NCBI GenBank assembly: GCA_016931615.1
Contig: JAFGEL010000062.1
Coordinates: 89,837 to 153,836, forward strand
DNA length: 64,000 bases
From: Desulfuromonadales bacterium
GTDB lineage: Bacteria > Desulfobacterota > Desulfuromonadia > Desulfuromonadales > Geopsychrobacteraceae
Direction: 5' to 3'
Part shown: piece after piece, positions 1-64,000 of the stretch
Layout: every line of letters begins with the position of its first letter
How positions within the stretch are numbered: position 1 is the stretch's first letter
Translations under genes and position numbers: made by a program
Notes under the pieces: generated by a model
Databases searched by the model: none
What the model was told of the DNA's origin: nothing
Seen by the model: only the letters and a program-made list of their open reading frames with translations

Positions 1-1
1 C

Positions 2-3000
2 TACAAAAACCTCTGTCGGTTGGTTTCTCTGGCCTACCGGGAAGGGTTCTATTACAAACCGCGTATCGACTGGGATCTGCTTGCCCAATACAACGAAGGC
101 TTGATCGCTCTTTCCGCCTGTCTCGGGGGAGAACTGCCGACGCTGATCAATCTTAACCAACCTGAAGAAGCTTTGAGCCGCGCCGCCCGGATGATGGAAA
201 TCTTTGATGATCAGCGTTTTTACCTGGAGCTTCAGGAAAATCATCTGCCGGAACAGGCCAAGGCCAATGCCGGCCTGATCTCAATCGCGAATGAACTGAG
301 TCTGCCGTTAGTTGCAACAAACGATTGTCATTACCTCTCCAAAGAAGATGCCTTCGCCCACGAAGTTTTATTGTGTATCCAGACGGGAAAAACCATGGAT
401 GATCCCAACCGCATGCGTTTTCCCAACGAGGAGTTCTACCTGAAGTCGGCAGAGGAAATGGGGAAATTATTCCCTCAGAATCCCGATGCCATCGCCAATA
501 CCATCAAAATTGCCGAACGCTGTAACCTGGATCTCGATTTCAATACCTATCATTTTCCACAGTACGTCAAGCCCGATACAAAATCCCTGGACGATATCCT
601 TGCCGAGCAGAGCCGCTCCGGTCTGGAGGAGCGACTCAAAGAAATCGGCCTGCTCAGGGATTTGAAAGCTGAAGAAATCCAGGTCTACCGGGATCGCCTC
701 GAAGAGGAGCTCGACTGTATCAAGCAGATGGGTTTCCCCGGCTATTTCCTGATTGTTGCCGATTTTATCAACTGGGGCAAAGATAACGCTATTCCGGTTG
801 GTCCCGGCCGCGGTTCAGCCGCCGGCAGCCTGGTGGCCTACGCGATTCGTATTACCGATATCGACCCGATCCCCTACAACCTGCTGTTTGAACGTTTCCT
901 TAACCCTGAGCGGATCTCAATGCCGGATATCGACGTTGATTTCTGTATCTACGGACGTGAACGGGTGATCGAATATGTGCGTGAAAAGTACGGGGCCGAA
1001 AATGTCGCTCAGATTATTACGTTCGGTACCATGTTGGCCAAAGGGGTGTTGAGGGATGTTGGAAGAGCTTTGAATATTCCCTACGGCGAGGTGGATAAAA
1101 TTGCCAAGCTGGTGCCGAATGTCTTAGGGATCACCTTGAAAAAGGCCATCGAGCAGGAGCCCCAGCTGAAAGCCCTGATTGAAAAAGACCCTAAAATTAA
1201 AGAATTGGTCAAAATTTCTCTGGCCCTTGAAGGGTTGACCCGGCATGCATCGACTCATGCTGCTGGTGTTGTCGTCACACCGAAGCAATTGCCTGAGTAT
1301 CTGCCCCTATATGTTGACCCGAAATCGGGTGGGCAGGTGACCCAGTATCCGATGAGCTATGTTGAGAAAATCGGTCTGGTCAAGTTTGATTTCCTCGGTC
1401 TGAAAACCCTGACTGTCATCGAAAATGCGGTTCGCCTGGTGCGTGCCGGCAAGACTCCCGATTTCGACCTCAAGCTGATTCCGGATGACGATAAAGCTAC
1501 GTTTGAACTGCTGTCCCGGGGTGAAACCACGGGAGTATTTCAGCTTGAATCGAGCGGCATGAAGGAATACCTGGTGAAGCTCAAGCCGAGCTGTTTTGAG
1601 GACCTGATCGCCATGGTGGCTCTTTATCGCCCGGGTCCCCTCGGTTCCGGCATGGTTGATTCTTTCATTAAAAGAAAACACGGAGTTGAACAATTTCAAT
1701 ACGATTTCCCCCAGCTTGAACCGATCCTGAAAGACACCTACGGGGTTATCGTTTACCAGGAACAGGTAATGCTGATTGCTCAGACCCTGGCTAATTACAG
1801 CCTGGGGGGGGCTGACCTGCTGCGCCGGGCCATGGGCAAGAAAAAACCTGAAGAAATGGCCAAACAGAAAAAGATTTTTCTCGAAGGTGCGAAACAGAAC
1901 AAGCTGAACGCCAAAAAAGCTGAAGCGGTTTTCGATCTGATGGAAAAATTTGCCGCTTACGGTTTCAATAAATCCCATTCTGCGGCCTATGCCCTTATCG
2001 CTTATCAGACAGCTTATTTGAAAGCCCATTATCCGGTCGAATTCATGGCGGCGCTATTGACCGAAGATATGGAAAATACGGATAAGGTGATCAAGAACAT
2101 CAGCGAAGTACGGGCCATGAATATCGAGATCCAGCCGCCGGATATCAACGCCTCGGATCGGTCTTTCACTGTTTCTGCCGAAGCCATGCGCTTCGGTCTC
2201 GGGGCGGTCAAAGGGGTCGGATCAGCGGCTCTTGAATCCATCCTTCAGGTACGTAAAGACAAACCGTTCAATTCTCTTCAGGATTTCTGTGAACGGGTCG
2301 ATCTGCGCAAGGTCAACAAGAAGGTTGTTGAAGCGCTGATCAAATGCGGGGCTTTTGATACCCTGGGAGGGAAAAGGGCACAGTTCCTGGCCGGTCTTGA
2401 AGATGCCATGGAAATTGCCCAACGACTGCAGCGTGAGCGGGAATCGGGTCAGGATTCTCTGTTCGACAGTAACGAAATACGTTCTGTCGGCGGCCAGGGT
2501 TACGGCCATCTCCCAGATGTTGGTGAGTGGGATGAAAAAACCTTGCTGAGTTTCGAAAAGGAAGCTCTTGGCTTTTATGTCACCGGCCACCCTCTGGCGC
2601 GTTACAGTGATTCAATCAAACGTTTTGCGACCTGTGAGACAGCAGGCCTGCATGAGCGGACGGATAAGGAATCCGTGCGGGTCTGCGGTATCGTATCCGG
2701 CCTCAAGGAATTGATGACCAAGAAGGGTGACAGAATGGCATTCGTCACTCTGGAGGATCTCAGCGGCTCAGTCGAACTGGTTGTGTTTCCAGAAGTTTAT
2801 TCTGCCTCCATGGATATGCTCAAAGGAGAAGATCCGCTGCTCGTCAGTGGTGAACTGGATGTCGGTGAAGAAGCATGCAAGATTCTGGCGACTGAAGTTG
2901 TGCTGTTGAAGGAAGTGAAGGAAACGCTGGCCAAGCGGGTGCATATCCGTTTGACTACTCCCGGGCTGGATGAAATGCAGATGCGTCAGCTTAAGGGGAT

Positions 3001-3166
3001 CGTTCAGCAATACCGGGGAAATTGTGAAGTCCAGCTGCATATTGTCATCCCTAATCGCAGTGAAACCGTTATAACATTGCCGGATCATTTGAAAATGGCC
3101 GCATCAGATCAGGCGATGGCAGATGCGGAAGCGCTGTTCGGTTATAATGTTATGAACTTTGAATGA
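2..3166 (+). CDS. dnaE: DNA polymerase III alpha subunit, 5' end outside window
   Basis: Catalytic subunit of the replicative DNA polymerase III. The frame is open from base 2, and its first codons (YKNLCRL, then EGFYYKPRID) already belong to the N-terminal PHP domain. The gene therefore starts upstream of the window and the TTG at base 20 is not a real start. About 1,054 residues are present; the full family length is roughly 1,150. Visible are the PHP remainder, the polymerase motif GPGRGSAAGSL near bases 798-830, the catalytic aspartate motif PDIDVDF near 923-943, LYRPGPLGSGM near 1620-1650, helix-hairpin-helix sequence around 2160-2380 and a C-terminal OB-fold from about 2670 (VCGIVSGL). 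It is followed by accA, an order common in this group. Only the 5' truncation is unusual. Confidence 0.97.
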   Translation, partial: YKNLCRLVSLAYREGFYYKPRIDWDLLAQYNEGLIALSACLGGELPTLINLNQPEEALSRAARMMEIFDDQRFYLELQENHLPEQAKANAGLISIANELSLPLVATNDCHYLSKEDAFAHEVLLCIQTGKTMDDPNRMRFPNEEFYLKSAEEMGKLFPQNPDAIANTIKIAERCNLDLDFNTYHFPQYVKPDTKSLDDILAEQSRSGLEERLKEIGLLRDLKAEEIQVYRDRLEEELDCIKQMGFPGYFLIVADFINWGKDNAIPVGPGRGSAAGSLVAYAIRITDIDPIPYNLLFERFLNPERISMPDIDVDFCIYGRERVIEYVREKYGAENVAQIITFGTMLAKGVLRDVGRALNIPYGEVDKIAKLVPNVLGITLKKAIEQEPQLKALIEKDPKIKELVKISLALEGLTRHASTHAAGVVVTPKQLPEYLPLYVDPKSGGQVTQYPMSYVEKIGLVKFDFLGLKTLTVIENAVRLVRAGKTPDFDLKLIPDDDKATFELLSRGETTGVFQLESSGMKEYLVKLKPSCFEDLIAMVALYRPGPLGSGMVDSFIKRKHGVEQFQYDFPQLEPILKDTYGVIVYQEQVMLIAQTLANYSLGGADLLRRAMGKKKPEEMAKQKKIFLEGAKQNKLNAKKAEAVFDLMEKFAAYGFNKSHSAAYALIAYQTAYLKAHYPVEFMAALLTEDMENTDKVIKNISEVRAMNIEIQPPDINASDRSFTVSAEAMRFGLGAVKGVGSAALESILQVRKDKPFNSLQDFCERVDLRKVNKKVVEALIKCGAFDTLGGKRAQFLAGLEDAMEIAQRLQRERESGQDSLFDSNEIRSVGGQGYGHLPDVGEWDEKTLLSFEKEALGFYVTGHPLARYSDSIKRFATCETAGLHERTDKESVRVCGIVSGLKELMTKKGDRMAFVTLEDLSGSVELVVFPEVYSASMDMLKGEDPLLVSGELDVGEEACKILATEVVLLKEVKETLAKRVHIRLTTPGLDEMQMRQLKGIVQQYRGNCEVQLHIVIPNRSETVITLPDHLKMAASDQAMADAEALFGYNVMNFE

Positions 3167-3198
3167 TTTTTTCCATTACGGCCCGGGGGGACTAGGAC

Positions 3199-3227
3199 TT
3201 GACCTCTCACCGGTGAAGATTTAAGGT
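3199..3227 (+). promoter_or_regulatory. Possible promoter for accA
   Basis: TTGACC (3199-3204) and TAAGGT (3222-3227) are separated by 17 bases, about 75 bases before accA. The -35 is good and the -10 is poor (3 of 6). The 137-base dnaE-accA gap leaves room for a promoter, but read-through from dnaE is equally possible. Confidence 0.3.
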
Positions 3228-3303
3228 GTCTCACTTTTCATGTTTCAACCGTTAAGCGTAGCCCTTTTCAAACAGTGTCCGTCAACGGGCGGGGAGACTT
3301 TTG

Positions 3304-4266
3304 ATGAATCAATATCTTGATTTCGAAAAACCGATTGCCGATCTGGAAACCAAAATTGGTGAGTTGCGCGAATATTCGACCGACAATGTCGATTTTTCCA
3401 GCGACATGATAAAACTGGAGAAGAAAGCCGACAAGCTTAAAAAGGAAATTTATAATAACCTCACCCGCTGGCAGCGGACACAACTGGCTCGCCATGCAAA
3501 CCGTCCTTATACCCTTGACTACATTGAACACATTTTCACCGACTGGAACGAAATCCACGGCGACCGTAATTATCGCGATGATCCGGCCCTGGTTTGCGGT
3601 TTCGCCAGGATTGACGGTAAACCCTGCTGTGTCATCGGCCATCAGAAGGGGCGTAATACCAAGGAAAAAGTTCATCGCAATTTCGGCATGCCCAACCCGG
3701 AAGGTTACCGCAAGGCCCTTCGCGTTATGCAGATGGCTGATCAGTTCGGCCTGCCCATTTTTACCTTTGTCGACACTCCGGGAGCATTCCCCGGTATCGG
3801 CGCAGAAGAGCGCGGTCAAGCTGAGGCCATCGCCAGAAATCTGCGTGAGATGGCAATGCTCAAGGTCCCGGTTATCGTGACAATCACCGGTGAAGGAGGG
3901 TCAGGCGGGGCTCTGGCGATTGCTGTTGGTAACCGGGTGCTGATGATGCAGTATTCGGTTTATGCCGTCATTTCACCTGAAGGCTGTGCCGCTATTCTCT
4001 GGAGCGACGGGACCAAAGGCCCTCAGGCTGCTGAAGCGCTCAAATTGACGGCCCAGGATGTCGATAGCCTGAAAACAGTCATCGATGACGTTGTCCCGGA
4101 ACCTCTCGGGGGGGCTCACCAGGATCACAAACAGGCTGCGGCAACCTTGAAGGACTATCTCCTCAAGCATCTGGCCGAACTTGAAGAGTTTTCGCCTGAA
4201 GGCCTGGTCGAGCAACGTTACCAGCGTTTCAGAGCCATGTCGGAAATTGAGGAACCTAAAAACTAG
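3304..4266 (+). CDS. accA: Acetyl-CoA carboxylase carboxyltransferase, alpha subunit
   Basis: Transfers the carboxyl group from carboxy-biotin to acetyl-CoA, giving malonyl-CoA for fatty-acid synthesis, together with AccD (not in the window). The 320-residue length is typical of AccA. The N-terminal helical segment ([15 protein letters not shown]) is followed by a crotonase-like carboxyltransferase core with [37 protein letters not shown] and [11 protein letters not shown], the oxyanion-hole region. The start is the ATG at 3304, with a GGGGAGA ribosome site just upstream; the TTG immediately before it is less likely. It lies between dnaE and rlpA and ends 3 bases before rlpA, so the two are probably cotranscribed. 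Confidence 0.97.
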
Positions 4267-4269
4267 CAG

Positions 4270-5031
4270 ATGAACCTTTTTTCTCCTGGTTTGCGTTTAC
4301 TCATCTGGATTGTCTTCACCGCCTTGCTGGCAAGCTGCGGCGGACATACCACCAGGGTCATTGATAGTCCTGAGACCCGAGAGCTTGCCGGTTGGCAGAA
4401 ACCCTACGAGGTAGACGGTAAACGTTACAACCCGCTACGCCGGCACCATGGTTTTGAGCAGAGAGGTATCGCCAGCTGGTACGGGCGAAAATTTCATGGC
4501 CGTAAAACCAGCAATGGTGAAACCTACGATATGTATGGCATGAGTGCCGCGCATAAAACCCTGCCTATGGGGGTTTACGTGAAAGTCACTCATTTGGGTA
4601 GTGGTCGAACAATCACTGTCCGGATCAATGATCGCGGGCCTTTTGTAGCCGGTCGAATTATTGATCTGTCTTATGGTGCCGCACGTGAGCTTGGAATTGT
4701 TGAGGCCGGTACTGCAGAAGTCTATCTTCAGGCTCTGGGCTTCCAACAGTTGGACCAGGGTCAGGTGACTTACCGTGACCCCGTCAATTATGATGCCGGA
4801 AGTTTTGCTGTTCAGGTCGGCGCTTTTTCTGCGTCGGCAAATGCCTATGAATTGGCCAGCCTGCTGCGCCAACGCTATGGTAAAGCCGTCGTGACCACCG
4901 CTATGGTCAATGGCCGGCAGCTGTATCGCGTGCGTGTTGGTGATTATCGTTCCCTTGACAGTGCTGAAAAAGCTGCACAGGATTTTATTGCCAATGGTTT
5001 TCAGGGAAGTTTTGTGGTTGCATTTGACTGA
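4270..5031 (+). CDS. rlpA: RlpA family septal lipoprotein (lytic transglycosylase-like) with SPOR domain
   Basis: Outer-membrane lipoprotein of the RlpA family; some members cleave denuded peptidoglycan at the septum. The 253 residues show a signal peptide ending in a lipobox (LLAS before Cys23). A double-psi beta-barrel domain spans about residues 60-155 (ASWYGRKFHGRKTSNGE, later RINDRGPFVAGRIIDLSYGAA). A SPOR domain that binds denuded glycan covers residues 175-250 (FAVQVGAFSASANAYELASLL). It starts 3 bases after accA. The gene is complete and looks functional. Whether it is a transglycosylase or only a septal binder cannot be decided from sequence. Confidence 0.93.
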   Translation: MNLFSPGLRLLIWIVFTALLASCGGHTTRVIDSPETRELAGWQKPYEVDGKRYNPLRRHHGFEQRGIASWYGRKFHGRKTSNGETYDMYGMSAAHKTLPMGVYVKVTHLGSGRTITVRINDRGPFVAGRIIDLSYGAARELGIVEAGTAEVYLQALGFQQLDQGQVTYRDPVNYDAGSFAVQVGAFSASANAYELASLLRQRYGKAVVTTAMVNGRQLYRVRVGDYRSLDSAEKAAQDFIANGFQGSFVVAFD

Positions 5032-5100
5032 AACCTGTGGAAAAGGCCTGGACGATAAATTTATTTTGAACCGGAAACCTGCAACCATGATGCGGAAAGC

Positions 5101-5128
5101 CTGACAATTTTTAGAAAAAAATTATAAA
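5101..5128 (+). promoter_or_regulatory. Promoter for the cold-shock gene, long leader
   Basis: CTGACA (5101-5106) and TATAAA (5123-5128) are 16 bases apart, each matching 5 of 6 consensus positions. Transcription from about 5135 would give a leader of about 180 bases before the cold-shock gene, as is usual for cspA-type genes. It also lies just after rlpA. Confidence 0.55.
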
Positions 5129-5211
5129 GTCTTGATTTAGCGTTGGACTCATGATAGTTTTCCGGTGCATCAGATCCAGTTTGTGTAGATTTTTACTGTC
5201 AATCAGAGAAG

Positions 5212-5249
5212 AACCGCACAGACCAACAAGGGCTGAGCGGTTATTTTTT
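5212..5249 (+). terminator. Terminator-like hairpin inside the cold-shock leader
   Basis: AACCGC (5212-5217) pairs with GCGGTT (5237-5242), extended by CAG/CTG across one mismatch, and a run of six T follows (5244-5249). It may end rlpA transcripts or act as an attenuator for the downstream cold-shock gene. Two more small hairpins follow: CCAGC/GCTGG at 5252-5265 and TCCCC/GGGGA at 5281-5293. Confidence 0.5.
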
Positions 5250-5314
5250 ATCCAGCATGGGCTGGTTAGCAACACGCAACTCCCCTGAGGGGACCACGTA
5301 AGGAGAAAGTAGAA

Positions 5315-5515
5315 ATGGCAGAAGGAACAGTTAAATGGTTTAATGATTCTAAGGGTTTTGGCTTTATCGAGCAGGATAATGGCCCTGATGTTTTCGTACA
5401 CTTTTCAGCGATTACCGGAGATGGTTTTAAATCTCTGGCTGAAGGTCAGCGCGTCAGCTTTGACGTTGTTGATGGTCAAAAAGGCCCTCAGGCAAGCAAC
5501 GTTGCCAAACTGTAA
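5315..5515 (+). CDS. Cold-shock domain protein
   Basis: Single-domain RNA/ssDNA chaperone of the CspA family, 66 residues, the normal length. RNP1 (KGFGFIEQ) and RNP2 (VFVHFSAI) are intact, as is the opening [11 protein letters not shown]. The ATG at 5315 follows a strong AAGGAG ribosome site at 5300-5305. The gene has its own terminator at 5536-5567 and a long structured leader, so it is probably a single-gene unit regulated at the RNA level. The exact csp paralogue name cannot be assigned from sequence alone. Confidence 0.96.
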
Positions 5516-5535
5516 GCAGACGACTTAATCAGTTT

Positions 5536-5567
5536 AAAAACCCCGCAGGAAACTGCGGGGTTTTTTT
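5536..5567 (+). terminator. Intrinsic terminator of the cold-shock gene
   Basis: Perfect stem AAAAACCCCGCAG / CTGCGGGGTTTTT with a GAAA-type loop and a T run, starting 20 bases after the stop codon. Confidence 0.95.
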
Positions 5568-5684
5568 ATTTCTCCAGGCAAAATTTAAAACAGCTCAGGC
5601 GATGATGTATTGCTGTTGCATTCACTGAAATGGTCAGTAATAATGGCGTACATGATGAATATGGCCGTATGAAAGGACTATGCT

Positions 5685-5906
5685 ATGCCGTATGTTGAAG
5701 TCAATATCACCAAAGGCGCTACGGATGAACAAAAGGCTCGACTCGTCGAAGGCATTACCGATCTTCTGGTCGAGGTTCTCGATAAGAACCCTGCCTCGAC
5801 TCAGGTTGCGATAAAAGAAATTGATACGGACAACTGGGGGATTGCCGGCCGTTCGGTTAAGACCCTTCGTGCCGAAGGGAAAACCGCTCATATTTCCAAG
5901 TCCTGA
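5685..5906 (+). CDS. 4-oxalocrotonate tautomerase family protein
   Basis: Small tautomerase-superfamily enzyme of 73 residues. After removal of the initiator Met, Pro1 (MPYVEVNITKG) would be the catalytic base, as in 4-oxalocrotonate tautomerase. The beta-alpha-beta pattern and the later VAIKEIDTDNWGIAGRS segment fit the family. The second active-site arginine region carries Lys rather than Arg by eye, so the natural substrate is uncertain. There is no catabolic meta-cleavage cluster nearby. The following small gene begins 15 bases later, suggesting cotranscription. Confidence 0.85.
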   Translation: MPYVEVNITKGATDEQKARLVEGITDLLVEVLDKNPASTQVAIKEIDTDNWGIAGRSVKTLRAEGKTAHISKS

Positions 5907-5921
5907 GATAGCGAGATTGTT

Positions 5922-6143
5922 ATGGCCAATGCTGGTGAGTTTTTGCAGGCCTGTGCCAACGGTCAGATTCTGGTTTACTGCTCAGAATGCCAGGATGCAA
6001 AAAAACTGAATGATGTTGAGAATATCGACTGTATCGGTAATGAGTTTTACTGGGGTGATGAGCCCTGGTGGCACGATATCCGAATTTTTAAATGTCCCGA
6101 TTGCGGCTCCGTTCAGGAATCCAAAATCGAGTATATTCCATAA
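5922..6143 (+). CDS. Small two-CxxC zinc-ribbon protein of unknown function
   Basis: A 73-residue protein with CSEC at residues 20-23 and CPDC at 58-61, spaced like a zinc ribbon with a 34-residue insert between the knuckles. The insert is rich in aromatic and acidic residues (EFYWGDEPWWHD). It starts 15 bases after the tautomerase gene. Zinc binding is inferred from the Cys pairs. I do not recognise a named family; a protein-protein or nucleic-acid contact role is possible. Confidence 0.7.
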   Translation: MANAGEFLQACANGQILVYCSECQDAKKLNDVENIDCIGNEFYWGDEPWWHDIRIFKCPDCGSVQESKIEYIP

Positions 6144-6253
6144 TCTCTGGGCGACTATTCGCCCTTTATCCACCAGTTTCAGTGACATTTTCATTGCTTT
6201 TAGCCTTGTATGTCGTCTCTCATCGGATACAATCAAAGAACTGATTTTTTGAG

Positions 6254-6281
6254 TTTACATTATATAAACGATATATATAAT
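6254..6281 (+). promoter_or_regulatory. Promoter of the flavin oxidoreductase gene
   Basis: TTTACA (6254-6259) and a perfect TATAAT (6276-6281), 16 bases apart, lie in a very A+T-rich stretch 41 bases upstream of the ATG at 6322. Confidence 0.7.
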
Positions 6282-6321
6282 AAATCATATTCCATTTGCA
6301 TAGCTGAAGGGGTTTAGGACT

Positions 6322-7737
6322 ATGGCGAATTATGATTATGATATCCTTACAATAGGGGTCGGACCGGCCGGGATGGTTGTCTCTGCGATGGGTGCTGAGA
6401 TGGGCCTGAAGGTTTGTGCCGTCGAGAAAAATAAGCTGGGTGGTGAATGTATGAACGTAGGCTGTATTCCCAGCAAAGCTCTCTTGAGAATGGCAAAAAC
6501 TCGCCACGCTGTGACTAAATTCAAAAAATTCCAGATGGAAGAAATGCGTGCGCCGGAAGTTTTTAACCCGTTTCCCGCCATTCAGGAAAAGCTCGACTTC
6601 ATCAACCAAAAAAAATACGGCGTTAAGTTTGAAAAGGTTGACAAAATCATCGGTCAGGGAGCCGCCAGTTTTGTCGATTCTCATACTGTTCAGGTTGGTG
6701 ATCGTAAGATCACTGCGAAGAGAATTTTTATCTGTACCGGTACCCGCCCCTCCAGGCCCCCGATTCCAGGGCTTGAAACTGTTGACGATATTCTGACCAA
6801 TGAAAATCTTTTTCATCAGGATAAGATCCCTGAGAGTATGCTGATTATCGGTGGTGGTGCCATTGGTTCGGAAATGGCTCAGGCTTTTAACCGTTTGGGC
6901 TGTAAAACGATAATTGTCCAGATGGACCCGCACCTGCTGCCGTTTGCCGATCGTTTTGCCGGTGAGGAGCTTGAGAAATGTTTCAAAGAAGAAGGTATCG
7001 AAGTTTATAACAGCCGTTCAATTACCAGCGTGGAAAAGAGGGATGGCCGGGTTGTTCTGACCACCAAAGAAGGTGAAGTTCTGGAAGCTGAAAAATTGCT
7101 CCTGGCCGCCGGGCGGGTACCGACCCTTCAGGGTCTGGATCTGGAAAAAGCCGGAGTGAACTACACCCCCAAGGGGATTCCCGTCAATGCCAATCTGCAA
7201 ACTAATGTCCCCCATATTTATGCTGTCGGCGACTGTAACAGCAATTACCTCTTTTCTCACGCAGCGATGCACCAGGGAATGATCGCACTGATGAATATCA
7301 TGCGTCCCTGGCCGTTCAAAAAAGATTTTAAAAAGTATGTAGTCCCCTGGACTGTTTTTACCGAGCCGCAAGTGTCGGCGGTCGGTATGAGCGAAAAGGA
7401 ACTGATTGCTGCCGGAATCAAATACGACGTGCTGGAGGCGAGGTATGAAGATTATGGTGCCTCAATCGCTGAACAGGTGACAACCGGATCGGTCCGGGTC
7501 TTGGCCAGTAAACTGGGGAAAATATATGGTGTTTCAGTGATCGGTGAAGGCTCTTCGGAGATGATTAACGAGTGGGGGCTGGCCATTCAGAAGAAAATCC
7601 GTCTGGCCGACATTATGCTGCTGCAGCATTCTTTCCCGAGCATGTCATTTTTGAATAAGTCGATTGGGGAAATGTGGATGATGAAATTACTCAAAATTGA
7701 CTGGATAAAGAAAATGATGGGCTTCATGATGCGTTGA
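6322..7737 (+). CDS. Pyridine nucleotide-disulfide oxidoreductase (dihydrolipoamide dehydrogenase/mercuric reductase-like)
   Basis: FAD-dependent class I disulfide oxidoreductase of 471 residues. The FAD site GVGPAG is at residues 12-17 and the redox disulfide GGECMNVGCIPSK has Cys43 and Cys48. The NAD(P) site IIGGGAIGSEMA is near 176-187 and the second FAD motif YAVGDCN near 300. True lipoamide dehydrogenases end with a catalytic His-Pro...Glu motif; here the corresponding residues are Phe438 and Phe443 (HSFPSMSF). It is therefore probably not a standard E3 subunit. The last 20 residues are rich in Met, Lys and Trp and could form an amphipathic helix. No 2-oxoacid dehydrogenase genes lie nearby. 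It has its own promoter and terminator. Confidence 0.85.
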   Translation: MANYDYDILTIGVGPAGMVVSAMGAEMGLKVCAVEKNKLGGECMNVGCIPSKALLRMAKTRHAVTKFKKFQMEEMRAPEVFNPFPAIQEKLDFINQKKYGVKFEKVDKIIGQGAASFVDSHTVQVGDRKITAKRIFICTGTRPSRPPIPGLETVDDILTNENLFHQDKIPESMLIIGGGAIGSEMAQAFNRLGCKTIIVQMDPHLLPFADRFAGEELEKCFKEEGIEVYNSRSITSVEKRDGRVVLTTKEGEVLEAEKLLLAAGRVPTLQGLDLEKAGVNYTPKGIPVNANLQTNVPHIYAVGDCNSNYLFSHAAMHQGMIALMNIMRPWPFKKDFKKYVVPWTVFTEPQVSAVGMSEKELIAAGIKYDVLEARYEDYGASIAEQVTTGSVRVLASKLGKIYGVSVIGEGSSEMINEWGLAIQKKIRLADIMLLQHSFPSMSFLNKSIGEMWMMKLLKIDWIKKMMGFMMR

Positions 7738-7762
7738 CTTTAGCCTCCGATAAGGGCTTTTG

Positions 7763-7796
7763 AAAAGCAGGCTGGATGTTTCCGCCTGCTTTTTTG
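7763..7796 (+). terminator. Intrinsic terminator after the flavin oxidoreductase
   Basis: Ten-base-pair stem AAAAGCAGGC / GCCTGCTTTT with an 11-base loop, ending in a T run, 25 bases after the stop. Confidence 0.92.
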
Positions 7797-7879
7797 TCTT
7801 TCAGAAAAGTATGTTGGACGGATGATTGAATCACCCCGTGAATTCACATCAATAAAATGACCCTGATCCAGGATCTTCC

Positions 7880-8974
7880 ATGAATGTCCGTTTGCCATTC
7901 AGAAATCTTATCCCGACTTTCTTCGCCGGATTACTTGATGATCCAATCCTGTTGCTGCGGACACGCCCTGATGGGCATCATGTCATGTTTGATTGCGGGC
8001 AGATTCACCATCTGGCCAAACGGACGTTTACTCATCTTGAGGCAATTTTTATCAGCCATGCTCATATGGACCACTGGATGGGCATCGATTCAGTCATCAG
8101 ACAGTTGATCGCTGCAGGAAAAACCGTGAGCATTTACGGTGGTCCCGGTCTGGCAGAAAAATTTGATCACAAACTGAGAGGCTACGATTGGAATCTGGCG
8201 GAAGATTACTGGAGCAGTTTTCGTGTGTATGAAGTCCATTCCGATAGATTGAGCCATGACCTTTTCTGTGGGGCTGAAAGTTTTCAGCGTAAAAGATTGG
8301 CAGACCTTCCTCGGGAGAATTGTCTCATCTATGAAAATGATTATCTGCAAGTGTCCGCTGCGTCCTGTGATCATCGTGTCGACAGTTTGATTTACCGAAT
8401 TGATGAACGACCTGCTTACCGGGTCGACCTGGACAGGCTTGAGCAGTTACAGCTGTTACCCGGCCCATGGCTGGGTCAGTTGAAGCAGGGCTTTACCGCA
8501 GGAGGTAATTTCCCTGACCGATTGTCTGTTCAACGATCCCGGGGGGACCAGATCGAAACAGTTGATATCGACAATCCGCGTGAACTCGGCGCTCTGCTGA
8601 TGAAGCCCGGGAAAACTCATTCGTGCGGCTACATCAGCGATGTTGGTTTCAATCCTCAAAACTGGGTGAAAATCCTCGAGCTGATGAGCGGGGTCGACCT
8701 GTTGATCTGCGAATGTACGTTCCTGAGCGAAGCCAAAGCTCGCGCCCGCGCGTCGTGGCATCTGTGCAGCGATGATGTAAATGCGCTTCTGGCCGAGTTG
8801 CGACCCCGCTATTTTCTGCCGATGCACCTGTCGCGCAGTTACAGCCGACGTGCTCATGAACTCTACCGTGAGCTGCAATGCCCGGAAGACACAAAACTTC
8901 TGGAGCTGCCGTTGCAATTGACCCCGCGTCCTCTCATTGCCGATGAAGTCAGCTGGCAGTTGTTCGACCAATAG
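7880..8974 (+). CDS. Metallo-beta-lactamase-fold hydrolase, RNase Z-like
   Basis: A 364-residue metallohydrolase with the zinc motif HAHMDH at residues 60-65. RNase Z-like C-terminal signatures are also present: LLICECTFLSEAKAR, then ASWHLCSDDVNALLAEL and LPMHLSRSY. In true tRNase Z these segments supply further metal ligands and the 3'-end processing site. The protein is longer than short-form bacterial RNase Z, with an insert around residues 120-240, so the substrate may differ from tRNA precursors. The ATG at 7880 has AGGA about six bases upstream. It stands alone, convergent with the first tgt. Confidence 0.8.
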   Translation: MNVRLPFRNLIPTFFAGLLDDPILLLRTRPDGHHVMFDCGQIHHLAKRTFTHLEAIFISHAHMDHWMGIDSVIRQLIAAGKTVSIYGGPGLAEKFDHKLRGYDWNLAEDYWSSFRVYEVHSDRLSHDLFCGAESFQRKRLADLPRENCLIYENDYLQVSAASCDHRVDSLIYRIDERPAYRVDLDRLEQLQLLPGPWLGQLKQGFTAGGNFPDRLSVQRSRGDQIETVDIDNPRELGALLMKPGKTHSCGYISDVGFNPQNWVKILELMSGVDLLICECTFLSEAKARARASWHLCSDDVNALLAELRPRYFLPMHLSRSYSRRAHELYRELQCPEDTKLLELPLQLTPRPLIADEVSWQLFDQ

Positions 8975-8976
8975 AC

Positions 8977-10122
<1,146 letters not shown>

Positions 10123-10147
10123 TCAGTTTTTCTCCTGCTTGATTTAT

Positions 10148-10176
10148 TTTATGCTGATGGGCTAGACGTATAACAA
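10148..10176 (-). promoter_or_regulatory. Candidate promoter for the first tgt
   Basis: On the minus strand, TTGTTA (10171-10176) and CATAAA (10148-10153) are 17 bases apart, about 25 bases from the tgt start. The region is shared with the divergent Cas6-like gene. Confidence 0.4.
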
Positions 10177-10212
10177 ATACTCCTTCCCGGTGCAAAACTT
10201 ATCGGAGTTTTT

Positions 10213-11184
10213 ATGATCTATGAGGCCCCTTTTCCTGCACAGCTGGCTCGGGTCGAATTTATGCAGCTGAGTTTACATTTCAAGGTGAGTGAAAATTTTG
10301 ATTTGCCCGAGCCGGCTATGCTGCAGTTGCGCAGGGAGATGTTGGAGGTCATCAAGGATGATCAGCGCTCCGGAGATTCCTCTACAGTGCACGGTTTGAA
10401 ATCTCTCCTGCTTCCGGAGCTGCCGGTGGATCCATCCCTTCTCAAACAGGTGCAGAAACCTTCTCCGGCTTTCGTGCTCCATCCCGACCTTTCACAACAT
10501 GGAACTCTAAAAGCCGGGCAAACGATTGTCCTTCCTGTAGCACTGTTTGGTCCGGCAATGAATTCGGTTGATGCCCTGATAGAGTTGTTCCGTAAGCTTG
10601 GTAAGCGAGGGCTGCATAAGGGGAGAGGAAAGGTTCAGCTTGATGCCGTCGAGAGCCGGGATGCCAGCGGTGTGCGCAGTATGTTGTGGATGAATGGTGA
10701 GCCCAGTGCTGTGCTAATCCCACCTATCAACGATCTTGCCTGGTGGCTAGAGGGGCAAAGTAAACGTGCAGCTGTTTTACGTCTTGAGTTGTTAAGCCCC
10801 CTGCGGGTTGTGCATCAGGGTAGACCGCTGTTCAAGGCCGATTTTGAACAGATATTTCCTTTTATTCTCCGCCGTGTCACCAGTTTTTTCAGTTATTACG
10901 GTCAGCTGGATTTGACCCGGGAGGCATCGTATTGTCTGGACCAGTTGAATCAGTTAAAAACCCACCGAAATAAGCTTTTCTGGCAGGATTGGAGGCAGTT
11001 GCAACGCCGCTATGGCAGGCAGAACCTGGGCGGATTGATGGGCTTTGTCGATATCGCCGGGTCCGGTGTTTCTCACCTGCTTTGGGTGCTGCAGCTGGGC
11101 AGCCTGCTCAACTTCGGCAAGGGAGCCGCCTACGGTGCGGGACAATATGCGCTGGTGCCGGTCGATCCTTCAGAAAAATTGTGA
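10213..11184 (+). CDS. Orphan Cas6-like RAMP protein
   Basis: A 323-residue protein whose shape matches the Cas6 family of CRISPR RNA-processing RAMP proteins (PF10040 type). Visible are PAFVLHP (residues 85-91) and a ferredoxin-like strand with VLPVALFGPA (106-115). Next comes LGKRGLHKGRGKVQL (129-143), a strand LELLSPLRV (191-199) leading to FPFILRRVTSFFSYYG (215-230). At the C terminus is the glycine-rich loop SLLNFGKGAAYGAGQY (297-312). Relatives usually have HVGKG there; this protein has Asn300, so a conserved His is lost. The N-terminal Cys pairs seen in many relatives are also absent. No repeat array or other cas gene is in the window. GGAG lies five bases before the ATG. Family assignment is by pattern recognition; the function is open. 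Confidence 0.72.
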   Translation: MIYEAPFPAQLARVEFMQLSLHFKVSENFDLPEPAMLQLRREMLEVIKDDQRSGDSSTVHGLKSLLLPELPVDPSLLKQVQKPSPAFVLHPDLSQHGTLKAGQTIVLPVALFGPAMNSVDALIELFRKLGKRGLHKGRGKVQLDAVESRDASGVRSMLWMNGEPSAVLIPPINDLAWWLEGQSKRAAVLRLELLSPLRVVHQGRPLFKADFEQIFPFILRRVTSFFSYYGQLDLTREASYCLDQLNQLKTHRNKLFWQDWRQLQRRYGRQNLGGLMGFVDIAGSGVSHLLWVLQLGSLLNFGKGAAYGAGQYALVPVDPSEKL

Positions 11185-11209
11185 CTCTCTGCGATTCTTT
11201 CGCTATAAT
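11179..11209 (+). promoter_or_regulatory. Candidate promoter for the zinc-ribbon gene
   Basis: A perfect TATAAT (11204-11209) with TTGTGA (11179-11184) 19 bases upstream, overlapping the stop of the Cas6-like gene. The -35 spacing is long, so the -10 carries most of the support. Confidence 0.5.
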
Positions 11210-11246
11210 CTTTAATTATGTTGGATAGATAGAAAGGTCTTCTGAT

Positions 11247-11513
11247 ATGAGCAACGCTTGGGACGAACGTAAAAAAGCGCTGGAGGAAGAATATTTCCTC
11301 AAAAGAGATCAAGAGGCAATCGCTAAACTGAAGCAGGAGAGCCGTTTGGGGCACTGTCCTAAATGCGGAGAAAAACTTGAAAAAATGATATTTGAGGGAG
11401 TCCCCCTTGATCAGTGTCCAGCCTGTAAAGGGGTCTGGTTGGGGCCTCAGGATCTGAAAATTTTTGCGCAGAAAAACCATCGAAGCTGGTTGGAACGCTG
11501 GTTTGAAAAATAG
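11247..11513 (+). CDS. TFIIB-type zinc-ribbon domain protein
   Basis: An 88-residue protein with a charged helical N terminus (residues 1-32) and a zinc ribbon of the zf-TFIIB type: CPKCGEKL (37-44), 16 residues, then CPACKGVWL (57-65). The aromatic GVWL after the second knuckle is characteristic. Family members are widespread small proteins without a firmly known role. The next gene starts 24 bases downstream behind a strong ribosome site, so the two are likely cotranscribed. Confidence 0.82.
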   Translation: MSNAWDERKKALEEEYFLKRDQEAIAKLKQESRLGHCPKCGEKLEKMIFEGVPLDQCPACKGVWLGPQDLKIFAQKNHRSWLERWFEK

Positions 11514-11537
11514 CCTACAGTCAAAGGAGGTGTGACG

Positions 11538-11957
11538 ATGTTCTGGTTTATTGTTCTGCTGCTGATTCTCGGGGCCGGGTTCTACATATATCAGAAATTA
11601 GTTGCAATCGAGCGCGAGATTCGCGCAGAACAGGAGGCTGAGGAATCCAGTCTTGAGGAACCGGACAAGTCAATGAGCGACGAGGCGGTTGATGACTTGC
11701 CTGATCCGCAGATCGTGTCCCCCGAAGTGGAAAGTATGATTGAAAAAGTTGAGCCTGTCGCTGACGGCGATTTAAGCCTTGAGGAAGAGATTCTGCTTGC
11801 CGTTAAAAATTTACCCGGACTGAAACAAACTGAAATTTATAGCAGTTTTTCCGATGTCAACCGAAAGCGTTTACAACAACTGCTTAAAGACTTGGATAGC
11901 GAGGGAAAAATTAAACGGGAAAAACAGGGCAGCAGTTATCAGCTCTACCCCGTCTGA
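11538..11957 (+). CDS. Membrane-anchored protein with a winged-helix-like C terminus
   Basis: The 139-residue protein has one N-terminal membrane segment (FWFIVLLLILGAGFYIY), then an acidic linker of about 65 residues rich in Glu and Asp. The C-terminal 60 residues resemble a winged-helix DNA-binding fold: EEEILLAVKNLPGLKQTEIY, RKRLQQLLKDLDSEGKI, ending in a short wing (KREKQGSSYQLYPV). The ATG at 11538 is chosen because AAGGAGG ends seven bases before it; the GTG at 11532 lies inside that site. If the fold is right this would be a membrane-tethered DNA- or protein-binding factor. It is followed at once by a strong bidirectional terminator shared with eno. Confidence 0.72.
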   Translation: MFWFIVLLLILGAGFYIYQKLVAIEREIRAEQEAEESSLEEPDKSMSDEAVDDLPDPQIVSPEVESMIEKVEPVADGDLSLEEEILLAVKNLPGLKQTEIYSSFSDVNRKRLQQLLKDLDSEGKIKREKQGSSYQLYPV

Positions 11958-11992
11958 AAAACCGGGGACGGTCAACCGTCCCCGGTTTTTTT
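11957..11992. terminator. Bidirectional terminator shared with eno
   Basis: Stem AAAAACCGGGGACGG / CCGTCCCCGGTTTTT with a TCAA loop. It has A and T runs on either side, serving the upstream + strand gene and eno on the minus strand. Confidence 0.93.
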
Positions 11993-13297
<1,305 letters not shown>

Positions 13298-13408
13298 TCA
13301 GGTTTAAACGGTTATCGTGCTTTGTCGAAATACTCGGCTGTATGTTTCAAAACAGCAATAGTTATAGCATATCATGGGTCCAAGTGAAGCCGTTTTCCGG
13401 ATATTTTT

Positions 13409-14482
13409 ATGCCCGACAATTTCTCCTCGCATCCTGAATTAAGCCTGATCGTTCCAGTCCTGAATGAAAGAGATGAGCTTCCGCTATTTTTAGCCGCACT
13501 TTCATCACAGCTGGATGTGAATTTTGAGTTGATTCTCTGTGATGGGGGATCCACGGACGGTAGCCTTCAGTGGTTATCCGAATATCAGGTTAAACGCTTC
13601 GGGTTGAAGGTTGTTGCTTGTCAACCTGGTCGGGCGCGGCAGTTAAATCATGGCGTCCGCTTCGCTCAGGCTGACTGGCTGCTGTTTCTTCACGTGGACA
13701 GTCGTTTTGAAGACTGTCGGGCGTTGCGCAAGGCTCTTGATCATCTCCAAACTGCTCAAAGTCACAAGGTCGCGGGCCATTTCCCCCTGACTTTCAGGCA
13801 TGGGGAAGATCTCAATTCGGCGGCATATTATTTCTATGAATGGAAAGCGCGCCTTGGCCTGCCGGAAACCATTCATGGTGACCAGGGGTTTTTACTGAGT
13901 CGGCCGTTGTTTCGTCAGGTCGGACCGTTTTCCGAGGCGTTAACGGTCATGGAAGATACCGAGTTTGCCGAGCGCCTACGGCTGCTGGGCCAATGGCAGT
14001 TGCTGCCGGTTGCCGTCAGCACTTCGGCGCGTCGTTTTGAGAGCGAAGGCCTGTGGCAGCGCCAAATCCTGGGAGCACTGATCATGTGTTTCAGATCGGT
14101 CGGGTGGGACGATTTTTTCAGCCGGGCTCCCAACATTTACCGGCAGCAATCGCGAACCGAAAAGTTGAGACTCAGTCCATATTTTCAGTTGATCACGGAG
14201 CTTTTGGGCGAACTCAGCCTTAAAGCGCGCTGGACTCTCTGGTACCGCAGTGGCTGTTACGTGCGGAATCACGGCTGGCAGTTGTTCTTTGCTCTGGATG
14301 CCGGTCGGGCTTTTCGTGCCGGACTGAAGCCGGGACAAGGCCGGACGGCCTGGCTGGATTGTATGCTGCCGCTGTATGATTTCTTGACCGATAATTTTGT
14401 CGGTCGTTGTCTGGCTACAGGTTTATTGCGCTGCTGGTTTGAACTAATGCGCAGGGGAATAATCGGTCGGGAAAGTCGCTAG
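13409..14482 (+). CDS. Family-2 glycosyltransferase (TIGR04283-like)
   Basis: A 357-residue GT2-type transferase. The nucleotide-sugar fold opens with LSLIVPVLNERDELPLFLA, followed by LILCDGGSTDGS, PGRARQLNHG and the metal-binding LFLHVDSRF. Later HGDQGFLLSRPLFRQVG and MEDTEFAERL match the acceptor region of the TIGR04283 transferase-2 family. A C-terminal extension of about 120 residues after the core is longer than usual and contains hydrophobic helices, so peripheral membrane binding is possible. The sugar and acceptor are unknown. It sits alone between eno (divergent) and ahcY. Confidence 0.8.
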   Translation: MPDNFSSHPELSLIVPVLNERDELPLFLAALSSQLDVNFELILCDGGSTDGSLQWLSEYQVKRFGLKVVACQPGRARQLNHGVRFAQADWLLFLHVDSRFEDCRALRKALDHLQTAQSHKVAGHFPLTFRHGEDLNSAAYYFYEWKARLGLPETIHGDQGFLLSRPLFRQVGPFSEALTVMEDTEFAERLRLLGQWQLLPVAVSTSARRFESEGLWQRQILGALIMCFRSVGWDDFFSRAPNIYRQQSRTEKLRLSPYFQLITELLGELSLKARWTLWYRSGCYVRNHGWQLFFALDAGRAFRAGLKPGQGRTAWLDCMLPLYDFLTDNFVGRCLATGLLRCWFELMRRGIIGRESR

Positions 14483-14572
14483 CGTGACTTGTTTGTTCTG
14501 CGTGCTTTATGCTAAAGAGAACGTTCGACCGCTTGTTAAGCTTCGCTGAATTCATCAAAGGAGAATCACCTG

Positions 14573-16012
14573 ATGGCGAATGTAGATGATTTTAAGGTAC
14601 GGGATCTCGCCCTGGCCGAATGGGGACGTAAAGAAATAATTCTGGCCGAAGACGAAATGCCCGGTTTGATGGCGCTGCGGGAAGAATATGCGGGGCAATA
14701 TCCCCTTAAAGGAGCGAGGATCTCCGGTTCTCTGCACATGACGATTCAGACCGCCGTGCTGATTGAAACCCTTATCGAGCTGGGTGCCCGGGTCCGCTGG
14801 TGTTCCTGTAATATTTTTTCCACTCAGGATCATGCTGCTGCAGCTGTTGCCGTCGGTCCGCAGGGGACCGCTGACAGCCCGAAGGGTATTCCGGTTTTTG
14901 CCTGGAAAGGTGAAACTCTTGAAGAATATTGGTGGTGTACACAACAGGCTTTAACCTGGCCTGAAGGCGAATACCCGAACATGATTCTGGACGATGGCGG
15001 GGATGCTACTCTGTTTGTTCTGAAGGGGAATGAATGGGAAAAATCGGGTGTTCCGGAAGTTTCAGACAATGACCCTGATGATTGGGCTGAGCTGGTGAAA
15101 GCTCTGGCGCAGTCCATCAGTTCGAATCCCGGTCAGTGGACGCGGACAGCTGCCGAAATCAAAGGCGTTACTGAAGAGACGACAACCGGAGTCCATCGGC
15201 TTTACCAGATGGCAGAAGAAGGGAGCCTGCTGTTCCCGGCAATGAATGTGAACGATTCGGTGACCAAGTCCAAGTTTGATAATGTCTACGGCTGCCGTCA
15301 TTCTTTGGTTGATGGCATCATGAGGGCGACAGATGTCATGCTGTCGGGAAAAGTCGCGGTTGTTTGCGGTTATGGTGATGTCGGCAAAGGTTGCTGTCAG
15401 TCCCTGAGGGGGCAGGGCGCCAGAGTGATTGTCACCGAGATCGATCCGATCTGTGCCTTGCAGGCGCTGATGGAAGGGTATGAAGTCAAACGGGTTGAGG
15501 ATGTCCTCGATTATGCCGATATCTACGTTACGACCACCGGGAATAAGAATGTCATTACCCTGGAACACATGCGGCAGATGAAAAATAACGCCATTGTCGG
15601 CAATATCGGCCACTTTGATAATGAAATCGAAATGATTGCCGTAGAGCGTGACCCAACGGTGCACAGGGAAAATATCAAGCCCCAGGTTGATCGCTGGATT
15701 TTTCCTGATGGGCACGGTGTGATCGTTCTCGCTGAGGGGCGTCTGTTGAATCTCGGTTGCGCAACCGGTCATCCGAGCTTTGTGATGTCAAACTCTTTTA
15801 CCAACCAGGTCATGGCGCAGATAGAATTGTTCTGCCATGGTGAAAATTATGAGAATAAGGTTTACGTTTTGCCTAAACTCCTGGATGAAAAAGTCGCCCG
15901 TCTCCACCTTGACAAACTTGGAGCTAAACTGACGGTGATGACTGACGAACAGTCTCAATACCTGGGTGTGCCGGTCTCAGGCCCTTATAAGCCGAATACT
16001 TACCGCTATTAA
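14573..16012 (+). CDS. ahcY: Adenosylhomocysteinase
   Basis: Hydrolyses S-adenosylhomocysteine to homocysteine and adenosine, completing the methyl cycle. The 479 residues match the long proteobacterial form. Visible are [54 protein letters not shown], the NAD motif [11 protein letters not shown] and the C-terminal Lys-Tyr tail ending PNTYRY. AAAGGAG lies about ten bases before the ATG. No SAH riboswitch is visible in the 90-base upstream gap. A terminator follows directly. Confidence 0.98.
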
Positions 16013-16037
16013 ACCCGACCCGTTGAGCAGATTTTCC

Positions 16038-16069
16038 GGCCCCGGTCCTTCACGATTCGGGGCCTTTTT
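16038..16069. terminator. Terminator between ahcY and lptG
   Basis: Seven-base-pair stem GGCCCCG / CGGGGCC with a 13-base loop and five T. It lies 26 bases after ahcY and just before the 3' end of the convergent lptG. Confidence 0.85.
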
Positions 16070-16074
16070 ATCTC

Positions 16075-17157
16075 TTACTCCCTGACGTTCAGCAACAGCC
16101 AGACAGCCGACAGCAAAAAAATAAAATTAGCTGTCCAGGCTGCAAAGATGGGCGGCAGGGCACTGGAATAGCCGAAAGCGGTGACCAGTGATTGAATGAT
16201 GAAATAAACAATACCGATTGCCAGGCTGATGCCGATACCCAGAGCGATGTTGCCTTTGCGGCCTTTTTGCAGGGCAAAGGGGACGCCCAAAAAACCCATA
16301 ATCAGGCAGGTGAAAGGTGCAGCCAGACGATTATGCATATCGACGCGCTGATGGGTTGCGTCGTAGCCCTCAGCTTCAAGTTTCCTCGCCAGTTCAGACA
16401 ATTGACGAAAATTCAATTCGCTGTTGATGTCTTCACGGGTAAAGAAATCCTCCGGATCACGTTCCAGCTGTAACGCCTGGGATGATAGGACCTCGGTCTG
16501 AATCAGGTCCCCGGTAGCGGGTGCAAACGTTCTTTTTATAACTTCCTGAGATTGCCAGGACCCCGCGGAAAAAAACGCCTGCCGTGCGGTTGTCCTGGCA
16601 ACGAGATCCTGTTGTTCGTCAAAAGTGAAGATGGTGATTCCTTCGAGGCTTTTCTTCTGGGGGCTGGCCAAGGCAATATTGATAATCCGCCGACCGTTGC
16701 GATACCAGATTTCCTGGCGGGTGAGTTGCAGCTGTTGTTTACCCTTCAGTTTGTATTCCAGCAGTCTATTGAGTTGCTTGGCGTTCCAGGGAATGACGAA
16801 CTCATTAAGTAGCAACAGGGTAAATGAGAGAACCAGGGCCAGGGCCATGAGCGGCTGAACGATTTTCCACAAACTGATGCCACAGGCCCGCATAGCGGTC
16901 ACTTCATTGGTTCTTCCCAGTCCACCGAGGGTCAGAACGACGGCTGTGAGGATGGCTAGCGGGAGAATCTGCACGAAGATAAAGGGAATGCTGTTGAGCA
17001 GGTAGGTCAGATAATCCCAGGCTGAGGCCTTATGGTCGATAAAGTCATCGACTTTTTCAAAAAAATCGATAAGCAGGTAGATACCGATAAAAGCCGCAGC
17101 ACAGAGTGCTAGAATCCGTGAGAAATGGACCAGCAGGTAACGGCTGAGGACCTTCAT
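16075..17157 (-). CDS. lptG: LPS export permease LptG
   Basis: Inner-membrane permease of the LptB2FG lipopolysaccharide extractor (YjgP/YjgQ family), 360 residues. There are three membrane segments near the N terminus (ILALCAAAFIGIYLLIDFF, FIFVQILPLAILTAVVLTL, LMALALVLSFTLLLLNEFV), a periplasmic jellyroll of about 150 residues, and three C-terminal segments. Near the N terminus TNEVTAMRACGISLWKI matches the coupling helix that contacts LptB. Its ATG overlaps the lptF stop (ATGA), so the pair is translationally coupled. It is called LptG rather than LptF because it is the downstream partner, as in most bacteria. Confidence 0.92.
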   Translation of the reverse strand: MKVLSRYLLVHFSRILALCAAAFIGIYLLIDFFEKVDDFIDHKASAWDYLTYLLNSIPFIFVQILPLAILTAVVLTLGGLGRTNEVTAMRACGISLWKIVQPLMALALVLSFTLLLLNEFVIPWNAKQLNRLLEYKLKGKQQLQLTRQEIWYRNGRRIINIALASPQKKSLEGITIFTFDEQQDLVARTTARQAFFSAGSWQSQEVIKRTFAPATGDLIQTEVLSSQALQLERDPEDFFTREDINSELNFRQLSELARKLEAEGYDATHQRVDMHNRLAAPFTCLIMGFLGVPFALQKGRKGNIALGIGISLAIGIVYFIIQSLVTAFGYSSALPPIFAAWTANFIFLLSAVWLLLNVRE

Positions 17158-18344
17158 CGCTGCCCCCCCGAAACTGAGCCTCTATTGCTCCATCTGGCCC
17201 ACAGGCGTTGCGGAAGAGTAATGATGGTCAGAGGTTTTTCAGTGGCTGTGCGATGCAGGAAATAACTTCCGCCCAGCAAGAAAACAAAATTCGGCAACCA
17301 GAGGATAAAAGCACTCGGAAGAATTCCCTTGTCGGCGATTGTTCCGGCAAAGCTGAGCAGCACGTAATAGATCAGGAATACGACCAGGGCCAGGGCAAAG
17401 CCCGCCCCTTTACCGGAGCGCTGAGATTGAAGTCCTAAGGGGACTCCAACCAGAACCAGGGTCAGCGGGGCAAAGGCGATGACGATGCGTTCGTGCTTTT
17501 CGGCTAGAAGGCGATTTCTGGCCACCTTATCTGTCGTGCCGGTAATATCCCGGTTCAATTCATTCCAGGACAGCTCACCGCGTTTGCGATACTTATTTTT
17601 GGCATTGTCCAGGGTGCCGCCGACATCGATATTGATATCATACGAGGTAAAGCGAATGATCTGATAGGTTGCCTTGGCAGTTTTTTCGGGCTGGCGATGA
17701 ATGCTGCCGTCGCTCAGTCGCAGGGTCAGTCTCAAGTTGTCCGGATCGGAGATAAAACGGCCCTGACGTGCCGTGATGACGGCCGGTGTTGCGCTGTTAC
17801 GTTCATCAGAGATAAATACATCCTGCATTATCCCGAGCTGGTCATTCGTGCCCCGGGCAAAAAGGACCAGGCCTTCAAACTCATCCGTAAAAACCCCAGG
17901 TTTCAGGCTGATACTCAGGTTGTTGGATGCGATCTGAAAAAGTTTTTCGCGAAAGGCTGCCTTGCTGGAAGGTTCGACACTGACAGTCATCCATCCGGTC
18001 AGAAAAACAAAAACAATACCGAGGAGGATAACCGGTTGAATCAAGGTGTAAAGGCTGATGCCCGAGGCTTTCAGAGCAATAAATTCACTTTCCGCTGAAA
18101 GCCTTCCGAAGGCCAGAAGAATACCGAGTAAAAAAGACAGGGGGACGGTGATGCTGAGAAAACTGGGCATCAGATAAGCAAAGAGTTGCAGGATTTCTGC
18201 CGCCGGAACCCCTTTATTGATGACCAGTTCCGTGACCCGGGGAATTCTCCCCATAAGCAGAACGAAGGTGAAAATCACCAGGCTCAAAATAGTTGGCGTG
18301 TAGATCTCTTTAATAACGTAGCGCTGGATGCGAAGTGCAGACAT
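17154..18344 (-). CDS. lptF: LPS export permease LptF
   Basis: Partner of LptG in lipopolysaccharide transport from the inner membrane. The 396 residues show the family layout: N-terminal segments (TILSLVIFTFVLLMGRI, LMPSFLSITVPLSFLLGIL), coupling helix (SAESEFIALKASGISLYTL), a periplasmic beta domain and C-terminal segments from about residue 290. It starts MSALRIQRYVIKEIY, typical of LptF. No strong ribosome site is seen before the ATG, and the candidate promoter lies very close, so the message may be nearly leaderless. Confidence 0.92.
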   Translation of the reverse strand: MSALRIQRYVIKEIYTPTILSLVIFTFVLLMGRIPRVTELVINKGVPAAEILQLFAYLMPSFLSITVPLSFLLGILLAFGRLSAESEFIALKASGISLYTLIQPVILLGIVFVFLTGWMTVSVEPSSKAAFREKLFQIASNNLSISLKPGVFTDEFEGLVLFARGTNDQLGIMQDVFISDERNSATPAVITARQGRFISDPDNLRLTLRLSDGSIHRQPEKTAKATYQIIRFTSYDINIDVGGTLDNAKNKYRKRGELSWNELNRDITGTTDKVARNRLLAEKHERIVIAFAPLTLVLVGVPLGLQSQRSGKGAGFALALVVFLIYYVLLSFAGTIADKGILPSAFILWLPNFVFLLGGSYFLHRTATEKPLTIITLPQRLWARWSNRGSVSGGQR

Positions 18345-18355
18345 GGTCGAGCATT

Positions 18356-18385
18356 TTATTACAGCCGACTTGAGCTGTAAATCAA
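18356..18385 (-). promoter_or_regulatory. Candidate promoter for lptF-lptG
   Basis: On the minus strand, TTGATT (18380-18385) and TAATAA (18356-18361) are 18 bases apart, only about 12 bases before the lptF ATG. Confidence 0.4.
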
Positions 18386-18457
18386 ATAGCTTGGACTTTT
18401 CGACAATGAACCTGATTCGGCGTTAAAAAGATGATTAAAAATGCGCTGAAATTTTTC

Positions 18458-18487
18458 TTGATTGGTCCAGGTGTCTAATGTTATAGA
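18458..18487 (+). promoter_or_regulatory. Candidate promoter for rpsB-tsf
   Basis: TTGATT (18458-18463) and TATAGA (18482-18487), 18 bases apart. It would give a leader of about 115 bases before rpsB, consistent with the untranslated leaders common for S2 operons. Confidence 0.45.
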
Positions 18488-18610
18488 TCCGCAGTTAACC
18501 AATACACACGCCTCAGGATTCAGGCAGGTTGGTTCTCAGTCACAGATTGAGGCCTGCTGAAAAGGACTGGCGGCGGAGGACAAAAACCGAATAAGCTAAG
18601 GAGCACATCA

Positions 18611-19414
18611 ATGGCACAAATCACTATGAAGCAGATGCTTGAAGCGGGCGTCCATTTCGGGCACCAGACGAAGCGTTGGAACCCGAAAATGAAACCTTAC
18701 ATCTTCGGGGCGCGTAACGGCATCTACATCGTCGACCTGCAGAAGACCGTGCGCTATTTCAAAACGGCCTACCAGTTCATTCAGGAGACCGTTGCCAAGG
18801 GTGACAAGGTTCTGTTTGTCGGCACCAAAAAGCAGGCGCAGGATGCCATTAAGGAAGAATCACTGCGCGCTGACCAGTATTACGTGAATAATCGCTGGCT
18901 GGGTGGCATGCTGACAAACTTCATGACCATCAAGGCCAGTATCGATCGCCTGAAGAAAATTGAGGCGATGGCGGCGGACGGCACTCTGGATCAATATACC
19001 AAGAAAGAGGCTCTGCAGCTCGAACGTGAGCGCGAAAAGCTCGAAAAAAACCTCGGTGGTATCAAAAATATGACCAAGCTTCCCGGAGCTGTTTTTGTCA
19101 TTGATCCTAACAAGGAGGCGATTGCCGTCAAGGAAGCCAACAAACTTGGCATTCCTGTGGTTGCTGTTGTCGACACCAACTGCGATCCGGATAATATCGA
19201 CTACATCATTCCCGGGAATGATGATGCGATTCGCGCTATTCGGCTTTTTGCCTCACGCATGGCTGAGGCCTGTGTTGACGGAGCACAACAGCGCAAAGAC
19301 GCCAAGCAGACGGAAGCAGAAGGGAAGGATGAAGCTGCTGCAGAAGTTGTCGTAGAACCGGCAGCCGAAAATGAAGTTGAAGCCGCTGCTGATGAACCGG
19401 CAGAAAAAGAATAA
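18611..19414 (+). CDS. rpsB: 30S ribosomal protein S2
   Basis: Ribosomal small-subunit protein, 267 residues. The core is standard: [55 protein letters not shown] and [19 protein letters not shown]. The last 40 residues form an Ala/Glu-rich acidic tail that E. coli S2 (241 residues) lacks but that is common in related groups. TAAGGAGCACATCA precedes the ATG. It leads the operon with tsf; a hairpin with a T-rich tail lies between the two. Confidence 0.98.
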
Positions 19415-19450
19415 ATTTCCATTAGCTTAAATGAATGAATAACGGGCCTG

Positions 19451-19481
19451 CGGCCGGGCTATTTTGTCCGGCCGTTTGTTT
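19451..19481 (+). terminator. Hairpin between rpsB and tsf, possible partial terminator
   Basis: Stem CGGCCGG / CCGGCCG with a ten-base loop followed by TTTGTTT. Its position inside the rpsB-tsf operon suggests it lowers tsf transcription relative to rpsB rather than ending the operon. Confidence 0.65.
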
Positions 19482-19535
19482 AGTCGCTAAAAACGCAGGG
19501 GTTACCCTGCCTGAAAAAAATATGGAGGAAAGAAC

Positions 19536-20444
19536 GTGAGTATTACAGCTGCAATGGTCTCCGAATTACGTAAAAAAACCGGGGCAGGAATGATGGACTG
19601 CAAAAAAGCGCTGAGTGAAACAGGTGGGAATATGGACGAGGCGGTCGACTTTCTGCGTAAGAAAGGTCTTTCCGCAGCGGCAAAGAAATCCGGACGGGTT
19701 GCCGCTGAAGGAGCTGTTGCTGCCATTTCCGAAGGAGCAATCGGCGCACTGGTCGAAGTCAATGCTGAAACTGATTTTGTCGCTAAAAATGAAGCTTTCC
19801 AGACCTTCGTATCAGGGGTTCGGGATATTGTTCTGACCAATGATGTTAATGACATAGAGCAACTTAAAGATCTTGCTTATCCGGGTACCGGGCGTACGGT
19901 TGCTGAAGAGTTGACCCATCAGATCGCTACGATCGGTGAAAATATGAGTCTGCGTCGCCTTCAACGCGTCGATGCCGGGCAGGGTGTGGTTGCTTCCTAT
20001 GTTCATGGTGCCGGGAAGATAGGTGTTCTGGTGGAACTGAAAACAGAATCAGCCGATGATCGCGTTGTCGAGTTGGGTAAACAGATCGCCATGCACGTTG
20101 CCGCAGCGGCTCCGCAATATCTTGACCGCGACAGTGTCCCGGCAAGCGTGGTTGACAAGGAAAAAGAAATCATGCGGGTCAAGGCTATCGACAGCGGCAA
20201 GCCTGAGAACATTGTCGACAAAATCATTGTGGGCCAGATCAATAAATATTTTGGTGAAGTCTGTCTGCTTGAACAGGCTTTTGTTATTGATCCTGACCGG
20301 AAAGTCAGTCAAGTTGTTGAGGGATTGGCCAAAGAACTCGGTAGTGCAATCCAGCTGAACAGTTTTGTTCGTTTTCAATTGGGTGAAGGCATTGAGAAGA
20401 AAGAGGATGACTTTGCTGCCGAGGTCGCTGCGCTGAGCAAATAA
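19536..20444 (+). CDS. tsf: Elongation factor Ts
   Basis: Nucleotide-exchange factor for EF-Tu, 302 residues. The N-terminal UBA-like domain ([33 protein letters not shown]) contains the motif that contacts EF-Tu, followed by [15 protein letters not shown] and the repeated core domain. The start is the GTG at 19536 behind GGAGGAAAG; the nearby ATG at 19554 would cut into the conserved N terminus. The usual partner order rpsB-tsf-pyrH-frr is kept. Confidence 0.98.
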
Positions 20445-20470
20445 ATCCTCTCCAACCCTGTGGAGTGACC

Positions 20471-21205
20471 GTGGACACAATCAAGTATCGACGCATATTA
20501 TTGAAATTGAGTGGCGAGGCCCTGGCAGGTGAGCAGGGCTACGGAATTGATCCTGCAGTCATTACCTCTATCGCAGCAGAAATTAAAGAGGTTGTTGCCC
20601 TGGGGGTGGAGGTTGCTCTGGTCATCGGCGGCGGCAATATCTTCCGCGGGCTCGCTGCATCTTCTAAAGGGATGGATCGCGCCAGTGCCGACTATATGGG
20701 CATGCTGGCCACGGTCATGAACAGTCTTGCCATGCAGGACGCGCTGGAAAAACAGGGCGTAAATACTCGTGTTCAATCCGCTATCGAGATGCAGCAGATC
20801 GCCGAACCCTATATTCGGCGTCGTGCCGTTCGTCATCTTGAAAAAGGTCGCGTGGTGATTTTCAGCGCCGGGACAGGTAATCCCTATTTCACGACCGATA
20901 CCGCAGCCAGTTTGCGGGCCATGGAGATCAACGCCGAAGTGATTCTCAAGGCCACAAAAGTCGATGGCGTTTATTCGGCCGATCCGAAGAAAGATCGTGA
21001 CGCAGTTAAGCTTCCGACGCTGACTTATCTTGAGGTCTTACAAAAAGGCCTGCAGGTGATGGATGCCACGGCAACTTCACTCTGCATGGATAACAACCTG
21101 CCGATGATTATTTTTGATATGACTCAACGTGACAACATCAAGAAGGTTGTGTTCGGAGAGCCGATCGGGACGATTGTCAAAGGAGGTGTCACAGATGGTG
21201 AATGA
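20471..21205 (+). CDS. pyrH: UMP kinase
   Basis: Phosphorylates UMP to UDP; a hexameric amino-acid-kinase-fold enzyme. The 244 residues contain [48 protein letters not shown] and [13 protein letters not shown]. The GTG at 20471 is preferred because TGGAG lies five bases upstream; the in-frame GTG at 20465 overlaps that site. Its 3' end contains the ribosome site and the first codons of frr, an 11-base overlap. Confidence 0.97.
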
Positions 21206-21752
21206 GGTTTTGAGTGAAGCCAAAAAGGCAATGGAAAAAGCCGTTAAGGCACTTAAAAAGGAAATGTCCAAAGTGCGGACCGGGCGTGCCAGCACGTCGC
21301 TGCTTGATGATGTCACGGTCGAGTATTACGGAGTGTCCACTCCCCTGAGCCAGGTCGCCACGCTTTCGACCCCGGAAGCGCGCTTGATCACTGTTCAGCC
21401 TTGGGAAAAAAACCTGATCCCTGATATCGAAAAAGCGATTTTTAAAGCCGACCTGGGTCTGACCCCTTCATCGGATGGACAATTGATCCGTTTGCCGGTG
21501 CCGGCACTGACGGAAGAACGGCGGCGTGACATGGTAAAAATCATCAAGCGGATGGCGGAGGATGCCAAAATATCTGTTCGCAATGCTCGCCGCGATGCCA
21601 ATGAAAACCTCAAAATGCTTGAGAAGGAAAAAGAAATTACCGAGGATGATCTCAAGCGCAGTGAAAAAGATGTTCAGCAGTTGACGGATGAATTTGTCAG
21701 TACCATAGATAATGTGGTTCAGAACAAGGAACAGGAAGTTATGGAGATATGA
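21195..21752 (+). CDS. frr: Ribosome recycling factor
   Basis: Splits post-termination ribosomes together with EF-G. The 185-residue protein has the normal length and two-domain L shape: a three-helix bundle ([23 protein letters not shown] at the start, [17 protein letters not shown] at the end) and a middle beta domain ([12 protein letters not shown] to PWEKNLIP). The ATG at 21195 lies six bases after AGGAGGTG; earlier in-frame starts fall inside pyrH and would add unrelated residues. It overlaps pyrH by 11 bases. Confidence 0.97.
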
Positions 21753-21792
21753 CCGCTGCACCTGTTCTATCATGATCTAAAGGAGTAAAATT

Positions 21793-21957
21793 ATGGCGTT
21801 GAAAATTAATGAAGAATGTATCGGTTGCGGGACCTGCGTTGATGCCTGTCCTCTGGGGGCCATTGTTGAGTCTGGTGATGTCTACACGATTACCGATGAA
21901 TGTACCGAGTGTCGTGCCTGCGTCGATTCCTGCCCGGTCAATGCGATCGTTGATTGA
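21793..21957 (+). CDS. Small 2[4Fe-4S] ferredoxin
   Basis: A 54-residue clostridial-type ferredoxin. It has two complete cluster motifs: CIGCGTCVDACP (Cys 9, 12, 15, 19) and CTECRACVDSCP (Cys 37, 40, 43, 47). AAGGAG lies eight bases before the ATG. It sits 40 bases after frr and is followed by its own terminator, so it may be expressed as the last gene of the rpsB operon. Such ferredoxins carry electrons for low-potential reactions in anaerobes; the partner here is unknown. The gene is short and easy to miss. Confidence 0.93.
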   Translation: MALKINEECIGCGTCVDACPLGAIVESGDVYTITDECTECRACVDSCPVNAIVD

Positions 21958-21990
21958 CCATCCTTAGATAGTCAACAATATGGATTCAAG

Positions 21991-22020
21991 TAGGGCGTTA
22001 TTTTAGCGCTCTATTTTTTT
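21991..22020 (+). terminator. Terminator after the ferredoxin
   Basis: TAGGGCG / CGCTCTA stem with one G-T pair and a seven-T tail. Confidence 0.75.
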
Positions 22021-22042
22021 ATTTCAGAAAAGTCTCTATCTC

Positions 22043-22072
22043 TTGCTGCTTTAATCAAATCCATGCTAATTT
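22043..22072 (+). promoter_or_regulatory. Candidate promoter for uppS-cdsA-dxr-rseP-tsaB
   Basis: TTGCTG (22043-22048) and TAATTT (22067-22072), 18 bases apart, with the extended TGC directly before the -10. It lies 36 bases before uppS, after the upstream terminator. Confidence 0.45.
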
Positions 22073-22107
22073 TCGCATTTAAACTTTCTCTTATCTGAAC
22101 CGAACTC

Positions 22108-22875
22108 ATGGTCACCCAGCACGAACATAAAGATTTCCGGCCTCTTGACCACCTTGCCATTATCATGGACGGCAACGGGCGTTGGGCCAAACAGAAAAAT
22201 CTGCCCAGAATTGCGGGACATCAGCAGGGGGTTGAGGCAGTTACCCGGATTGTCGATGCTTGCATTCGACACAATATCAGGGTTTTGAGTCTGTTTGCGT
22301 TCAGTTCGGAAAATTGGGGGCGTCCGCAACAGGAAGTCAATGCGCTGATGGAGCTGTTGCTGCATTTCCTGGCGACGCAACGACAAAAAATGCTGGATGG
22401 CGGTATTCGTTTGCGCGTCATCGGGGATGTTTCACGCCTGTCAGGGCCGGTTCAGCAAGCGCTGGACGAAGCTCAGCAGGTGACTTCAAAGGGACAGACT
22501 CTGACTCTGGTTCTGGCTTTGTCGTACGGCGGCCGTGATGAAATCATGAGAGCGGCACGACAAATCGCCAAGAGTGTTTCACGTGGAGAGCTGGACCCAG
22601 ACCAGCTTGATAATAAACAGTTTTCAACTTTTTTGGATACGGGAGATATCCCTGAACCTGATCTGCTCATCCGCACCAGTGGAGAAATGAGAATCAGTAA
22701 TTTCCTTCTCTGGCAGTCCGCCTACGCCGAATTGTACTTTACGGATGTTCTGTGGCCTGACTTTGACGCTGATGAGCTGCAGAAAGCCATTGATGACTAC
22801 CTGCGACGGAAAAGACGTTTCGGCCTGACCGACGATCAGCTTTCACAACAATGTCAAGAGGAGATCAACGATTAA
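22108..22875 (+). CDS. uppS: Undecaprenyl diphosphate synthase
   Basis: Cis-prenyltransferase that makes the C55 lipid carrier for cell-wall synthesis from farnesyl diphosphate and isopentenyl diphosphate. The 255 residues include the substrate motif AIIMDGNGRWAKQ, FAFSSENWGRP, LALSYGGRDEI, LLIRTSGEMRISNFLLWQ and the C-terminal magnesium and packing residues. No good ribosome site precedes the ATG at 22108. Its 3' end contains the ribosome site and the start of cdsA. Confidence 0.97.
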   Translation: MVTQHEHKDFRPLDHLAIIMDGNGRWAKQKNLPRIAGHQQGVEAVTRIVDACIRHNIRVLSLFAFSSENWGRPQQEVNALMELLLHFLATQRQKMLDGGIRLRVIGDVSRLSGPVQQALDEAQQVTSKGQTLTLVLALSYGGRDEIMRAARQIAKSVSRGELDPDQLDNKQFSTFLDTGDIPEPDLLIRTSGEMRISNFLLWQSAYAELYFTDVLWPDFDADELQKAIDDYLRRKRRFGLTDDQLSQQCQEEIND

Positions 22876-23671
22876 ACAACGTATTATTACCGCAATAATT
22901 GCTCTGCCTCTGTTGATTATTCTTCTGGGGTATGCCAACCCGGTGGTTTTTTCGCTGTTTCTGGCCGGAGTTCTGTTCCTGGCCCTGCTTGAATTCAACC
23001 GGATGGGAATGGGGCAGGCGTATCTTCTTGAACAACGGTTGGCAGCTTTTTCAGGCGCTTGCGTTGCGCCTCTGCTGATGTTATCCCAGCCCCAGTTGCT
23101 AACCGCCTGGGTTGTCGGCATGTTTTTGTTGCTGGCGCTGCTGTTTCTTTTTCGCTTTCAATCCCTTGAAAAGCTCCATTTCCAGTTCGGCTGGTTGCTG
23201 TTTGGGTTTTTCTACCTGCCCATGCTGCTGGGATTTCTGGTTCCGCTCAGGCTTTTGAATGAAGGTCAGAGGTGGATTTTTCTGACCCTGTTGATCATCA
23301 TGTGCTGCGACACCTGCGCTTATTTTGTCGGCAGTAAAATCGGCCGGCGCAAACTCTACCCGGCAGTCAGTCCCAACAAGAGTGTTGAAGGTGGCATCGG
23401 CGGGCTACTCGGTTCCGTCTTGGCCGTCTTCATTGCCCGATACACTTTTATGCCGTCTATCGGTTTGATCGATGGTGTTCTGATCGGCTTGGTTCTCGGG
23501 ACCGCTGGTCAGTTGGGAGACCTTTTCGAGTCGCTCCTCAAGCGCGCTTGCCAGGTGAAGGATTCCGGCAGCATTATCCCCGGTCACGGCGGTCTGCTCG
23601 ATCGTCTTGACAGCCTGCTTTTCGCTTTTCCTCTTGTGTACTACATCGCCAAATATGGCTACGGAGGCTAG
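22871..23671 (+). CDS. cdsA: Phosphatidate cytidylyltransferase, apparent ATT start codon
   Basis: Makes CDP-diacylglycerol from CTP and phosphatidic acid, the branch point to PssA in this window. The membrane protein carries the signature SVEGGIGGLLGS region and, near the C terminus, KDSGSIIPGHGGLLDRLDSL. No ATG, GTG or TTG gives a full N terminus. The family-typical opening KQRIITAIIALPLLII is preceded by ATT at 22871, with AAGAGGAG seven bases upstream, and ATTAA overlaps the uppS stop. The next candidate, TTG at 22913, lacks a ribosome site and would cut the first membrane helix. A 266-residue product from ATT is therefore preferred. A sequence error (ATG to ATT) is the alternative. Confidence 0.88.
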   Translation: MKQRIITAIIALPLLIILLGYANPVVFSLFLAGVLFLALLEFNRMGMGQAYLLEQRLAAFSGACVAPLLMLSQPQLLTAWVVGMFLLLALLFLFRFQSLEKLHFQFGWLLFGFFYLPMLLGFLVPLRLLNEGQRWIFLTLLIIMCCDTCAYFVGSKIGRRKLYPAVSPNKSVEGGIGGLLGSVLAVFIARYTFMPSIGLIDGVLIGLVLGTAGQLGDLFESLLKRACQVKDSGSIIPGHGGLLDRLDSLLFAFPLVYYIAKYGYGG

Positions 23672-23677
23672 GGGAAA

Positions 23678-24838
23678 GTGAAAAAACTGACTGTTCTCGG
23701 GTCAACGGGCTCAATCGGGGTCAATACCCTTGAGATCGTTAAAGCTTTTCCAGATAAATTTCAGATTATCGCCCTCAGTGCCGGTCATAATATCAATTTG
23801 CTGGAAAAGCAGATCAGGATTTACAATCCGCGCAGCGTGTCGGTTCGTTCCCAGGAAGATGCTGAACGACTTGCCCTGAGAATGCATGGGCAGGCCGTTG
23901 AGATCTGCCATGGTGTCGAAGGGATGATCCGTTGTGCGACGGCTCCGGAAAGCGACATGGTGGTCGCTGCCGTTGTCGGAGCAGCAGGCTTGGTGCCGAC
24001 CCTGGCTGCCATCAAGGCGGGTAAAGATATCGCCCTGGCTAACAAAGAGACCCTGGTGATGGCCGGCGATCTCATCATGCAGGAAGTTGAACGCCGGAAT
24101 GTCAAGCTCGTTCCGGTCGACAGTGAACATTCTGCAATCTTTCAATCGCTCTCCGGTCATCGCCACGAAGATGTTCGCCACCTGATCCTTACGGCTTCTG
24201 GCGGACCCTTCCGGGATTATGGCCTGGCCCAGTTTGATGGGATTACGCCGGAAGACGCTCTCGCTCACCCGAACTGGGCCATGGGAAAGAAGATATCCAT
24301 TGATTCAGCCACCATGATGAACAAGGGGCTGGAGATTATTGAAGCACGGTGGTTGTTTGATTTTCCTGCAGAAAAAATCAAGGTTCATGTTCATCCTGAA
24401 AGTATTGTCCATTCCCTGGTCGAATATCAGGATGGTGCCGTGATTGCGCAATTGGGAATCCCCGATATGAAAACACCCATCGCCTACGCTCTGTCATGGC
24501 CCCAGCGCATGCCATTGAAGCAGCCCCCTCTTGACCTCTGTGAGCTGGGCCGATTAACATTTTCACAACCCGACCTTCAGCGTTTTCCCTGTCTCGCTTT
24601 GGCTTATGCTGCTCTAGCTGCCGGGGGGACGATGCCGGCCGTTCTCAATGCCGTCAATGAAATCGCGGTTGAAGCTTTTTTGAATGAAAAACTGACGTTT
24701 ATGGGTATTCCACGGCTTATTGAGACAGTCATGTCAAATCATCAGCCCGTGGAAATCAAGACCATTGATAAAGTTCTTCAGGCCGATCTGTGGAGTCGTA
24801 AAACAGCTCTGGAACTGATCAGCGGAGGTTTTGTATGA
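23678..24838 (+). CDS. dxr: 1-deoxy-D-xylulose 5-phosphate reductoisomerase
   Basis: Second step of the non-mevalonate isoprenoid pathway: converts DXP to MEP using NADPH. The 386 residues open with the NADPH motif [16 protein letters not shown] and contain [55 protein letters not shown] and [18 protein letters not shown] start at 23678 follows AGGGGAAA. It feeds isoprenoid units to UppS upstream. The last four bases overlap the rseP ATG. Confidence 0.97.
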
Positions 24839-26154
24839 CAACGGTTGTTGCCGGCATTTTGATGCTTGGTGTCCTGGTTTTTGTCCACGAACTGGGACAT
24901 TTCGTCGTCGCCAAAATGTGTGGTGTGAAGGTTTTGAAATTTTCTCTCGGTTTCGGGCCCAGGCTGTTTTCCCGCCGGCGCGGTGAAACCGAATACCAGG
25001 TTTGCGTCATCCCTCTCGGGGGGTATGTCCAGATGTTGGGTGAAGGTAGTGGTGAACAGGGGGAAGCAGGCGTTCTCACGGCTGAGGAGCGAGACCGCTC
25101 TTTTGCTGAAAAGCCGGTTTCGAAACGTTTGGCAATTGTTCTGGCCGGTCCGTTAATGAACCTGTTGCTGCCATTCCTGATCCTGCCTGTTTCGTTCATG
25201 GCCGGTGTCCAGTTGCCGACTTATCTCGAACAACCGGCCTGCATCGGTTACGTCGTCCCGGCTTCAAGTGCGGCCAATGCCGGTTTTGAAGCTGAAGACT
25301 GTATTGTTGCCGTTAATGGTCGTTCGGTAGAAAGTTGGAGTTCGGCAAATAAGGCTTTTGTTTCCCAGGCTGGAGATAGTCTTGCTTTTGAGATAATTCG
25401 CGGCGGAAACCACTTAGAGCTTGAAATTCCAGCTGAAAACGACAGTCTTGAAGGGATGCAGGCGCTGGGACTGTTGCCGCAACAATCCGCACGGATTGGA
25501 GGTTTGGCCCCCGATATGCCGGCGGCACAGGCCGGAATAGAAGAGGGTGACCTGATTGTCCGGATCGGGGATCAGGAGATAACCTCCTGGTATGATTTGA
25601 AAAGCGTTATTCAGGGCGTCGGCGCTCACCCGGTGAGTGTGCTTATTGACCGTGCCGGGCAAGAGTTGGCTTTTGAATTAACCCCGGTTCAGCGTGACCA
25701 GGAAGGAGATTTTCTTATCGGCATCGCGCCGCTGAATGAATCGGAGACCCGATCCTATTCGTTCCCGGCCGCAGTCAAAGAAGGCGCTTACCGCACCTGG
25801 GAACTGATAGAACTGACCGTCGTCTTCGTTCAGAAGCTTTTTACCGGCAGCGTGTCGGCTAAAAATATCGGCGGACCCATTACGGTGGTTCAGGTTGCCG
25901 GTCAGGCTGCCCAGACAGATCTGTCGGCGATTCTTTCAGTACTGGCCTTTATCTCCATTCAGCTCGGTATTCTGAATCTGCTGCCGATCCCGATTCTGGA
26001 TGGGGGACATATTCTCTTTTACACCATTGAATTGATCATCCGCCGGCCCCTTTCGGTCAGGGCCCGGGAAATGGCTCAACAGGTCGGCATGGCTATGCTG
26101 CTGATGCTGATGGTACTGGCTTTCTATAACGATATCGTCAGGCTGTGGGGATGA
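24835..26154 (+). CDS. rseP: RseP-type intramembrane site-2 zinc metalloprotease
   Basis: Cleaves membrane-spanning substrates such as anti-sigma factors. The 439 residues show HELGH in the first membrane segment (near residue 20), two PDZ domains (around 115-200 and 210-300), and the second catalytic motif [12 protein letters not shown] near residue 380. The start overlaps dxr by ATGA. No rseA or sigma-E gene is in the window, so the substrate cannot be named. Confidence 0.95.
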
Positions 26155-26882
26155 TGGAGCAGAATCCTCCGAAAATTCTGGCCCTTGACAGTTCTTCGTT
26201 AAGCGGAAGTGTTGCCCTCTGTCACGGTTCAACGCTGGTCGCTGAGTTTTTTTTGAATGCCCGCCGCACCCATAGCGAAAAATTAATTTCGCAGATTGAC
26301 CAACTCTTAAGGGAAACGGGCTGGACCTTAAAGGACATAGACCTTTTCGCCGCTGTCACCGGGCCCGGATCATTCACCGGTTTACGCATCGGCATCGCTA
26401 CGCTCAAAGGCCTGGCCCAGGTTCTGGATAAGCCGGTGGCGGCAGTCTCCTCACTGGAGACGGCAGCTATGCACGGAGCATTGTCTTCAGTTCCGGTGTG
26501 CGCGTTTCTGGATGCCCGTAAAAGTGAGGTTTACGCCCAGCTGTTCCGTTTTGCAGGAAACCGTCCGGTGGCGTTGAACGATGTCAGGGTTTTACCTCCC
26601 GAAAGTCTTCTAGAGGAACTCGAGGGCCCTGTCGTTTTTGTCGGTACCGGGGTTCCGGTCTATAAGGATATGATTACGCAAATCCTTGGCTCACAGGCGC
26701 TTTTGCCACCGCCCTCGGCTTACCAACTGCGCGCCTTTCATGCCGCCTGGCTGGCATTGGGCTGCTGGTCGCAAGGACGCGCTCATGCTTCTGCCGAGCT
26801 GCAGCCGAGATATATTCGTCCCTCTGACGCCGAGTTGAATTTTCCGCCGAGCAAAGCGCTTTCGACGGGGGTTATTGGTTGA
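26151..26882 (+). CDS. tsaB: tRNA threonylcarbamoyladenosine biosynthesis protein TsaB
   Basis: Non-catalytic ASKHA-fold partner of TsaD in making t6A-37 on ANN-decoding tRNAs. The 243 residues carry LALDSSSLSGSVAL, RRTHSEKLI, TGPGSFTGLRIGIATLKGLA and FLDARKSEVYAQLF, all typical. The ATG at 26151 overlaps the rseP stop (ATGA), matching the other junctions in this operon; ATG 26154 and GTG 26145 are alternatives. Confidence 0.93.
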   Translation: MMEQNPPKILALDSSSLSGSVALCHGSTLVAEFFLNARRTHSEKLISQIDQLLRETGWTLKDIDLFAAVTGPGSFTGLRIGIATLKGLAQVLDKPVAAVSSLETAAMHGALSSVPVCAFLDARKSEVYAQLFRFAGNRPVALNDVRVLPPESLLEELEGPVVFVGTGVPVYKDMITQILGSQALLPPPSAYQLRAFHAAWLALGCWSQGRAHASAELQPRYIRPSDAELNFPPSKALSTGVIG

Positions 26883-26956
26883 CAACTTCACGTTGATTTG
26901 GTTATTTTGTGGCAGTTATTTTCCCCATAAACCCACTTACATGCGCGGAGGTGCCA

Positions 26957-27175
26957 ATGGACATTGATCAAACCCTTTTGCAAAATCTCATCGAGAACAA
27001 CCCCCGTTTCCGCATGCTCTACGAAGAACATAACCTGTTTGAAAAACAACTTTCCGAATTTGAAAAAAAATCCTTTCTTTCCCCCCAGGAAGAAATGGAT
27101 AAAAATAAGATTAAAAAAATGAAACTTGTTGGTAAAGACGAAATGGAAAAAATTCTTCAGTCCGTTACCACCTGA
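26957..27175 (+). CDS. DUF465 (YdcH-like) small protein
   Basis: A 72-residue helical protein of the DUF465 type: a hairpin of two charged helices (residues 10-38 and 42-70) joined by FLSPQEEMDKN, with KKMKLVGKDEMEKIL at the end. GGAGG lies five to six bases before the ATG at 26957; an upstream TTG adds unrelated sequence. The family is common in proteobacteria and has no firm function. It sits alone before the ilvB leader. Confidence 0.8.
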   Translation: MDIDQTLLQNLIENNPRFRMLYEEHNLFEKQLSEFEKKSFLSPQEEMDKNKIKKMKLVGKDEMEKILQSVTT

Positions 27176-27206
27176 CCCCGTTTACTAACAACGGGAGGTT
27201 TTAAGT

Positions 27207-27242
27207 AGCAAAGGGTTTAAGCGAATGCTTAGACCCTTTGCT
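27207..27242. promoter_or_regulatory. Very stable hairpin in the ilvB leader region
   Basis: AGCAAAGGGT (27207-27216) pairs perfectly with ACCCTTTGCT (27233-27242). It continues through a T-G pair into TAAGC / GCTTA around a GAAT loop, giving 16 continuous pairs. No T run follows, so it is not a classic terminator. It lies between the DUF465 gene and ilvB, about 92 bases before the ilvB ATG. Confidence 0.7.
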
Positions 27243-27333
27243 GTATGAACATAGAGATTTTCTGGGTATTGAGCAATGAGCAGAGTAAATACGCAATGAT
27301 GACATCGGCAGCAATCATATTGAGGAGACATGT

Positions 27334-29031
27334 ATGGAATTGACCGGTTCTCAGATTTTACTTGAAGCACTCAAGCTGGAGGGTGTGGATACGGTTTTTG
27401 GTTACCCGGGCGGGGCCGTGATTAATATTTACGATGATCTGTTTGAATCGTCGATCAAACACGTCTTGACCCGCCATGAGCAGGCGGCCGTCCATGCTGC
27501 CGACGGCTATGCGCGCTGTACCGGAAAAGTCGGGGTTGCCATTGCGACCAGCGGGCCCGGGGCCACCAATACTATTACCGGTATTGCGACAGCTTTCATG
27601 GATTCCATCCCGATGGTCATCATTACCGGCCAGGTCCCGACGCCGCTGATCGGCAATGACGCTTTTCAGGAAGCTGACATGGTCGGTATTACGCGCCCCT
27701 GTACCAAGCATAATTTTCTCGTCAAGGATATTCGCGACCTGGCCAGAACAATTAAAGAGGCATTTTATATTGCCAGGACCGGCCGTCCCGGCCCGGTACT
27801 GATTGATCTGCCGAAAGATGTTCAGGTCAGCAGCCATGTCTTCAGTTATCCCGAGACAGTTAATTTACGCGGTTATAAGCCGACGTACAGCGGCAATATC
27901 CGCCAGGTTGAAAAAGCCGCAAAAATGATTCTCGAAGCGAAGAAGCCGGTCCTTTATGTCGGTGGCGGAATCAATCTCTCCGCGGCTAACGACGAATTGC
28001 TGAAGTTGGCTGAAATGACCCGGATCCCCGTGACGACCACGCTGATGGCGATGTCCGCTTTTCCGCAGCGCCATCCTCTTGCGCTCGGAATGCTGGGTAT
28101 GCACGGAACCTTTTACGCCAATATGGCGGTCACCGATTGTGACCTGCTGATTGCCATCGGCGCCAGATTTGACGATCGTGTGACCGGACGGATCGACAGT
28201 TTTGCTGAAAAAGCCAAGGTAATCCATGTTGATATCGACCCCACTACGATCAGGAAGAATGTTGAAGTTGACCTGCCGATTGTCGGGGACCTGAAAGATG
28301 TCCTGAGTAAACTGACCGGCTGTTTGTTACAGAAAACCGAGCTGCTTGAAGACCTGATTGATGCGACTGAAGCATGGCGTGGAATGGTTGCAGAATGGAA
28401 GGAACGGCACCCGATGGGCTATCGATCTTCAAAATCGGTCATCAAGCCCCAGTTCGTGATTGAAAAAATACGTGAATTAACCGAAGACAATGCCATCATC
28501 ACTACCGAGGTCGGTCAGCATCAGATGTGGACGGCACAATTTTTCCAATTCACTCAGCCGAGAACCTTTCTCACCTCAGGCGGGCTTGGAACCATGGGCT
28601 TCGGTTTGCCTGCCGCTCTCGGAGCGCAGGTCGCTTTTCCGGACCGTCAGGTCATCGACATCTCGGGCGACGGCTCTTTCCAGATGAACTCTCAGGAGCT
28701 CGCCACCCTGGTGCAATACCAGTTGCCGGTTAAAATTGCCATCCTCAACAATAATTACCTGGGCATGGTTCGGCAGTGGCAACAGATGTTTTTTGATAAA
28801 CGTTACAGCCAGACAGTCATGGAACTGCCGATCGATTTCATTAAACTGGCCGAAGCCTATGGAGCGACCGGATTGCAGGCGAGCAAGGTGGAGGATGTCG
28901 AGGCAACGATAATCCAGGCGCTTGAAACCCCCGGTCCGGTATTGATGAACTTTAAAGTGTCCCGGGAAGAGAATGTTCTGCCGATGGTGCCGGCCGGCAA
29001 GGCTATTCACGAGATGGTCCTGGCCTCTTAA
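27334..29031 (+). CDS. ilvB: Acetolactate synthase, large (catalytic) subunit
   Basis: TPP- and FAD-dependent first common step of valine, leucine and isoleucine synthesis, 565 residues. Visible are [13 protein letters not shown] with the catalytic Glu-containing [31 protein letters not shown], and the TPP motif [15 protein letters not shown] to [19 protein letters not shown] lies five bases before the ATG. It is followed by its regulatory subunit ilvN. A 33-codon open frame (27245-27343) runs into the start. Confidence 0.97.
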
Positions 29032-29079
29032 CGTGATGAAATTGAATGTAGGCTGTCAGCGGCCTGGAGGTGTGAGTCG

Positions 29080-29574
29080 ATGAAACATACGATTTCTGTA
29101 CTGGTGGAAAATGAGTTTGGCGTTCTGTCGCGGATATCCGGGCTGTTTTCCGGCCGTGGCTTCAATATCGAAAGTCTTTCGGTGGCCCCCACCCAGGACC
29201 CTGATGTCTCGCGCATGACGCTGGTGACCCGGGGGGATGATCGCATCCTGGAACAGATCACCAAACAATTGAACAAACTTATTTCGACGATCAAAGTCGT
29301 TGATTTTACCGATGAAGAATTCATCGAACGGGAACTGGCTTTGATCAAGGTTGCGACTGAAGCTGAATCGAGGGCGGAAGCACTGCGTATCGTGGATATC
29401 TTCAGGGCCAAAGTGATCGACGTGACACCCAAGTCGTACACTATCGAGATCACTGGAGCACCGGCTAAAATAGACGGTATTCTGGAACTGTTGCGACCTA
29501 TGGGGATTAAAGAGGTGGTGCGTTCCGGGCCTGTGGTGATCGGGCGTGGTGCGAAACGCAACTGGTCAGCATGA
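29080..29574 (+). CDS. ilvN: Acetolactate synthase, small (regulatory) subunit
   Basis: Binds valine through its ACT domain and confers feedback control on IlvB. The 164 residues start HTISVLVENEFGVLSRISGLF (ACT), continue with RGFNIESLSVAPT, and have the C-terminal domain LIKVATEAESRAEAL to GAPAKIDGILELL typical of the full-length form (also called ilvH). It lies 48 bases after ilvB and belongs to the same operon. Confidence 0.96.
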   Translation: MKHTISVLVENEFGVLSRISGLFSGRGFNIESLSVAPTQDPDVSRMTLVTRGDDRILEQITKQLNKLISTIKVVDFTDEEFIERELALIKVATEAESRAEALRIVDIFRAKVIDVTPKSYTIEITGAPAKIDGILELLRPMGIKEVVRSGPVVIGRGAKRNWSA

Positions 29575-29601
29575 GCCGGCGCAATATAGAAAAGGACCGT
29601 T

Positions 29602-30246
29602 ATGCCTAATCAGAATCAACCGATTGCCCGTGAGGGTTATCCTTTCATCTGCCTGTTCGGTTTTATTACCCTGGTCTTTGCCCTGCTGGGCTGGACGCTG
29701 ATGACCCTTTTGCTGTTGGCCCTGACTCTGTTCAGTGTTTATTTCTTTCGCAACCCTGAACGGGTTATTCCGGCTGCTGATAACCTGGTTGTCGCCCCCG
29801 CAGACGGCAAAGTGATTTTTGTTGGTGATGTCGACGAGGAACGTTATTTCAAGCAACGGGTGACCAAGGTCAGTATCTTCATGTCGGTTTTTAATGTTCA
29901 TGTGAACCGCGTCCCATGCCATGGCAGGGTCGTCGACATGTACTACAATAAAGGTCAATTTCTGAACGCTTCCTACGACAAGGCCAGCTCTGTCAATGAA
30001 CAGTCGGGAATTCTGCTGGAAATGGACAATGGCGAGCGTATCCTTTTCGTTCAGATCGCCGGACTGATTGCTCGCAGGATTGTCACTTATCCGCTGATAG
30101 GAGACCTGTTGAAGCGGGGTGAGCGCTACGGGCTGATTCGTTTCGGTTCGCGGGTTGATATTTATTTCCCGAAATGCGTCGATGTCAGCGTTACGTTGGG
30201 TGAAAAAACTGTTGCCGGGGAAACCGTGCTGGGGACAATCTCTTGA
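29602..30246 (+). CDS. psd: Phosphatidylserine decarboxylase proenzyme, short form
   Basis: Makes phosphatidylethanolamine from phosphatidylserine. The 214-residue short form has two N-terminal membrane helices (residues 14-48), APADGKV, FMSVFNVHVNRVPCHG and the self-cleavage site RFGSR, where Gly182-Ser183 would split to give the pyruvoyl group on the alpha chain. Its stop overlaps the TTG start of pssA, the enzyme that makes its substrate. Confidence 0.95.
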   Translation: MPNQNQPIAREGYPFICLFGFITLVFALLGWTLMTLLLLALTLFSVYFFRNPERVIPAADNLVVAPADGKVIFVGDVDEERYFKQRVTKVSIFMSVFNVHVNRVPCHGRVVDMYYNKGQFLNASYDKASSVNEQSGILLEMDNGERILFVQIAGLIARRIVTYPLIGDLLKRGERYGLIRFGSRVDIYFPKCVDVSVTLGEKTVAGETVLGTIS

Positions 30247-31013
30247 CCGATGAATGTTTAAGAAGTGAAAAGCGGGAGAATCTGCGCAAAGGCGTTTACC
30301 TGCTGCCGAACCTGATCACGGCCGGCGGTATCTTTGCCGGTTTTTACGTGATTATCGCCTCAACCGATGGCCACTATAAAACCGCCGCATGGTTTATCCT
30401 GCTCGCGGCCATCTTTGACGGATTGGACGGCAAGGTTGCGCGCCTGACCGGTACGGCGAGCAAGTTCGGTGTAGAACTCGATTCCCTGGCGGATGTCATC
30501 TCTTTCGGGGTGGCGCCCGGGGTCCTGCTCTATGATTGGGCTTTGCGGCCTTTCGGTAAGCTGGGGTGGCTGGCGGCTTTTCTCTACGTGATTTGTGGAG
30601 CTCTGAGGCTCGCGCGTTTTAACGTCCAGGTGTCGACTGTCGAGTCGAGGCGGTTTGTCGGTATGCCGATACCCGCCGCAGCCTGTATCGTCGCAACCTG
30701 TGTGCTGCTGTTTTACGAGCTGGGAGGAACCGGCACCATCAGGATGTTTTCCATGGTCGTGCTGGTTTTTCTGCTCGCTTTTCTCATGGTCAGCAACATC
30801 AAGTATCTGTCTTTGAAAGATCCGGATCTGTTCAAGCGTCAACCGTTCATGCTCCTTGTTCTGGCCATCATATTGTTGATCGTCATCGTTGCCAAACCGG
30901 AAATCATGCTTTTTCTGATCGGCATGACTTACCTCGCGTCCGGTCCGGTTGCCCATTATCTTGAACGCAAAAAAAGATCAGCCGATGTTGAGACCCCACA
31001 GCCGGATGCATGA
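30243..31013 (+). CDS. pssA: CDP-diacylglycerol--serine O-phosphatidyltransferase
   Basis: Makes phosphatidylserine from CDP-diacylglycerol (product of CdsA, also here) and serine. The 256-residue membrane enzyme carries the CDP-alcohol phosphotransferase motif FDGLDGKVARLTGTASKFG followed by ELDSLADVISFG, and about seven membrane segments. The TTG at 30243 overlaps the psd stop, with GGGGACA upstream; this is the only start that fits the coupling. It ends 72 bases before the leuA promoter. Confidence 0.93.
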   Translation: MTDECLRSEKRENLRKGVYLLPNLITAGGIFAGFYVIIASTDGHYKTAAWFILLAAIFDGLDGKVARLTGTASKFGVELDSLADVISFGVAPGVLLYDWALRPFGKLGWLAAFLYVICGALRLARFNVQVSTVESRRFVGMPIPAAACIVATCVLLFYELGGTGTIRMFSMVVLVFLLAFLMVSNIKYLSLKDPDLFKRQPFMLLVLAIILLIVIVAKPEIMLFLIGMTYLASGPVAHYLERKKRSADVETPQPDA

Positions 31014-31084
31014 TTTTTCGGACAAGACCTCTGTTTGGCCGCATCAAAATAATATGGGTGATGAATGATGCCGGATAAATTAGC

Positions 31085-31113
31085 TTGACTCAGCAATTTT
31101 TTTCAGGTTGAAT
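31085..31113 (+). promoter_or_regulatory. Promoter of the leuA T-box leader
   Basis: TTGACT (31085-31090) and TTGAAT (31108-31113), 17 bases apart. Transcription from about 31120 would start just before T-box stem I. Confidence 0.5.
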
Positions 31114-31128
31114 CTGCAACATTAAAAG

Positions 31129-31366
31129 CGTTGAAGAGGAGTAGTAGGCGTTGATTTCCGTTTGAGAGAGCCGGTGGTTGCTGCGAACCGGTACGGAAAG
31201 CGCTGAACTCGCCTTGGAGCTGCGGGAGTGAAATCACGTCACTTAGCTTTCGCCGTGAGCCTGCGTTAAGGGATAATCAAGGTTTGCCGGCTTAATCGGC
31301 GAACGAATCAGGGTGGTACCGCGAAGCTGAAGCTCTCGCCCCTGTTTAACAGGGCGGGAGCTTTTT
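31129..31366 (+). promoter_or_regulatory. Leucine T-box riboswitch with terminator, upstream of leuA
   Basis: The leader contains the T-box consensus AGGGTGGTACCGCG at 31310-31323 and the stem I signature GAAGAGGAGTAGTA near 31133-31146. A distal AG-bulge region follows (GAGAGAGCCGG), then a specifier loop reading GAA-CTC at 31205-31210, so the specifier is the leucine codon CTC. The variable T-box base is T (31317), expected to pair with A73 of tRNA-Leu. The terminator stem AAGCTCTCGCCCCTG / CAGGGCGGGAGCTT with a T run is at 31330-31366. Uncharged tRNA-Leu should stabilise the antiterminator and let leuA be transcribed. T-boxes are rare outside Gram-positives but are known for leuA in this group. 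Confidence 0.93.
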
Positions 31367-31399
31367 CATTTTTAGCCCAAAGAAAGGGGGTGGTTCTGA

Positions 31400-31480
31400 G
31401 TGGAATCTGACCTGAGTGACCTGGAATTGGATGAATATCAACCAAAACTGAAAAACACGAACTGCCCCGATACAGAATGA
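31400..31480 (+). CDS. Possible 26-codon ORF between T-box and leuA
   Basis: A GTG-started frame behind AAAGGGGGTGG runs 26 codons to TGA, mostly acidic (begins MESDLSDLELDEY). The ribosome site is good, but short chance frames of this size are common, and I recognise no family. It ends 27 bases before leuA and could be a small leader peptide or nothing. Confidence 0.25.
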   Translation: MESDLSDLELDEYQPKLKNTNCPDTE

Positions 31481-31507
31481 TCGGGTTACATTGACAAGGA
31501 GTCAGAC

Positions 31508-33049
31508 ATGAGCCAGAGAGAAAATATAGTTATTTTTGATACAACCCTGCGCGATGGAGAACAGTCTCCCGGCGCCAGCATGAACATCGAAGAAAAATTA
31601 CGCATTGCCCATCAACTGGAACGCCTGAACGTTGATGTCATGGAAGCGGGGTTTCCCATTGCTTCTGATGGAGATTTCGAAGCGGTTAAAAAGATTGCTC
31701 AGACGATCAAGGGAGTTCAAATTGCCGGGCTGTCCCGGGCCAACAATATGGACATCGATCGCGCCTGGGAGGCACTCAAGTATGCCGGCGAAAGGGGGCG
31801 CATTCACACCTTTATCGCGACCAGTGACATACACATGGAGCACAAGCTTAAGATGAGTGAACAACAGGTGCTTGATGCTGCAGTGGCTGCGGTGAAACGT
31901 GCCGTTGGGTATACGCCGAATGTTGAATTCTCTGCCGAGGACGCTGCACGCACCCGGTTGCCGTTTCTCGCTCAGGTGGTTGAGGCCGTCATTTCGGCGG
32001 GAGCCACTACGGTCAATATCCCCGACACCGTCGGCTATACAATCCCTTCAGAATATTTCAACATTATCAGCTATCTGAAGGAACATGTCAGTAATATCGA
32101 CAAGGCGATCATCTCGGTGCACTGCCATAACGACCTCGGTCTTGCCGTTGCCAACTCGCTGGCTGCCGTCCAGGCCGGTGCGCGGCAGGTTGAGTGCACG
32201 ATCAACGGCATCGGTGAGCGCGCCGGTAACTGTTCTCTGGAAGAGGTGGTCATGACCCTGAGGACCCGTCATGACATCCTGCCCTTCTCCACCAATGTCG
32301 CCACTGAGCAGATCACTCCGTCGAGTAAGCTCCTGACGACCATCACGGGAATCCAGGTCCAGCAGAATAAAGCGATTGTCGGAGCCAATGCCTTTGCCCA
32401 TGAAGCCGGTATTCACCAGCACGGTGTGCTGATGAACAAGGAAACCTATGAAATCATGACGCCCGAATCGGTCGGCTTGAATCAGAACAAGCTGGTTCTC
32501 GGCAAGCATTCAGGTCGCCATGCGTTTATCGATCGGCTTAAAGAACTCGGATATGACCTGAACAAGGAAGAGATTGAGAAGGCTTTTGTGCGCTTCAAAT
32601 CTTTGGCGGACATGAAGAAGGAAATATTTGACGAAGATCTCGATGCCATCGTCGCCGATGAGGTTCTGCGTGTAACGGAGACCTATAAATTATTGCAGAT
32701 GAACGTCAGTTCCGGTTCTTTTGCCGCGCCTACGGCCACGGTCGAGATGGATGTCAACGGTGAGGTGAAGAAGACGGCCGTTATGGGTGATGGCCCCGTG
32801 GATGCAACTTTTAAGGCGATCAAGGATCTGACGGAAACCGATTACCCGTTACTCAACTTCTCGGTAGGCGCGATTACCGGTGGCACCGATGCCCAGGGCG
32901 AATGTTCCGTCAGGCTGAAAACCGCTGAAGGGCGCGAGGTTCTTGGTCAGGGTGCCCACCCGGACATTATCGTTGCCAGTGCCAAGGCCTATATCAACTC
33001 CCTGAATAAAATTGCCAGCATTGTCAAACGTACGCGCGGGGATGTTTAA
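31508..33049 (+). CDS. leuA: 2-isopropylmalate synthase
   Basis: First committed step of leucine synthesis: condenses 2-oxoisovalerate with acetyl-CoA. The 513 residues contain [31 protein letters not shown], the metal site [14 protein letters not shown] and [16 protein letters not shown], plus a C-terminal regulatory domain ([20 protein letters not shown] onward) for leucine feedback. ACAAGGAG lies before the ATG. Expression should depend on the T-box at 31129-31366. Confidence 0.97.
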
Positions 33050-33081
33050 ATTTCAGTGCTGTTATCGGAATAGGTGAATAC

Positions 33082-34362
33082 ATGGGTAAGACGTTAGCGG
33101 AAAAAATTTTCGACAGTCATCTTCGGGACGAGCCCTTTCCCGGAACAAAAATACTCAATCTGGATCGCGTCCTCTGTCATGAAATTACGACACCGGTAGC
33201 GATTGCTGACCTGGTCTGGCGGAATAAAGATCGGGTTTTCGATCGCGAGAAAATCAAAGTCGTCATCGATCATGTCACGCCGTCCAAAGACACCAAGACG
33301 GCAACCCAGGCTAAAATTCTGCGTGACTGGGCCAGACGGCATGACATCCCAGATTTTTTCGATGTCGGGCGTAATGGTGTCTGCCACGCGATCTTTCCGG
33401 AAAAGGGTTATATCCGCCCCGGCTATACCGTTATCATGGGGGACAGTCATACCTGTACCCACGGGGCTTTTGGCGCTTTCGCCGCCGGTGTTGGAACCAC
33501 GGATCTGGAAGTCGGTATCCTCAAGGGCGTCTGCGCCTTTCGTGAGCCGGAGACGATCAGGGTCAATCTGACGGGGAACCTCCCGCAGGGGGTTTATGCC
33601 AAAGATGTCATCCTGCATGTCATTGCCCGGCTGGGTGTGAACGGGGCAACCGACCGGGTGATTGAATTTCGCGGCTCTGTCGTTGAGCGGATGAACATGG
33701 ATGCACGCATGACGCTGTGCAATATGGCGGTTGAAGCCGGGGGAACTTCCGGGGTCTGTATGCCTGATATGACCACCGTGGAGTACCTTTGGGAATTTAT
33801 TCAGGACGAGTTCGACAGCAAGGAAGAGGCCCTTGAGGATTATCAACAGTGGGTTTCCGACGCGGACGCGAAATATACTCAAACCCTCGATATTGATATC
33901 TCTGCTCTGGAGCCCCAGGTCACTTATGATTACAAGCCGGACTGTGTGAAAACGGTGAGAGACATGCAGGGGACCCGCGTCGACCAGGTGTACATCGGAA
34001 CCTGCACCAACGGGCGAATTGACGATTTGCGTCAGGCTGCAGAGGTTCTGAAAGGCAGGAAAATCGCCGATTCGGTGCGCGGGATTGTTTCCCCGGCGAC
34101 CCCGAAAATTTTCTCAGATGCTCTGGCTGAGGGGATTATCCAGATTTTCATGGAGGCCGGTTTCTGTGTCACCAATCCAACCTGTGGAGCCTGTCTGGGA
34201 ATGAGCAACGGAGTCCTGGCCGAGGGTGAGGTTGCAGCGGCAACCAGCAACCGCAATTTCAACGGCCGTATGGGCAAAGGGGGGATGGTTCATCTGGTGA
34301 GCCCGGCAACCGCTGCAGCGACGGCGATAACCGGTGTCATAACCGATGCCAGAGATCTTTAG
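33082..34362 (+). CDS. leuC: 3-isopropylmalate dehydratase, large subunit
   Basis: Aconitase-type enzyme that isomerises 2- to 3-isopropylmalate with LeuD. The 426-residue form (HacA/LeuC type 2) begins MGKTLAEKIFDSH and has VDHVTPSKD and GDSHTCTHGAFGAFAAGVG. The cluster cysteines are in IGTCTNGR and PTCGACLGMSNG. It lies 32 bases after leuA and 16 bases before leuD. Confidence 0.96.
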   Translation: MGKTLAEKIFDSHLRDEPFPGTKILNLDRVLCHEITTPVAIADLVWRNKDRVFDREKIKVVIDHVTPSKDTKTATQAKILRDWARRHDIPDFFDVGRNGVCHAIFPEKGYIRPGYTVIMGDSHTCTHGAFGAFAAGVGTTDLEVGILKGVCAFREPETIRVNLTGNLPQGVYAKDVILHVIARLGVNGATDRVIEFRGSVVERMNMDARMTLCNMAVEAGGTSGVCMPDMTTVEYLWEFIQDEFDSKEEALEDYQQWVSDADAKYTQTLDIDISALEPQVTYDYKPDCVKTVRDMQGTRVDQVYIGTCTNGRIDDLRQAAEVLKGRKIADSVRGIVSPATPKIFSDALAEGIIQIFMEAGFCVTNPTCGACLGMSNGVLAEGEVAAATSNRNFNGRMGKGGMVHLVSPATAAATAITGVITDARDL

Positions 34363-34378
34363 TGCTCAGGAGGAAAAC

Positions 34379-34909
34379 ATGCAAAAATCATTTGGCGGAC
34401 CGGCGATTTTTCTTGATCGGTCCGATATCAATACGGATGAAATTATCCCGGCAAAGTATTTGACCGAGGTGACCAAAGAGGCCCTGCAACCCTACATTCT
34501 TGAAGACCTTAAACTCGAAGGCTTTGATTCCAAAGGGGAGGCTTTGAAACAGGCGAAAGTGATTGTCACCCGCGAGAATTTTGGCTGCGGCTCTTCACGT
34601 GAACATGCTCCCTGGGTCTTTGAAGTCAATGATGTCCACACCATCATCGCAGAGAGCTACGCGCGCATCTTCCGTCAGAATATGTTCAATTGCGGCATGC
34701 TGGCTATTGAACTGCCGAAGGCGTCGATTGATCAGCTGATGGAACTGCAAGAGCGTGGGAATGTCAGAATCGAGGTCGATTTGAGTCGGCAACAGGTTAA
34801 CGCTTTAACGGACGGTGAAGAAAAACAGTTTGGTTTTGACATCAGCCCGTTCGACAAAGCTCTGGTAGAAGCCGGGGGCTGGGTCGAGTTTGCCGATGCA
34901 CGCTATTGA
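34379..34909 (+). CDS. leuD: 3-isopropylmalate dehydratase, small subunit
   Basis: Swivelling domain partner of LeuC, 176 residues. Visible are RSDINTDEIIPAKYL, RENFGCGSSREHAPW and SYARIFRQNMFNCGML. The ATG at 34379 is chosen because CAGGAGG sits seven bases upstream; the earlier ATG at 34346 would overlap leuC and adds residues not seen in the family. Confidence 0.95.
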   Translation: MQKSFGGPAIFLDRSDINTDEIIPAKYLTEVTKEALQPYILEDLKLEGFDSKGEALKQAKVIVTRENFGCGSSREHAPWVFEVNDVHTIIAESYARIFRQNMFNCGMLAIELPKASIDQLMELQERGNVRIEVDLSRQQVNALTDGEEKQFGFDISPFDKALVEAGGWVEFADARY

Positions 34910-34976
34910 TCAGGTTGATCCGCGCGTTGTGCAGACATAATTTCATTTTTCACGCATTCGTAGAGAAAGGGTTGCT

Positions 34977-36824
34977 ATGCCGGTATACAGATCAGCACAG
35001 TCAGTACAGGGACGAAACATGGCCGGAGCGCGAGCTCTGTGGCAGGCTACCGGAGTCAAACCGAAAGATTTCGGTAAGCCGATTATTGCCGTAGTCAATT
35101 CCTTTACCCAGTTTGTCCCCGGGCATGTGCATTTAAGAGACCTGGGCCAGCTGGTCGCTGCCCAGATTGAACAGCAGGGCGGGATCGCGAAAGAATTTAA
35201 TACCATGGCTATCTGTGATGGTATCGCCATGGGTCATCAGGGGATGCTCTACAGCCTGCCTTCCCGTGAATTGATCGCTGATACGGTTGAGTATATGGCC
35301 AACGCCCATTGTGTCGATGCCATGGTGTGTATTTCCAACTGCGATAAGATCACCCCCGGCATGCTCATGGCGTCCATGCGGCTGAATATCCCGACAATTT
35401 TTGTCACCGGCGGGCCTATGGAAGCCGGGCATGCAACGGTCCAGGGCAAGAAAGTCGCTCTGGATCTGGTGGATGCCATGGTTGTTGCCGCCGATCCCAA
35501 TGCCGGAGATGACGTTGTTGCGACCTATGAAAGAAGTTCCTGCCCGACCTGCGGTTCCTGCTCCGGTATGTTTACAGCTAACTCGATGAACTGCCTGACT
35601 GAAGCTCTGGGTATGAGTCTGCCGGGCAACGGCAGTCTGGTAGCGACCCATGCCGACCGCAAGCAGTTGTTCATGCAGGCGGCTGAACGTATCATGGATC
35701 TGGCCAGGCGCTGGTACGAAGAAGACGATGAAACCGCTTTGCCGCGCGCGATCGCTTGCTTTGAAGCATACGAAAATGCCATGCGTCTCGATATCGCCAT
35801 GGGTGGATCAACCAATACGGTTTTGCACCTGCTGGCGATTGCCCGCGAAGGGGATGTGGCTTTTACCATGGAAGACATCAACCGCTTGTCGAGGGAAACC
35901 CCGAATCTATGCAAGGTTGCTCCTGCGGTGCAGCATTATCACATGGAAGATGTGCATCGGGCGGGCGGAATCTTTGCCATTCTCGGGGAACTCGATCGGG
36001 CCGGGTTGATTCGGCGTGACGTCCCAACGGTCCATGCCCAGTCACTGGGCGAAGCCATTGATCAGTGGGATATCGTACGCACCAAAGATCCTCAGGTACA
36101 AAAGTTTTTCAGCGCCGGACCTGGAGGGAAACCCTGTCTTGAAGCTTTTGCTCAGGACAGTCGCTGGCCTTCTCTCGATCTGGATCGTGAGCAGGGTTGC
36201 ATCCGCTCAAAACAGCACGCTTACAGTCAGGATGGAGGTCTGGCCGTCCTTTACGGCAACATGGCTGCTGAAGGTTCGATTGTCAAAACCGCCGGAGTCG
36301 ATGAATCAATTCTGACTTTCAGTGGCCCGGCACGAATTTTTGAAAGTCAGGAAGACGCTATCGAAGGGATTCTGAATGATCAGGTCAAGCCCGGCGATGT
36401 CGTGGTGATTCGCTACGAAGGCCCGAAAGGGGGGCCCGGGATGCAGGAAATGCTCTATCCGACCAGCTATCTGAAATCCAAGGGGCTGGGAAAATCCTGT
36501 GCGCTGGTGACCGACGGGCGCTTTTCCGGTGGAACATCAGGGCTTTCAATCGGACACGTCTCGCCGGAAGCGGCCGAAGGTGGCAGTATAGCATTGCTGG
36601 AAGAAGGGGATATGGTGATGATTGATATTCCCGCACGCTCCATTTCCATGCAGGTTTCCGATGAAGTTCTTGAACAACGGCGTGCGGTTATGGTGGCTAG
36701 AGGTGCCGAGGCCTGGCAACCAAGCGATCGTCAGCGTCAGGTCAGCCGAGCCCTGCAAGCTTATGCATTAACAACGACCAGTGCGGCCCGGGGGGCGGTA
36801 CGTGATCTTGAACAGTTAAGTTGA
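34977..36824 (+). CDS. ilvD: Dihydroxy-acid dehydratase
   Basis: Fe-S enzyme of the valine/isoleucine pathway, dehydrating 2,3-dihydroxy acids to 2-oxo acids. The 615-residue length and motifs match the E. coli type: [57 protein letters not shown] and [21 protein letters not shown]. It follows leuD by 67 bases, linking the Leu and Ile/Val genes, and a shared terminator separates it from the convergent dsbC-like gene. Confidence 0.97.
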
Positions 36825-36855
36825 CCAGATCACTTATCGATTGATTTTTTACCTC

Positions 36856-36884
36856 AAGCCGGGGGAATTCCCTCCGGCTTTTAT
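36856..36884. terminator. Bidirectional terminator between ilvD and the dsbC-like gene
   Basis: AAGCCGG / CCGGCTT stem with extra inner G-C pairs, flanked by a TTTT run, 32 bases after ilvD. Confidence 0.75.
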
Positions 36885-37624
36885 TGCGCTTTATTTTCCT
36901 CAATGAGTTTGAGGAGTTCTTCTTGCGGACGGTAACCGGGGGCAAGTTGGCCGTTGGGCAGGACCAGGGTCGGTGTGCCATGGATGCCCAATTCTTTGGC
37001 GAGCGTGAGATTATTGTCGATCGCATCAGAAGCGCATTCGCTGACCGGAACGGGGGCTCCGGAAAAAGCCAGTTCCAGCTGATCCATCGATTTGTTGCAG
37101 ACAATCGATTTAGCCGTCTGGTAGGAGCTTTCCTTCAGCGGTGTCAGTTTGATGTGAAAGACAATGTCCGGGCGCTCTTCAACAATCCGGCTTATGACAT
37201 GATGAAGTTGACTGCAGAAGGGGCAGTCGGGATCGGTAAAGACAATGACCTGTATGGTTGCCGTTGGGGATCCCAGGCTGAGTGCATCGTCGAGAGGAAT
37301 CTGATCCAGCGCGACCGGGTTAAGTTGACGGAAGTGTTCCTCAGTCAGATTTTTTCGGTGTTTAAGGTCGATGACGTTACCACTGAAAAGGTAGCTGCCC
37401 GAATTGTGTAGATAAAGAGGGATCACCTGTCCCTGGATTTTCATGCCCACCCGGGAAAATCCGGGGATTTCTGAAGGCTCGACAGAGATGACCTCGCCTT
37501 CGATCTCCCGGAGAAACTCGGCAGCCATATCCTGAGTCAATCCTGGCGCAACGTCACTCGACCAGAGCTGCGCTGGGATGGTCAGCAATAACAACGAAAC
37601 AGTCAGTAAAATACGTAAAAACAC
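36881..37624 (-). CDS. Periplasmic thiol:disulfide interchange protein, DsbC-like
   Basis: Thioredoxin-fold protein of 248 residues. A signal peptide (VFLRILLTVSLLLLTIPAQ) is followed by an N-terminal DsbC-type dimerisation domain (about residues 28-105: ISVEPSEIPGFSRVGMKI, ending KNLTEEHF). The thioredoxin domain has the active site DPDCPFCSQLH and the cis-proline loop GIHGTPTLVLPNGQL. It may isomerise disulfides or act on periplasmic cytochrome cysteines. The start is taken as GTG at 37624 because GGGAG lies eight bases upstream; the ATG at 37669 would put a polar stretch before the signal peptide. It interrupts the ilvD-leuB stretch on the other strand. Confidence 0.85.
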   Translation of the reverse strand: MFLRILLTVSLLLLTIPAQLWSSDVAPGLTQDMAAEFLREIEGEVISVEPSEIPGFSRVGMKIQGQVIPLYLHNSGSYLFSGNVIDLKHRKNLTEEHFRQLNPVALDQIPLDDALSLGSPTATIQVIVFTDPDCPFCSQLHHVISRIVEERPDIVFHIKLTPLKESSYQTAKSIVCNKSMDQLELAFSGAPVPVSECASDAIDNNLTLAKELGIHGTPTLVLPNGQLAPGYRPQEELLKLIEENKAQ

Positions 37625-37721
37625 AGATATCACTCCCGGTGAATGGTTAAGTCGGGGGCAAGATAGCATAACTCTCTTTTCGTGTCAGTGTTTTGTGAGC
37701 ACCTTCCCGAGAGGAAATGGT

Positions 37722-37750
37722 TTGACAATAAAAGTTGGTTTTTCTATAGT
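37722..37750 (+). promoter_or_regulatory. Strong promoter of leuB
   Basis: Consensus TTGACA (37722-37727) and TATAGT (37745-37750) with the ideal 17-base spacer. A leader of about 80 bases follows, with a small GGGG/CCCC hairpin just before the AGAGGAG ribosome site. No T-box is seen here, so leuB appears to be controlled separately from leuA. Confidence 0.85.
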
Positions 37751-37825
37751 TCACTCCGCTTAACCCATTAAAATTATGTGTTTTTTATTTCTTATTTAGC
37801 AATCCTGGGGAGGTCCCCCTACTAG

Positions 37826-38932
<1,107 letters not shown>

Positions 38933-39024
38933 GCGGTTCATAACGCTTTTGTCGGGATTCGGGTTCGGGGGGCTGTTGCCCCCTGAGTCATTTCAAGCTC
39001 AGTGTGTATGGAACAATGGATGCC

Positions 39025-39759
39025 ATGAAGCGGATCAAATTGACCGTTGCTTACGACGGTAGCGATTATGTCGGCTGGCAATATCAGCCCAATGGAATCT
39101 CTGTCCAGCAGCGCCTCGAGCAGGCGATCGAGCGATTGACCGGTCAGATCCACGCCGTCTATTCCTCGGGACGTACCGACGCCGGTGTCCATGCTCGGGG
39201 AATGGTCTGTCACGTGACAACAGAAAAGACTTTGCCCGTCAGTGCCTGGTGTGAAGGAGTGAACCGCTTTCTTCCGGAGACGATTGCCGTGCGTCGAGCC
39301 GAACGGGTTGATGAAAGTTTTCATGCCCGTTTTTCAGCGCGCGGAAAAGTCTATCGTTATACAATTTTGCGTGACGCTATCCGTTCACCCCTTGATCGCT
39401 TGACGAGCTGGCAGGTGAAATTTCCGCTTGATGTTGTACGGATGAAGAGCGCCGGCGAACATTTTGTCGGTCAGCATGATTTCGCCTCGTTCAGAACTTC
39501 GGGTTGCGCTGCGGAAACGACAGTTCGGGAAGTTTTCTCTGTCACGTTCAGTGAAAACAGCTCATTGTTATGCATTGACATCTGTGGCAGTGGTTTTCTG
39601 AAAAATATGGTCAGAATGATGGTTGGAACCCTGGTGGAGATCGGGCGGGGAAAAAGGCCTGGGAACGATATCAGACAGCTCCTTTCTGCACCGGGCTCAG
39701 CTGCCCCCGCTCTCACGGCCCCGGCCCATGGGTTGTGTTTGATGGAGGTTCTCTACTGA
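39025..39759 (+). CDS. truA: tRNA pseudouridine synthase A
   Basis: Makes pseudouridine at tRNA positions 38-40. The 244 residues have the catalytic Asp motif SSGRTDAGVHARGMV, the opening RIKLTVAYDGSDYVGWQYQ, and HDFASFRTSGC and GSGFLKNMVRMMVGTL. The ATG at 39025 (MKRIKLTV) matches family N termini; ATG 39016 and GTG 39004 are alternatives and no ribosome site clearly decides. A G5/C5 hairpin without a T run lies between leuB and this gene. Confidence 0.95.
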   Translation: MKRIKLTVAYDGSDYVGWQYQPNGISVQQRLEQAIERLTGQIHAVYSSGRTDAGVHARGMVCHVTTEKTLPVSAWCEGVNRFLPETIAVRRAERVDESFHARFSARGKVYRYTILRDAIRSPLDRLTSWQVKFPLDVVRMKSAGEHFVGQHDFASFRTSGCAAETTVREVFSVTFSENSSLLCIDICGSGFLKNMVRMMVGTLVEIGRGKRPGNDIRQLLSAPGSAAPALTAPAHGLCLMEVLY

Positions 39760-39807
39760 GACGCCAATTTCAATCCAACTGAAGCATTTCAAAGATGAAA
39801 ATATCTC

Positions 39808-39836
39808 TTGACAGGGTATAGTGAGTCAGATAGATT
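39808..39836 (+). promoter_or_regulatory. Promoter of rplM-rpsI
   Basis: Perfect TTGACA (39808-39813) and TAGATT (39831-39836), 17 bases apart, 57 bases before the rplM ATG. Confidence 0.7.
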
Positions 39837-39892
39837 TACCGCTTTGTGAGCCCCACAACCCTTTAAAGCATTGAAATTTGGAGAGGAACGCG

Positions 39893-40321
39893 ATGAGTAC
39901 TGAGATCGCTAAAGCAGAAGATATAAAAAGAGACTGGTTTGTGGTCGATCTTGAGGATGTGGTCCTCGGTCGTGCCGCAACAGAGATTGCCAGAGTTTTG
40001 CGCGGAAAACACAAGGCTATTTATACCCCGAGTGTTGATACCGGGGACTTTGTGATTGTCCTTAACGCGGATAAAATCAAGCTGACCGGGAACAAACTGG
40101 CTGATAAAAAATATTATCATTACACCGGTTATCCAGGTGGCATCAAAGAAATTAACGCAGCCAAGCTGCTGGACAAAAAGCCTGAGATGCTGGTTCAGGC
40201 CGCCGTCAAGGGAATGCTGCCCAAGAATAAACTGGGACGTAAAATGTTTCGTAAACTCAAGGTGTATGCCGGTGGTGAACATCCTCATGCCGCCCAGCAG
40301 CCTCAAGAATTAAAGTTATAA
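39893..40321 (+). CDS. rplM: 50S ribosomal protein L13
   Basis: Early-assembly large-subunit protein, 142 residues, the usual length. Visible are [49 protein letters not shown] and [19 protein letters not shown]. The ATG at 39893 follows GGAGAGG; an upstream in-frame start adds only five residues and lacks that spacing. The normal partner rpsI follows after 18 bases. Confidence 0.98.
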
Positions 40322-40339
40322 ATACGGGAGATAAGCTAG

Positions 40340-40732
40340 ATGGCTGAACAGAAGTTTTATGCAACTGGCAAGAGAAAAACCTCGATTGCACGCGTCTGGA
40401 TGAAGCCGGGCACGGGCGAGATCACTGTCAATAAACGTCCCCTGGAGGTTTTCTTCGGTCGTGAGACCTCCAAAATGGTTGTCCGTCAGCCTCTTGAATT
40501 GACTGATAATATGGGGAAGTTCGATATTTATGTGAACGTCACGGGTGGGGGTGTCTCCGGTCAGGCCGGTGCCATCAAGCATGGTATCACCAAGGCGCTG
40601 CTGGAAGTTGATCCGGAGTTGCGCGCGACCCTGAAAAAATCGGGCTTTATCACCCGCGACAGTCGTGTCAAAGAACGTAAGAAATACGGTCGCGCTGCCG
40701 CCCGTCGAAGCTTCCAGTTCTCGAAGCGTTAA
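40340..40732 (+). CDS. rpsI: 30S ribosomal protein S9
   Basis: Small-subunit protein whose C-terminal tail contacts P-site tRNA. The 130 residues show [38 protein letters not shown] and the basic tail [19 protein letters not shown] ending FSKR, all intact. It ends the rplM-rpsI unit at a clear terminator. Confidence 0.98.
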
Positions 40733-40769
40733 TGCTTTTCCGGCATTTTCTGCTGGATCACCAAAGTAC

Positions 40770-40801
40770 AAAGGGAAGCCCTTCGGGGGTTCCCTTTTTT
40801 T
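40770..40801 (+). terminator. Terminator of rplM-rpsI
   Basis: AAAGGGAA / TTCCCTTT stem with an inner CCC/GGG helix around a TTC loop, then a T run, about 38 bases after rpsI. Confidence 0.9.
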
Positions 40802-40820
40802 GTCTGTGGCGACGCTTGGG

Positions 40821-40850
40821 TTGAAGTAAAATTTTCAACCTCATTATTCT
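40821..40850 (+). promoter_or_regulatory. Possible promoter for argC
   Basis: TTGAAG (40821-40826) and TATTCT (40845-40850), 18 bases apart. The hexamers are imperfect, but the gene follows a terminator and needs its own start. Confidence 0.35.
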
Positions 40851-40870
40851 GTTTCTCATGTGGAGTCGGT

Positions 40871-41908
40871 ATGCTGAAAGTCGCGGTTATCGGTGCAAGT
40901 GGCTATACCGGAGTCGAGTTGCTCCGGATTCTGATTAACCACCCTGAAGTTGAAATTTGCTGTGTTACATCACGCCAGCATGAGGGACAAACGATCAATC
41001 AGGTTTTCCCTTCATTACATGGGTTATGTGACCTGATCTGTGAACCTCTTGATGTCGCTGCGATCTCGTCGCGGGTTGATCTGGTGTTTACCGCTTTGCC
41101 TCATAAGTCAGCCATGGAGGTGATTCCCGGCTTTCTTGATGCGGGGTGCCGGGTCGTCGACCTGTCTGCAGACTATCGTCTCAAAGATCAGCAGGTTTAT
41201 GAAAGCTGGTACCAGACGCACAGCAGCCCGGCTTTATTGAATGAAGCCGTATATGGACTTCCTGAATTGTATCGCGAAGTAATACCGCCGGCCCGCCTGG
41301 TGGCTAATCCGGGTTGCTATCCTACCAGTGTGATTCTCGGGGTAGCCCCGTTGCTGAAGCAGGGACTGATTCAACGCTCCAGCATTATCGTTGACAGCAA
41401 GTCCGGTACCAGCGGTGCCGGACGCAGTGCCAAACAGGGGAGCCTTTACTGCGAGGTCAATGAAGGTTTCAAGGCTTACGCGATTGGTAACCACAGGCAC
41501 ACGCCCGAAATCGAGCAGGAACTTTCATCGTTAGCCGGGGAAAAAATTATCATCAATTTTACTCCGCATCTGCTGCCGGTGAACCGGGGAATTCTGTCGA
41601 CAGCTTATGCCGATCTGGTTGAGGATATTTCCAGTGATGATTTGATTGCGCTGTACAGCGAATTTTATGCTGATGAGCCTTTTGTGAGGATTATGCCGGG
41701 CCGGGAATATCCGAATATCGCTTTTGTGAAGGGGACGAACTTTTGTGATATCGGACTGGTAAGTGACCCAAGGACTCGGCGCGTTATTGTTGTCTCCGCG
41801 ATCGATAATCTGGTGAAAGGCGCTGCCGGACAGGCGGTTCAGAATATGAACCTGATGTGCGGTTTTGATGAACGTCGGGGATTAACGATTGTTCCAACTT
41901 TTCCCTAG
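40871..41908 (+). CDS. argC: N-acetyl-gamma-glutamyl-phosphate reductase
   Basis: Third step of arginine synthesis, NADPH-dependent. The 345 residues contain [40 protein letters not shown], the catalytic Cys motif [34 protein letters not shown] and the His of [13 protein letters not shown]. It is alone; no other arg gene is in the window. It precedes the pseudokinase gene by 74 bases. Confidence 0.97.
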
Positions 41909-41982
41909 CATTTCAAGCCGTTTAGCTTTATTGTTAAAGCCTAATATTAAGCCTAGACCGACGAGCTTTTCTGGTGAGAGTT

Positions 41983-44100
41983 ATGCTTGAACCCGGCGCA
42001 AAATTTGACCGTTATGAGATTGTTGAAGCGCTTCCAGTTCATAACGTTTATCAGAGTTATCTTGTTCATGGCGCTGGTGACGGGGCTGTAAAACTGTTGG
42101 TGTTTGAGCGGGAAAACCTGTTTCAGACAATCAGCCGTCGGCAGTTTATTGAGCAGGCCCAGTGGTTATCAAGCCAGGATTTTCCCGGGGTAGGGCTTCC
42201 TCTGGACACGGGTGAGTATGAAGAACAGCTCTATTGCCTGTTCCCTTGCGTGCCCGGGGCTACCCTCGCTGTAAAATTTGACCAGTTTCAGACTGTCCGG
42301 CATGCTGTTGAACTGCTCAAAAATATTACTGAATCTTTGATAGCTCCCCATGCTGCCGGACTTGTACACGGCAACCTCTCCCCGGAGACTATCAGCCTCG
42401 TCGACGCGAAGCCTTTCCTGGCAGATTTTGCCCTGTCACGGCTGGTCAAGCTGGATTACCAGTCGGGTGTTGATGCACATTACACCAGCCCCGAGCAGGT
42501 CAGGGGTGATGCTGTTGCCTCCCCGGCTGATATATATAGCCTGGGATGCGTATTTTACCGGCTGCTGACCGCCACACCTCCTTACTGTGGGGATGGTCCA
42601 TTTGCTGTTGCTCTGCAGCACGTTCAGGGTGATTTTCCTGCTCTTCCGAATGCCCTGTCAATCTGCCGACCTCTCCTGGAGGCGATGACAAAGACCTCTC
42701 CCGGGGAACGGATTTCCGCTGCGGTATTGCACCGGGAATGTGAACAATTGCTCGCCAAAGAATCCCTCGACATACCGACAGCTGGACCGGAAATGGCCTC
42801 GGATGGCGATGACCAGGTAACGCAATGCCGGCCGGCGGATTCGGCCTCTGTGACAGATGGAGATCTGGCAACGCGCATCGAAGCCCGGCTTAAAGAACAC
42901 GTTTCTAACCTGAACGAACCCGTTCTCAGTGGTGCGGATGATGTTCCCCTTACGGATGCGACTGAAGAACTGGAACATATTTATTCCAGAGAGGATTCTC
43001 CTGTTTGGCGCTATCTGCTGATCCTGCTGGTCGGAATCGCCATCGGTTCGGGGGGTTATTTTCTGTTTTTAAACCAACCTGCTCCCGAAAAACTTGAAAG
43101 TCCGCCGAAAAACCCAAGGGATATTTCAGCAGACCTCGATCAGGCCCTGCTTTCCTGGCAGAATTCGGCTCATCCCGAGGCCGTAAATCTACTCATGAGC
43201 CTGGTCAGTGAATTTCCCGAAGATCCCCGGGCGTATAATAATCTGGCGGTTATATATGCCGCTCAAGGAGACTATGAACAGGCCCGTGATTACCTGGAAC
43301 GGGCTCTCTCGACAGATGCTGACTATGTGACTGTCTACAATAACCTCGGAGCGCTTTATGCCGAGATGGCCAGACATTCCTATGGTAAAGCCTTGCAACT
43401 GGACGAGGTGGGATCGTTGTTGACGCTTCAGGCTTTGTCGAGTCGGGGTGCGGTGCGCTTGACGGCTGCCGGTCAAGCAGAACCAGTGACCTCTCAAGAA
43501 AATGGGAGGGATGACGGAGTTGCCGAGGTGAGTTCCATTGAGACCCCGGCAGTTCGCGACGACGTCCAGTCTCCGGTGTCGGAGGCGATGGCTGTGGCGA
43601 AAGTTGATGCCCAGGAGAGCGCCGAAGTTGGTTCAGATGGTGCTGCCGCAGTCACCGAAATTCAAGAGGGCGAGGCAGCTCAGCCTGAGATTGCCGCTGT
43701 TGAGCCGATTGCGGAAGATGAACCCTCCGCAAATGTTCCTGATTCGGTTGAAAAAGAGAGTGCCGAAGATTTTATCCGGCGGTGGGCACAGGCTTGGTCG
43801 GATCAGGATGTTGTCGCATATCTGAGTTTCTATGACCCGGCGTTTGTTCCTTCTGGAGGTAAAACCAGAGCAGCATGGGAAGCCCAGCGCAAACAACGGA
43901 TCAGCAGGCCGCAGTCAATTGAAGTGTCACTGACTGACATTCGCCTGTCGGGACTGGGCGACGACAAAATTCGTATTGAGGCCGTGCAGCACTATAAAAG
44001 TGATCTCTACTCCGATCAGACCCGCAAAATTTTTGACCTGCAAGAGCATGGCGCCGGCTGGAGTATTCTCAGCGAACGGTCATTGGGGAGTCTCCGTTGA
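41983..44100 (+). CDS. Membrane pseudokinase with TPR and C-terminal NTF2-like domain
   Basis: A 705-residue protein. Residues 8-255 have the Ser/Thr kinase fold with AVKLL (Lys37) and YTSPEQ as the activation-loop APE motif, then PADIYSLGCVFYRLLT. The catalytic HRDLKxxN reads HGNLSPET (129-136), so the catalytic Asp, Lys and Asn are all changed, and DFG reads DFA (148-150). It is therefore very probably inactive as a kinase. A linker leads to one membrane helix (343-363), TPR repeats (about 390-475), an Ala/Glu-rich linker and an NTF2-like domain (594-705). This puts the kinase part in the cytoplasm and the rest outside. The ATG at 41983 follows GGTGAG. Its stop overlaps the TTG start of the next gene, so the two are translationally coupled. 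Confidence 0.82.
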   Translation: MLEPGAKFDRYEIVEALPVHNVYQSYLVHGAGDGAVKLLVFERENLFQTISRRQFIEQAQWLSSQDFPGVGLPLDTGEYEEQLYCLFPCVPGATLAVKFDQFQTVRHAVELLKNITESLIAPHAAGLVHGNLSPETISLVDAKPFLADFALSRLVKLDYQSGVDAHYTSPEQVRGDAVASPADIYSLGCVFYRLLTATPPYCGDGPFAVALQHVQGDFPALPNALSICRPLLEAMTKTSPGERISAAVLHRECEQLLAKESLDIPTAGPEMASDGDDQVTQCRPADSASVTDGDLATRIEARLKEHVSNLNEPVLSGADDVPLTDATEELEHIYSREDSPVWRYLLILLVGIAIGSGGYFLFLNQPAPEKLESPPKNPRDISADLDQALLSWQNSAHPEAVNLLMSLVSEFPEDPRAYNNLAVIYAAQGDYEQARDYLERALSTDADYVTVYNNLGALYAEMARHSYGKALQLDEVGSLLTLQALSSRGAVRLTAAGQAEPVTSQENGRDDGVAEVSSIETPAVRDDVQSPVSEAMAVAKVDAQESAEVGSDGAAAVTEIQEGEAAQPEIAAVEPIAEDEPSANVPDSVEKESAEDFIRRWAQAWSDQDVVAYLSFYDPAFVPSGGKTRAAWEAQRKQRISRPQSIEVSLTDIRLSGLGDDKIRIEAVQHYKSDLYSDQTRKIFDLQEHGAGWSILSERSLGSLR

Positions 44101-45449
44101 CGGCCCGGCGAATCACCATCTCCTTGTTTTTCATCACCCTGCTGGGTTTGACCGGGGCCAAAGTCGGGGCTCTCTGGTCACTGCAGTCCGAGGGTGAAAT
44201 CGTCACTCAACCGCACCCCTCATTGACCCTTCAGGAGAACAACCTGTCTCCGGTTTCTCCTGTCAGTGCTCAAAATCAGGCTATTCTCGATCGTCTCGAT
44301 CAGCGGCAGAAGCGGAATCCCGACGATCATGAAGCCAGTCTTCTCACGGGGCTTCTGCTCTTTCAGGGCGGTGATGTCGACGCCGCAATCAATGAACTGT
44401 CAGAGTTGGCACAACGTGCTCCTCAATTTAAGTTAGCCCATCTGATTCTTGGAGACCTGCTGATTGCCCGCTTTGATCAACTCAAGGTCATCGGTGGGAC
44501 CCTGGCGGAAACTCCGATGAACTCGGTACAACACCAACGCCTGTCGCAATTGCAGAGTGAAGCCCGCGTCCGCCTGCAGGGGTATTTGTCTTTGACGGAA
44601 GGGCAGATGATCCCGAGAAATCTCATGGCGCTGAGTTCACAGGTGAAGCATGCTCTGGTTGTCGATAAAAGTAAAAACAGGCTGTACGTTTATCGTAATG
44701 CAGGAACGGGACTGCCTCCGCAACCTGTGGATGACTTCTATATTGTTCTCGGCAAAAAAACCGGCGATAAGATGTATGAGGGGGATTTGAAAACACCCAA
44801 CGGAGTTTACTTTGTGACCAGTTATCTGCCGGACGAGAGGTTGCCGGCACTTTACGGCAGCGGGGCCTTTCCGGTGAACTATCCGAATGAACTTGATCGG
44901 CGGTTGACAAAAACAGGGGGCGGAATCTGGCTACACGGCACGGAAAAAACTCTTTACAGCCGACCGCCACTGGACAGTGAAGGCTGTGTCGTCCTGACGA
45001 ACGAAGAGTTCTCCCGGATTGCCCAATATGTTGAAACCGGGAAAACCCCGGTGATTATCAATGAGTCCGTTGATTGGATTTCAAGTCGCGAATGGCTCGA
45101 TGCGAATATAGAAGTGCAGTCTGCACTGGAAACTTGGCGGCAAAACTGGGAAAAAGCCAATTTGGATTCCTACCTGGACATGTATTCGCGAGATTTCTGG
45201 GCCAACGGTCATGACAACAGCAGCTGGAAGAAGTACAAAAAACAGGTTTTTGCCGGTAAAACCTATCAGAAAATTGATTTATCCGAACTGTCGTTACTGG
45301 CCTATCCGCGTCATGAAAAAGGTCCGTTGGTGGTGGCAAACTTCGTTCAGCACTACCGGTCCAACAATTTTAACGGAGACATGCAGAAACGTCTCTACCT
45401 CGTTAAAGAACAGAATCGCTGGAAAGTCCTTTATGAAGGGCAGCAGTAG
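44097..45449 (+). CDS. L,D-transpeptidase (YkuD) family protein, Csd6/Pgp2-like, with NTF2-like C terminus
   Basis: A 450-residue exported protein: N-terminal membrane anchor or signal (ITISLFFITLLGLTGAKVGA) and a helical region with TPR-like repeats (60-165). The YkuD domain (185-322) has the catalytic motif IWLHGTEKT, with 13 residues to SEGC, where Cys297 would be the nucleophile. An NTF2-like domain occupies 340-450. This layout resembles the peptidoglycan L,D-carboxypeptidases Csd6 and Pgp2 that shape helical cells, but the family also makes 3-3 cross-links, so which reaction applies is open. TTG 44097 overlaps the upstream stop, with GGGGAG six bases before it. The C-terminal domain resembles that of the pseudokinase. 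Confidence 0.85.
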   Translation: MTARRITISLFFITLLGLTGAKVGALWSLQSEGEIVTQPHPSLTLQENNLSPVSPVSAQNQAILDRLDQRQKRNPDDHEASLLTGLLLFQGGDVDAAINELSELAQRAPQFKLAHLILGDLLIARFDQLKVIGGTLAETPMNSVQHQRLSQLQSEARVRLQGYLSLTEGQMIPRNLMALSSQVKHALVVDKSKNRLYVYRNAGTGLPPQPVDDFYIVLGKKTGDKMYEGDLKTPNGVYFVTSYLPDERLPALYGSGAFPVNYPNELDRRLTKTGGGIWLHGTEKTLYSRPPLDSEGCVVLTNEEFSRIAQYVETGKTPVIINESVDWISSREWLDANIEVQSALETWRQNWEKANLDSYLDMYSRDFWANGHDNSSWKKYKKQVFAGKTYQKIDLSELSLLAYPRHEKGPLVVANFVQHYRSNNFNGDMQKRLYLVKEQNRWKVLYEGQQ

Positions 45450-45460
45450 GGTTTTTCCGA

Positions 45461-45682
45461 TCACCCTTCCAGAAAATCATTGAGCTCGTTCAGCAACTGC
45501 TCCAGATCCAACTGGTAGTGTTCGGCTACCTCTTCCAATTTGCTGAAAAGCATTTCGCAACAGATGCATTCCCCTGCCACATGGTCATATTTTTTCAGAA
45601 CGTTCTCAGTTCCTTCAAACGCAGTGAAAATGTCCAGGAGTGTCATATCAGCAAATATGCGCTGTATTGTGCCAGGTTTCAT
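45461..45682 (-). CDS. Small DUF1858-like protein
   Basis: A 73-residue protein with the DUF1858 outline: MTLLDIFTAF, then GTENVLKKYD, a Cys motif CICC (residues 39-42) and a C-terminal helix pair KLEEVAEHYQLDLEQLLNELN. In other members the Cys pair belongs to a domain linked to hybrid-cluster-like or sulfur-related proteins; the role of the stand-alone form is unknown. It is convergent with the L,D-transpeptidase-family gene, with only 11 bases between stops. Confidence 0.72.
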   Translation of the reverse strand: MKPGTIQRIFADMTLLDIFTAFEGTENVLKKYDHVAGECICCEMLFSKLEEVAEHYQLDLEQLLNELNDFLEG

Positions 45683-46024
45683 TATTAGACCTTTGCCGGT
45701 TAAGGCTGCGTTCGTCAGCCTGGGATGATCGTTTCAATTGATTATGCCAGACCGGGGTGAATCGACAAACCGAATTTCAAATGATTGCACCCTCCAGCGA
45801 AACTATTGAACAGGATACTGTCTGAATCTCCGTTGTGAGGTGTTCGGAGGGGATTCTGTCGGTTTGTGGAGCGCAGCTAGTCCTGTGGAAAGGTGGTAAA
45901 TTCAAAGGCTGAAAGGAAAAATAACAGCTGATTTTGCAGTTGTTACCCGCTTTGAAAAGAAATTGACTTTGACTTCTTTCTATGATTTTCTAGAGCGCTG
46001 TTTGGCTGGATTTAGGCGCGTTTC
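45683..46024. other. 342-base gap upstream of queA, no gene seen
   Basis: No convincing reading frame, tRNA or known riboswitch is visible. There is a bulged stem pairing GAATC-TCCG (about 45825-45833) with CGGA-GGGATTC (about 45846-45857), and an A+T-rich stretch after 45900. No preQ1 riboswitch motif is evident, although queA is the next gene. The DUF1858-like gene and queA diverge here, so both promoters should lie within it. Confidence 0.4.
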
Positions 46025-48200
<2,176 letters not shown>

Positions 48201-48250
48201 CATAGCGCGGGCAAGATTTGAATTAAAGACCATTCAAGGAGGATACACCG

Positions 48251-48559
48251 ATGGCAACAGAAGCATTTGCAATGGCAGGAAACGCAGCAGCACAGGGACA
48301 GCAGGGTGGATACCAGGGAATCATCATGCTGGTGGCCATGTTCGCCATATTTTATTTTCTGCTTATCAGGCCGCAGCAGAAACGCGCCAAGCAGCACAAA
48401 GAACTGGTGGGCAATTTAAAAGCCGGTGACACGATTGTAACAGCGGGTGGGATTCATGGGAAAATTTCTGCTGTCGAGGACCTGACCGTGACCATCGAGG
48501 TTGCAACCGGGGTTAAAATCAAAATGAATCGTTCATCAATTACCGAGGTCAAACAATAA
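48251..48559 (+). CDS. yajC: Preprotein translocase accessory protein YajC
   Basis: Small inner-membrane partner of SecDF. The 102 residues have one membrane helix (IIMLVAMFAIFYFLLIRPQQ), the family motif RPQQKRAKQHKELVGNL, and GDTIVTAGGIHGKI in the cytoplasmic domain. AAGGAGG precedes the ATG. It continues the queA-tgt-sec operon. Confidence 0.96.
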   Translation: MATEAFAMAGNAAAQGQQGGYQGIIMLVAMFAIFYFLLIRPQQKRAKQHKELVGNLKAGDTIVTAGGIHGKISAVEDLTVTIEVATGVKIKMNRSSITEVKQ

Positions 48560-48625
48560 TTCCACTATAATTAGAGCATTTTCTCAGCTCAATTTGTTTT
48601 AAGTTTACAGGGAGATACAAAGCAG

Positions 48626-50224
48626 ATGTCCAATAGTCTAAAACTCAGGGGGGGGCTGGTTATATTCTGTCTGATCCTGTCTGTCTTGGCGATTGCTCCG
48701 ACATTGACGCAGGGCAACTTGCCGCAATGGTGGCTCAACACCTTCGGCCCGATTCAATTAGGTCTTGATCTTCAGGGTGGTATGCACCTGGTGCTCGGTG
48801 TTGATGTCGATAAGGCCGTTGAAAGTCGCGTCGATACCGTCATTGATCAGACTGAAACTCTGTTGCGCGAAAAGGATATTATTTTCAAGCGCGTGGAGAG
48901 ACGCCAGGGAGATCGTCTGGTTGTGCTTGTCTATGACCAGGAGGAAGGGGCCAAGGTTGATGCCCTGATGGCTGAAGATTTTCCTTCTCTTGAGGCGGAA
49001 ACCTTTTCCGGGGTCGGTGGCTATATCGAAAAGCATTATCGCCTGAGTGATGGCGAAATCGAAAACATCAAAGACTATGCCGTTCGTCAGGCCCTCGAGA
49101 CAATGCGCAATCGCGTCGACCAGTTCGGCGTCAGTGAGCCGACCCTGCAGCGCCAGAGCGGCAATCGGATTCTCATTCAGCTCCCTGGGGTTGAGGATCC
49201 GGAGCGGGCTATTTCACTGTTGGGTAAGACTGCACGGCTTGAATTTAAAATGGTCGATGAAACAGCCAATATTCAGGATGCCGTTGCCGGGAAATTACCT
49301 CCGGGAACGCAACTTCTCTACGAACGCAACATCAACCGGTCAACGGGGGCTGAAACGGAAACCCCGCTGGTTGTGGTTGACAAAACAGTTCTTACCGGAG
49401 ATCTCCTGTCGGATGCCAACGTGCGCATCGATACCCGTTTCAACGAGCCCTACGTGGCCATTGATTTCAACGCGGTGGGAGCCAAGCGGTTTGATCAGAT
49501 TACCGCGGCCAATGTCGGTAAGCGGATGGCGATTGTGCTGGATGATACCGTCTATTCCGCACCGGTCATTCGTGAGCGGATTGCCGGGGGCAGTGCCCAG
49601 ATTTCAGGCTCCTTTACCTCTCAGGAAGCCACCGACCTGGCTATCGTCCTGCGTGCCGGATCTCTGCCGGCACCGGTTAAGATTCTGGAAAACCGCACAG
49701 TCGGCCCGTCCCTGGGGCAGGACTCGATTGATAAAGGGATAAAGTCAATCTGGGTCGGGGGCGTTCTGGTCGTTCTGGCCATGCTCATCTATTATCAGCT
49801 CTCAGGACTCGTAGCCGTCGCTGCACTGAGTTTGAATCTGCTGTTTATCTCGGCCATGTTGTCGATGTTCGGGGCGACTCTCACTCTGCCCGGCTTGGCG
49901 GGGATTGTTCTTACCGTCGGGATGGCGGTTGATGCCAATGTTCTCATTTTTGAACGGATTCGTGAGGAAATACGTCTCGGCCGAGCGCCGAAACTGGCTT
50001 TGGATTCCGGTTACAGTAAAGCTTTTCTGACCATTATCGATGCGAACCTGACCACCCTTCTGGCGGCTCTGGTTCTGTTCCAGTTCGGCACCGGGCCGGT
50101 GCGCGGCTTTGCCGTGACCCTGTCGATCGGTATTGTCGCTTCGCTGTTTACCGCGATTTTCGTTTCACGGGTTATCTTTGATCTTTTCTTGAAGGGCCGC
50201 GATATCAAGCGGCTGAGTATATAA
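48626..50224 (+). CDS. secD: Protein translocase subunit SecD
   Basis: Uses the proton gradient to pull exported proteins through SecYEG. The 532 residues show an N-terminal membrane helix, the D1 motif LGLDLQGGMHLVLGVD, a large periplasmic P1 domain (to about residue 340) and five C-terminal membrane helices with VGMAVDANVLIFERIREE. It is followed by SecF after 13 bases. Confidence 0.97.
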   Translation: MSNSLKLRGGLVIFCLILSVLAIAPTLTQGNLPQWWLNTFGPIQLGLDLQGGMHLVLGVDVDKAVESRVDTVIDQTETLLREKDIIFKRVERRQGDRLVVLVYDQEEGAKVDALMAEDFPSLEAETFSGVGGYIEKHYRLSDGEIENIKDYAVRQALETMRNRVDQFGVSEPTLQRQSGNRILIQLPGVEDPERAISLLGKTARLEFKMVDETANIQDAVAGKLPPGTQLLYERNINRSTGAETETPLVVVDKTVLTGDLLSDANVRIDTRFNEPYVAIDFNAVGAKRFDQITAANVGKRMAIVLDDTVYSAPVIRERIAGGSAQISGSFTSQEATDLAIVLRAGSLPAPVKILENRTVGPSLGQDSIDKGIKSIWVGGVLVVLAMLIYYQLSGLVAVAALSLNLLFISAMLSMFGATLTLPGLAGIVLTVGMAVDANVLIFERIREEIRLGRAPKLALDSGYSKAFLTIIDANLTTLLAALVLFQFGTGPVRGFAVTLSIGIVASLFTAIFVSRVIFDLFLKGRDIKRLSI

Positions 50225-50237
50225 GGAGGCTGGCGGC

Positions 50238-51137
50238 ATGCAGCTGATCAAGCCGGATGTAAATATTGATTTTGTGGGCAAGCGGAAAATGGCCCTGATT
50301 TTTTCAGTTATCCTTATCCTGGTCGGTTTGGGTTCCCTGCTGGTCAAGGGGGGGCCGAACTACGGGATTGACTTTGCCGGAGGAACCCTGGTTCAGGTGC
50401 AATTTCAACAACCGACCGATGCGGCAGCGATTAAAAAAGCTCTTGAGGGCTTGAACCTGGGGAATCCGGTCGTTCAACGTTTCGGTGATAACCAGAATGA
50501 ATTTCTGATCCGCGTCGAACAGGCTTCAACTGAGCTCAAAGGGCTTTCAACCCAGATTCAGTCGGCTCTTGAAGCGACTTACGCTAAAGGTCAGGTCGAT
50601 ATTCGTCGCGTTGAGATGGTCGGGCCCCAGGTCGGCAAGGACTTGCGCAGCAAGGGGCTCAAAGCGATCTTTTACGCTATGCTCGGGATTCTGGTCTATA
50701 TTTCCTGGCGGTTTGAATTCAGGTTCGCGGTGGGGGCCATTATCGCCCTGGTCCATGACGTCCTGATTACCCTGGGTGCTTTCAGTGTTTTCGGCAAGGA
50801 AATCGATCTGCCGATCATCGCCGCCTTTCTGGCGATTATCGGTTATTCATTGAATGACACCATCATTGTTTATGATCGTATCAGGGAGAATCTGGGGAAA
50901 CACAACAAGGAACCTTTCTCTTTTGTGGTCAATCGCAGCATCAATGAAACCCTGTCCCGCACCCTGTTGACTTCGGGGACAACCCTTCTGGTTATTCTGG
51001 CCCTGTTTATTCTCGGTGGCGGAGTGATCCATAACTTTGCTTTCGCCATGCTCGTCGGGGTATTAATCGGGACCTATTCTTCAATCTTTGTTGCCAGCCC
51101 GGTGTTGATTTTGTGGCAGCAGAAGAAGGTTAAATAA
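50238..51137 (+). CDS. secF: Protein translocase subunit SecF
   Basis: Partner of SecD, 299 residues. Visible are NYGIDFAGGTLVQVQF (D1-type motif), MVGPQVGKDLRSKGLKAIF and the membrane core with IGYSLNDTIIVYDRIREN and RTLLTSGTTLLVILALFILGG (split here for length). AAGGAGG precedes the ATG. The SecDF split is normal for Gram-negatives. Confidence 0.97.
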   Translation: MQLIKPDVNIDFVGKRKMALIFSVILILVGLGSLLVKGGPNYGIDFAGGTLVQVQFQQPTDAAAIKKALEGLNLGNPVVQRFGDNQNEFLIRVEQASTELKGLSTQIQSALEATYAKGQVDIRRVEMVGPQVGKDLRSKGLKAIFYAMLGILVYISWRFEFRFAVGAIIALVHDVLITLGAFSVFGKEIDLPIIAAFLAIIGYSLNDTIIVYDRIRENLGKHNKEPFSFVVNRSINETLSRTLLTSGTTLLVILALFILGGGVIHNFAFAMLVGVLIGTYSSIFVASPVLILWQQKKVK

Positions 51138-51168
51138 AAAATCGAGCGATGCAAAGGACGTGGGCTGA

Positions 51169-51762
51169 ATGAAAAAAGAGACGATCTTTTTTGCCGCTAT
51201 CGCCCTGGCTGTCGGGGTGCTTATCGGGGTGATTTATTCAAATCAGAAAAAAGATACTCCTCAAACTTCATCGACCTCGCTACCACCCCTTCAGGCTCCG
51301 GTGAATCACCAGCAGCAGATCACCATGCTGGAAGGGATTGTTGCCCGGGAACCGGATAACCGTAACGCATGGATTCAATTGGGACACAATTATTTTGATG
51401 CCAATGAGCCTATGCCGGCGATAGATGCTTATGCCAAGGCGCTGGCCCTGGATCCTGATGATCCGGATATTTTGACTGACCAGGGGGTCATGTACCGGCG
51501 GGTCGGCTGGTATGATAAGGCGATCGTTAATTTCCAAAAAGCCTATCAGCTGAACAACCGTCATCAGCAGAGTCTTTACAACCTGGGTATTGTGTATCGC
51601 TACGATCTTCAGGATTTTGACAAAGCGATGGACGCCTGGAACCGTTTCATCGCCTTAAATCCGAGCGGTCCCGGAGCAGAGAAAGTTCGGGCTGAACTCG
51701 ATTTTTTGAAAAATCATCCCCAATTACCACAACCATCACAACCACTTCCAAGCCCTAATTAG
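51169..51762 (+). CDS. Membrane-anchored TPR protein
   Basis: A 197-residue protein with an N-terminal membrane helix (FFAAIALAVGVLIGVIY), a Ser/Pro/Gln-rich linker, about three TPR repeats between residues 46 and 160 (AWIQLGHNYFDANEPMPAID is the first), and a Pro/Gln-rich tail. It lies 31 bases after secF and ends at a terminator, so it is the last gene of the queA-sec stretch before recJ. Most such proteins are envelope scaffolds; a link to SecDF is suggested only by position. Confidence 0.8.
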   Translation: MKKETIFFAAIALAVGVLIGVIYSNQKKDTPQTSSTSLPPLQAPVNHQQQITMLEGIVAREPDNRNAWIQLGHNYFDANEPMPAIDAYAKALALDPDDPDILTDQGVMYRRVGWYDKAIVNFQKAYQLNNRHQQSLYNLGIVYRYDLQDFDKAMDAWNRFIALNPSGPGAEKVRAELDFLKNHPQLPQPSQPLPSPN

Positions 51763-51775
51763 TGTTGTTTTCATT

Positions 51776-51807
51776 CAGGCCGGGGACTTTTTCCCGGCCT
51801 GTTTTTT
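51776..51807 (+). terminator. Terminator between the TPR protein and recJ
   Basis: Stem CAGGCCGGGGA / TTCCCGGCCTG (one G-T pair) with a T run of six. recJ begins 18 bases later, so its promoter must lie at or before this element unless there is read-through. Confidence 0.85.
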
Positions 51808-51825
51808 CATGCTTTCAGGATCGAC

Positions 51826-53544
51826 ATGCAGCCGGCATCCCAGCGTAACTGGAAGATTCGCAGCGAGAGCTGCTCAGATCAGCTGGTTCAGCAGCTTTCC
51901 GCCGATCTTCACATTGACGTATTGACCGCCCGGGTTATGGCCTTGCGTGGGATTGCCAACTCTAACGAGGGGGAGGCATTTCTCGCGGCCAAGCTGTCGT
52001 CACTACCCGACCCAGACCTGTTGCCGGGGATGGCTGCCGCCTGCACGCGTTTGGAGCAGGCTTTGCAGCGAGGTGAGAAAATAGCCGTCCATGGCGATTA
52101 CGATGTCGACGGTATCACCGGCTGTGCGCTGCTGGTCGAAACTCTCCGTGACTTGGGGGCCGAGGTTGAATATCACATCCCCTTGCGTTTACAGGATGGT
52201 TATGGCCTCTCAGCGGGTGCCCTGAAACAGGCCGCAGCGGACGGTTGCTCATTGGTCTTGTCCGTTGACTGCGGGGTGACCGCGGTGGCTGAAGCTGCAC
52301 TGGCGCGAGAGTTGGGAATCGACCTGATTATCACCGACCATCACCAGCCGCCCAGTGAATTGCCCGATTGCCTGGCAATGGTCAATCCGCACCTCGCCGC
52401 CAGCGAGTTTCCATGGCCGGATTTATCCGGCGTGGGGGTTGCTTTTTTTCTACTGGCTGGGCTCAGACGCAGGTTACGTGAACAGGGTTTTTTTTCGTCG
52501 CAGGCAGAGCCTGATCTGCGCGCCGGTCTTGATCTCGTGGCACTGGGAACCATCGCTGATATGGTGCCGCTGAATAAGGTTAATCGAACCCTTGTCCAGT
52601 TCGGTTTGCCGTTGATCTCCGCCACAAAACGTCCCGGTCTGAAGGCCCTCAAACGGGTCGCGGCCGTTAAGCAGGTCAGCAGCGGAAGCGTCGGTTTTCA
52701 TCTCGCGCCGCGCCTCAACGCTGCCGGCAGATTGGAAGATGCCGCCCTTGGAGTGGAGCTGCTGATTGGTGGCAAGGATCATGACCCGGAAGAACTGGCC
52801 GAATTGCTGGATGGCTTCAATCAGGAACGGCGCGACATCGAACAGCTCACCCTGGAGGCCGCCATTGATGAAATAGACAACCACTGGGGGGATGAGCGTT
52901 ATTCCCTGGTGCTGGCTAGTGAGGACTGGCATCCCGGCGTGATCGGTATCGTTGCCAGTCGCCTGGTGGAACGTTATCATCGGCCGACAGTGCTGTTTGC
53001 TCTTGATGGTGAGCAGGGAAAAGGTTCGGCCCGCTCGATCAGTCATTTCCATCTGTATCGCGCTCTGGAACAGTGCGCAAATTATCTTACCGGTTTCGGT
53101 GGTCATGCCATGGCGGCGGGAATGTCTTTGACTCGTGATCAACTGGAGGCATTTCGTACTGCCTTTGAACAGGTCGCGCGGATGAGCTTGACGTCGCAAG
53201 ACCTGGTTGCGACCCACCTGCACGACGGTGAGATTGAACTGGGCTCACTCGATTTGACTTTACTTCGAGAACTGGGAAAACTTGCTCCTTTTGGGATCGG
53301 GAATCCGCAGCCGGTATTTGTCAGCAGAGGCTGCCGTGTGATCAGACCTCGAGTCGTTGCAGCCAAGCACCTGAAGTTCAACGTTGAGCAGAACGGTCAT
53401 AGAATCGATTGTATCGCTTTCGGCCAGGCCCGGCGTCTGGATGAATTGAGTTCCCCGGTTGATCTGCTCTATCGTGTTGAGATCAATGAATGGCGCGGAC
53501 AGAAAATGCTGCAGTTGCAGGTGGTTGATTTTCGTTCTGCCTGA
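51826..53544 (+). CDS. recJ: Single-stranded-DNA-specific exonuclease RecJ
   Basis: 5'-3' ssDNA exonuclease of recombination and mismatch repair. The 572 residues have the DHH motifs VHGDYDVDGITGCALLVE, SVDCGVTA, LIITDHHQP and MVNPH, then VGFHLAPRLNAAGRL and the DHHA1 motif FGGHAMAAGMSL. A C-terminal OB-like domain follows (ASADK-type strand regions near 530). The ATG at 51826 has no strong ribosome site nearby. Confidence 0.96.
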   Translation: MQPASQRNWKIRSESCSDQLVQQLSADLHIDVLTARVMALRGIANSNEGEAFLAAKLSSLPDPDLLPGMAAACTRLEQALQRGEKIAVHGDYDVDGITGCALLVETLRDLGAEVEYHIPLRLQDGYGLSAGALKQAAADGCSLVLSVDCGVTAVAEAALARELGIDLIITDHHQPPSELPDCLAMVNPHLAASEFPWPDLSGVGVAFFLLAGLRRRLREQGFFSSQAEPDLRAGLDLVALGTIADMVPLNKVNRTLVQFGLPLISATKRPGLKALKRVAAVKQVSSGSVGFHLAPRLNAAGRLEDAALGVELLIGGKDHDPEELAELLDGFNQERRDIEQLTLEAAIDEIDNHWGDERYSLVLASEDWHPGVIGIVASRLVERYHRPTVLFALDGEQGKGSARSISHFHLYRALEQCANYLTGFGGHAMAAGMSLTRDQLEAFRTAFEQVARMSLTSQDLVATHLHDGEIELGSLDLTLLRELGKLAPFGIGNPQPVFVSRGCRVIRPRVVAAKHLKFNVEQNGHRIDCIAFGQARRLDELSSPVDLLYRVEINEWRGQKMLQLQVVDFRSA

Positions 53545-53705
53545 GCTTGGCGGAAAAGCACCAATGAACACTTTATTCAGGTTTCTCAAATTAGTGCCGG
53601 GATTCTCACAGAGTTTCTATCCGCCCCGAAAAGTGATAATCTGACTTTCTTTACCATGCGTGGGAGCGATCAACGCCTATGATAAATAGTAAAGGTCAAT
53701 AGATC

Positions 53706-54734
53706 ATGCCGGAGCAGCTCAGTAGGCTTTCTTCATCGTCCGGAAACAACCTAAACGCTGTCTTGCGCCGCCTGGCCACTGAGAAAATCGGCAACTGCTG
53801 TTTTTCCGAGCCGCTGAGTCGCCACAGCAGCTGGAAGATCGGCGGACCGGCAGACCTGTTTGTCGAGCCAGAGACGGTCGAACAGGTCATCGCACTGAAA
53901 CGTTTGGTGCGCGATTACGCGCTTCCACTGGTTGTCATCGGCGAAGGCAGCAACCTGCTGTTCTGCGACGCTGGGGTCCGTGGTGTGGTGATGAAGATCG
54001 GCCACAAAATGGCACAGATTGAAATCTCAGGCGATATCATTCGCGCCCAGGCCGGGGTCTGGGTTCCCGGGTTGGCGCGCAAAGCGATGCAGGCCGGTCT
54101 GGGTGGCCTGGAGCATTGCATCGGTATTCCCGGTACGCTTGGTGGCCTGGTGCTCATGAACGGCGGCAGTCAGCGCCGCGGGATCGGGGAAAATATTCAG
54201 CAGGTGACGTTGATCGATCGGAATGGCCGGCAGCGGAACCTGAGTCAGGAAGAATGTGCTTTCGGTTATCGGCACAGTGCGCTTCAGGGAAATGACAGCG
54301 TTGTGGTGGGGGCGGAACTCCGTTGCCCCAGAAAAGCCCGATCACTGATTCGTGGTGAAATGCTCGCTGATTTGCGTGAGAGGAGAAGAAAGTTCCCCCG
54401 TAAATTACCCAATTGTGGTTCCGTCTTCCTGAGTACCGCGGCCATGCATCAGACTGTCGGCCCTCCGGGGAAAATCATTGAAGCTGTCGGTTTGAAAGGG
54501 GCGTCCATGGGCCAGGCCGAAGTTTCATCCCTGCATGCCAATTTCATTATCAACCGCGGCGGAGCCAAAGCTGTTGATGTTTTGCGCCTGATTCAATACA
54601 TTCGCACCCAGGTTCAGAGCCAAGTCGGTTTCACCCTGGCTTGCGAGGTTCGCTTTGTTGACAGTCACGGTAAAATCGCTCCAGCCCACCTTTACAGTGA
54701 AAATGTTGATGAGTTGAAAAGCTCATCCAGCTGA
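53706..54734 (+). CDS. murB: UDP-N-acetylenolpyruvoylglucosamine reductase
   Basis: FAD- and NADPH-dependent second step of UDP-MurNAc synthesis. The 342 residues carry SWKIGGPADLFVEP and the FAD site LVVIGEGSNLL, then IGIPGTLGGLVLMNGGSQ. The proton donor Ser is in NCGSVFLS, with HANFIINRGGAKAVDVL and the C-terminal Glu of ACEVRF. It stands outside any mur/fts cluster. Several motif positions differ from the commonest form (MNGGS where many have MNAGA; CGSVFLS where many have AGSVFKNP), so it could be a second, diverged copy. Its last 43 bases overlap the gene on the opposite strand. Confidence 0.9.
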   Translation: MPEQLSRLSSSSGNNLNAVLRRLATEKIGNCCFSEPLSRHSSWKIGGPADLFVEPETVEQVIALKRLVRDYALPLVVIGEGSNLLFCDAGVRGVVMKIGHKMAQIEISGDIIRAQAGVWVPGLARKAMQAGLGGLEHCIGIPGTLGGLVLMNGGSQRRGIGENIQQVTLIDRNGRQRNLSQEECAFGYRHSALQGNDSVVVGAELRCPRKARSLIRGEMLADLRERRRKFPRKLPNCGSVFLSTAAMHQTVGPPGKIIEAVGLKGASMGQAEVSSLHANFIINRGGAKAVDVLRLIQYIRTQVQSQVGFTLACEVRFVDSHGKIAPAHLYSENVDELKSSSS

Positions 54735-55807
54735 TCGAAATCAAAGCGCATTTCCGCCAATTCGCGAATCATGTCAATTTTTTCTTTATCATCAGCCTGT
54801 AACTTATAGACATCTTCACTGATCGTTCTATAGAGGGTGCCGGTTGTGTGGCAGGTCGTCCGCAGGTATGGAATTCGGCTGCGGTCAAGGATCTGCTGGG
54901 TGATATCACTGATATTCTGGACACCAGGGATCAGTAGCCCGACGATTTTTTCACGGTAATTGGGAATTTGATACATATTTGACAGGGTCACCAAGAGTTC
55001 ATCACGGCTGCTGGTGACGATCAGCAGGGTATCCGGTTTGAGCAGTTCGGTAACCCTTTGGGTCGAGGGAGCACCGATTTGCAGATGATGGATGATGCGC
55101 TTAGCGTCCTTACGGTTTCCTTGAATGTCAAGATCGAGAATTTTGGCCACACGAGTGAGTGTCGGGTTGGCCAGAACCGGCTGATAGTTGAATCCTCCAA
55201 AAACCGCAAAGGATTCGGCGTGAAACGCCTTGCGCAAATAGGCCAGAGTACTTTCACGTTTTTCCGGTAACAGTTTATTGGGCATAATTGCCCGGATTTG
55301 AACCGCTTCTTTCTCGAACAGCATCTTGTTCAAGTGGACACTGTCAATAACACTGCCAACGCCGCCGCCGGTAATCAGTAGAACCTGGGCTCCCAGTAAC
55401 TTCGCAATACGGGCGTTGGACAGATTGACGACCGATCCGACACCCGGATGCCCTGAGCCTTCAATAATCAGGAAGTCGCACTTTTTTTCCAGCTCAGTGC
55501 AGGCGTTGAGGATTTTCTCTTCAAGCTCTCGCGGATCCAGCTCACCGTTTAAGGCTTTTCGAGTGGAATCGGGATGCAGTACTACCGGAGACATGAACTT
55601 CAGATTGCGTCCCAAGCCGAAAACCTGGCACATGAGAGCCGCATCCTTGTCAACAACCTGGCCTTTGTAGGTCGTCACTTTAGGTCCCAGAGGCTTGATG
55701 AAACCCACTCGACGGTATTTCTTTTGGGCCAGGTGCATAAGAGACAGACTGGCGGTTGTTTTACCGATGTTCTGGCCCGTTGCGGCAATAAAAAGTTTTT
55801 TGGCCAT
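54692..55807 (-). CDS. AAA_26/DRTGG-domain P-loop protein (phosphotransacetylase N-terminal-like)
   Basis: A 371-residue protein. The N-terminal half is a dethiobiotin-synthetase-like P-loop ATPase with AATGQNIGKTTASLSL (residues 8-23), FIIGSGH-type segments near 118 (FLIIEGSGHPGVGSVVNLS) and VLLITGGGVGSVIDS. The C-terminal half, from about residue 205, fits the DRTGG domain found in the N-terminal part of Pta proteins. The Pta catalytic domain is absent. The start is ATG 55807 behind AGGAGG; a longer frame upstream adds basic, unrelated residues. It lies 14 bases after the aminotransferase stop and is likely cotranscribed with it. No clear substrate. Confidence 0.8.
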   Translation of the reverse strand: MAKKLFIAATGQNIGKTTASLSLMHLAQKKYRRVGFIKPLGPKVTTYKGQVVDKDAALMCQVFGLGRNLKFMSPVVLHPDSTRKALNGELDPRELEEKILNACTELEKKCDFLIIEGSGHPGVGSVVNLSNARIAKLLGAQVLLITGGGVGSVIDSVHLNKMLFEKEAVQIRAIMPNKLLPEKRESTLAYLRKAFHAESFAVFGGFNYQPVLANPTLTRVAKILDLDIQGNRKDAKRIIHHLQIGAPSTQRVTELLKPDTLLIVTSSRDELLVTLSNMYQIPNYREKIVGLLIPGVQNISDITQQILDRSRIPYLRTTCHTTGTLYRTISEDVYKLQADDKEKIDMIRELAEMRFDFDQLDELFNSSTFSL

Positions 55808-55821
55808 GACGGCCTCCTGAA

Positions 55822-57015
55822 TTAATTCAGCTTGGCCAGGCCTACCGCCTGAGCGAGTTTTTCCCATAGCGGCAGGCTGCGTTCGATCATTTCCGTTTCT
55901 ACGCAATAGGCAATACGGAAGTAGCCAGGAGCGCCGAACCCTGTACCCGGAACCAGGAGGATACGAAACCCCTGCGCAATACGGATAAATTCCATTTCGT
56001 CAGCTAAGGGGGATTTTGGAAACAGGTAAAAACCACCTCCAGGCTTCACCACATCAAAACCCAGATCAATTAGTTTGTTGTAGAGCAGATCGCGCTTGAT
56101 CCGGTATTCATCAACATCAACACTGATCTCTTGCAGTGGGGTCACCAGTCGTTGCATTAAAGCCGGTGCGTTGACGAAACCGAGCACACGGTTGCAGAAA
56201 ATACCCCCCTGCAGAAATAATTGGACATCATCCATGGCCGGATTTGCCGCCAAGTAACCGATGCGATCGCCGGGAAGAGCCAAATCTTTGGAATGGGATG
56301 TGACAATAACCGAATTGTCGTAACAGTCAAAAATGCTGGGGACAGGTTCACCAAAACTGATACGAGCATAGGGTTCGTCGGAGATGAGAATAATTTTTGA
56401 ATCGTACTGCCGTTGTTTCTCACTGAGTAACCGACCAAGTTTTTTGAGGGTGTCCCGCGGGTAAATCACCCCGGTCGGATTGTTCGGAGAATTAATGATA
56501 ATCGCCCTGGTCCTGTGGTTGATCGCCGAGTCTATGGCGTCCAGATCAGGCTGAAAGTCGTCCTTGGTGACCACTTCGACCGGGATGCCACCCTGATTGT
56601 CGATATAGAATTTATACTCAACAAAATAAGGAGCCAGGATGATGACTTCATCGCCCGGATTGAGTAAGGTTTTGAGGACGACGTTCAATGCTGCCCCGGC
56701 ACCGCAGGTCATGACGATATGCCCGGCTTTGACCGGATGGCCGCAGTGTTTCGCAATGGCTTCAGCAACAGCAGCGCGGGTTTCCTCGTAGCCGGCATTG
56801 TTCATATAGCGGTGCATCCCGGGGATCGGCTGTTCAGCCAGTTTTTTCAGCTCCTGTTGAAATTCCTTGGGAGGTTCCGTGGTTGGGTTGCCGAGGGTAA
56901 AATCGTAGACATTTTCATCGCCGAACTGGGCCCTGAGAGCGGCACCTTCCTCGAACATTTTACGGATCCATGAGGCCCGTTCAATATACTCTTTGATTTT
57001 GCTGGCAATCGGCAT
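55822..57015 (-). CDS. PLP-dependent aminotransferase, aspartate/aromatic type
   Basis: Class I/II fold-type-I aminotransferase of 397 residues. It has GNPTTEPPKEF, HRYMNNAGYEETRAAVA, GAGAALNVVLKTLL, NSPNNPTGVIYP, SDEPYARI and the PLP-lysine motif SHSKDLALPGDRIGY, with the C-terminal Arg in FRIAYCVE. It stands divergent from pheA-tyrA-aroA; a role in making phenylalanine, tyrosine or aspartate is a reasonable inference from position, but alanine or another amino acid is possible. Confidence 0.85.
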   Translation of the reverse strand: MPIASKIKEYIERASWIRKMFEEGAALRAQFGDENVYDFTLGNPTTEPPKEFQQELKKLAEQPIPGMHRYMNNAGYEETRAAVAEAIAKHCGHPVKAGHIVMTCGAGAALNVVLKTLLNPGDEVIILAPYFVEYKFYIDNQGGIPVEVVTKDDFQPDLDAIDSAINHRTRAIIINSPNNPTGVIYPRDTLKKLGRLLSEKQRQYDSKIILISDEPYARISFGEPVPSIFDCYDNSVIVTSHSKDLALPGDRIGYLAANPAMDDVQLFLQGGIFCNRVLGFVNAPALMQRLVTPLQEISVDVDEYRIKRDLLYNKLIDLGFDVVKPGGGFYLFPKSPLADEMEFIRIAQGFRILLVPGTGFGAPGYFRIAYCVETEMIERSLPLWEKLAQAVGLAKLN

Positions 57016-57110
57016 CTTGAGATCCTTAGCAGTTGGTTGGTTGCAGTTGAAAGGTCATTCGGTTGGTGAGTTTAACCGTGCTGATAGCGTTGGTCAAGAT
57101 GCTTGAAAAA

Positions 57111-57139
57111 TTGATTTTTAGCGATCTTTGGGCTACATT
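57111..57139 (+). promoter_or_regulatory. Promoter of the pheA-tyrA-aroA-cmk operon
   Basis: TTGATT (57111-57116) and TACATT (57134-57139), 17 bases apart, 36 bases before the pheA start. No attenuator leader peptide is visible. Confidence 0.65.
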
Positions 57140-57174
57140 CCAGCTTCATTTTATTCATGCAGGGAAAGAGATGA

Positions 57175-58284
57175 ATGATGGACGCCGATGAATTGAAACA
57201 ACTGCGCGCGCGGATTGACCGGATAGACAGCCAGATTCTCGACTTGCTCAATCGTCGGGCTGAGATCGTCATTGCCGTCGGCAAGTCTAAAAAAGTGAGC
57301 GATAAGTCCTTTTATGTGCCGAGCCGGGAAAAAGAAATTTATCGGCGCCTGACTGATCAGAATCCCGGGCCTTTTCCTAACCCTGCCGTCGTCAAGGTGT
57401 TCCGTGAAATCATCTCCGCCTCCCTGAATATGGAACTGCCGATGAAGGTGGCATTTTTTGGGCCCCAGGCGACCTTTACGCACATGGCGGCGATGCAGCA
57501 ATTCGGCCTCTCGGCACAGTTGGTTCCGCTTAAGAGTATCCCCGCGGTTTTTGAGGAGGTCGAACGGGGGCGGGCGCACTACGGGGTGGTGCCGGTTGAA
57601 AATTCTACCGAAGGGGTGGTCAACCATACCCTCGACATGTTTATCGCCTCGGACCTTCAGGTTGTCGCGGAAATCATGCTGGAAATTTCGCATAATCTGT
57701 TGTCGAAAACCGGCCAGATCGAACAGATCACTAAGATCATTTCGCATCCTCAAGCGTTGGCTCAGTGTCGCCGCTGGTTTGAGGAAAACCTTCCCGACAT
57801 TCCCCTGGTTGATGTCGGCAGCACTGCCGCCGCAGCGCAGCTTGCGGCTGAAGATGAATCAGCGGCGGCGATTGCCAGCGAAGCTGCCGTTGTTCAGTAC
57901 GGACTGAAAGTCGTCAAGGCAAAGATTGAGGATAATCCGCATAACTTCACCCGTTTCCTGGTGGTTGGCAAGAAAACCCCTGAAAAGAGTGGCCATGACA
58001 AGACATCGATCATGTTCAGCGTCAAGGACGAGCCGGGGATTCTCTACCGTATGCTTGAGCCTTTCAGCAAGCGGCAGATCAACCTGTCCAAGATCGAAAG
58101 CCGGCCGATGAAACAGAAAGCCTGGGAATATATTTTCTTTCTCGATCTGATCGGTCATATCGATGATCAACCCATTGCTGACGCGGTTGAGGAATTGCGC
58201 GGACACTGTCATTTCCTTAAAATTCTTGGATCCTACCCGCTGGCTTTGAGTGAACGTCCAGCCGAGGAGAAGACTCATGGTTGA
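57175..58284 (+). CDS. pheA: Bifunctional chorismate mutase/prephenate dehydratase
   Basis: Converts chorismate to prephenate and then phenylpyruvate. The 369 residues have an N-terminal AroQ-type mutase (residues 5-90: LRARIDRIDSQILDLLNRRA, VPSREKEIYRRL), the dehydratase from residue 91 (VAFFGPQATFTHMAA, VPVENSTEGVVNHTLDMF), the catalytic TRFLVVG near 258, and a C-terminal ACT domain (KDEPGILYRMLEPFSKRQIN) for Phe feedback. ATG 57175 or the adjacent 57178 may start it. Its end overlaps tyrA by eight bases. Confidence 0.97.
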   Translation: MMDADELKQLRARIDRIDSQILDLLNRRAEIVIAVGKSKKVSDKSFYVPSREKEIYRRLTDQNPGPFPNPAVVKVFREIISASLNMELPMKVAFFGPQATFTHMAAMQQFGLSAQLVPLKSIPAVFEEVERGRAHYGVVPVENSTEGVVNHTLDMFIASDLQVVAEIMLEISHNLLSKTGQIEQITKIISHPQALAQCRRWFEENLPDIPLVDVGSTAAAAQLAAEDESAAAIASEAAVVQYGLKVVKAKIEDNPHNFTRFLVVGKKTPEKSGHDKTSIMFSVKDEPGILYRMLEPFSKRQINLSKIESRPMKQKAWEYIFFLDLIGHIDDQPIADAVEELRGHCHFLKILGSYPLALSERPAEEKTHG

Positions 58285-59146
58285 AAGCCCCCTGATTCAG
58301 CGTCTGGCCATTATCGGAGTCGGTCTGATCGGTGGGTCGCTGTCCCTGGCATTGAAGCAGGCTGGTGCGGTTGGAGAAGTAATCGGTTGCGGTCGGGGCA
58401 AACCGAACCTGGAAAAAGCCCTTGAGCTGGGGATTATTGATCGTTACAGCCGCGAACCTAATGAAGCGGTTAAAGACGCTGACTTGATCTTTCTCGCGAC
58501 TCCGGTCAAAGCTCTTGGTTCGGTGACCGCTGAGCTGTTACCCAATGTCAAACCGGGAGCGGTTATTACCGACGGCGGCAGTGTTAAAGGTGAAGTTGTG
58601 AAAATGATTGAACCTCTGCTGCCCGAAGGCATTCATTTCGTTCCCGGCCATCCGATTGCCGGAACCGAGAAAAGTGGCGCCGAGGCCGCCTTCACTACCC
58701 TCTATCAGGGGAAACGCTGTATCTTAACCCCGACATCAAAAACCGATCCTCAGGCGCTTGCGCTGGTCGAACAGATGTGGCGGATTGCCGGTAGTGACGT
58801 TGTCACCATGTCACTGGAGAAGCATGATAAAATTCTTGCCGCTATCAGTCATCTTCCGCATATGGTCGCTTACTCCCTGGTCAATGCGGTGGGTTCCTAT
58901 GACCATTACGAGGAAAATATTCTCGAGTATTCGGCGGGCGGGTTCAGGGACTTTACCCGGATTGCCTCCTCAGACCCGGTGATGTGGCGGGATATCGCCG
59001 AAACCAACCGTGAGGCTCTGCTGGAAATGATGGCTCAGTTTGAGACCTTTTTTGGTGAACTGAAAGCGGATATTGCCGAGGGCAGCGGGGATAAGCTTTT
59101 TGAATTCTTTCTCCGTTCCAAGCAACTCAGAGACGCCATCCTATAA
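58277..59146 (+). CDS. tyrA: Prephenate dehydrogenase
   Basis: Oxidatively decarboxylates prephenate to 4-hydroxyphenylpyruvate. The 289 residues contain the NAD motif LAIIGVGLIGGSLSLAL, LATPVKAL, TDGGSVKGEV, the catalytic His region FVPGHPIAGTEKSG and SHLPHMVAYSLV. The ATG at 58277 follows GAGGAG; in-frame codons before it lie in pheA. No ACT domain is present, so feedback would act differently from PheA. Confidence 0.95.
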   Translation: MVESPLIQRLAIIGVGLIGGSLSLALKQAGAVGEVIGCGRGKPNLEKALELGIIDRYSREPNEAVKDADLIFLATPVKALGSVTAELLPNVKPGAVITDGGSVKGEVVKMIEPLLPEGIHFVPGHPIAGTEKSGAEAAFTTLYQGKRCILTPTSKTDPQALALVEQMWRIAGSDVVTMSLEKHDKILAAISHLPHMVAYSLVNAVGSYDHYEENILEYSAGGFRDFTRIASSDPVMWRDIAETNREALLEMMAQFETFFGELKADIAEGSGDKLFEFFLRSKQLRDAIL

Positions 59147-59168
59147 TTCAATCAGGAAAGTTCACGCA

Positions 59169-60473
59169 ATGGCACAGGATCAGAAAAGAACCGTTCAGCC
59201 CTGTCGGGGGTTGCTGGGTGAAATTAATGTTCCCGGAGATAAATCCATTTCTCATCGGGCGATTATGTTTGCTTCTCTCGCTCAAGGGACCAGTCGCGTC
59301 GTCGGTTTGCTGCGGGGTGAAGATTGTCTGGCCACCCTGAAAGCTTTTCAGCAGCTGGGAATCAAGGTCGATGAAAAGTCTGCAGATGAACTGGTGATTC
59401 ATGGTCATGGTATTCATGGACTGGCTGAGCCTGATGATGTGATCGATTGCGGTAATTCGGGGACAACCATGCGCCTTATCAGTGGAATCCTCGCCGCACA
59501 ACCATTTTTTTCTGTGTTGACCGGCGATCAGTATCTACGCAAAAGACCGATGAAAAGGATTATCGACCCCCTGACAACGATGGGTGCAAAAATTCTTGGC
59601 CGAGATGCCGGTTCGAAAGCCCCTCTGGCCATCAACGGGGGCGGTTTGCGGCCGGTTGAATATCATTCGCCGATTGCCAGTGCTCAGGTGAAATCTGCAC
59701 TGATTCTTGCGGGTATGCAGATCGAGGGAACGACAACCGTCTTTGAACCTCATTTGTCGCGCGATCATAGCGAACGGATGTTGCGGAGCTTCGGCGCTGA
59801 ACTTGAATCTTTTTCAGGGGGAGTCCGGATAACGGGGCCGGTCGATCTTCAGGGGCAGGAAGTTGTGGTTCCCGGAGATATTTCATCCGCGGCGTTTTTC
59901 ATGGTTGCCGGGCTGATTGTTCCGGGCTCCGAGCTGTTGATAAAGAATGTCGGCGTCAATCCCACACGCAGCGGAGTGATCGATATCCTCCAACTGATGG
60001 GTGGTTCGATTGAACTCCTCAACCGCAGGCAGGCTTCAGGGGAACCGGTCGCCGACATTCTAGTCAAAAGCAGTGATCTGAAAGGAATTGAAATCTCAGG
60101 TGACCTGATTCCTCGTGCCATTGACGAATTCCCCGTGATCAGTGTTGCTGCGGCTTATGCCTCTGGTGTCACAACGATCAGCGAGGCGGCTGAACTGCGG
60201 GTCAAGGAAACGGACCGGATTGCCGCCATGTGTGAAACCCTTGGGGCGCTTGGTGCACGGATAGAGCCCTTGCCTGATGGCATGCGTATTGAGGGAAAAG
60301 AGCTTTTAAGTGGGGGCGAGGTGTCGTCCTTTGGCGATCATCGTATTGCCATGAGCCTGGCCGTTGCCGCGCTTAGAACGAGCAGCGGAGTGTCGATTGC
60401 CGATACCGCCTGTACGGAAACCTCATTCCCCGGATTCTGGGAGCTGCTCTCTCAGGTCAGCCGAGCGACTTAA
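59169..60473 (+). CDS. aroA: 3-phosphoshikimate 1-carboxyvinyltransferase (EPSP synthase)
   Basis: Makes EPSP from shikimate 3-phosphate and phosphoenolpyruvate. The 434 residues have NVPGDKSISHRAIMFASLA, DCGNSGTTMRLISGILA, DQYLRKRPMKRI, SAQVKSALILAGM and DEFPVISVAAAYA and GDHRIAMSLAVAALR. The N-terminal motif GNSGTTMRL is of the ordinary type. The ATG at 59169 follows AGGAAAG; a longer frame upstream overlaps tyrA. cmk begins ten bases later. Confidence 0.97.
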   Translation: MAQDQKRTVQPCRGLLGEINVPGDKSISHRAIMFASLAQGTSRVVGLLRGEDCLATLKAFQQLGIKVDEKSADELVIHGHGIHGLAEPDDVIDCGNSGTTMRLISGILAAQPFFSVLTGDQYLRKRPMKRIIDPLTTMGAKILGRDAGSKAPLAINGGGLRPVEYHSPIASAQVKSALILAGMQIEGTTTVFEPHLSRDHSERMLRSFGAELESFSGGVRITGPVDLQGQEVVVPGDISSAAFFMVAGLIVPGSELLIKNVGVNPTRSGVIDILQLMGGSIELLNRRQASGEPVADILVKSSDLKGIEISGDLIPRAIDEFPVISVAAAYASGVTTISEAAELRVKETDRIAAMCETLGALGARIEPLPDGMRIEGKELLSGGEVSSFGDHRIAMSLAVAALRTSSGVSIADTACTETSFPGFWELLSQVSRAT

Positions 60474-60482
60474 CTGCTCAAA

Positions 60483-61187
60483 ATGCTAAAATATCAGAAA
60501 AAGAAGTTGATTGTGGCCATTGACGGCCCTTCCGGTGCCGGTAAGAGTACCCTGAGTAAGGCCCTGGCAAAAAAGCTCGGCTATATCAATATCGATACGG
60601 GAGCGATGTATCGATCCGTTGCTCTGCTGGTGCAACAGCAGGATATAGATCTGCAGGACAGTGCTCGAATTAAGGCTCTTTGTGAGCAGATTTCCATTGT
60701 TTTTGAGCGTCACCAGGAAGAGGAGCGGGTTATCGTCAACGGCCGGGATGTGACTGAGGTGATCCGCACACCGCAAGTGAGTTTGCTAACGGCGCGGGTT
60801 GCGGCCCTCCCTGATGTTCGTGCCGCTATGGTTGCACAGCAGAGACACCTTGGTCGGGGGGGCGGGGTCGTGCTTGAAGGTCGTGATGTGGGGACGGTGA
60901 TATTTCCCCAGGCAGAAGTGAAATTTTATCTCTCGGCAACGGCTGAAGAACGTGGACGACGACGCTATGAAGAGTTACTTGCCCGGGGAGATCAGGTCGA
61001 TCTGCAGCAGACCATAGCTGAGGTTGAAGCGCGGGATCTAATTGATCAGCAGAGAACTCATGCGCCGCTGGTTCAGGCTCCCGACGCAGTGGTGATTGAT
61101 TCGACGACGATGACGATCGATCAAGTCCTCAAGGTTATGATTGATCTTGTCAGGGAGAGAGAAAAACCGTCACAGGACCATCATTAA
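60483..61187 (+). CDS. cmk: Cytidylate kinase
   Basis: Phosphorylates CMP and dCMP. The 234 residues have the P-loop AIDGPSGAGKSTLSKALA, INIDTGAMYRSVALL, GRDVTEVIRTPQVS, VLEGRDVGTVIFPQAEVKFYL (read in two parts) and the lid residues RGRRRYEEL. It is the usual neighbour of aroA and rpsA. In many relatives ispH lies between cmk and rpsA; here it does not. Confidence 0.96.
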   Translation: MLKYQKKKLIVAIDGPSGAGKSTLSKALAKKLGYINIDTGAMYRSVALLVQQQDIDLQDSARIKALCEQISIVFERHQEEERVIVNGRDVTEVIRTPQVSLLTARVAALPDVRAAMVAQQRHLGRGGGVVLEGRDVGTVIFPQAEVKFYLSATAEERGRRRYEELLARGDQVDLQQTIAEVEARDLIDQQRTHAPLVQAPDAVVIDSTTMTIDQVLKVMIDLVREREKPSQDHH

Positions 61188-61214
61188 GAAGATAACTGCT
61201 TGAAAAATATTGTT

Positions 61215-61243
61215 TTGTTTTTTCACTGGGGCTGTGCTATCTT
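61215..61243 (+). promoter_or_regulatory. Promoter of rpsA
   Basis: TTGTTT (61215-61220) and TATCTT (61238-61243), 17 bases apart, with the extended TGC directly before the -10. It lies about 67 bases before the rpsA ATG. Confidence 0.65.
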
Positions 61244-61309
61244 GCGCAGTCTCAAATTGAGTCCGCCGTCGCAAGGCGTCGGAAAATTCACAAGGGGGTA
61301 ACATCTCCA

Positions 61310-63028
61310 ATGGCAGAAGAAAAAGACATGCAGGACGAAAACGAAATGGAATTACTGGATGGCGAGGAAAGCTTTGAGGAACTGCTCAAGGATTATGAGC
61401 AGGGCGGCTTTGAGCTCAAGCGTAATGACGTTGTCCAGGGCACAATCGTTCAGGTCAACCCTGACTCGGTTGTTGTCGACGTCGGTTACAAGTCGGAAGG
61501 GGTGATCCCGCTTCGCGAGTTTGCCGATGAAAAAGGTGAGATCAATGTCAAGGTTGGTGACGTTTATGACGTCCTGTTCGGTGGCGGAGAGAGTGACAGT
61601 GGCCTGATTGTTCTCTCCAAAGAGAAGGCTGACCGCCAGAAGATCTGGAACTCTCTGGAAGAGGGCGCTGTTGTCGAGGGTCGCATTGTCAGCCGCATCA
61701 AGGGTGGTCTGTCGGTCGATATCGGCGTGAACGCCTTTCTGCCCGGTTCTCAGGTTGATCTTCGCCCCGTGCGTAATCTCGATAAGGTGATCGGCCAGAC
61801 ATTTGAATTCAAGATTATCAAGCTGAACAAAAGGCGTGGAAATATCGTTCTCTCACGGCGTGTTCTGCTCGAAACCGAGCGTGAGTCGCAGCGTGGAGAA
61901 ACCCTCAAAACTCTCGAAGAAAATCAGATTGTCGAGGGGATTGTAAAGAATCTGACCGATTACGGTGCCTTTATCGATCTGGGTGGCATCGACGGCCTGC
62001 TGCATATCACCGATATGTCCTGGGGTCGCGTCAAACATCCTTCGGATATCCTTGCGGTTGGTGACACCATCAACGTCAAGGTGCTCAAATTCGACAAAGA
62101 AAAAGAGCGGGTCTCGCTCGGTCTCAAGCAGATTGCTCCGGATCCGTGGCTTGACGTGCAGGAAAAATATCCGATCGATGCCAAGGTCACCGGCAAGGTC
62201 GTCAGCCTGACCGATTACGGTGCGTTCATCGAGCTTGAGGAAGGTGTCGAAGGCCTGATTCATGTTTCGGAGATGAGCTGGACAAAACGTGTCAAGCATC
62301 CGAACAAGGTCCTTAATATCGGTGATGAGGTGGAATCGGTCGTGCTTGCCCTCGATTCCGATAATCGCCGTATTTCTCTCGGCCTGAAACAGGTTGAGCC
62401 GAACCCCTGGGATGTGATCGGCGAGAAATTCCCGATTGGAACCATCATCGAAGGCCAAGTCAAGAATATCACCGATTTCGGTATCTTTGTCGGGGTTGAT
62501 GAAGGGATTGATGGATTGGTTCATATCTCCGACCTGTCATGGACGAAACGGATTAAACATCCATCTGAGGTTTATAAAAAAGGTGACCTGGTCAAGGCTG
62601 TTGTTCTGAATATCGATCGTGACAATGAGCGTTTCTCCCTTGGTCTGAAACAATTGAGTGTTGATCCCTGGGAAACCGTGCCGACTCGCTACGCGCGTGG
62701 AACGATTGTCCATGGTAAAGTCACTTCCGTGACCGATTTCGGTATCTTCATCGAACTTGAGGAAGGTATCGAAGGTTTGATTCACGTTTCAGAATTGAGC
62801 AAGGAAAAGATCGACAGCCCGAAAGATTTCGCCCAGGTCGGTGCTGAGCTTGAAGCCGCTGTGCTTCAGGTTGATACGGTTGATCGCAAAATCGCTCTGT
62901 CGGTTAAAAATCTTGATGAGCAGAAAGAAAAAGCTGAGGTCAACGAATTCATGGGCGCACAGAAAAGTGCGACTTCCAACCTCGGCGATCTGCTTCAGGG
63001 GGCCATGGGTCGTAAAGCAGACGACTAA
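61310..63028 (+). CDS. rpsA: 30S ribosomal protein S1
   Basis: Large mRNA-binding ribosomal protein of 572 residues with six S1/OB-fold repeats after an acidic N terminus (EEKDMQDENEMELLDGEE). Repeats 3-6 show the typical NLTDYGAFIDLGGIDGLLH, SLTDYGAFIELEEGVEGLIH, NITDFGIFVGVDEGIDGLVH and SVTDFGIFIELEEGIEGLIH. Each is followed by a lysine-rich turn such as KRVKHPNKV and then SLGLKQ. All six repeats appear intact. AAGGGGGTAAC precedes the ATG. Confidence 0.98.
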   Translation: MAEEKDMQDENEMELLDGEESFEELLKDYEQGGFELKRNDVVQGTIVQVNPDSVVVDVGYKSEGVIPLREFADEKGEINVKVGDVYDVLFGGGESDSGLIVLSKEKADRQKIWNSLEEGAVVEGRIVSRIKGGLSVDIGVNAFLPGSQVDLRPVRNLDKVIGQTFEFKIIKLNKRRGNIVLSRRVLLETERESQRGETLKTLEENQIVEGIVKNLTDYGAFIDLGGIDGLLHITDMSWGRVKHPSDILAVGDTINVKVLKFDKEKERVSLGLKQIAPDPWLDVQEKYPIDAKVTGKVVSLTDYGAFIELEEGVEGLIHVSEMSWTKRVKHPNKVLNIGDEVESVVLALDSDNRRISLGLKQVEPNPWDVIGEKFPIGTIIEGQVKNITDFGIFVGVDEGIDGLVHISDLSWTKRIKHPSEVYKKGDLVKAVVLNIDRDNERFSLGLKQLSVDPWETVPTRYARGTIVHGKVTSVTDFGIFIELEEGIEGLIHVSELSKEKIDSPKDFAQVGAELEAAVLQVDTVDRKIALSVKNLDEQKEKAEVNEFMGAQKSATSNLGDLLQGAMGRKADD

Positions 63029-63047
63029 TTTTAACTTTTTATTGAGC

Positions 63048-63078
63048 AAGGACTCCGGCAATACCGGAGTCCTTTTTT
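63048..63078 (+). terminator. Terminator of rpsA, immediately before sppA
   Basis: Perfect 11-base-pair stem AAGGACTCCGG / CCGGAGTCCTT with a CAATA loop and six T. It ends ten bases before the sppA ATG. Confidence 0.93.
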
Positions 63079-63088
63079 GTTGATATTG

Positions 63089-63979
63089 ATGAAAAAACGT
63101 CCGTTTCTCCTGGCCTCTTTGACAGTTGGGGCCATTTTTCTGTTCTTTGTGCTGGTGATATTCACTGCCGGTTTTTTCCGCTCGGGGTCATCTCTCGTCG
63201 CTGTCGGAGAAAAGGTCGGAATTCTGAACCTGGAAGGGCCGATTGTGAATGCCCGGCAGGTTCTTGAACAGATTGATCAGTTTCGCAATCAGACAGCGGT
63301 AAAAGCTGTGGTGCTCAGAGTTAACTCTCCGGGGGGCGCGGTTGGGCCATCACAGGAGATCTATTCTGAACTGAAGCGCTTCGCTCAGGAAAAACCGTTG
63401 GTTGTTTCGATGGGTTCGGTGGCTGCGTCGGGGGGCTATTACGTCGCTCTGGCGGGTGAACGCTTATTTGCCAACCCCGGCACGATCACGGGAAGTATCG
63501 GCGTGATTATGTCGTTTCCGAATTATCAGGAGCTCATGGGCAAGGTCGGGGTAGAGACAGAAGTGGTGAAGAGTGGTCGTTTTAAAGATATCGGCTCTTC
63601 AACGCGGGACTTTTCCGCGGCTGATCGAGAACTGCTGCAAAACATGATTGATGACGTTCATCAGCAGTTCGTTGAAGAAGTCAGCCTCCAGAGAAATATG
63701 CCTGTCGAGCGTCTTCAGCCGTTTGTTGACGGCAGGATTTTTACCGGTCGTCAGGCTCAGCAGGCAGGTCTTATTGATGAACTGGGTACCTTCAATGATG
63801 CAGTGAAGTTTGCTGCCAAGCTCGCTGGAATGGGAGACGATCCGGACCTGGTTTATCCCGAGCCGGAAAAGAGAAGCCTGCTGGATCGCTACCTTCCGGA
63901 TGTTATTAGTCGTTATCTCGGCATTGAATTAGGTGCTCAAGATATGATCGGTCCGCAGTATATGTGGCGTGTTTTTTAG
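63089..63979 (+). CDS. sppA: Signal peptide peptidase SppA, 36-kDa type
   Basis: Inner-membrane serine protease that degrades cleaved signal peptides. The 296 residues have one N-terminal membrane helix (residues 5-28), LRVNSPGGAVGPSQEI, the catalytic Ser motif SMGSVAASGGYYVAL and GTITGSIGVIM, and in the second half KSGRFKDIGSSTRD with the catalytic Lys. The ATG at 63089 (MKKRPFLL) is the likeliest start; an upstream TTG (63077) lies in the terminator T run. No ribosome site is visible, so expression may depend on read-through. The gene ends 21 bases before the window end. Confidence 0.93.
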   Translation: MKKRPFLLASLTVGAIFLFFVLVIFTAGFFRSGSSLVAVGEKVGILNLEGPIVNARQVLEQIDQFRNQTAVKAVVLRVNSPGGAVGPSQEIYSELKRFAQEKPLVVSMGSVAASGGYYVALAGERLFANPGTITGSIGVIMSFPNYQELMGKVGVETEVVKSGRFKDIGSSTRDFSAADRELLQNMIDDVHQQFVEEVSLQRNMPVERLQPFVDGRIFTGRQAQQAGLIDELGTFNDAVKFAAKLAGMGDDPDLVYPEPEKRSLLDRYLPDVISRYLGIELGAQDMIGPQYMWRVF

Positions 63980-64000
63980 TCTGAAAACGTTCTTTATTGA

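Follow-up and report, generated by a model that had tools for sequence, protein, structure and literature searches.

The window, a stretch of 64,000 nt from a Desulfuromonadales bacterium, harbors two adjacent genes on the plus strand, here called gene A and gene B, whose coordinates and domains are compiled in Table 1. Gene A, for which an in-frame GTG at position 41974 would be a possible alternative start, encodes a kinase-fold domain that is followed by a single transmembrane (TM) helix, a TPR region, a disordered linker, and a C-terminal Cds6_C domain. Pfam recognized the kinase and Cds6_C parts with E-values of 4e-15 (Pkinase) and 3e-15, respectively, and also matched TPR, whereby the non-kinase domains were assigned by Pfam and sequence and the VIA and Foldseek matches listed for A were kinases. 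Gene B starts with an N-terminal anchor or signal (residues about 6–26, by hydropathy), which is followed by a TPR region, a YkuD domain (E-value of 3e-18), and a C-terminal Cds6_C domain (8e-32). The TTGA stop/start overlap of the two genes is preceded by a Shine-Dalgarno-like GGGGAG. Just after gene B, a small minus-strand ORF (45465–45680) resembles, by eye, a DUF1858-type domain. In a preliminary description of the locus, a kinase-fold protein with HGNLSPET and DFA, its TTGA coupling to a second gene, and an exported YkuD-domain product of the latter had been reported, and all three were confirmed, the last by the predicted N-terminal signal or anchor. Neither the TPRs nor the Cds6_C domain (PF24125, NTF2-like) had been mentioned there, and it is this domain, common to the C-termini of A and B, that is the main clue to the A–B pair.

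Table 1. Features of the A–B locus in the window and related genes in other genomes.
Feature	Position	Strand	Basis or remark
Gene A, pseudokinase-TM-TPR-Cds6_C, 705 aa	41983..44100	+	ATG 41983 to TGA 44100; ORF list, Pfam, model
Gene A, kinase-fold domain, residues 1–261	41983..42765	+	Pfam; predicted fold
Gene A, HGNLSPET, degenerate catalytic loop	42367..42390	+	
Gene A, DFA, degenerate DFG	42424..42432	+	
Gene A, single TM helix, residues about 341–364, predicted N-in/C-out	43003..43074	+	Hydropathy (about 343–364); model helix 341–362
Gene A, TPR region, residues ~379–470	43117..43392	+	Pfam; model
Gene A, Cds6_C NTF2-like domain, residues 596–698	43768..44076	+	Pfam; Y613, R636, K682, E698 at Pgp2 pocket positions
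TTGA stop/start overlap A/B	44097..44100	+	
Gene B, signal/anchor-TPR-YkuD-Cds6_C, 450 aa	44097..45449	+	TTG 44097 to TAG 45449
Gene B, YkuD catalytic domain, residues 186–321	44652..45059	+	His280, Gly281, Cys297 vs Pgp2 H157, G158, C174
Gene B, Cds6_C NTF2-like domain, residues 340–447	45114..45437	+	Y359, W368, K381, K431 vs Pgp2 Y233, F242, K257, K307
Third gene in genus g7	L110:9787-10566		Equivalents in L073, L077, L078, L081, L087, L089, L090, L099
Members of the second dead-kinase family	L195:4686-6662, L196:4857-6656, L197:4712-6649, L199:3818-5656, L200:4448-6358		

The kinase fold of gene A

In the kinase domain of gene A, HRDxxxxN is replaced by H129-G-N131-L-S-P-E-T136, whereby Thr136 takes the place of the catalytic-loop Asn, and D148-F-A150 is found in place of DFG. 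K37 is kept (AVKLL), the position of the aC Glu is occupied by Gln58, and a Gly-rich loop is absent. Throughout the family, HG[N/S/H/A/G] instead of HRD was found in 27 of 27 A-type kinase domains, a pattern that is not due to chance, and the Asp is always lost; most members have Gln or His where PknB has Glu59, and in some orthologues the DFG Asp is replaced by E, Q, or L and the beta3 lysine by E, R, or W. These motifs ruled out an active kinase for the family, HRDLKPEN and DFG being kept only in a 1232-aa paralogue in G095, and judging from its sequence, gene A would not carry out phosphotransfer. The C-lobe motifs SPE and DIYSLG (D-x-YSLG) are kept, and the fold is predicted with confidence (pLDDT mostly above 90), whereby the model matches PknA (4x3f) with a VIA Z of 29.6 and an rmsd of 2.2 over 254 residues and the best sequence match is PknB. 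The dN/dS of the kinase region is roughly 0.1–0.3, which is similar to the TPR and Cds6_C regions and, together with the fold confidence, ruled out a decaying pseudogene. Thus, given the kept C-lobe motifs, the confident fold, and the low dN/dS, the kinase domain is dead by motif yet functionally constrained, and the dead kinase of the preliminary description holds for the whole family.

Gene A shares its fold with PknA/PknB-type Ser/Thr kinases but has lost the catalytic motifs and carries an extracellular TPR-Cds6_C part instead of PASTA. No PASTA repeats were matched by Pfam in gene A, and NF033483 for PASTA kinases (PknB/Stk1) yielded 103.8 bits, which is below its cut-off of 450. GLW pseudokinases are, like gene A, proteobacterial and have a TM segment C-terminal to the dead kinase domain; however, they carry GLW for HRD and LLLL/W for the beta3 lysine, whereas the A family shows HG[NSHAG] and usually keeps the lysine (PMC12599244). 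With HGN and AVKLL, gene A does not fall into the GLW family. The dead Hanks domain of MviN from Mycobacterium tuberculosis is phosphorylated by PknB and recruits FhaA (PMC12599244). As proposed here for A, MviN/FhaA uses a membrane-linked dead Hanks kinase domain as a docking module in peptidoglycan control (PMC12599244), but the partner of A would be a periplasmic wall-trimming enzyme, and the gene A domain is the only Pkinase match (Pfam) in its own assembly, which is 89% complete and may therefore lack a further kinase. Further kinases occur in many relatives that carry the pair, and in several relatives one or more kinases give strong Pkinase matches.

A second family of proteins of 599–658 aa combines a kinase fold that is very degraded, even more so than that of A, with a TM segment and a C-terminal Cds6_C domain and has no adjoining YkuD gene; in one example, the catalytic loop reads EQGKLSLKDIFF in place of HRDLKPENI. 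At least 14 relatives, which include genera whose A is without kinase, have an open frame that matches both Pkinase and Cds6_C weakly, whereas no member was found in the genome of the window. Since this family occurs besides A, the arrangement with a dead kinase inside and an NTF2-like domain outside recurs in this bacterial family. L198:4874-6637 encodes beta-propeller-like repeats (NHL-type by eye) with Cds6_C at the end.

Gene B and its pairing with gene A

The best solved sequence matches of gene B are Bd1075 from Bdellovibrio (PDB 7o21; E-value of 9e-42), Csd6 from Helicobacter (4xzz), and Pgp2 from Campylobacter (6xj6), and the predicted structure ranks the same three proteins first (Foldseek 2e-27 for 7o21). 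DpaA is a far weaker fold match (Foldseek 6e-8), and no classic transpeptidase is among the best 50 fold matches. The DpaA/LdtF/YafK amidase equivalog NF040599 yielded 23.5 bits, with a cut-off of 365. Bd1075, Csd6, and Pgp2 are L,D-carboxypeptidases that set cell curvature (PMC4599014 for Csd6), whereby the NTF2 domain binds peptidoglycan, as in the pocket of Pgp2 (PMC8038945), or targets the enzyme, in Bd1075 to the outer curve (PMC8938487). A kinase is nowhere mentioned in the Bd1075 paper. Gene B has in common with these enzymes the order of YkuD and Cds6_C NTF2-like domain, as their type requires, the catalytic His (H280) and Cys (C297), and the Pgp2-type pocket (Y359, W368 for F242, K381, and K431). 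Among 28 diverse homologues most of the catalytic and pocket residues are invariant or nearly so, which includes Y/K/K of the pocket. Unlike the three enzymes, gene B has an extra N-terminal TPR region and a neighbor, gene A, with the same NTF2-like domain, and no such partner was found described for them. By analogy with these enzymes, carboxypeptidase activity is more probable for gene B than transpeptidase activity, and the label L,D-transpeptidase in the preliminary description probably names the wrong activity. Transpeptidase activity, as a YkuD domain may have, or DpaA-like amidase activity would be possible alternatives.

Gene A retains most of the residues that form the peptidoglycan-binding pocket of Pgp2. 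Y613, R636, K682, and E698 are invariant in 33 A sequences, and the aromatic position (W368/F242) is not kept, being V, I, T, or L. Since these pocket residues are retained, gene A probably also binds peptidoglycan, or it pairs with the NTF2-like domain of B. Dimers are frequent among NTF2-like domains. A comparable case is LpoA, the activator of PBP1A, which like A is a TPR protein and stimulates a wall enzyme in trans (PMC4111904); however, LpoA is an outer-membrane lipoprotein acting on PBP1A and has neither an NTF2 domain nor a kinase fold. In the literature on Cds6, on pseudokinases with transpeptidases, and on TPR partners of Csd6, no description of the A–B pair was found, in agreement with the preliminary description, which knew of no system with exactly such a pair.

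A gene A lies directly upstream of B in 113 of the 119 B loci examined, among which 11 genomes are counted twice across two collections. In the other six, B starts no more than 225 nt from a contig end, and the contig of G080, one of these cases, still carries the end of A. Adjacency was thus found in all of the ~104 distinct testable loci from Desulfuromonadales, Beta-, and Gammaproteobacteria, with exceptions at contig ends, whereby 80 named loci had been picked by similarity to B and more distant YkuD-Cds6_C proteins are under-represented. This conserved pairing ruled out a chance adjacency. Rare adjacency in relatives would have spoken against the preliminary description, but the two genes proved to be conserved neighbors. 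Most relatives from the family share an overlap of exactly 4 nt. Most Desulfuromonadales show a gap of −4 or −1 nt; elsewhere, values run from a few nt to overlaps by tens of nt, long overlaps being partly due to a mechanical choice of the longest ORF. Seven distant YkuD-Cds6_C proteins in five Desulfobacterota genomes have no A alongside; such proteins of other Desulfobacterota occur alone or in tandem and fall outside the clade of gene B with full support. The enzyme type can thus act alone.

The A proteins of Beta- and Gammaproteobacteria consist of TPR-Cds6_C, in many cases preceded by what looks like a signal peptide, and a kinase was present in none of the pairs seen. Neighboring genes in Betaproteobacteria (cysS-like and cyclophilin-like) gave no functional clue. 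In ~16 betaproteobacterial loci (e.g., L163:69-4358, L165:220-1620, and L180:106-1503) a gene for a Hanks-type kinase whose Gly-rich loop seems intact is located ~6 kb upstream of the kinase-less pair on the opposite strand, which probably represents shared synteny only. In genus g7, a third gene of ~260 aa with Lcl_C (PF07603) and Cds6_C follows directly after B, forming a three-gene Cds6_C cassette (Table 1).

Among the loci examined, a kinase domain in the pair partner is restricted to Desulfuromonadales. It is present in all 23 rows of one clade of the B tree (100/99), in G067/G068, whose genus is otherwise kinase-less, and in G095, which belongs to another family; it is absent in genus g2 and most of g4, where the pair is retained at the same syntenic locus. 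Among cultured strains, Malonomonas rubra DSM 5091 (L110) has the pair with kinase, and Aromatoleum evansii (L163) and Azonexus hydrophilus (L141) have the kinase-less pair. A is located between argC and queA whether the kinase is present or absent. A split of the kinase into a separate upstream gene was rejected, since the argC–A interval is 57–372 nt in the kinase-less loci where this was checked (L091, L093, L094, L096, and L097). Because the kinase is missing in the Beta-/Gammaproteobacterial pairs and in two genera of the family, it cannot be essential to the pair, and a kinase as its universal part was ruled out. In this respect the preliminary description, which had suggested that a dead kinase fold in the cytoplasm senses or scaffolds and controls the wall-modifying enzyme outside, needs revision: the constant partner is the TPR-Cds6_C protein. 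In the kinase-domain tree the pseudokinases of the family form one lineage, in which G067/G068 are sister to the other 25. This points to a domain that was gained once and later lost, most simply at least twice; as an alternative history, the domain may have been gained repeatedly or transferred. In G095, L098:5535-13704 contains a row of two kinase-TPR-Cds6_C genes, a YkuD-Cds6_C gene, and a 255-aa Cds6_C gene; one kinase protein has 1232 aa with HRDLKPEN and DFG, the other HQS. It is possible that the former is a less degraded form of A.

A proposed wall-trimming unit

Overall, the locus presents known parts in a new combination: a Csd6-type enzyme, a partner with the same NTF2-like domain, and a lineage-specific pseudokinase. 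We favor, with a probability of about 0.6, the reading in which A is an adaptor subunit dedicated to a wall-trimming enzyme of the Csd6 type, its cytoplasmic pseudokinase being a docking module specific to the lineage. A and B would then form a periplasmic unit of two subunits that trims peptidoglycan. B, exported or anchored, would most likely act as an L,D-carboxypeptidase that strips the terminal residue from tetrapeptide stems and thereby affects cell shape, and A would be its co-translated, non-enzymatic partner, whose periplasmic TPRs and NTF2-like domain may bind B and/or peptidoglycan and in this way position or tune the enzyme. The signal peptide of other lineages would be replaced in Desulfuromonadales by a TM helix plus a pseudokinase in the cytoplasm, and this pseudokinase, without phosphorylation, might be kept for docking a protein or binding a ligand and so tie the unit to a partner inside the cell. 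A contact between A and B, the carboxypeptidase activity, the topology, and a pseudokinase ligand are what we infer here. More tentatively, it is conceivable that the transmembrane pseudokinase reads a cytoplasmic state (a partner or ligand) and switches or positions the L,D-carboxypeptidase via its TPR-NTF2 part, such that trimming and shape would be controlled from inside without phosphorylation and several proteins of these bacteria with dead kinase, TM segment, and Cds6_C would constitute a family of such receptors.

It might also be, which we consider unlikely, that the kinase domain is a lineage-specific membrane anchor or fold relic and that only the periplasmic TPR-Cds6_C part works. 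The persistence of the pair without kinase in Beta-/Gammaproteobacteria, g2, and most of g4 would fit this, as would the variation of the HRD, DFG, and aC-Glu positions among members. However, purifying selection acts across the whole 260-aa domain, its kinase fold is predicted with high confidence, all 23 members of the strongly supported clade have retained it, and the second dead-kinase/TM/Cds6_C family occurs in at least 14 genomes; a folded domain of 260 aa would be superfluous for a mere anchor. It seems very improbable that the domain, instead of being a passive dock, binds nucleotide via K37 and D148 and acts as a switch that senses ATP/ADP, or that it is a transferase of another kind: although the window protein retains K37 and the DFA Asp, there is no Gly-rich loop, most of the family have Gln or His in place of the aC Glu, and both the DFG Asp and the lysine are replaced in some orthologues, making nucleotide binding unlikely as a shared property.

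YkuD domains are mostly transpeptidases, and Cds6_C proteins occur apart from YkuD as well, so that one could think of an ordinary operon of two envelope proteins, in which B would be an L,D-transpeptidase (for 3-3 crosslinks or lipoprotein attachment) unrelated to shape and A would have its own wall-binding role. We regard this as quite doubtful, since the best sequence and fold matches of B are carboxypeptidases and not classic transpeptidases or DpaA, and the fact that no testable locus in three large groups breaks the pairing speaks for a functional couple.

The adaptor reading thus provides, with a conserved partner that has the same wall-binding domain, a testable candidate for the placing or control of Csd6-type trimming enzymes. 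The partner gene spans Beta- and Gammaproteobacteria as well as Desulfuromonadales, and within one Desulfuromonadales family the presence and absence of the kinase offer natural comparisons. In that lineage, the pseudokinase may form a link between the cytoplasm and the editing of the wall outside.
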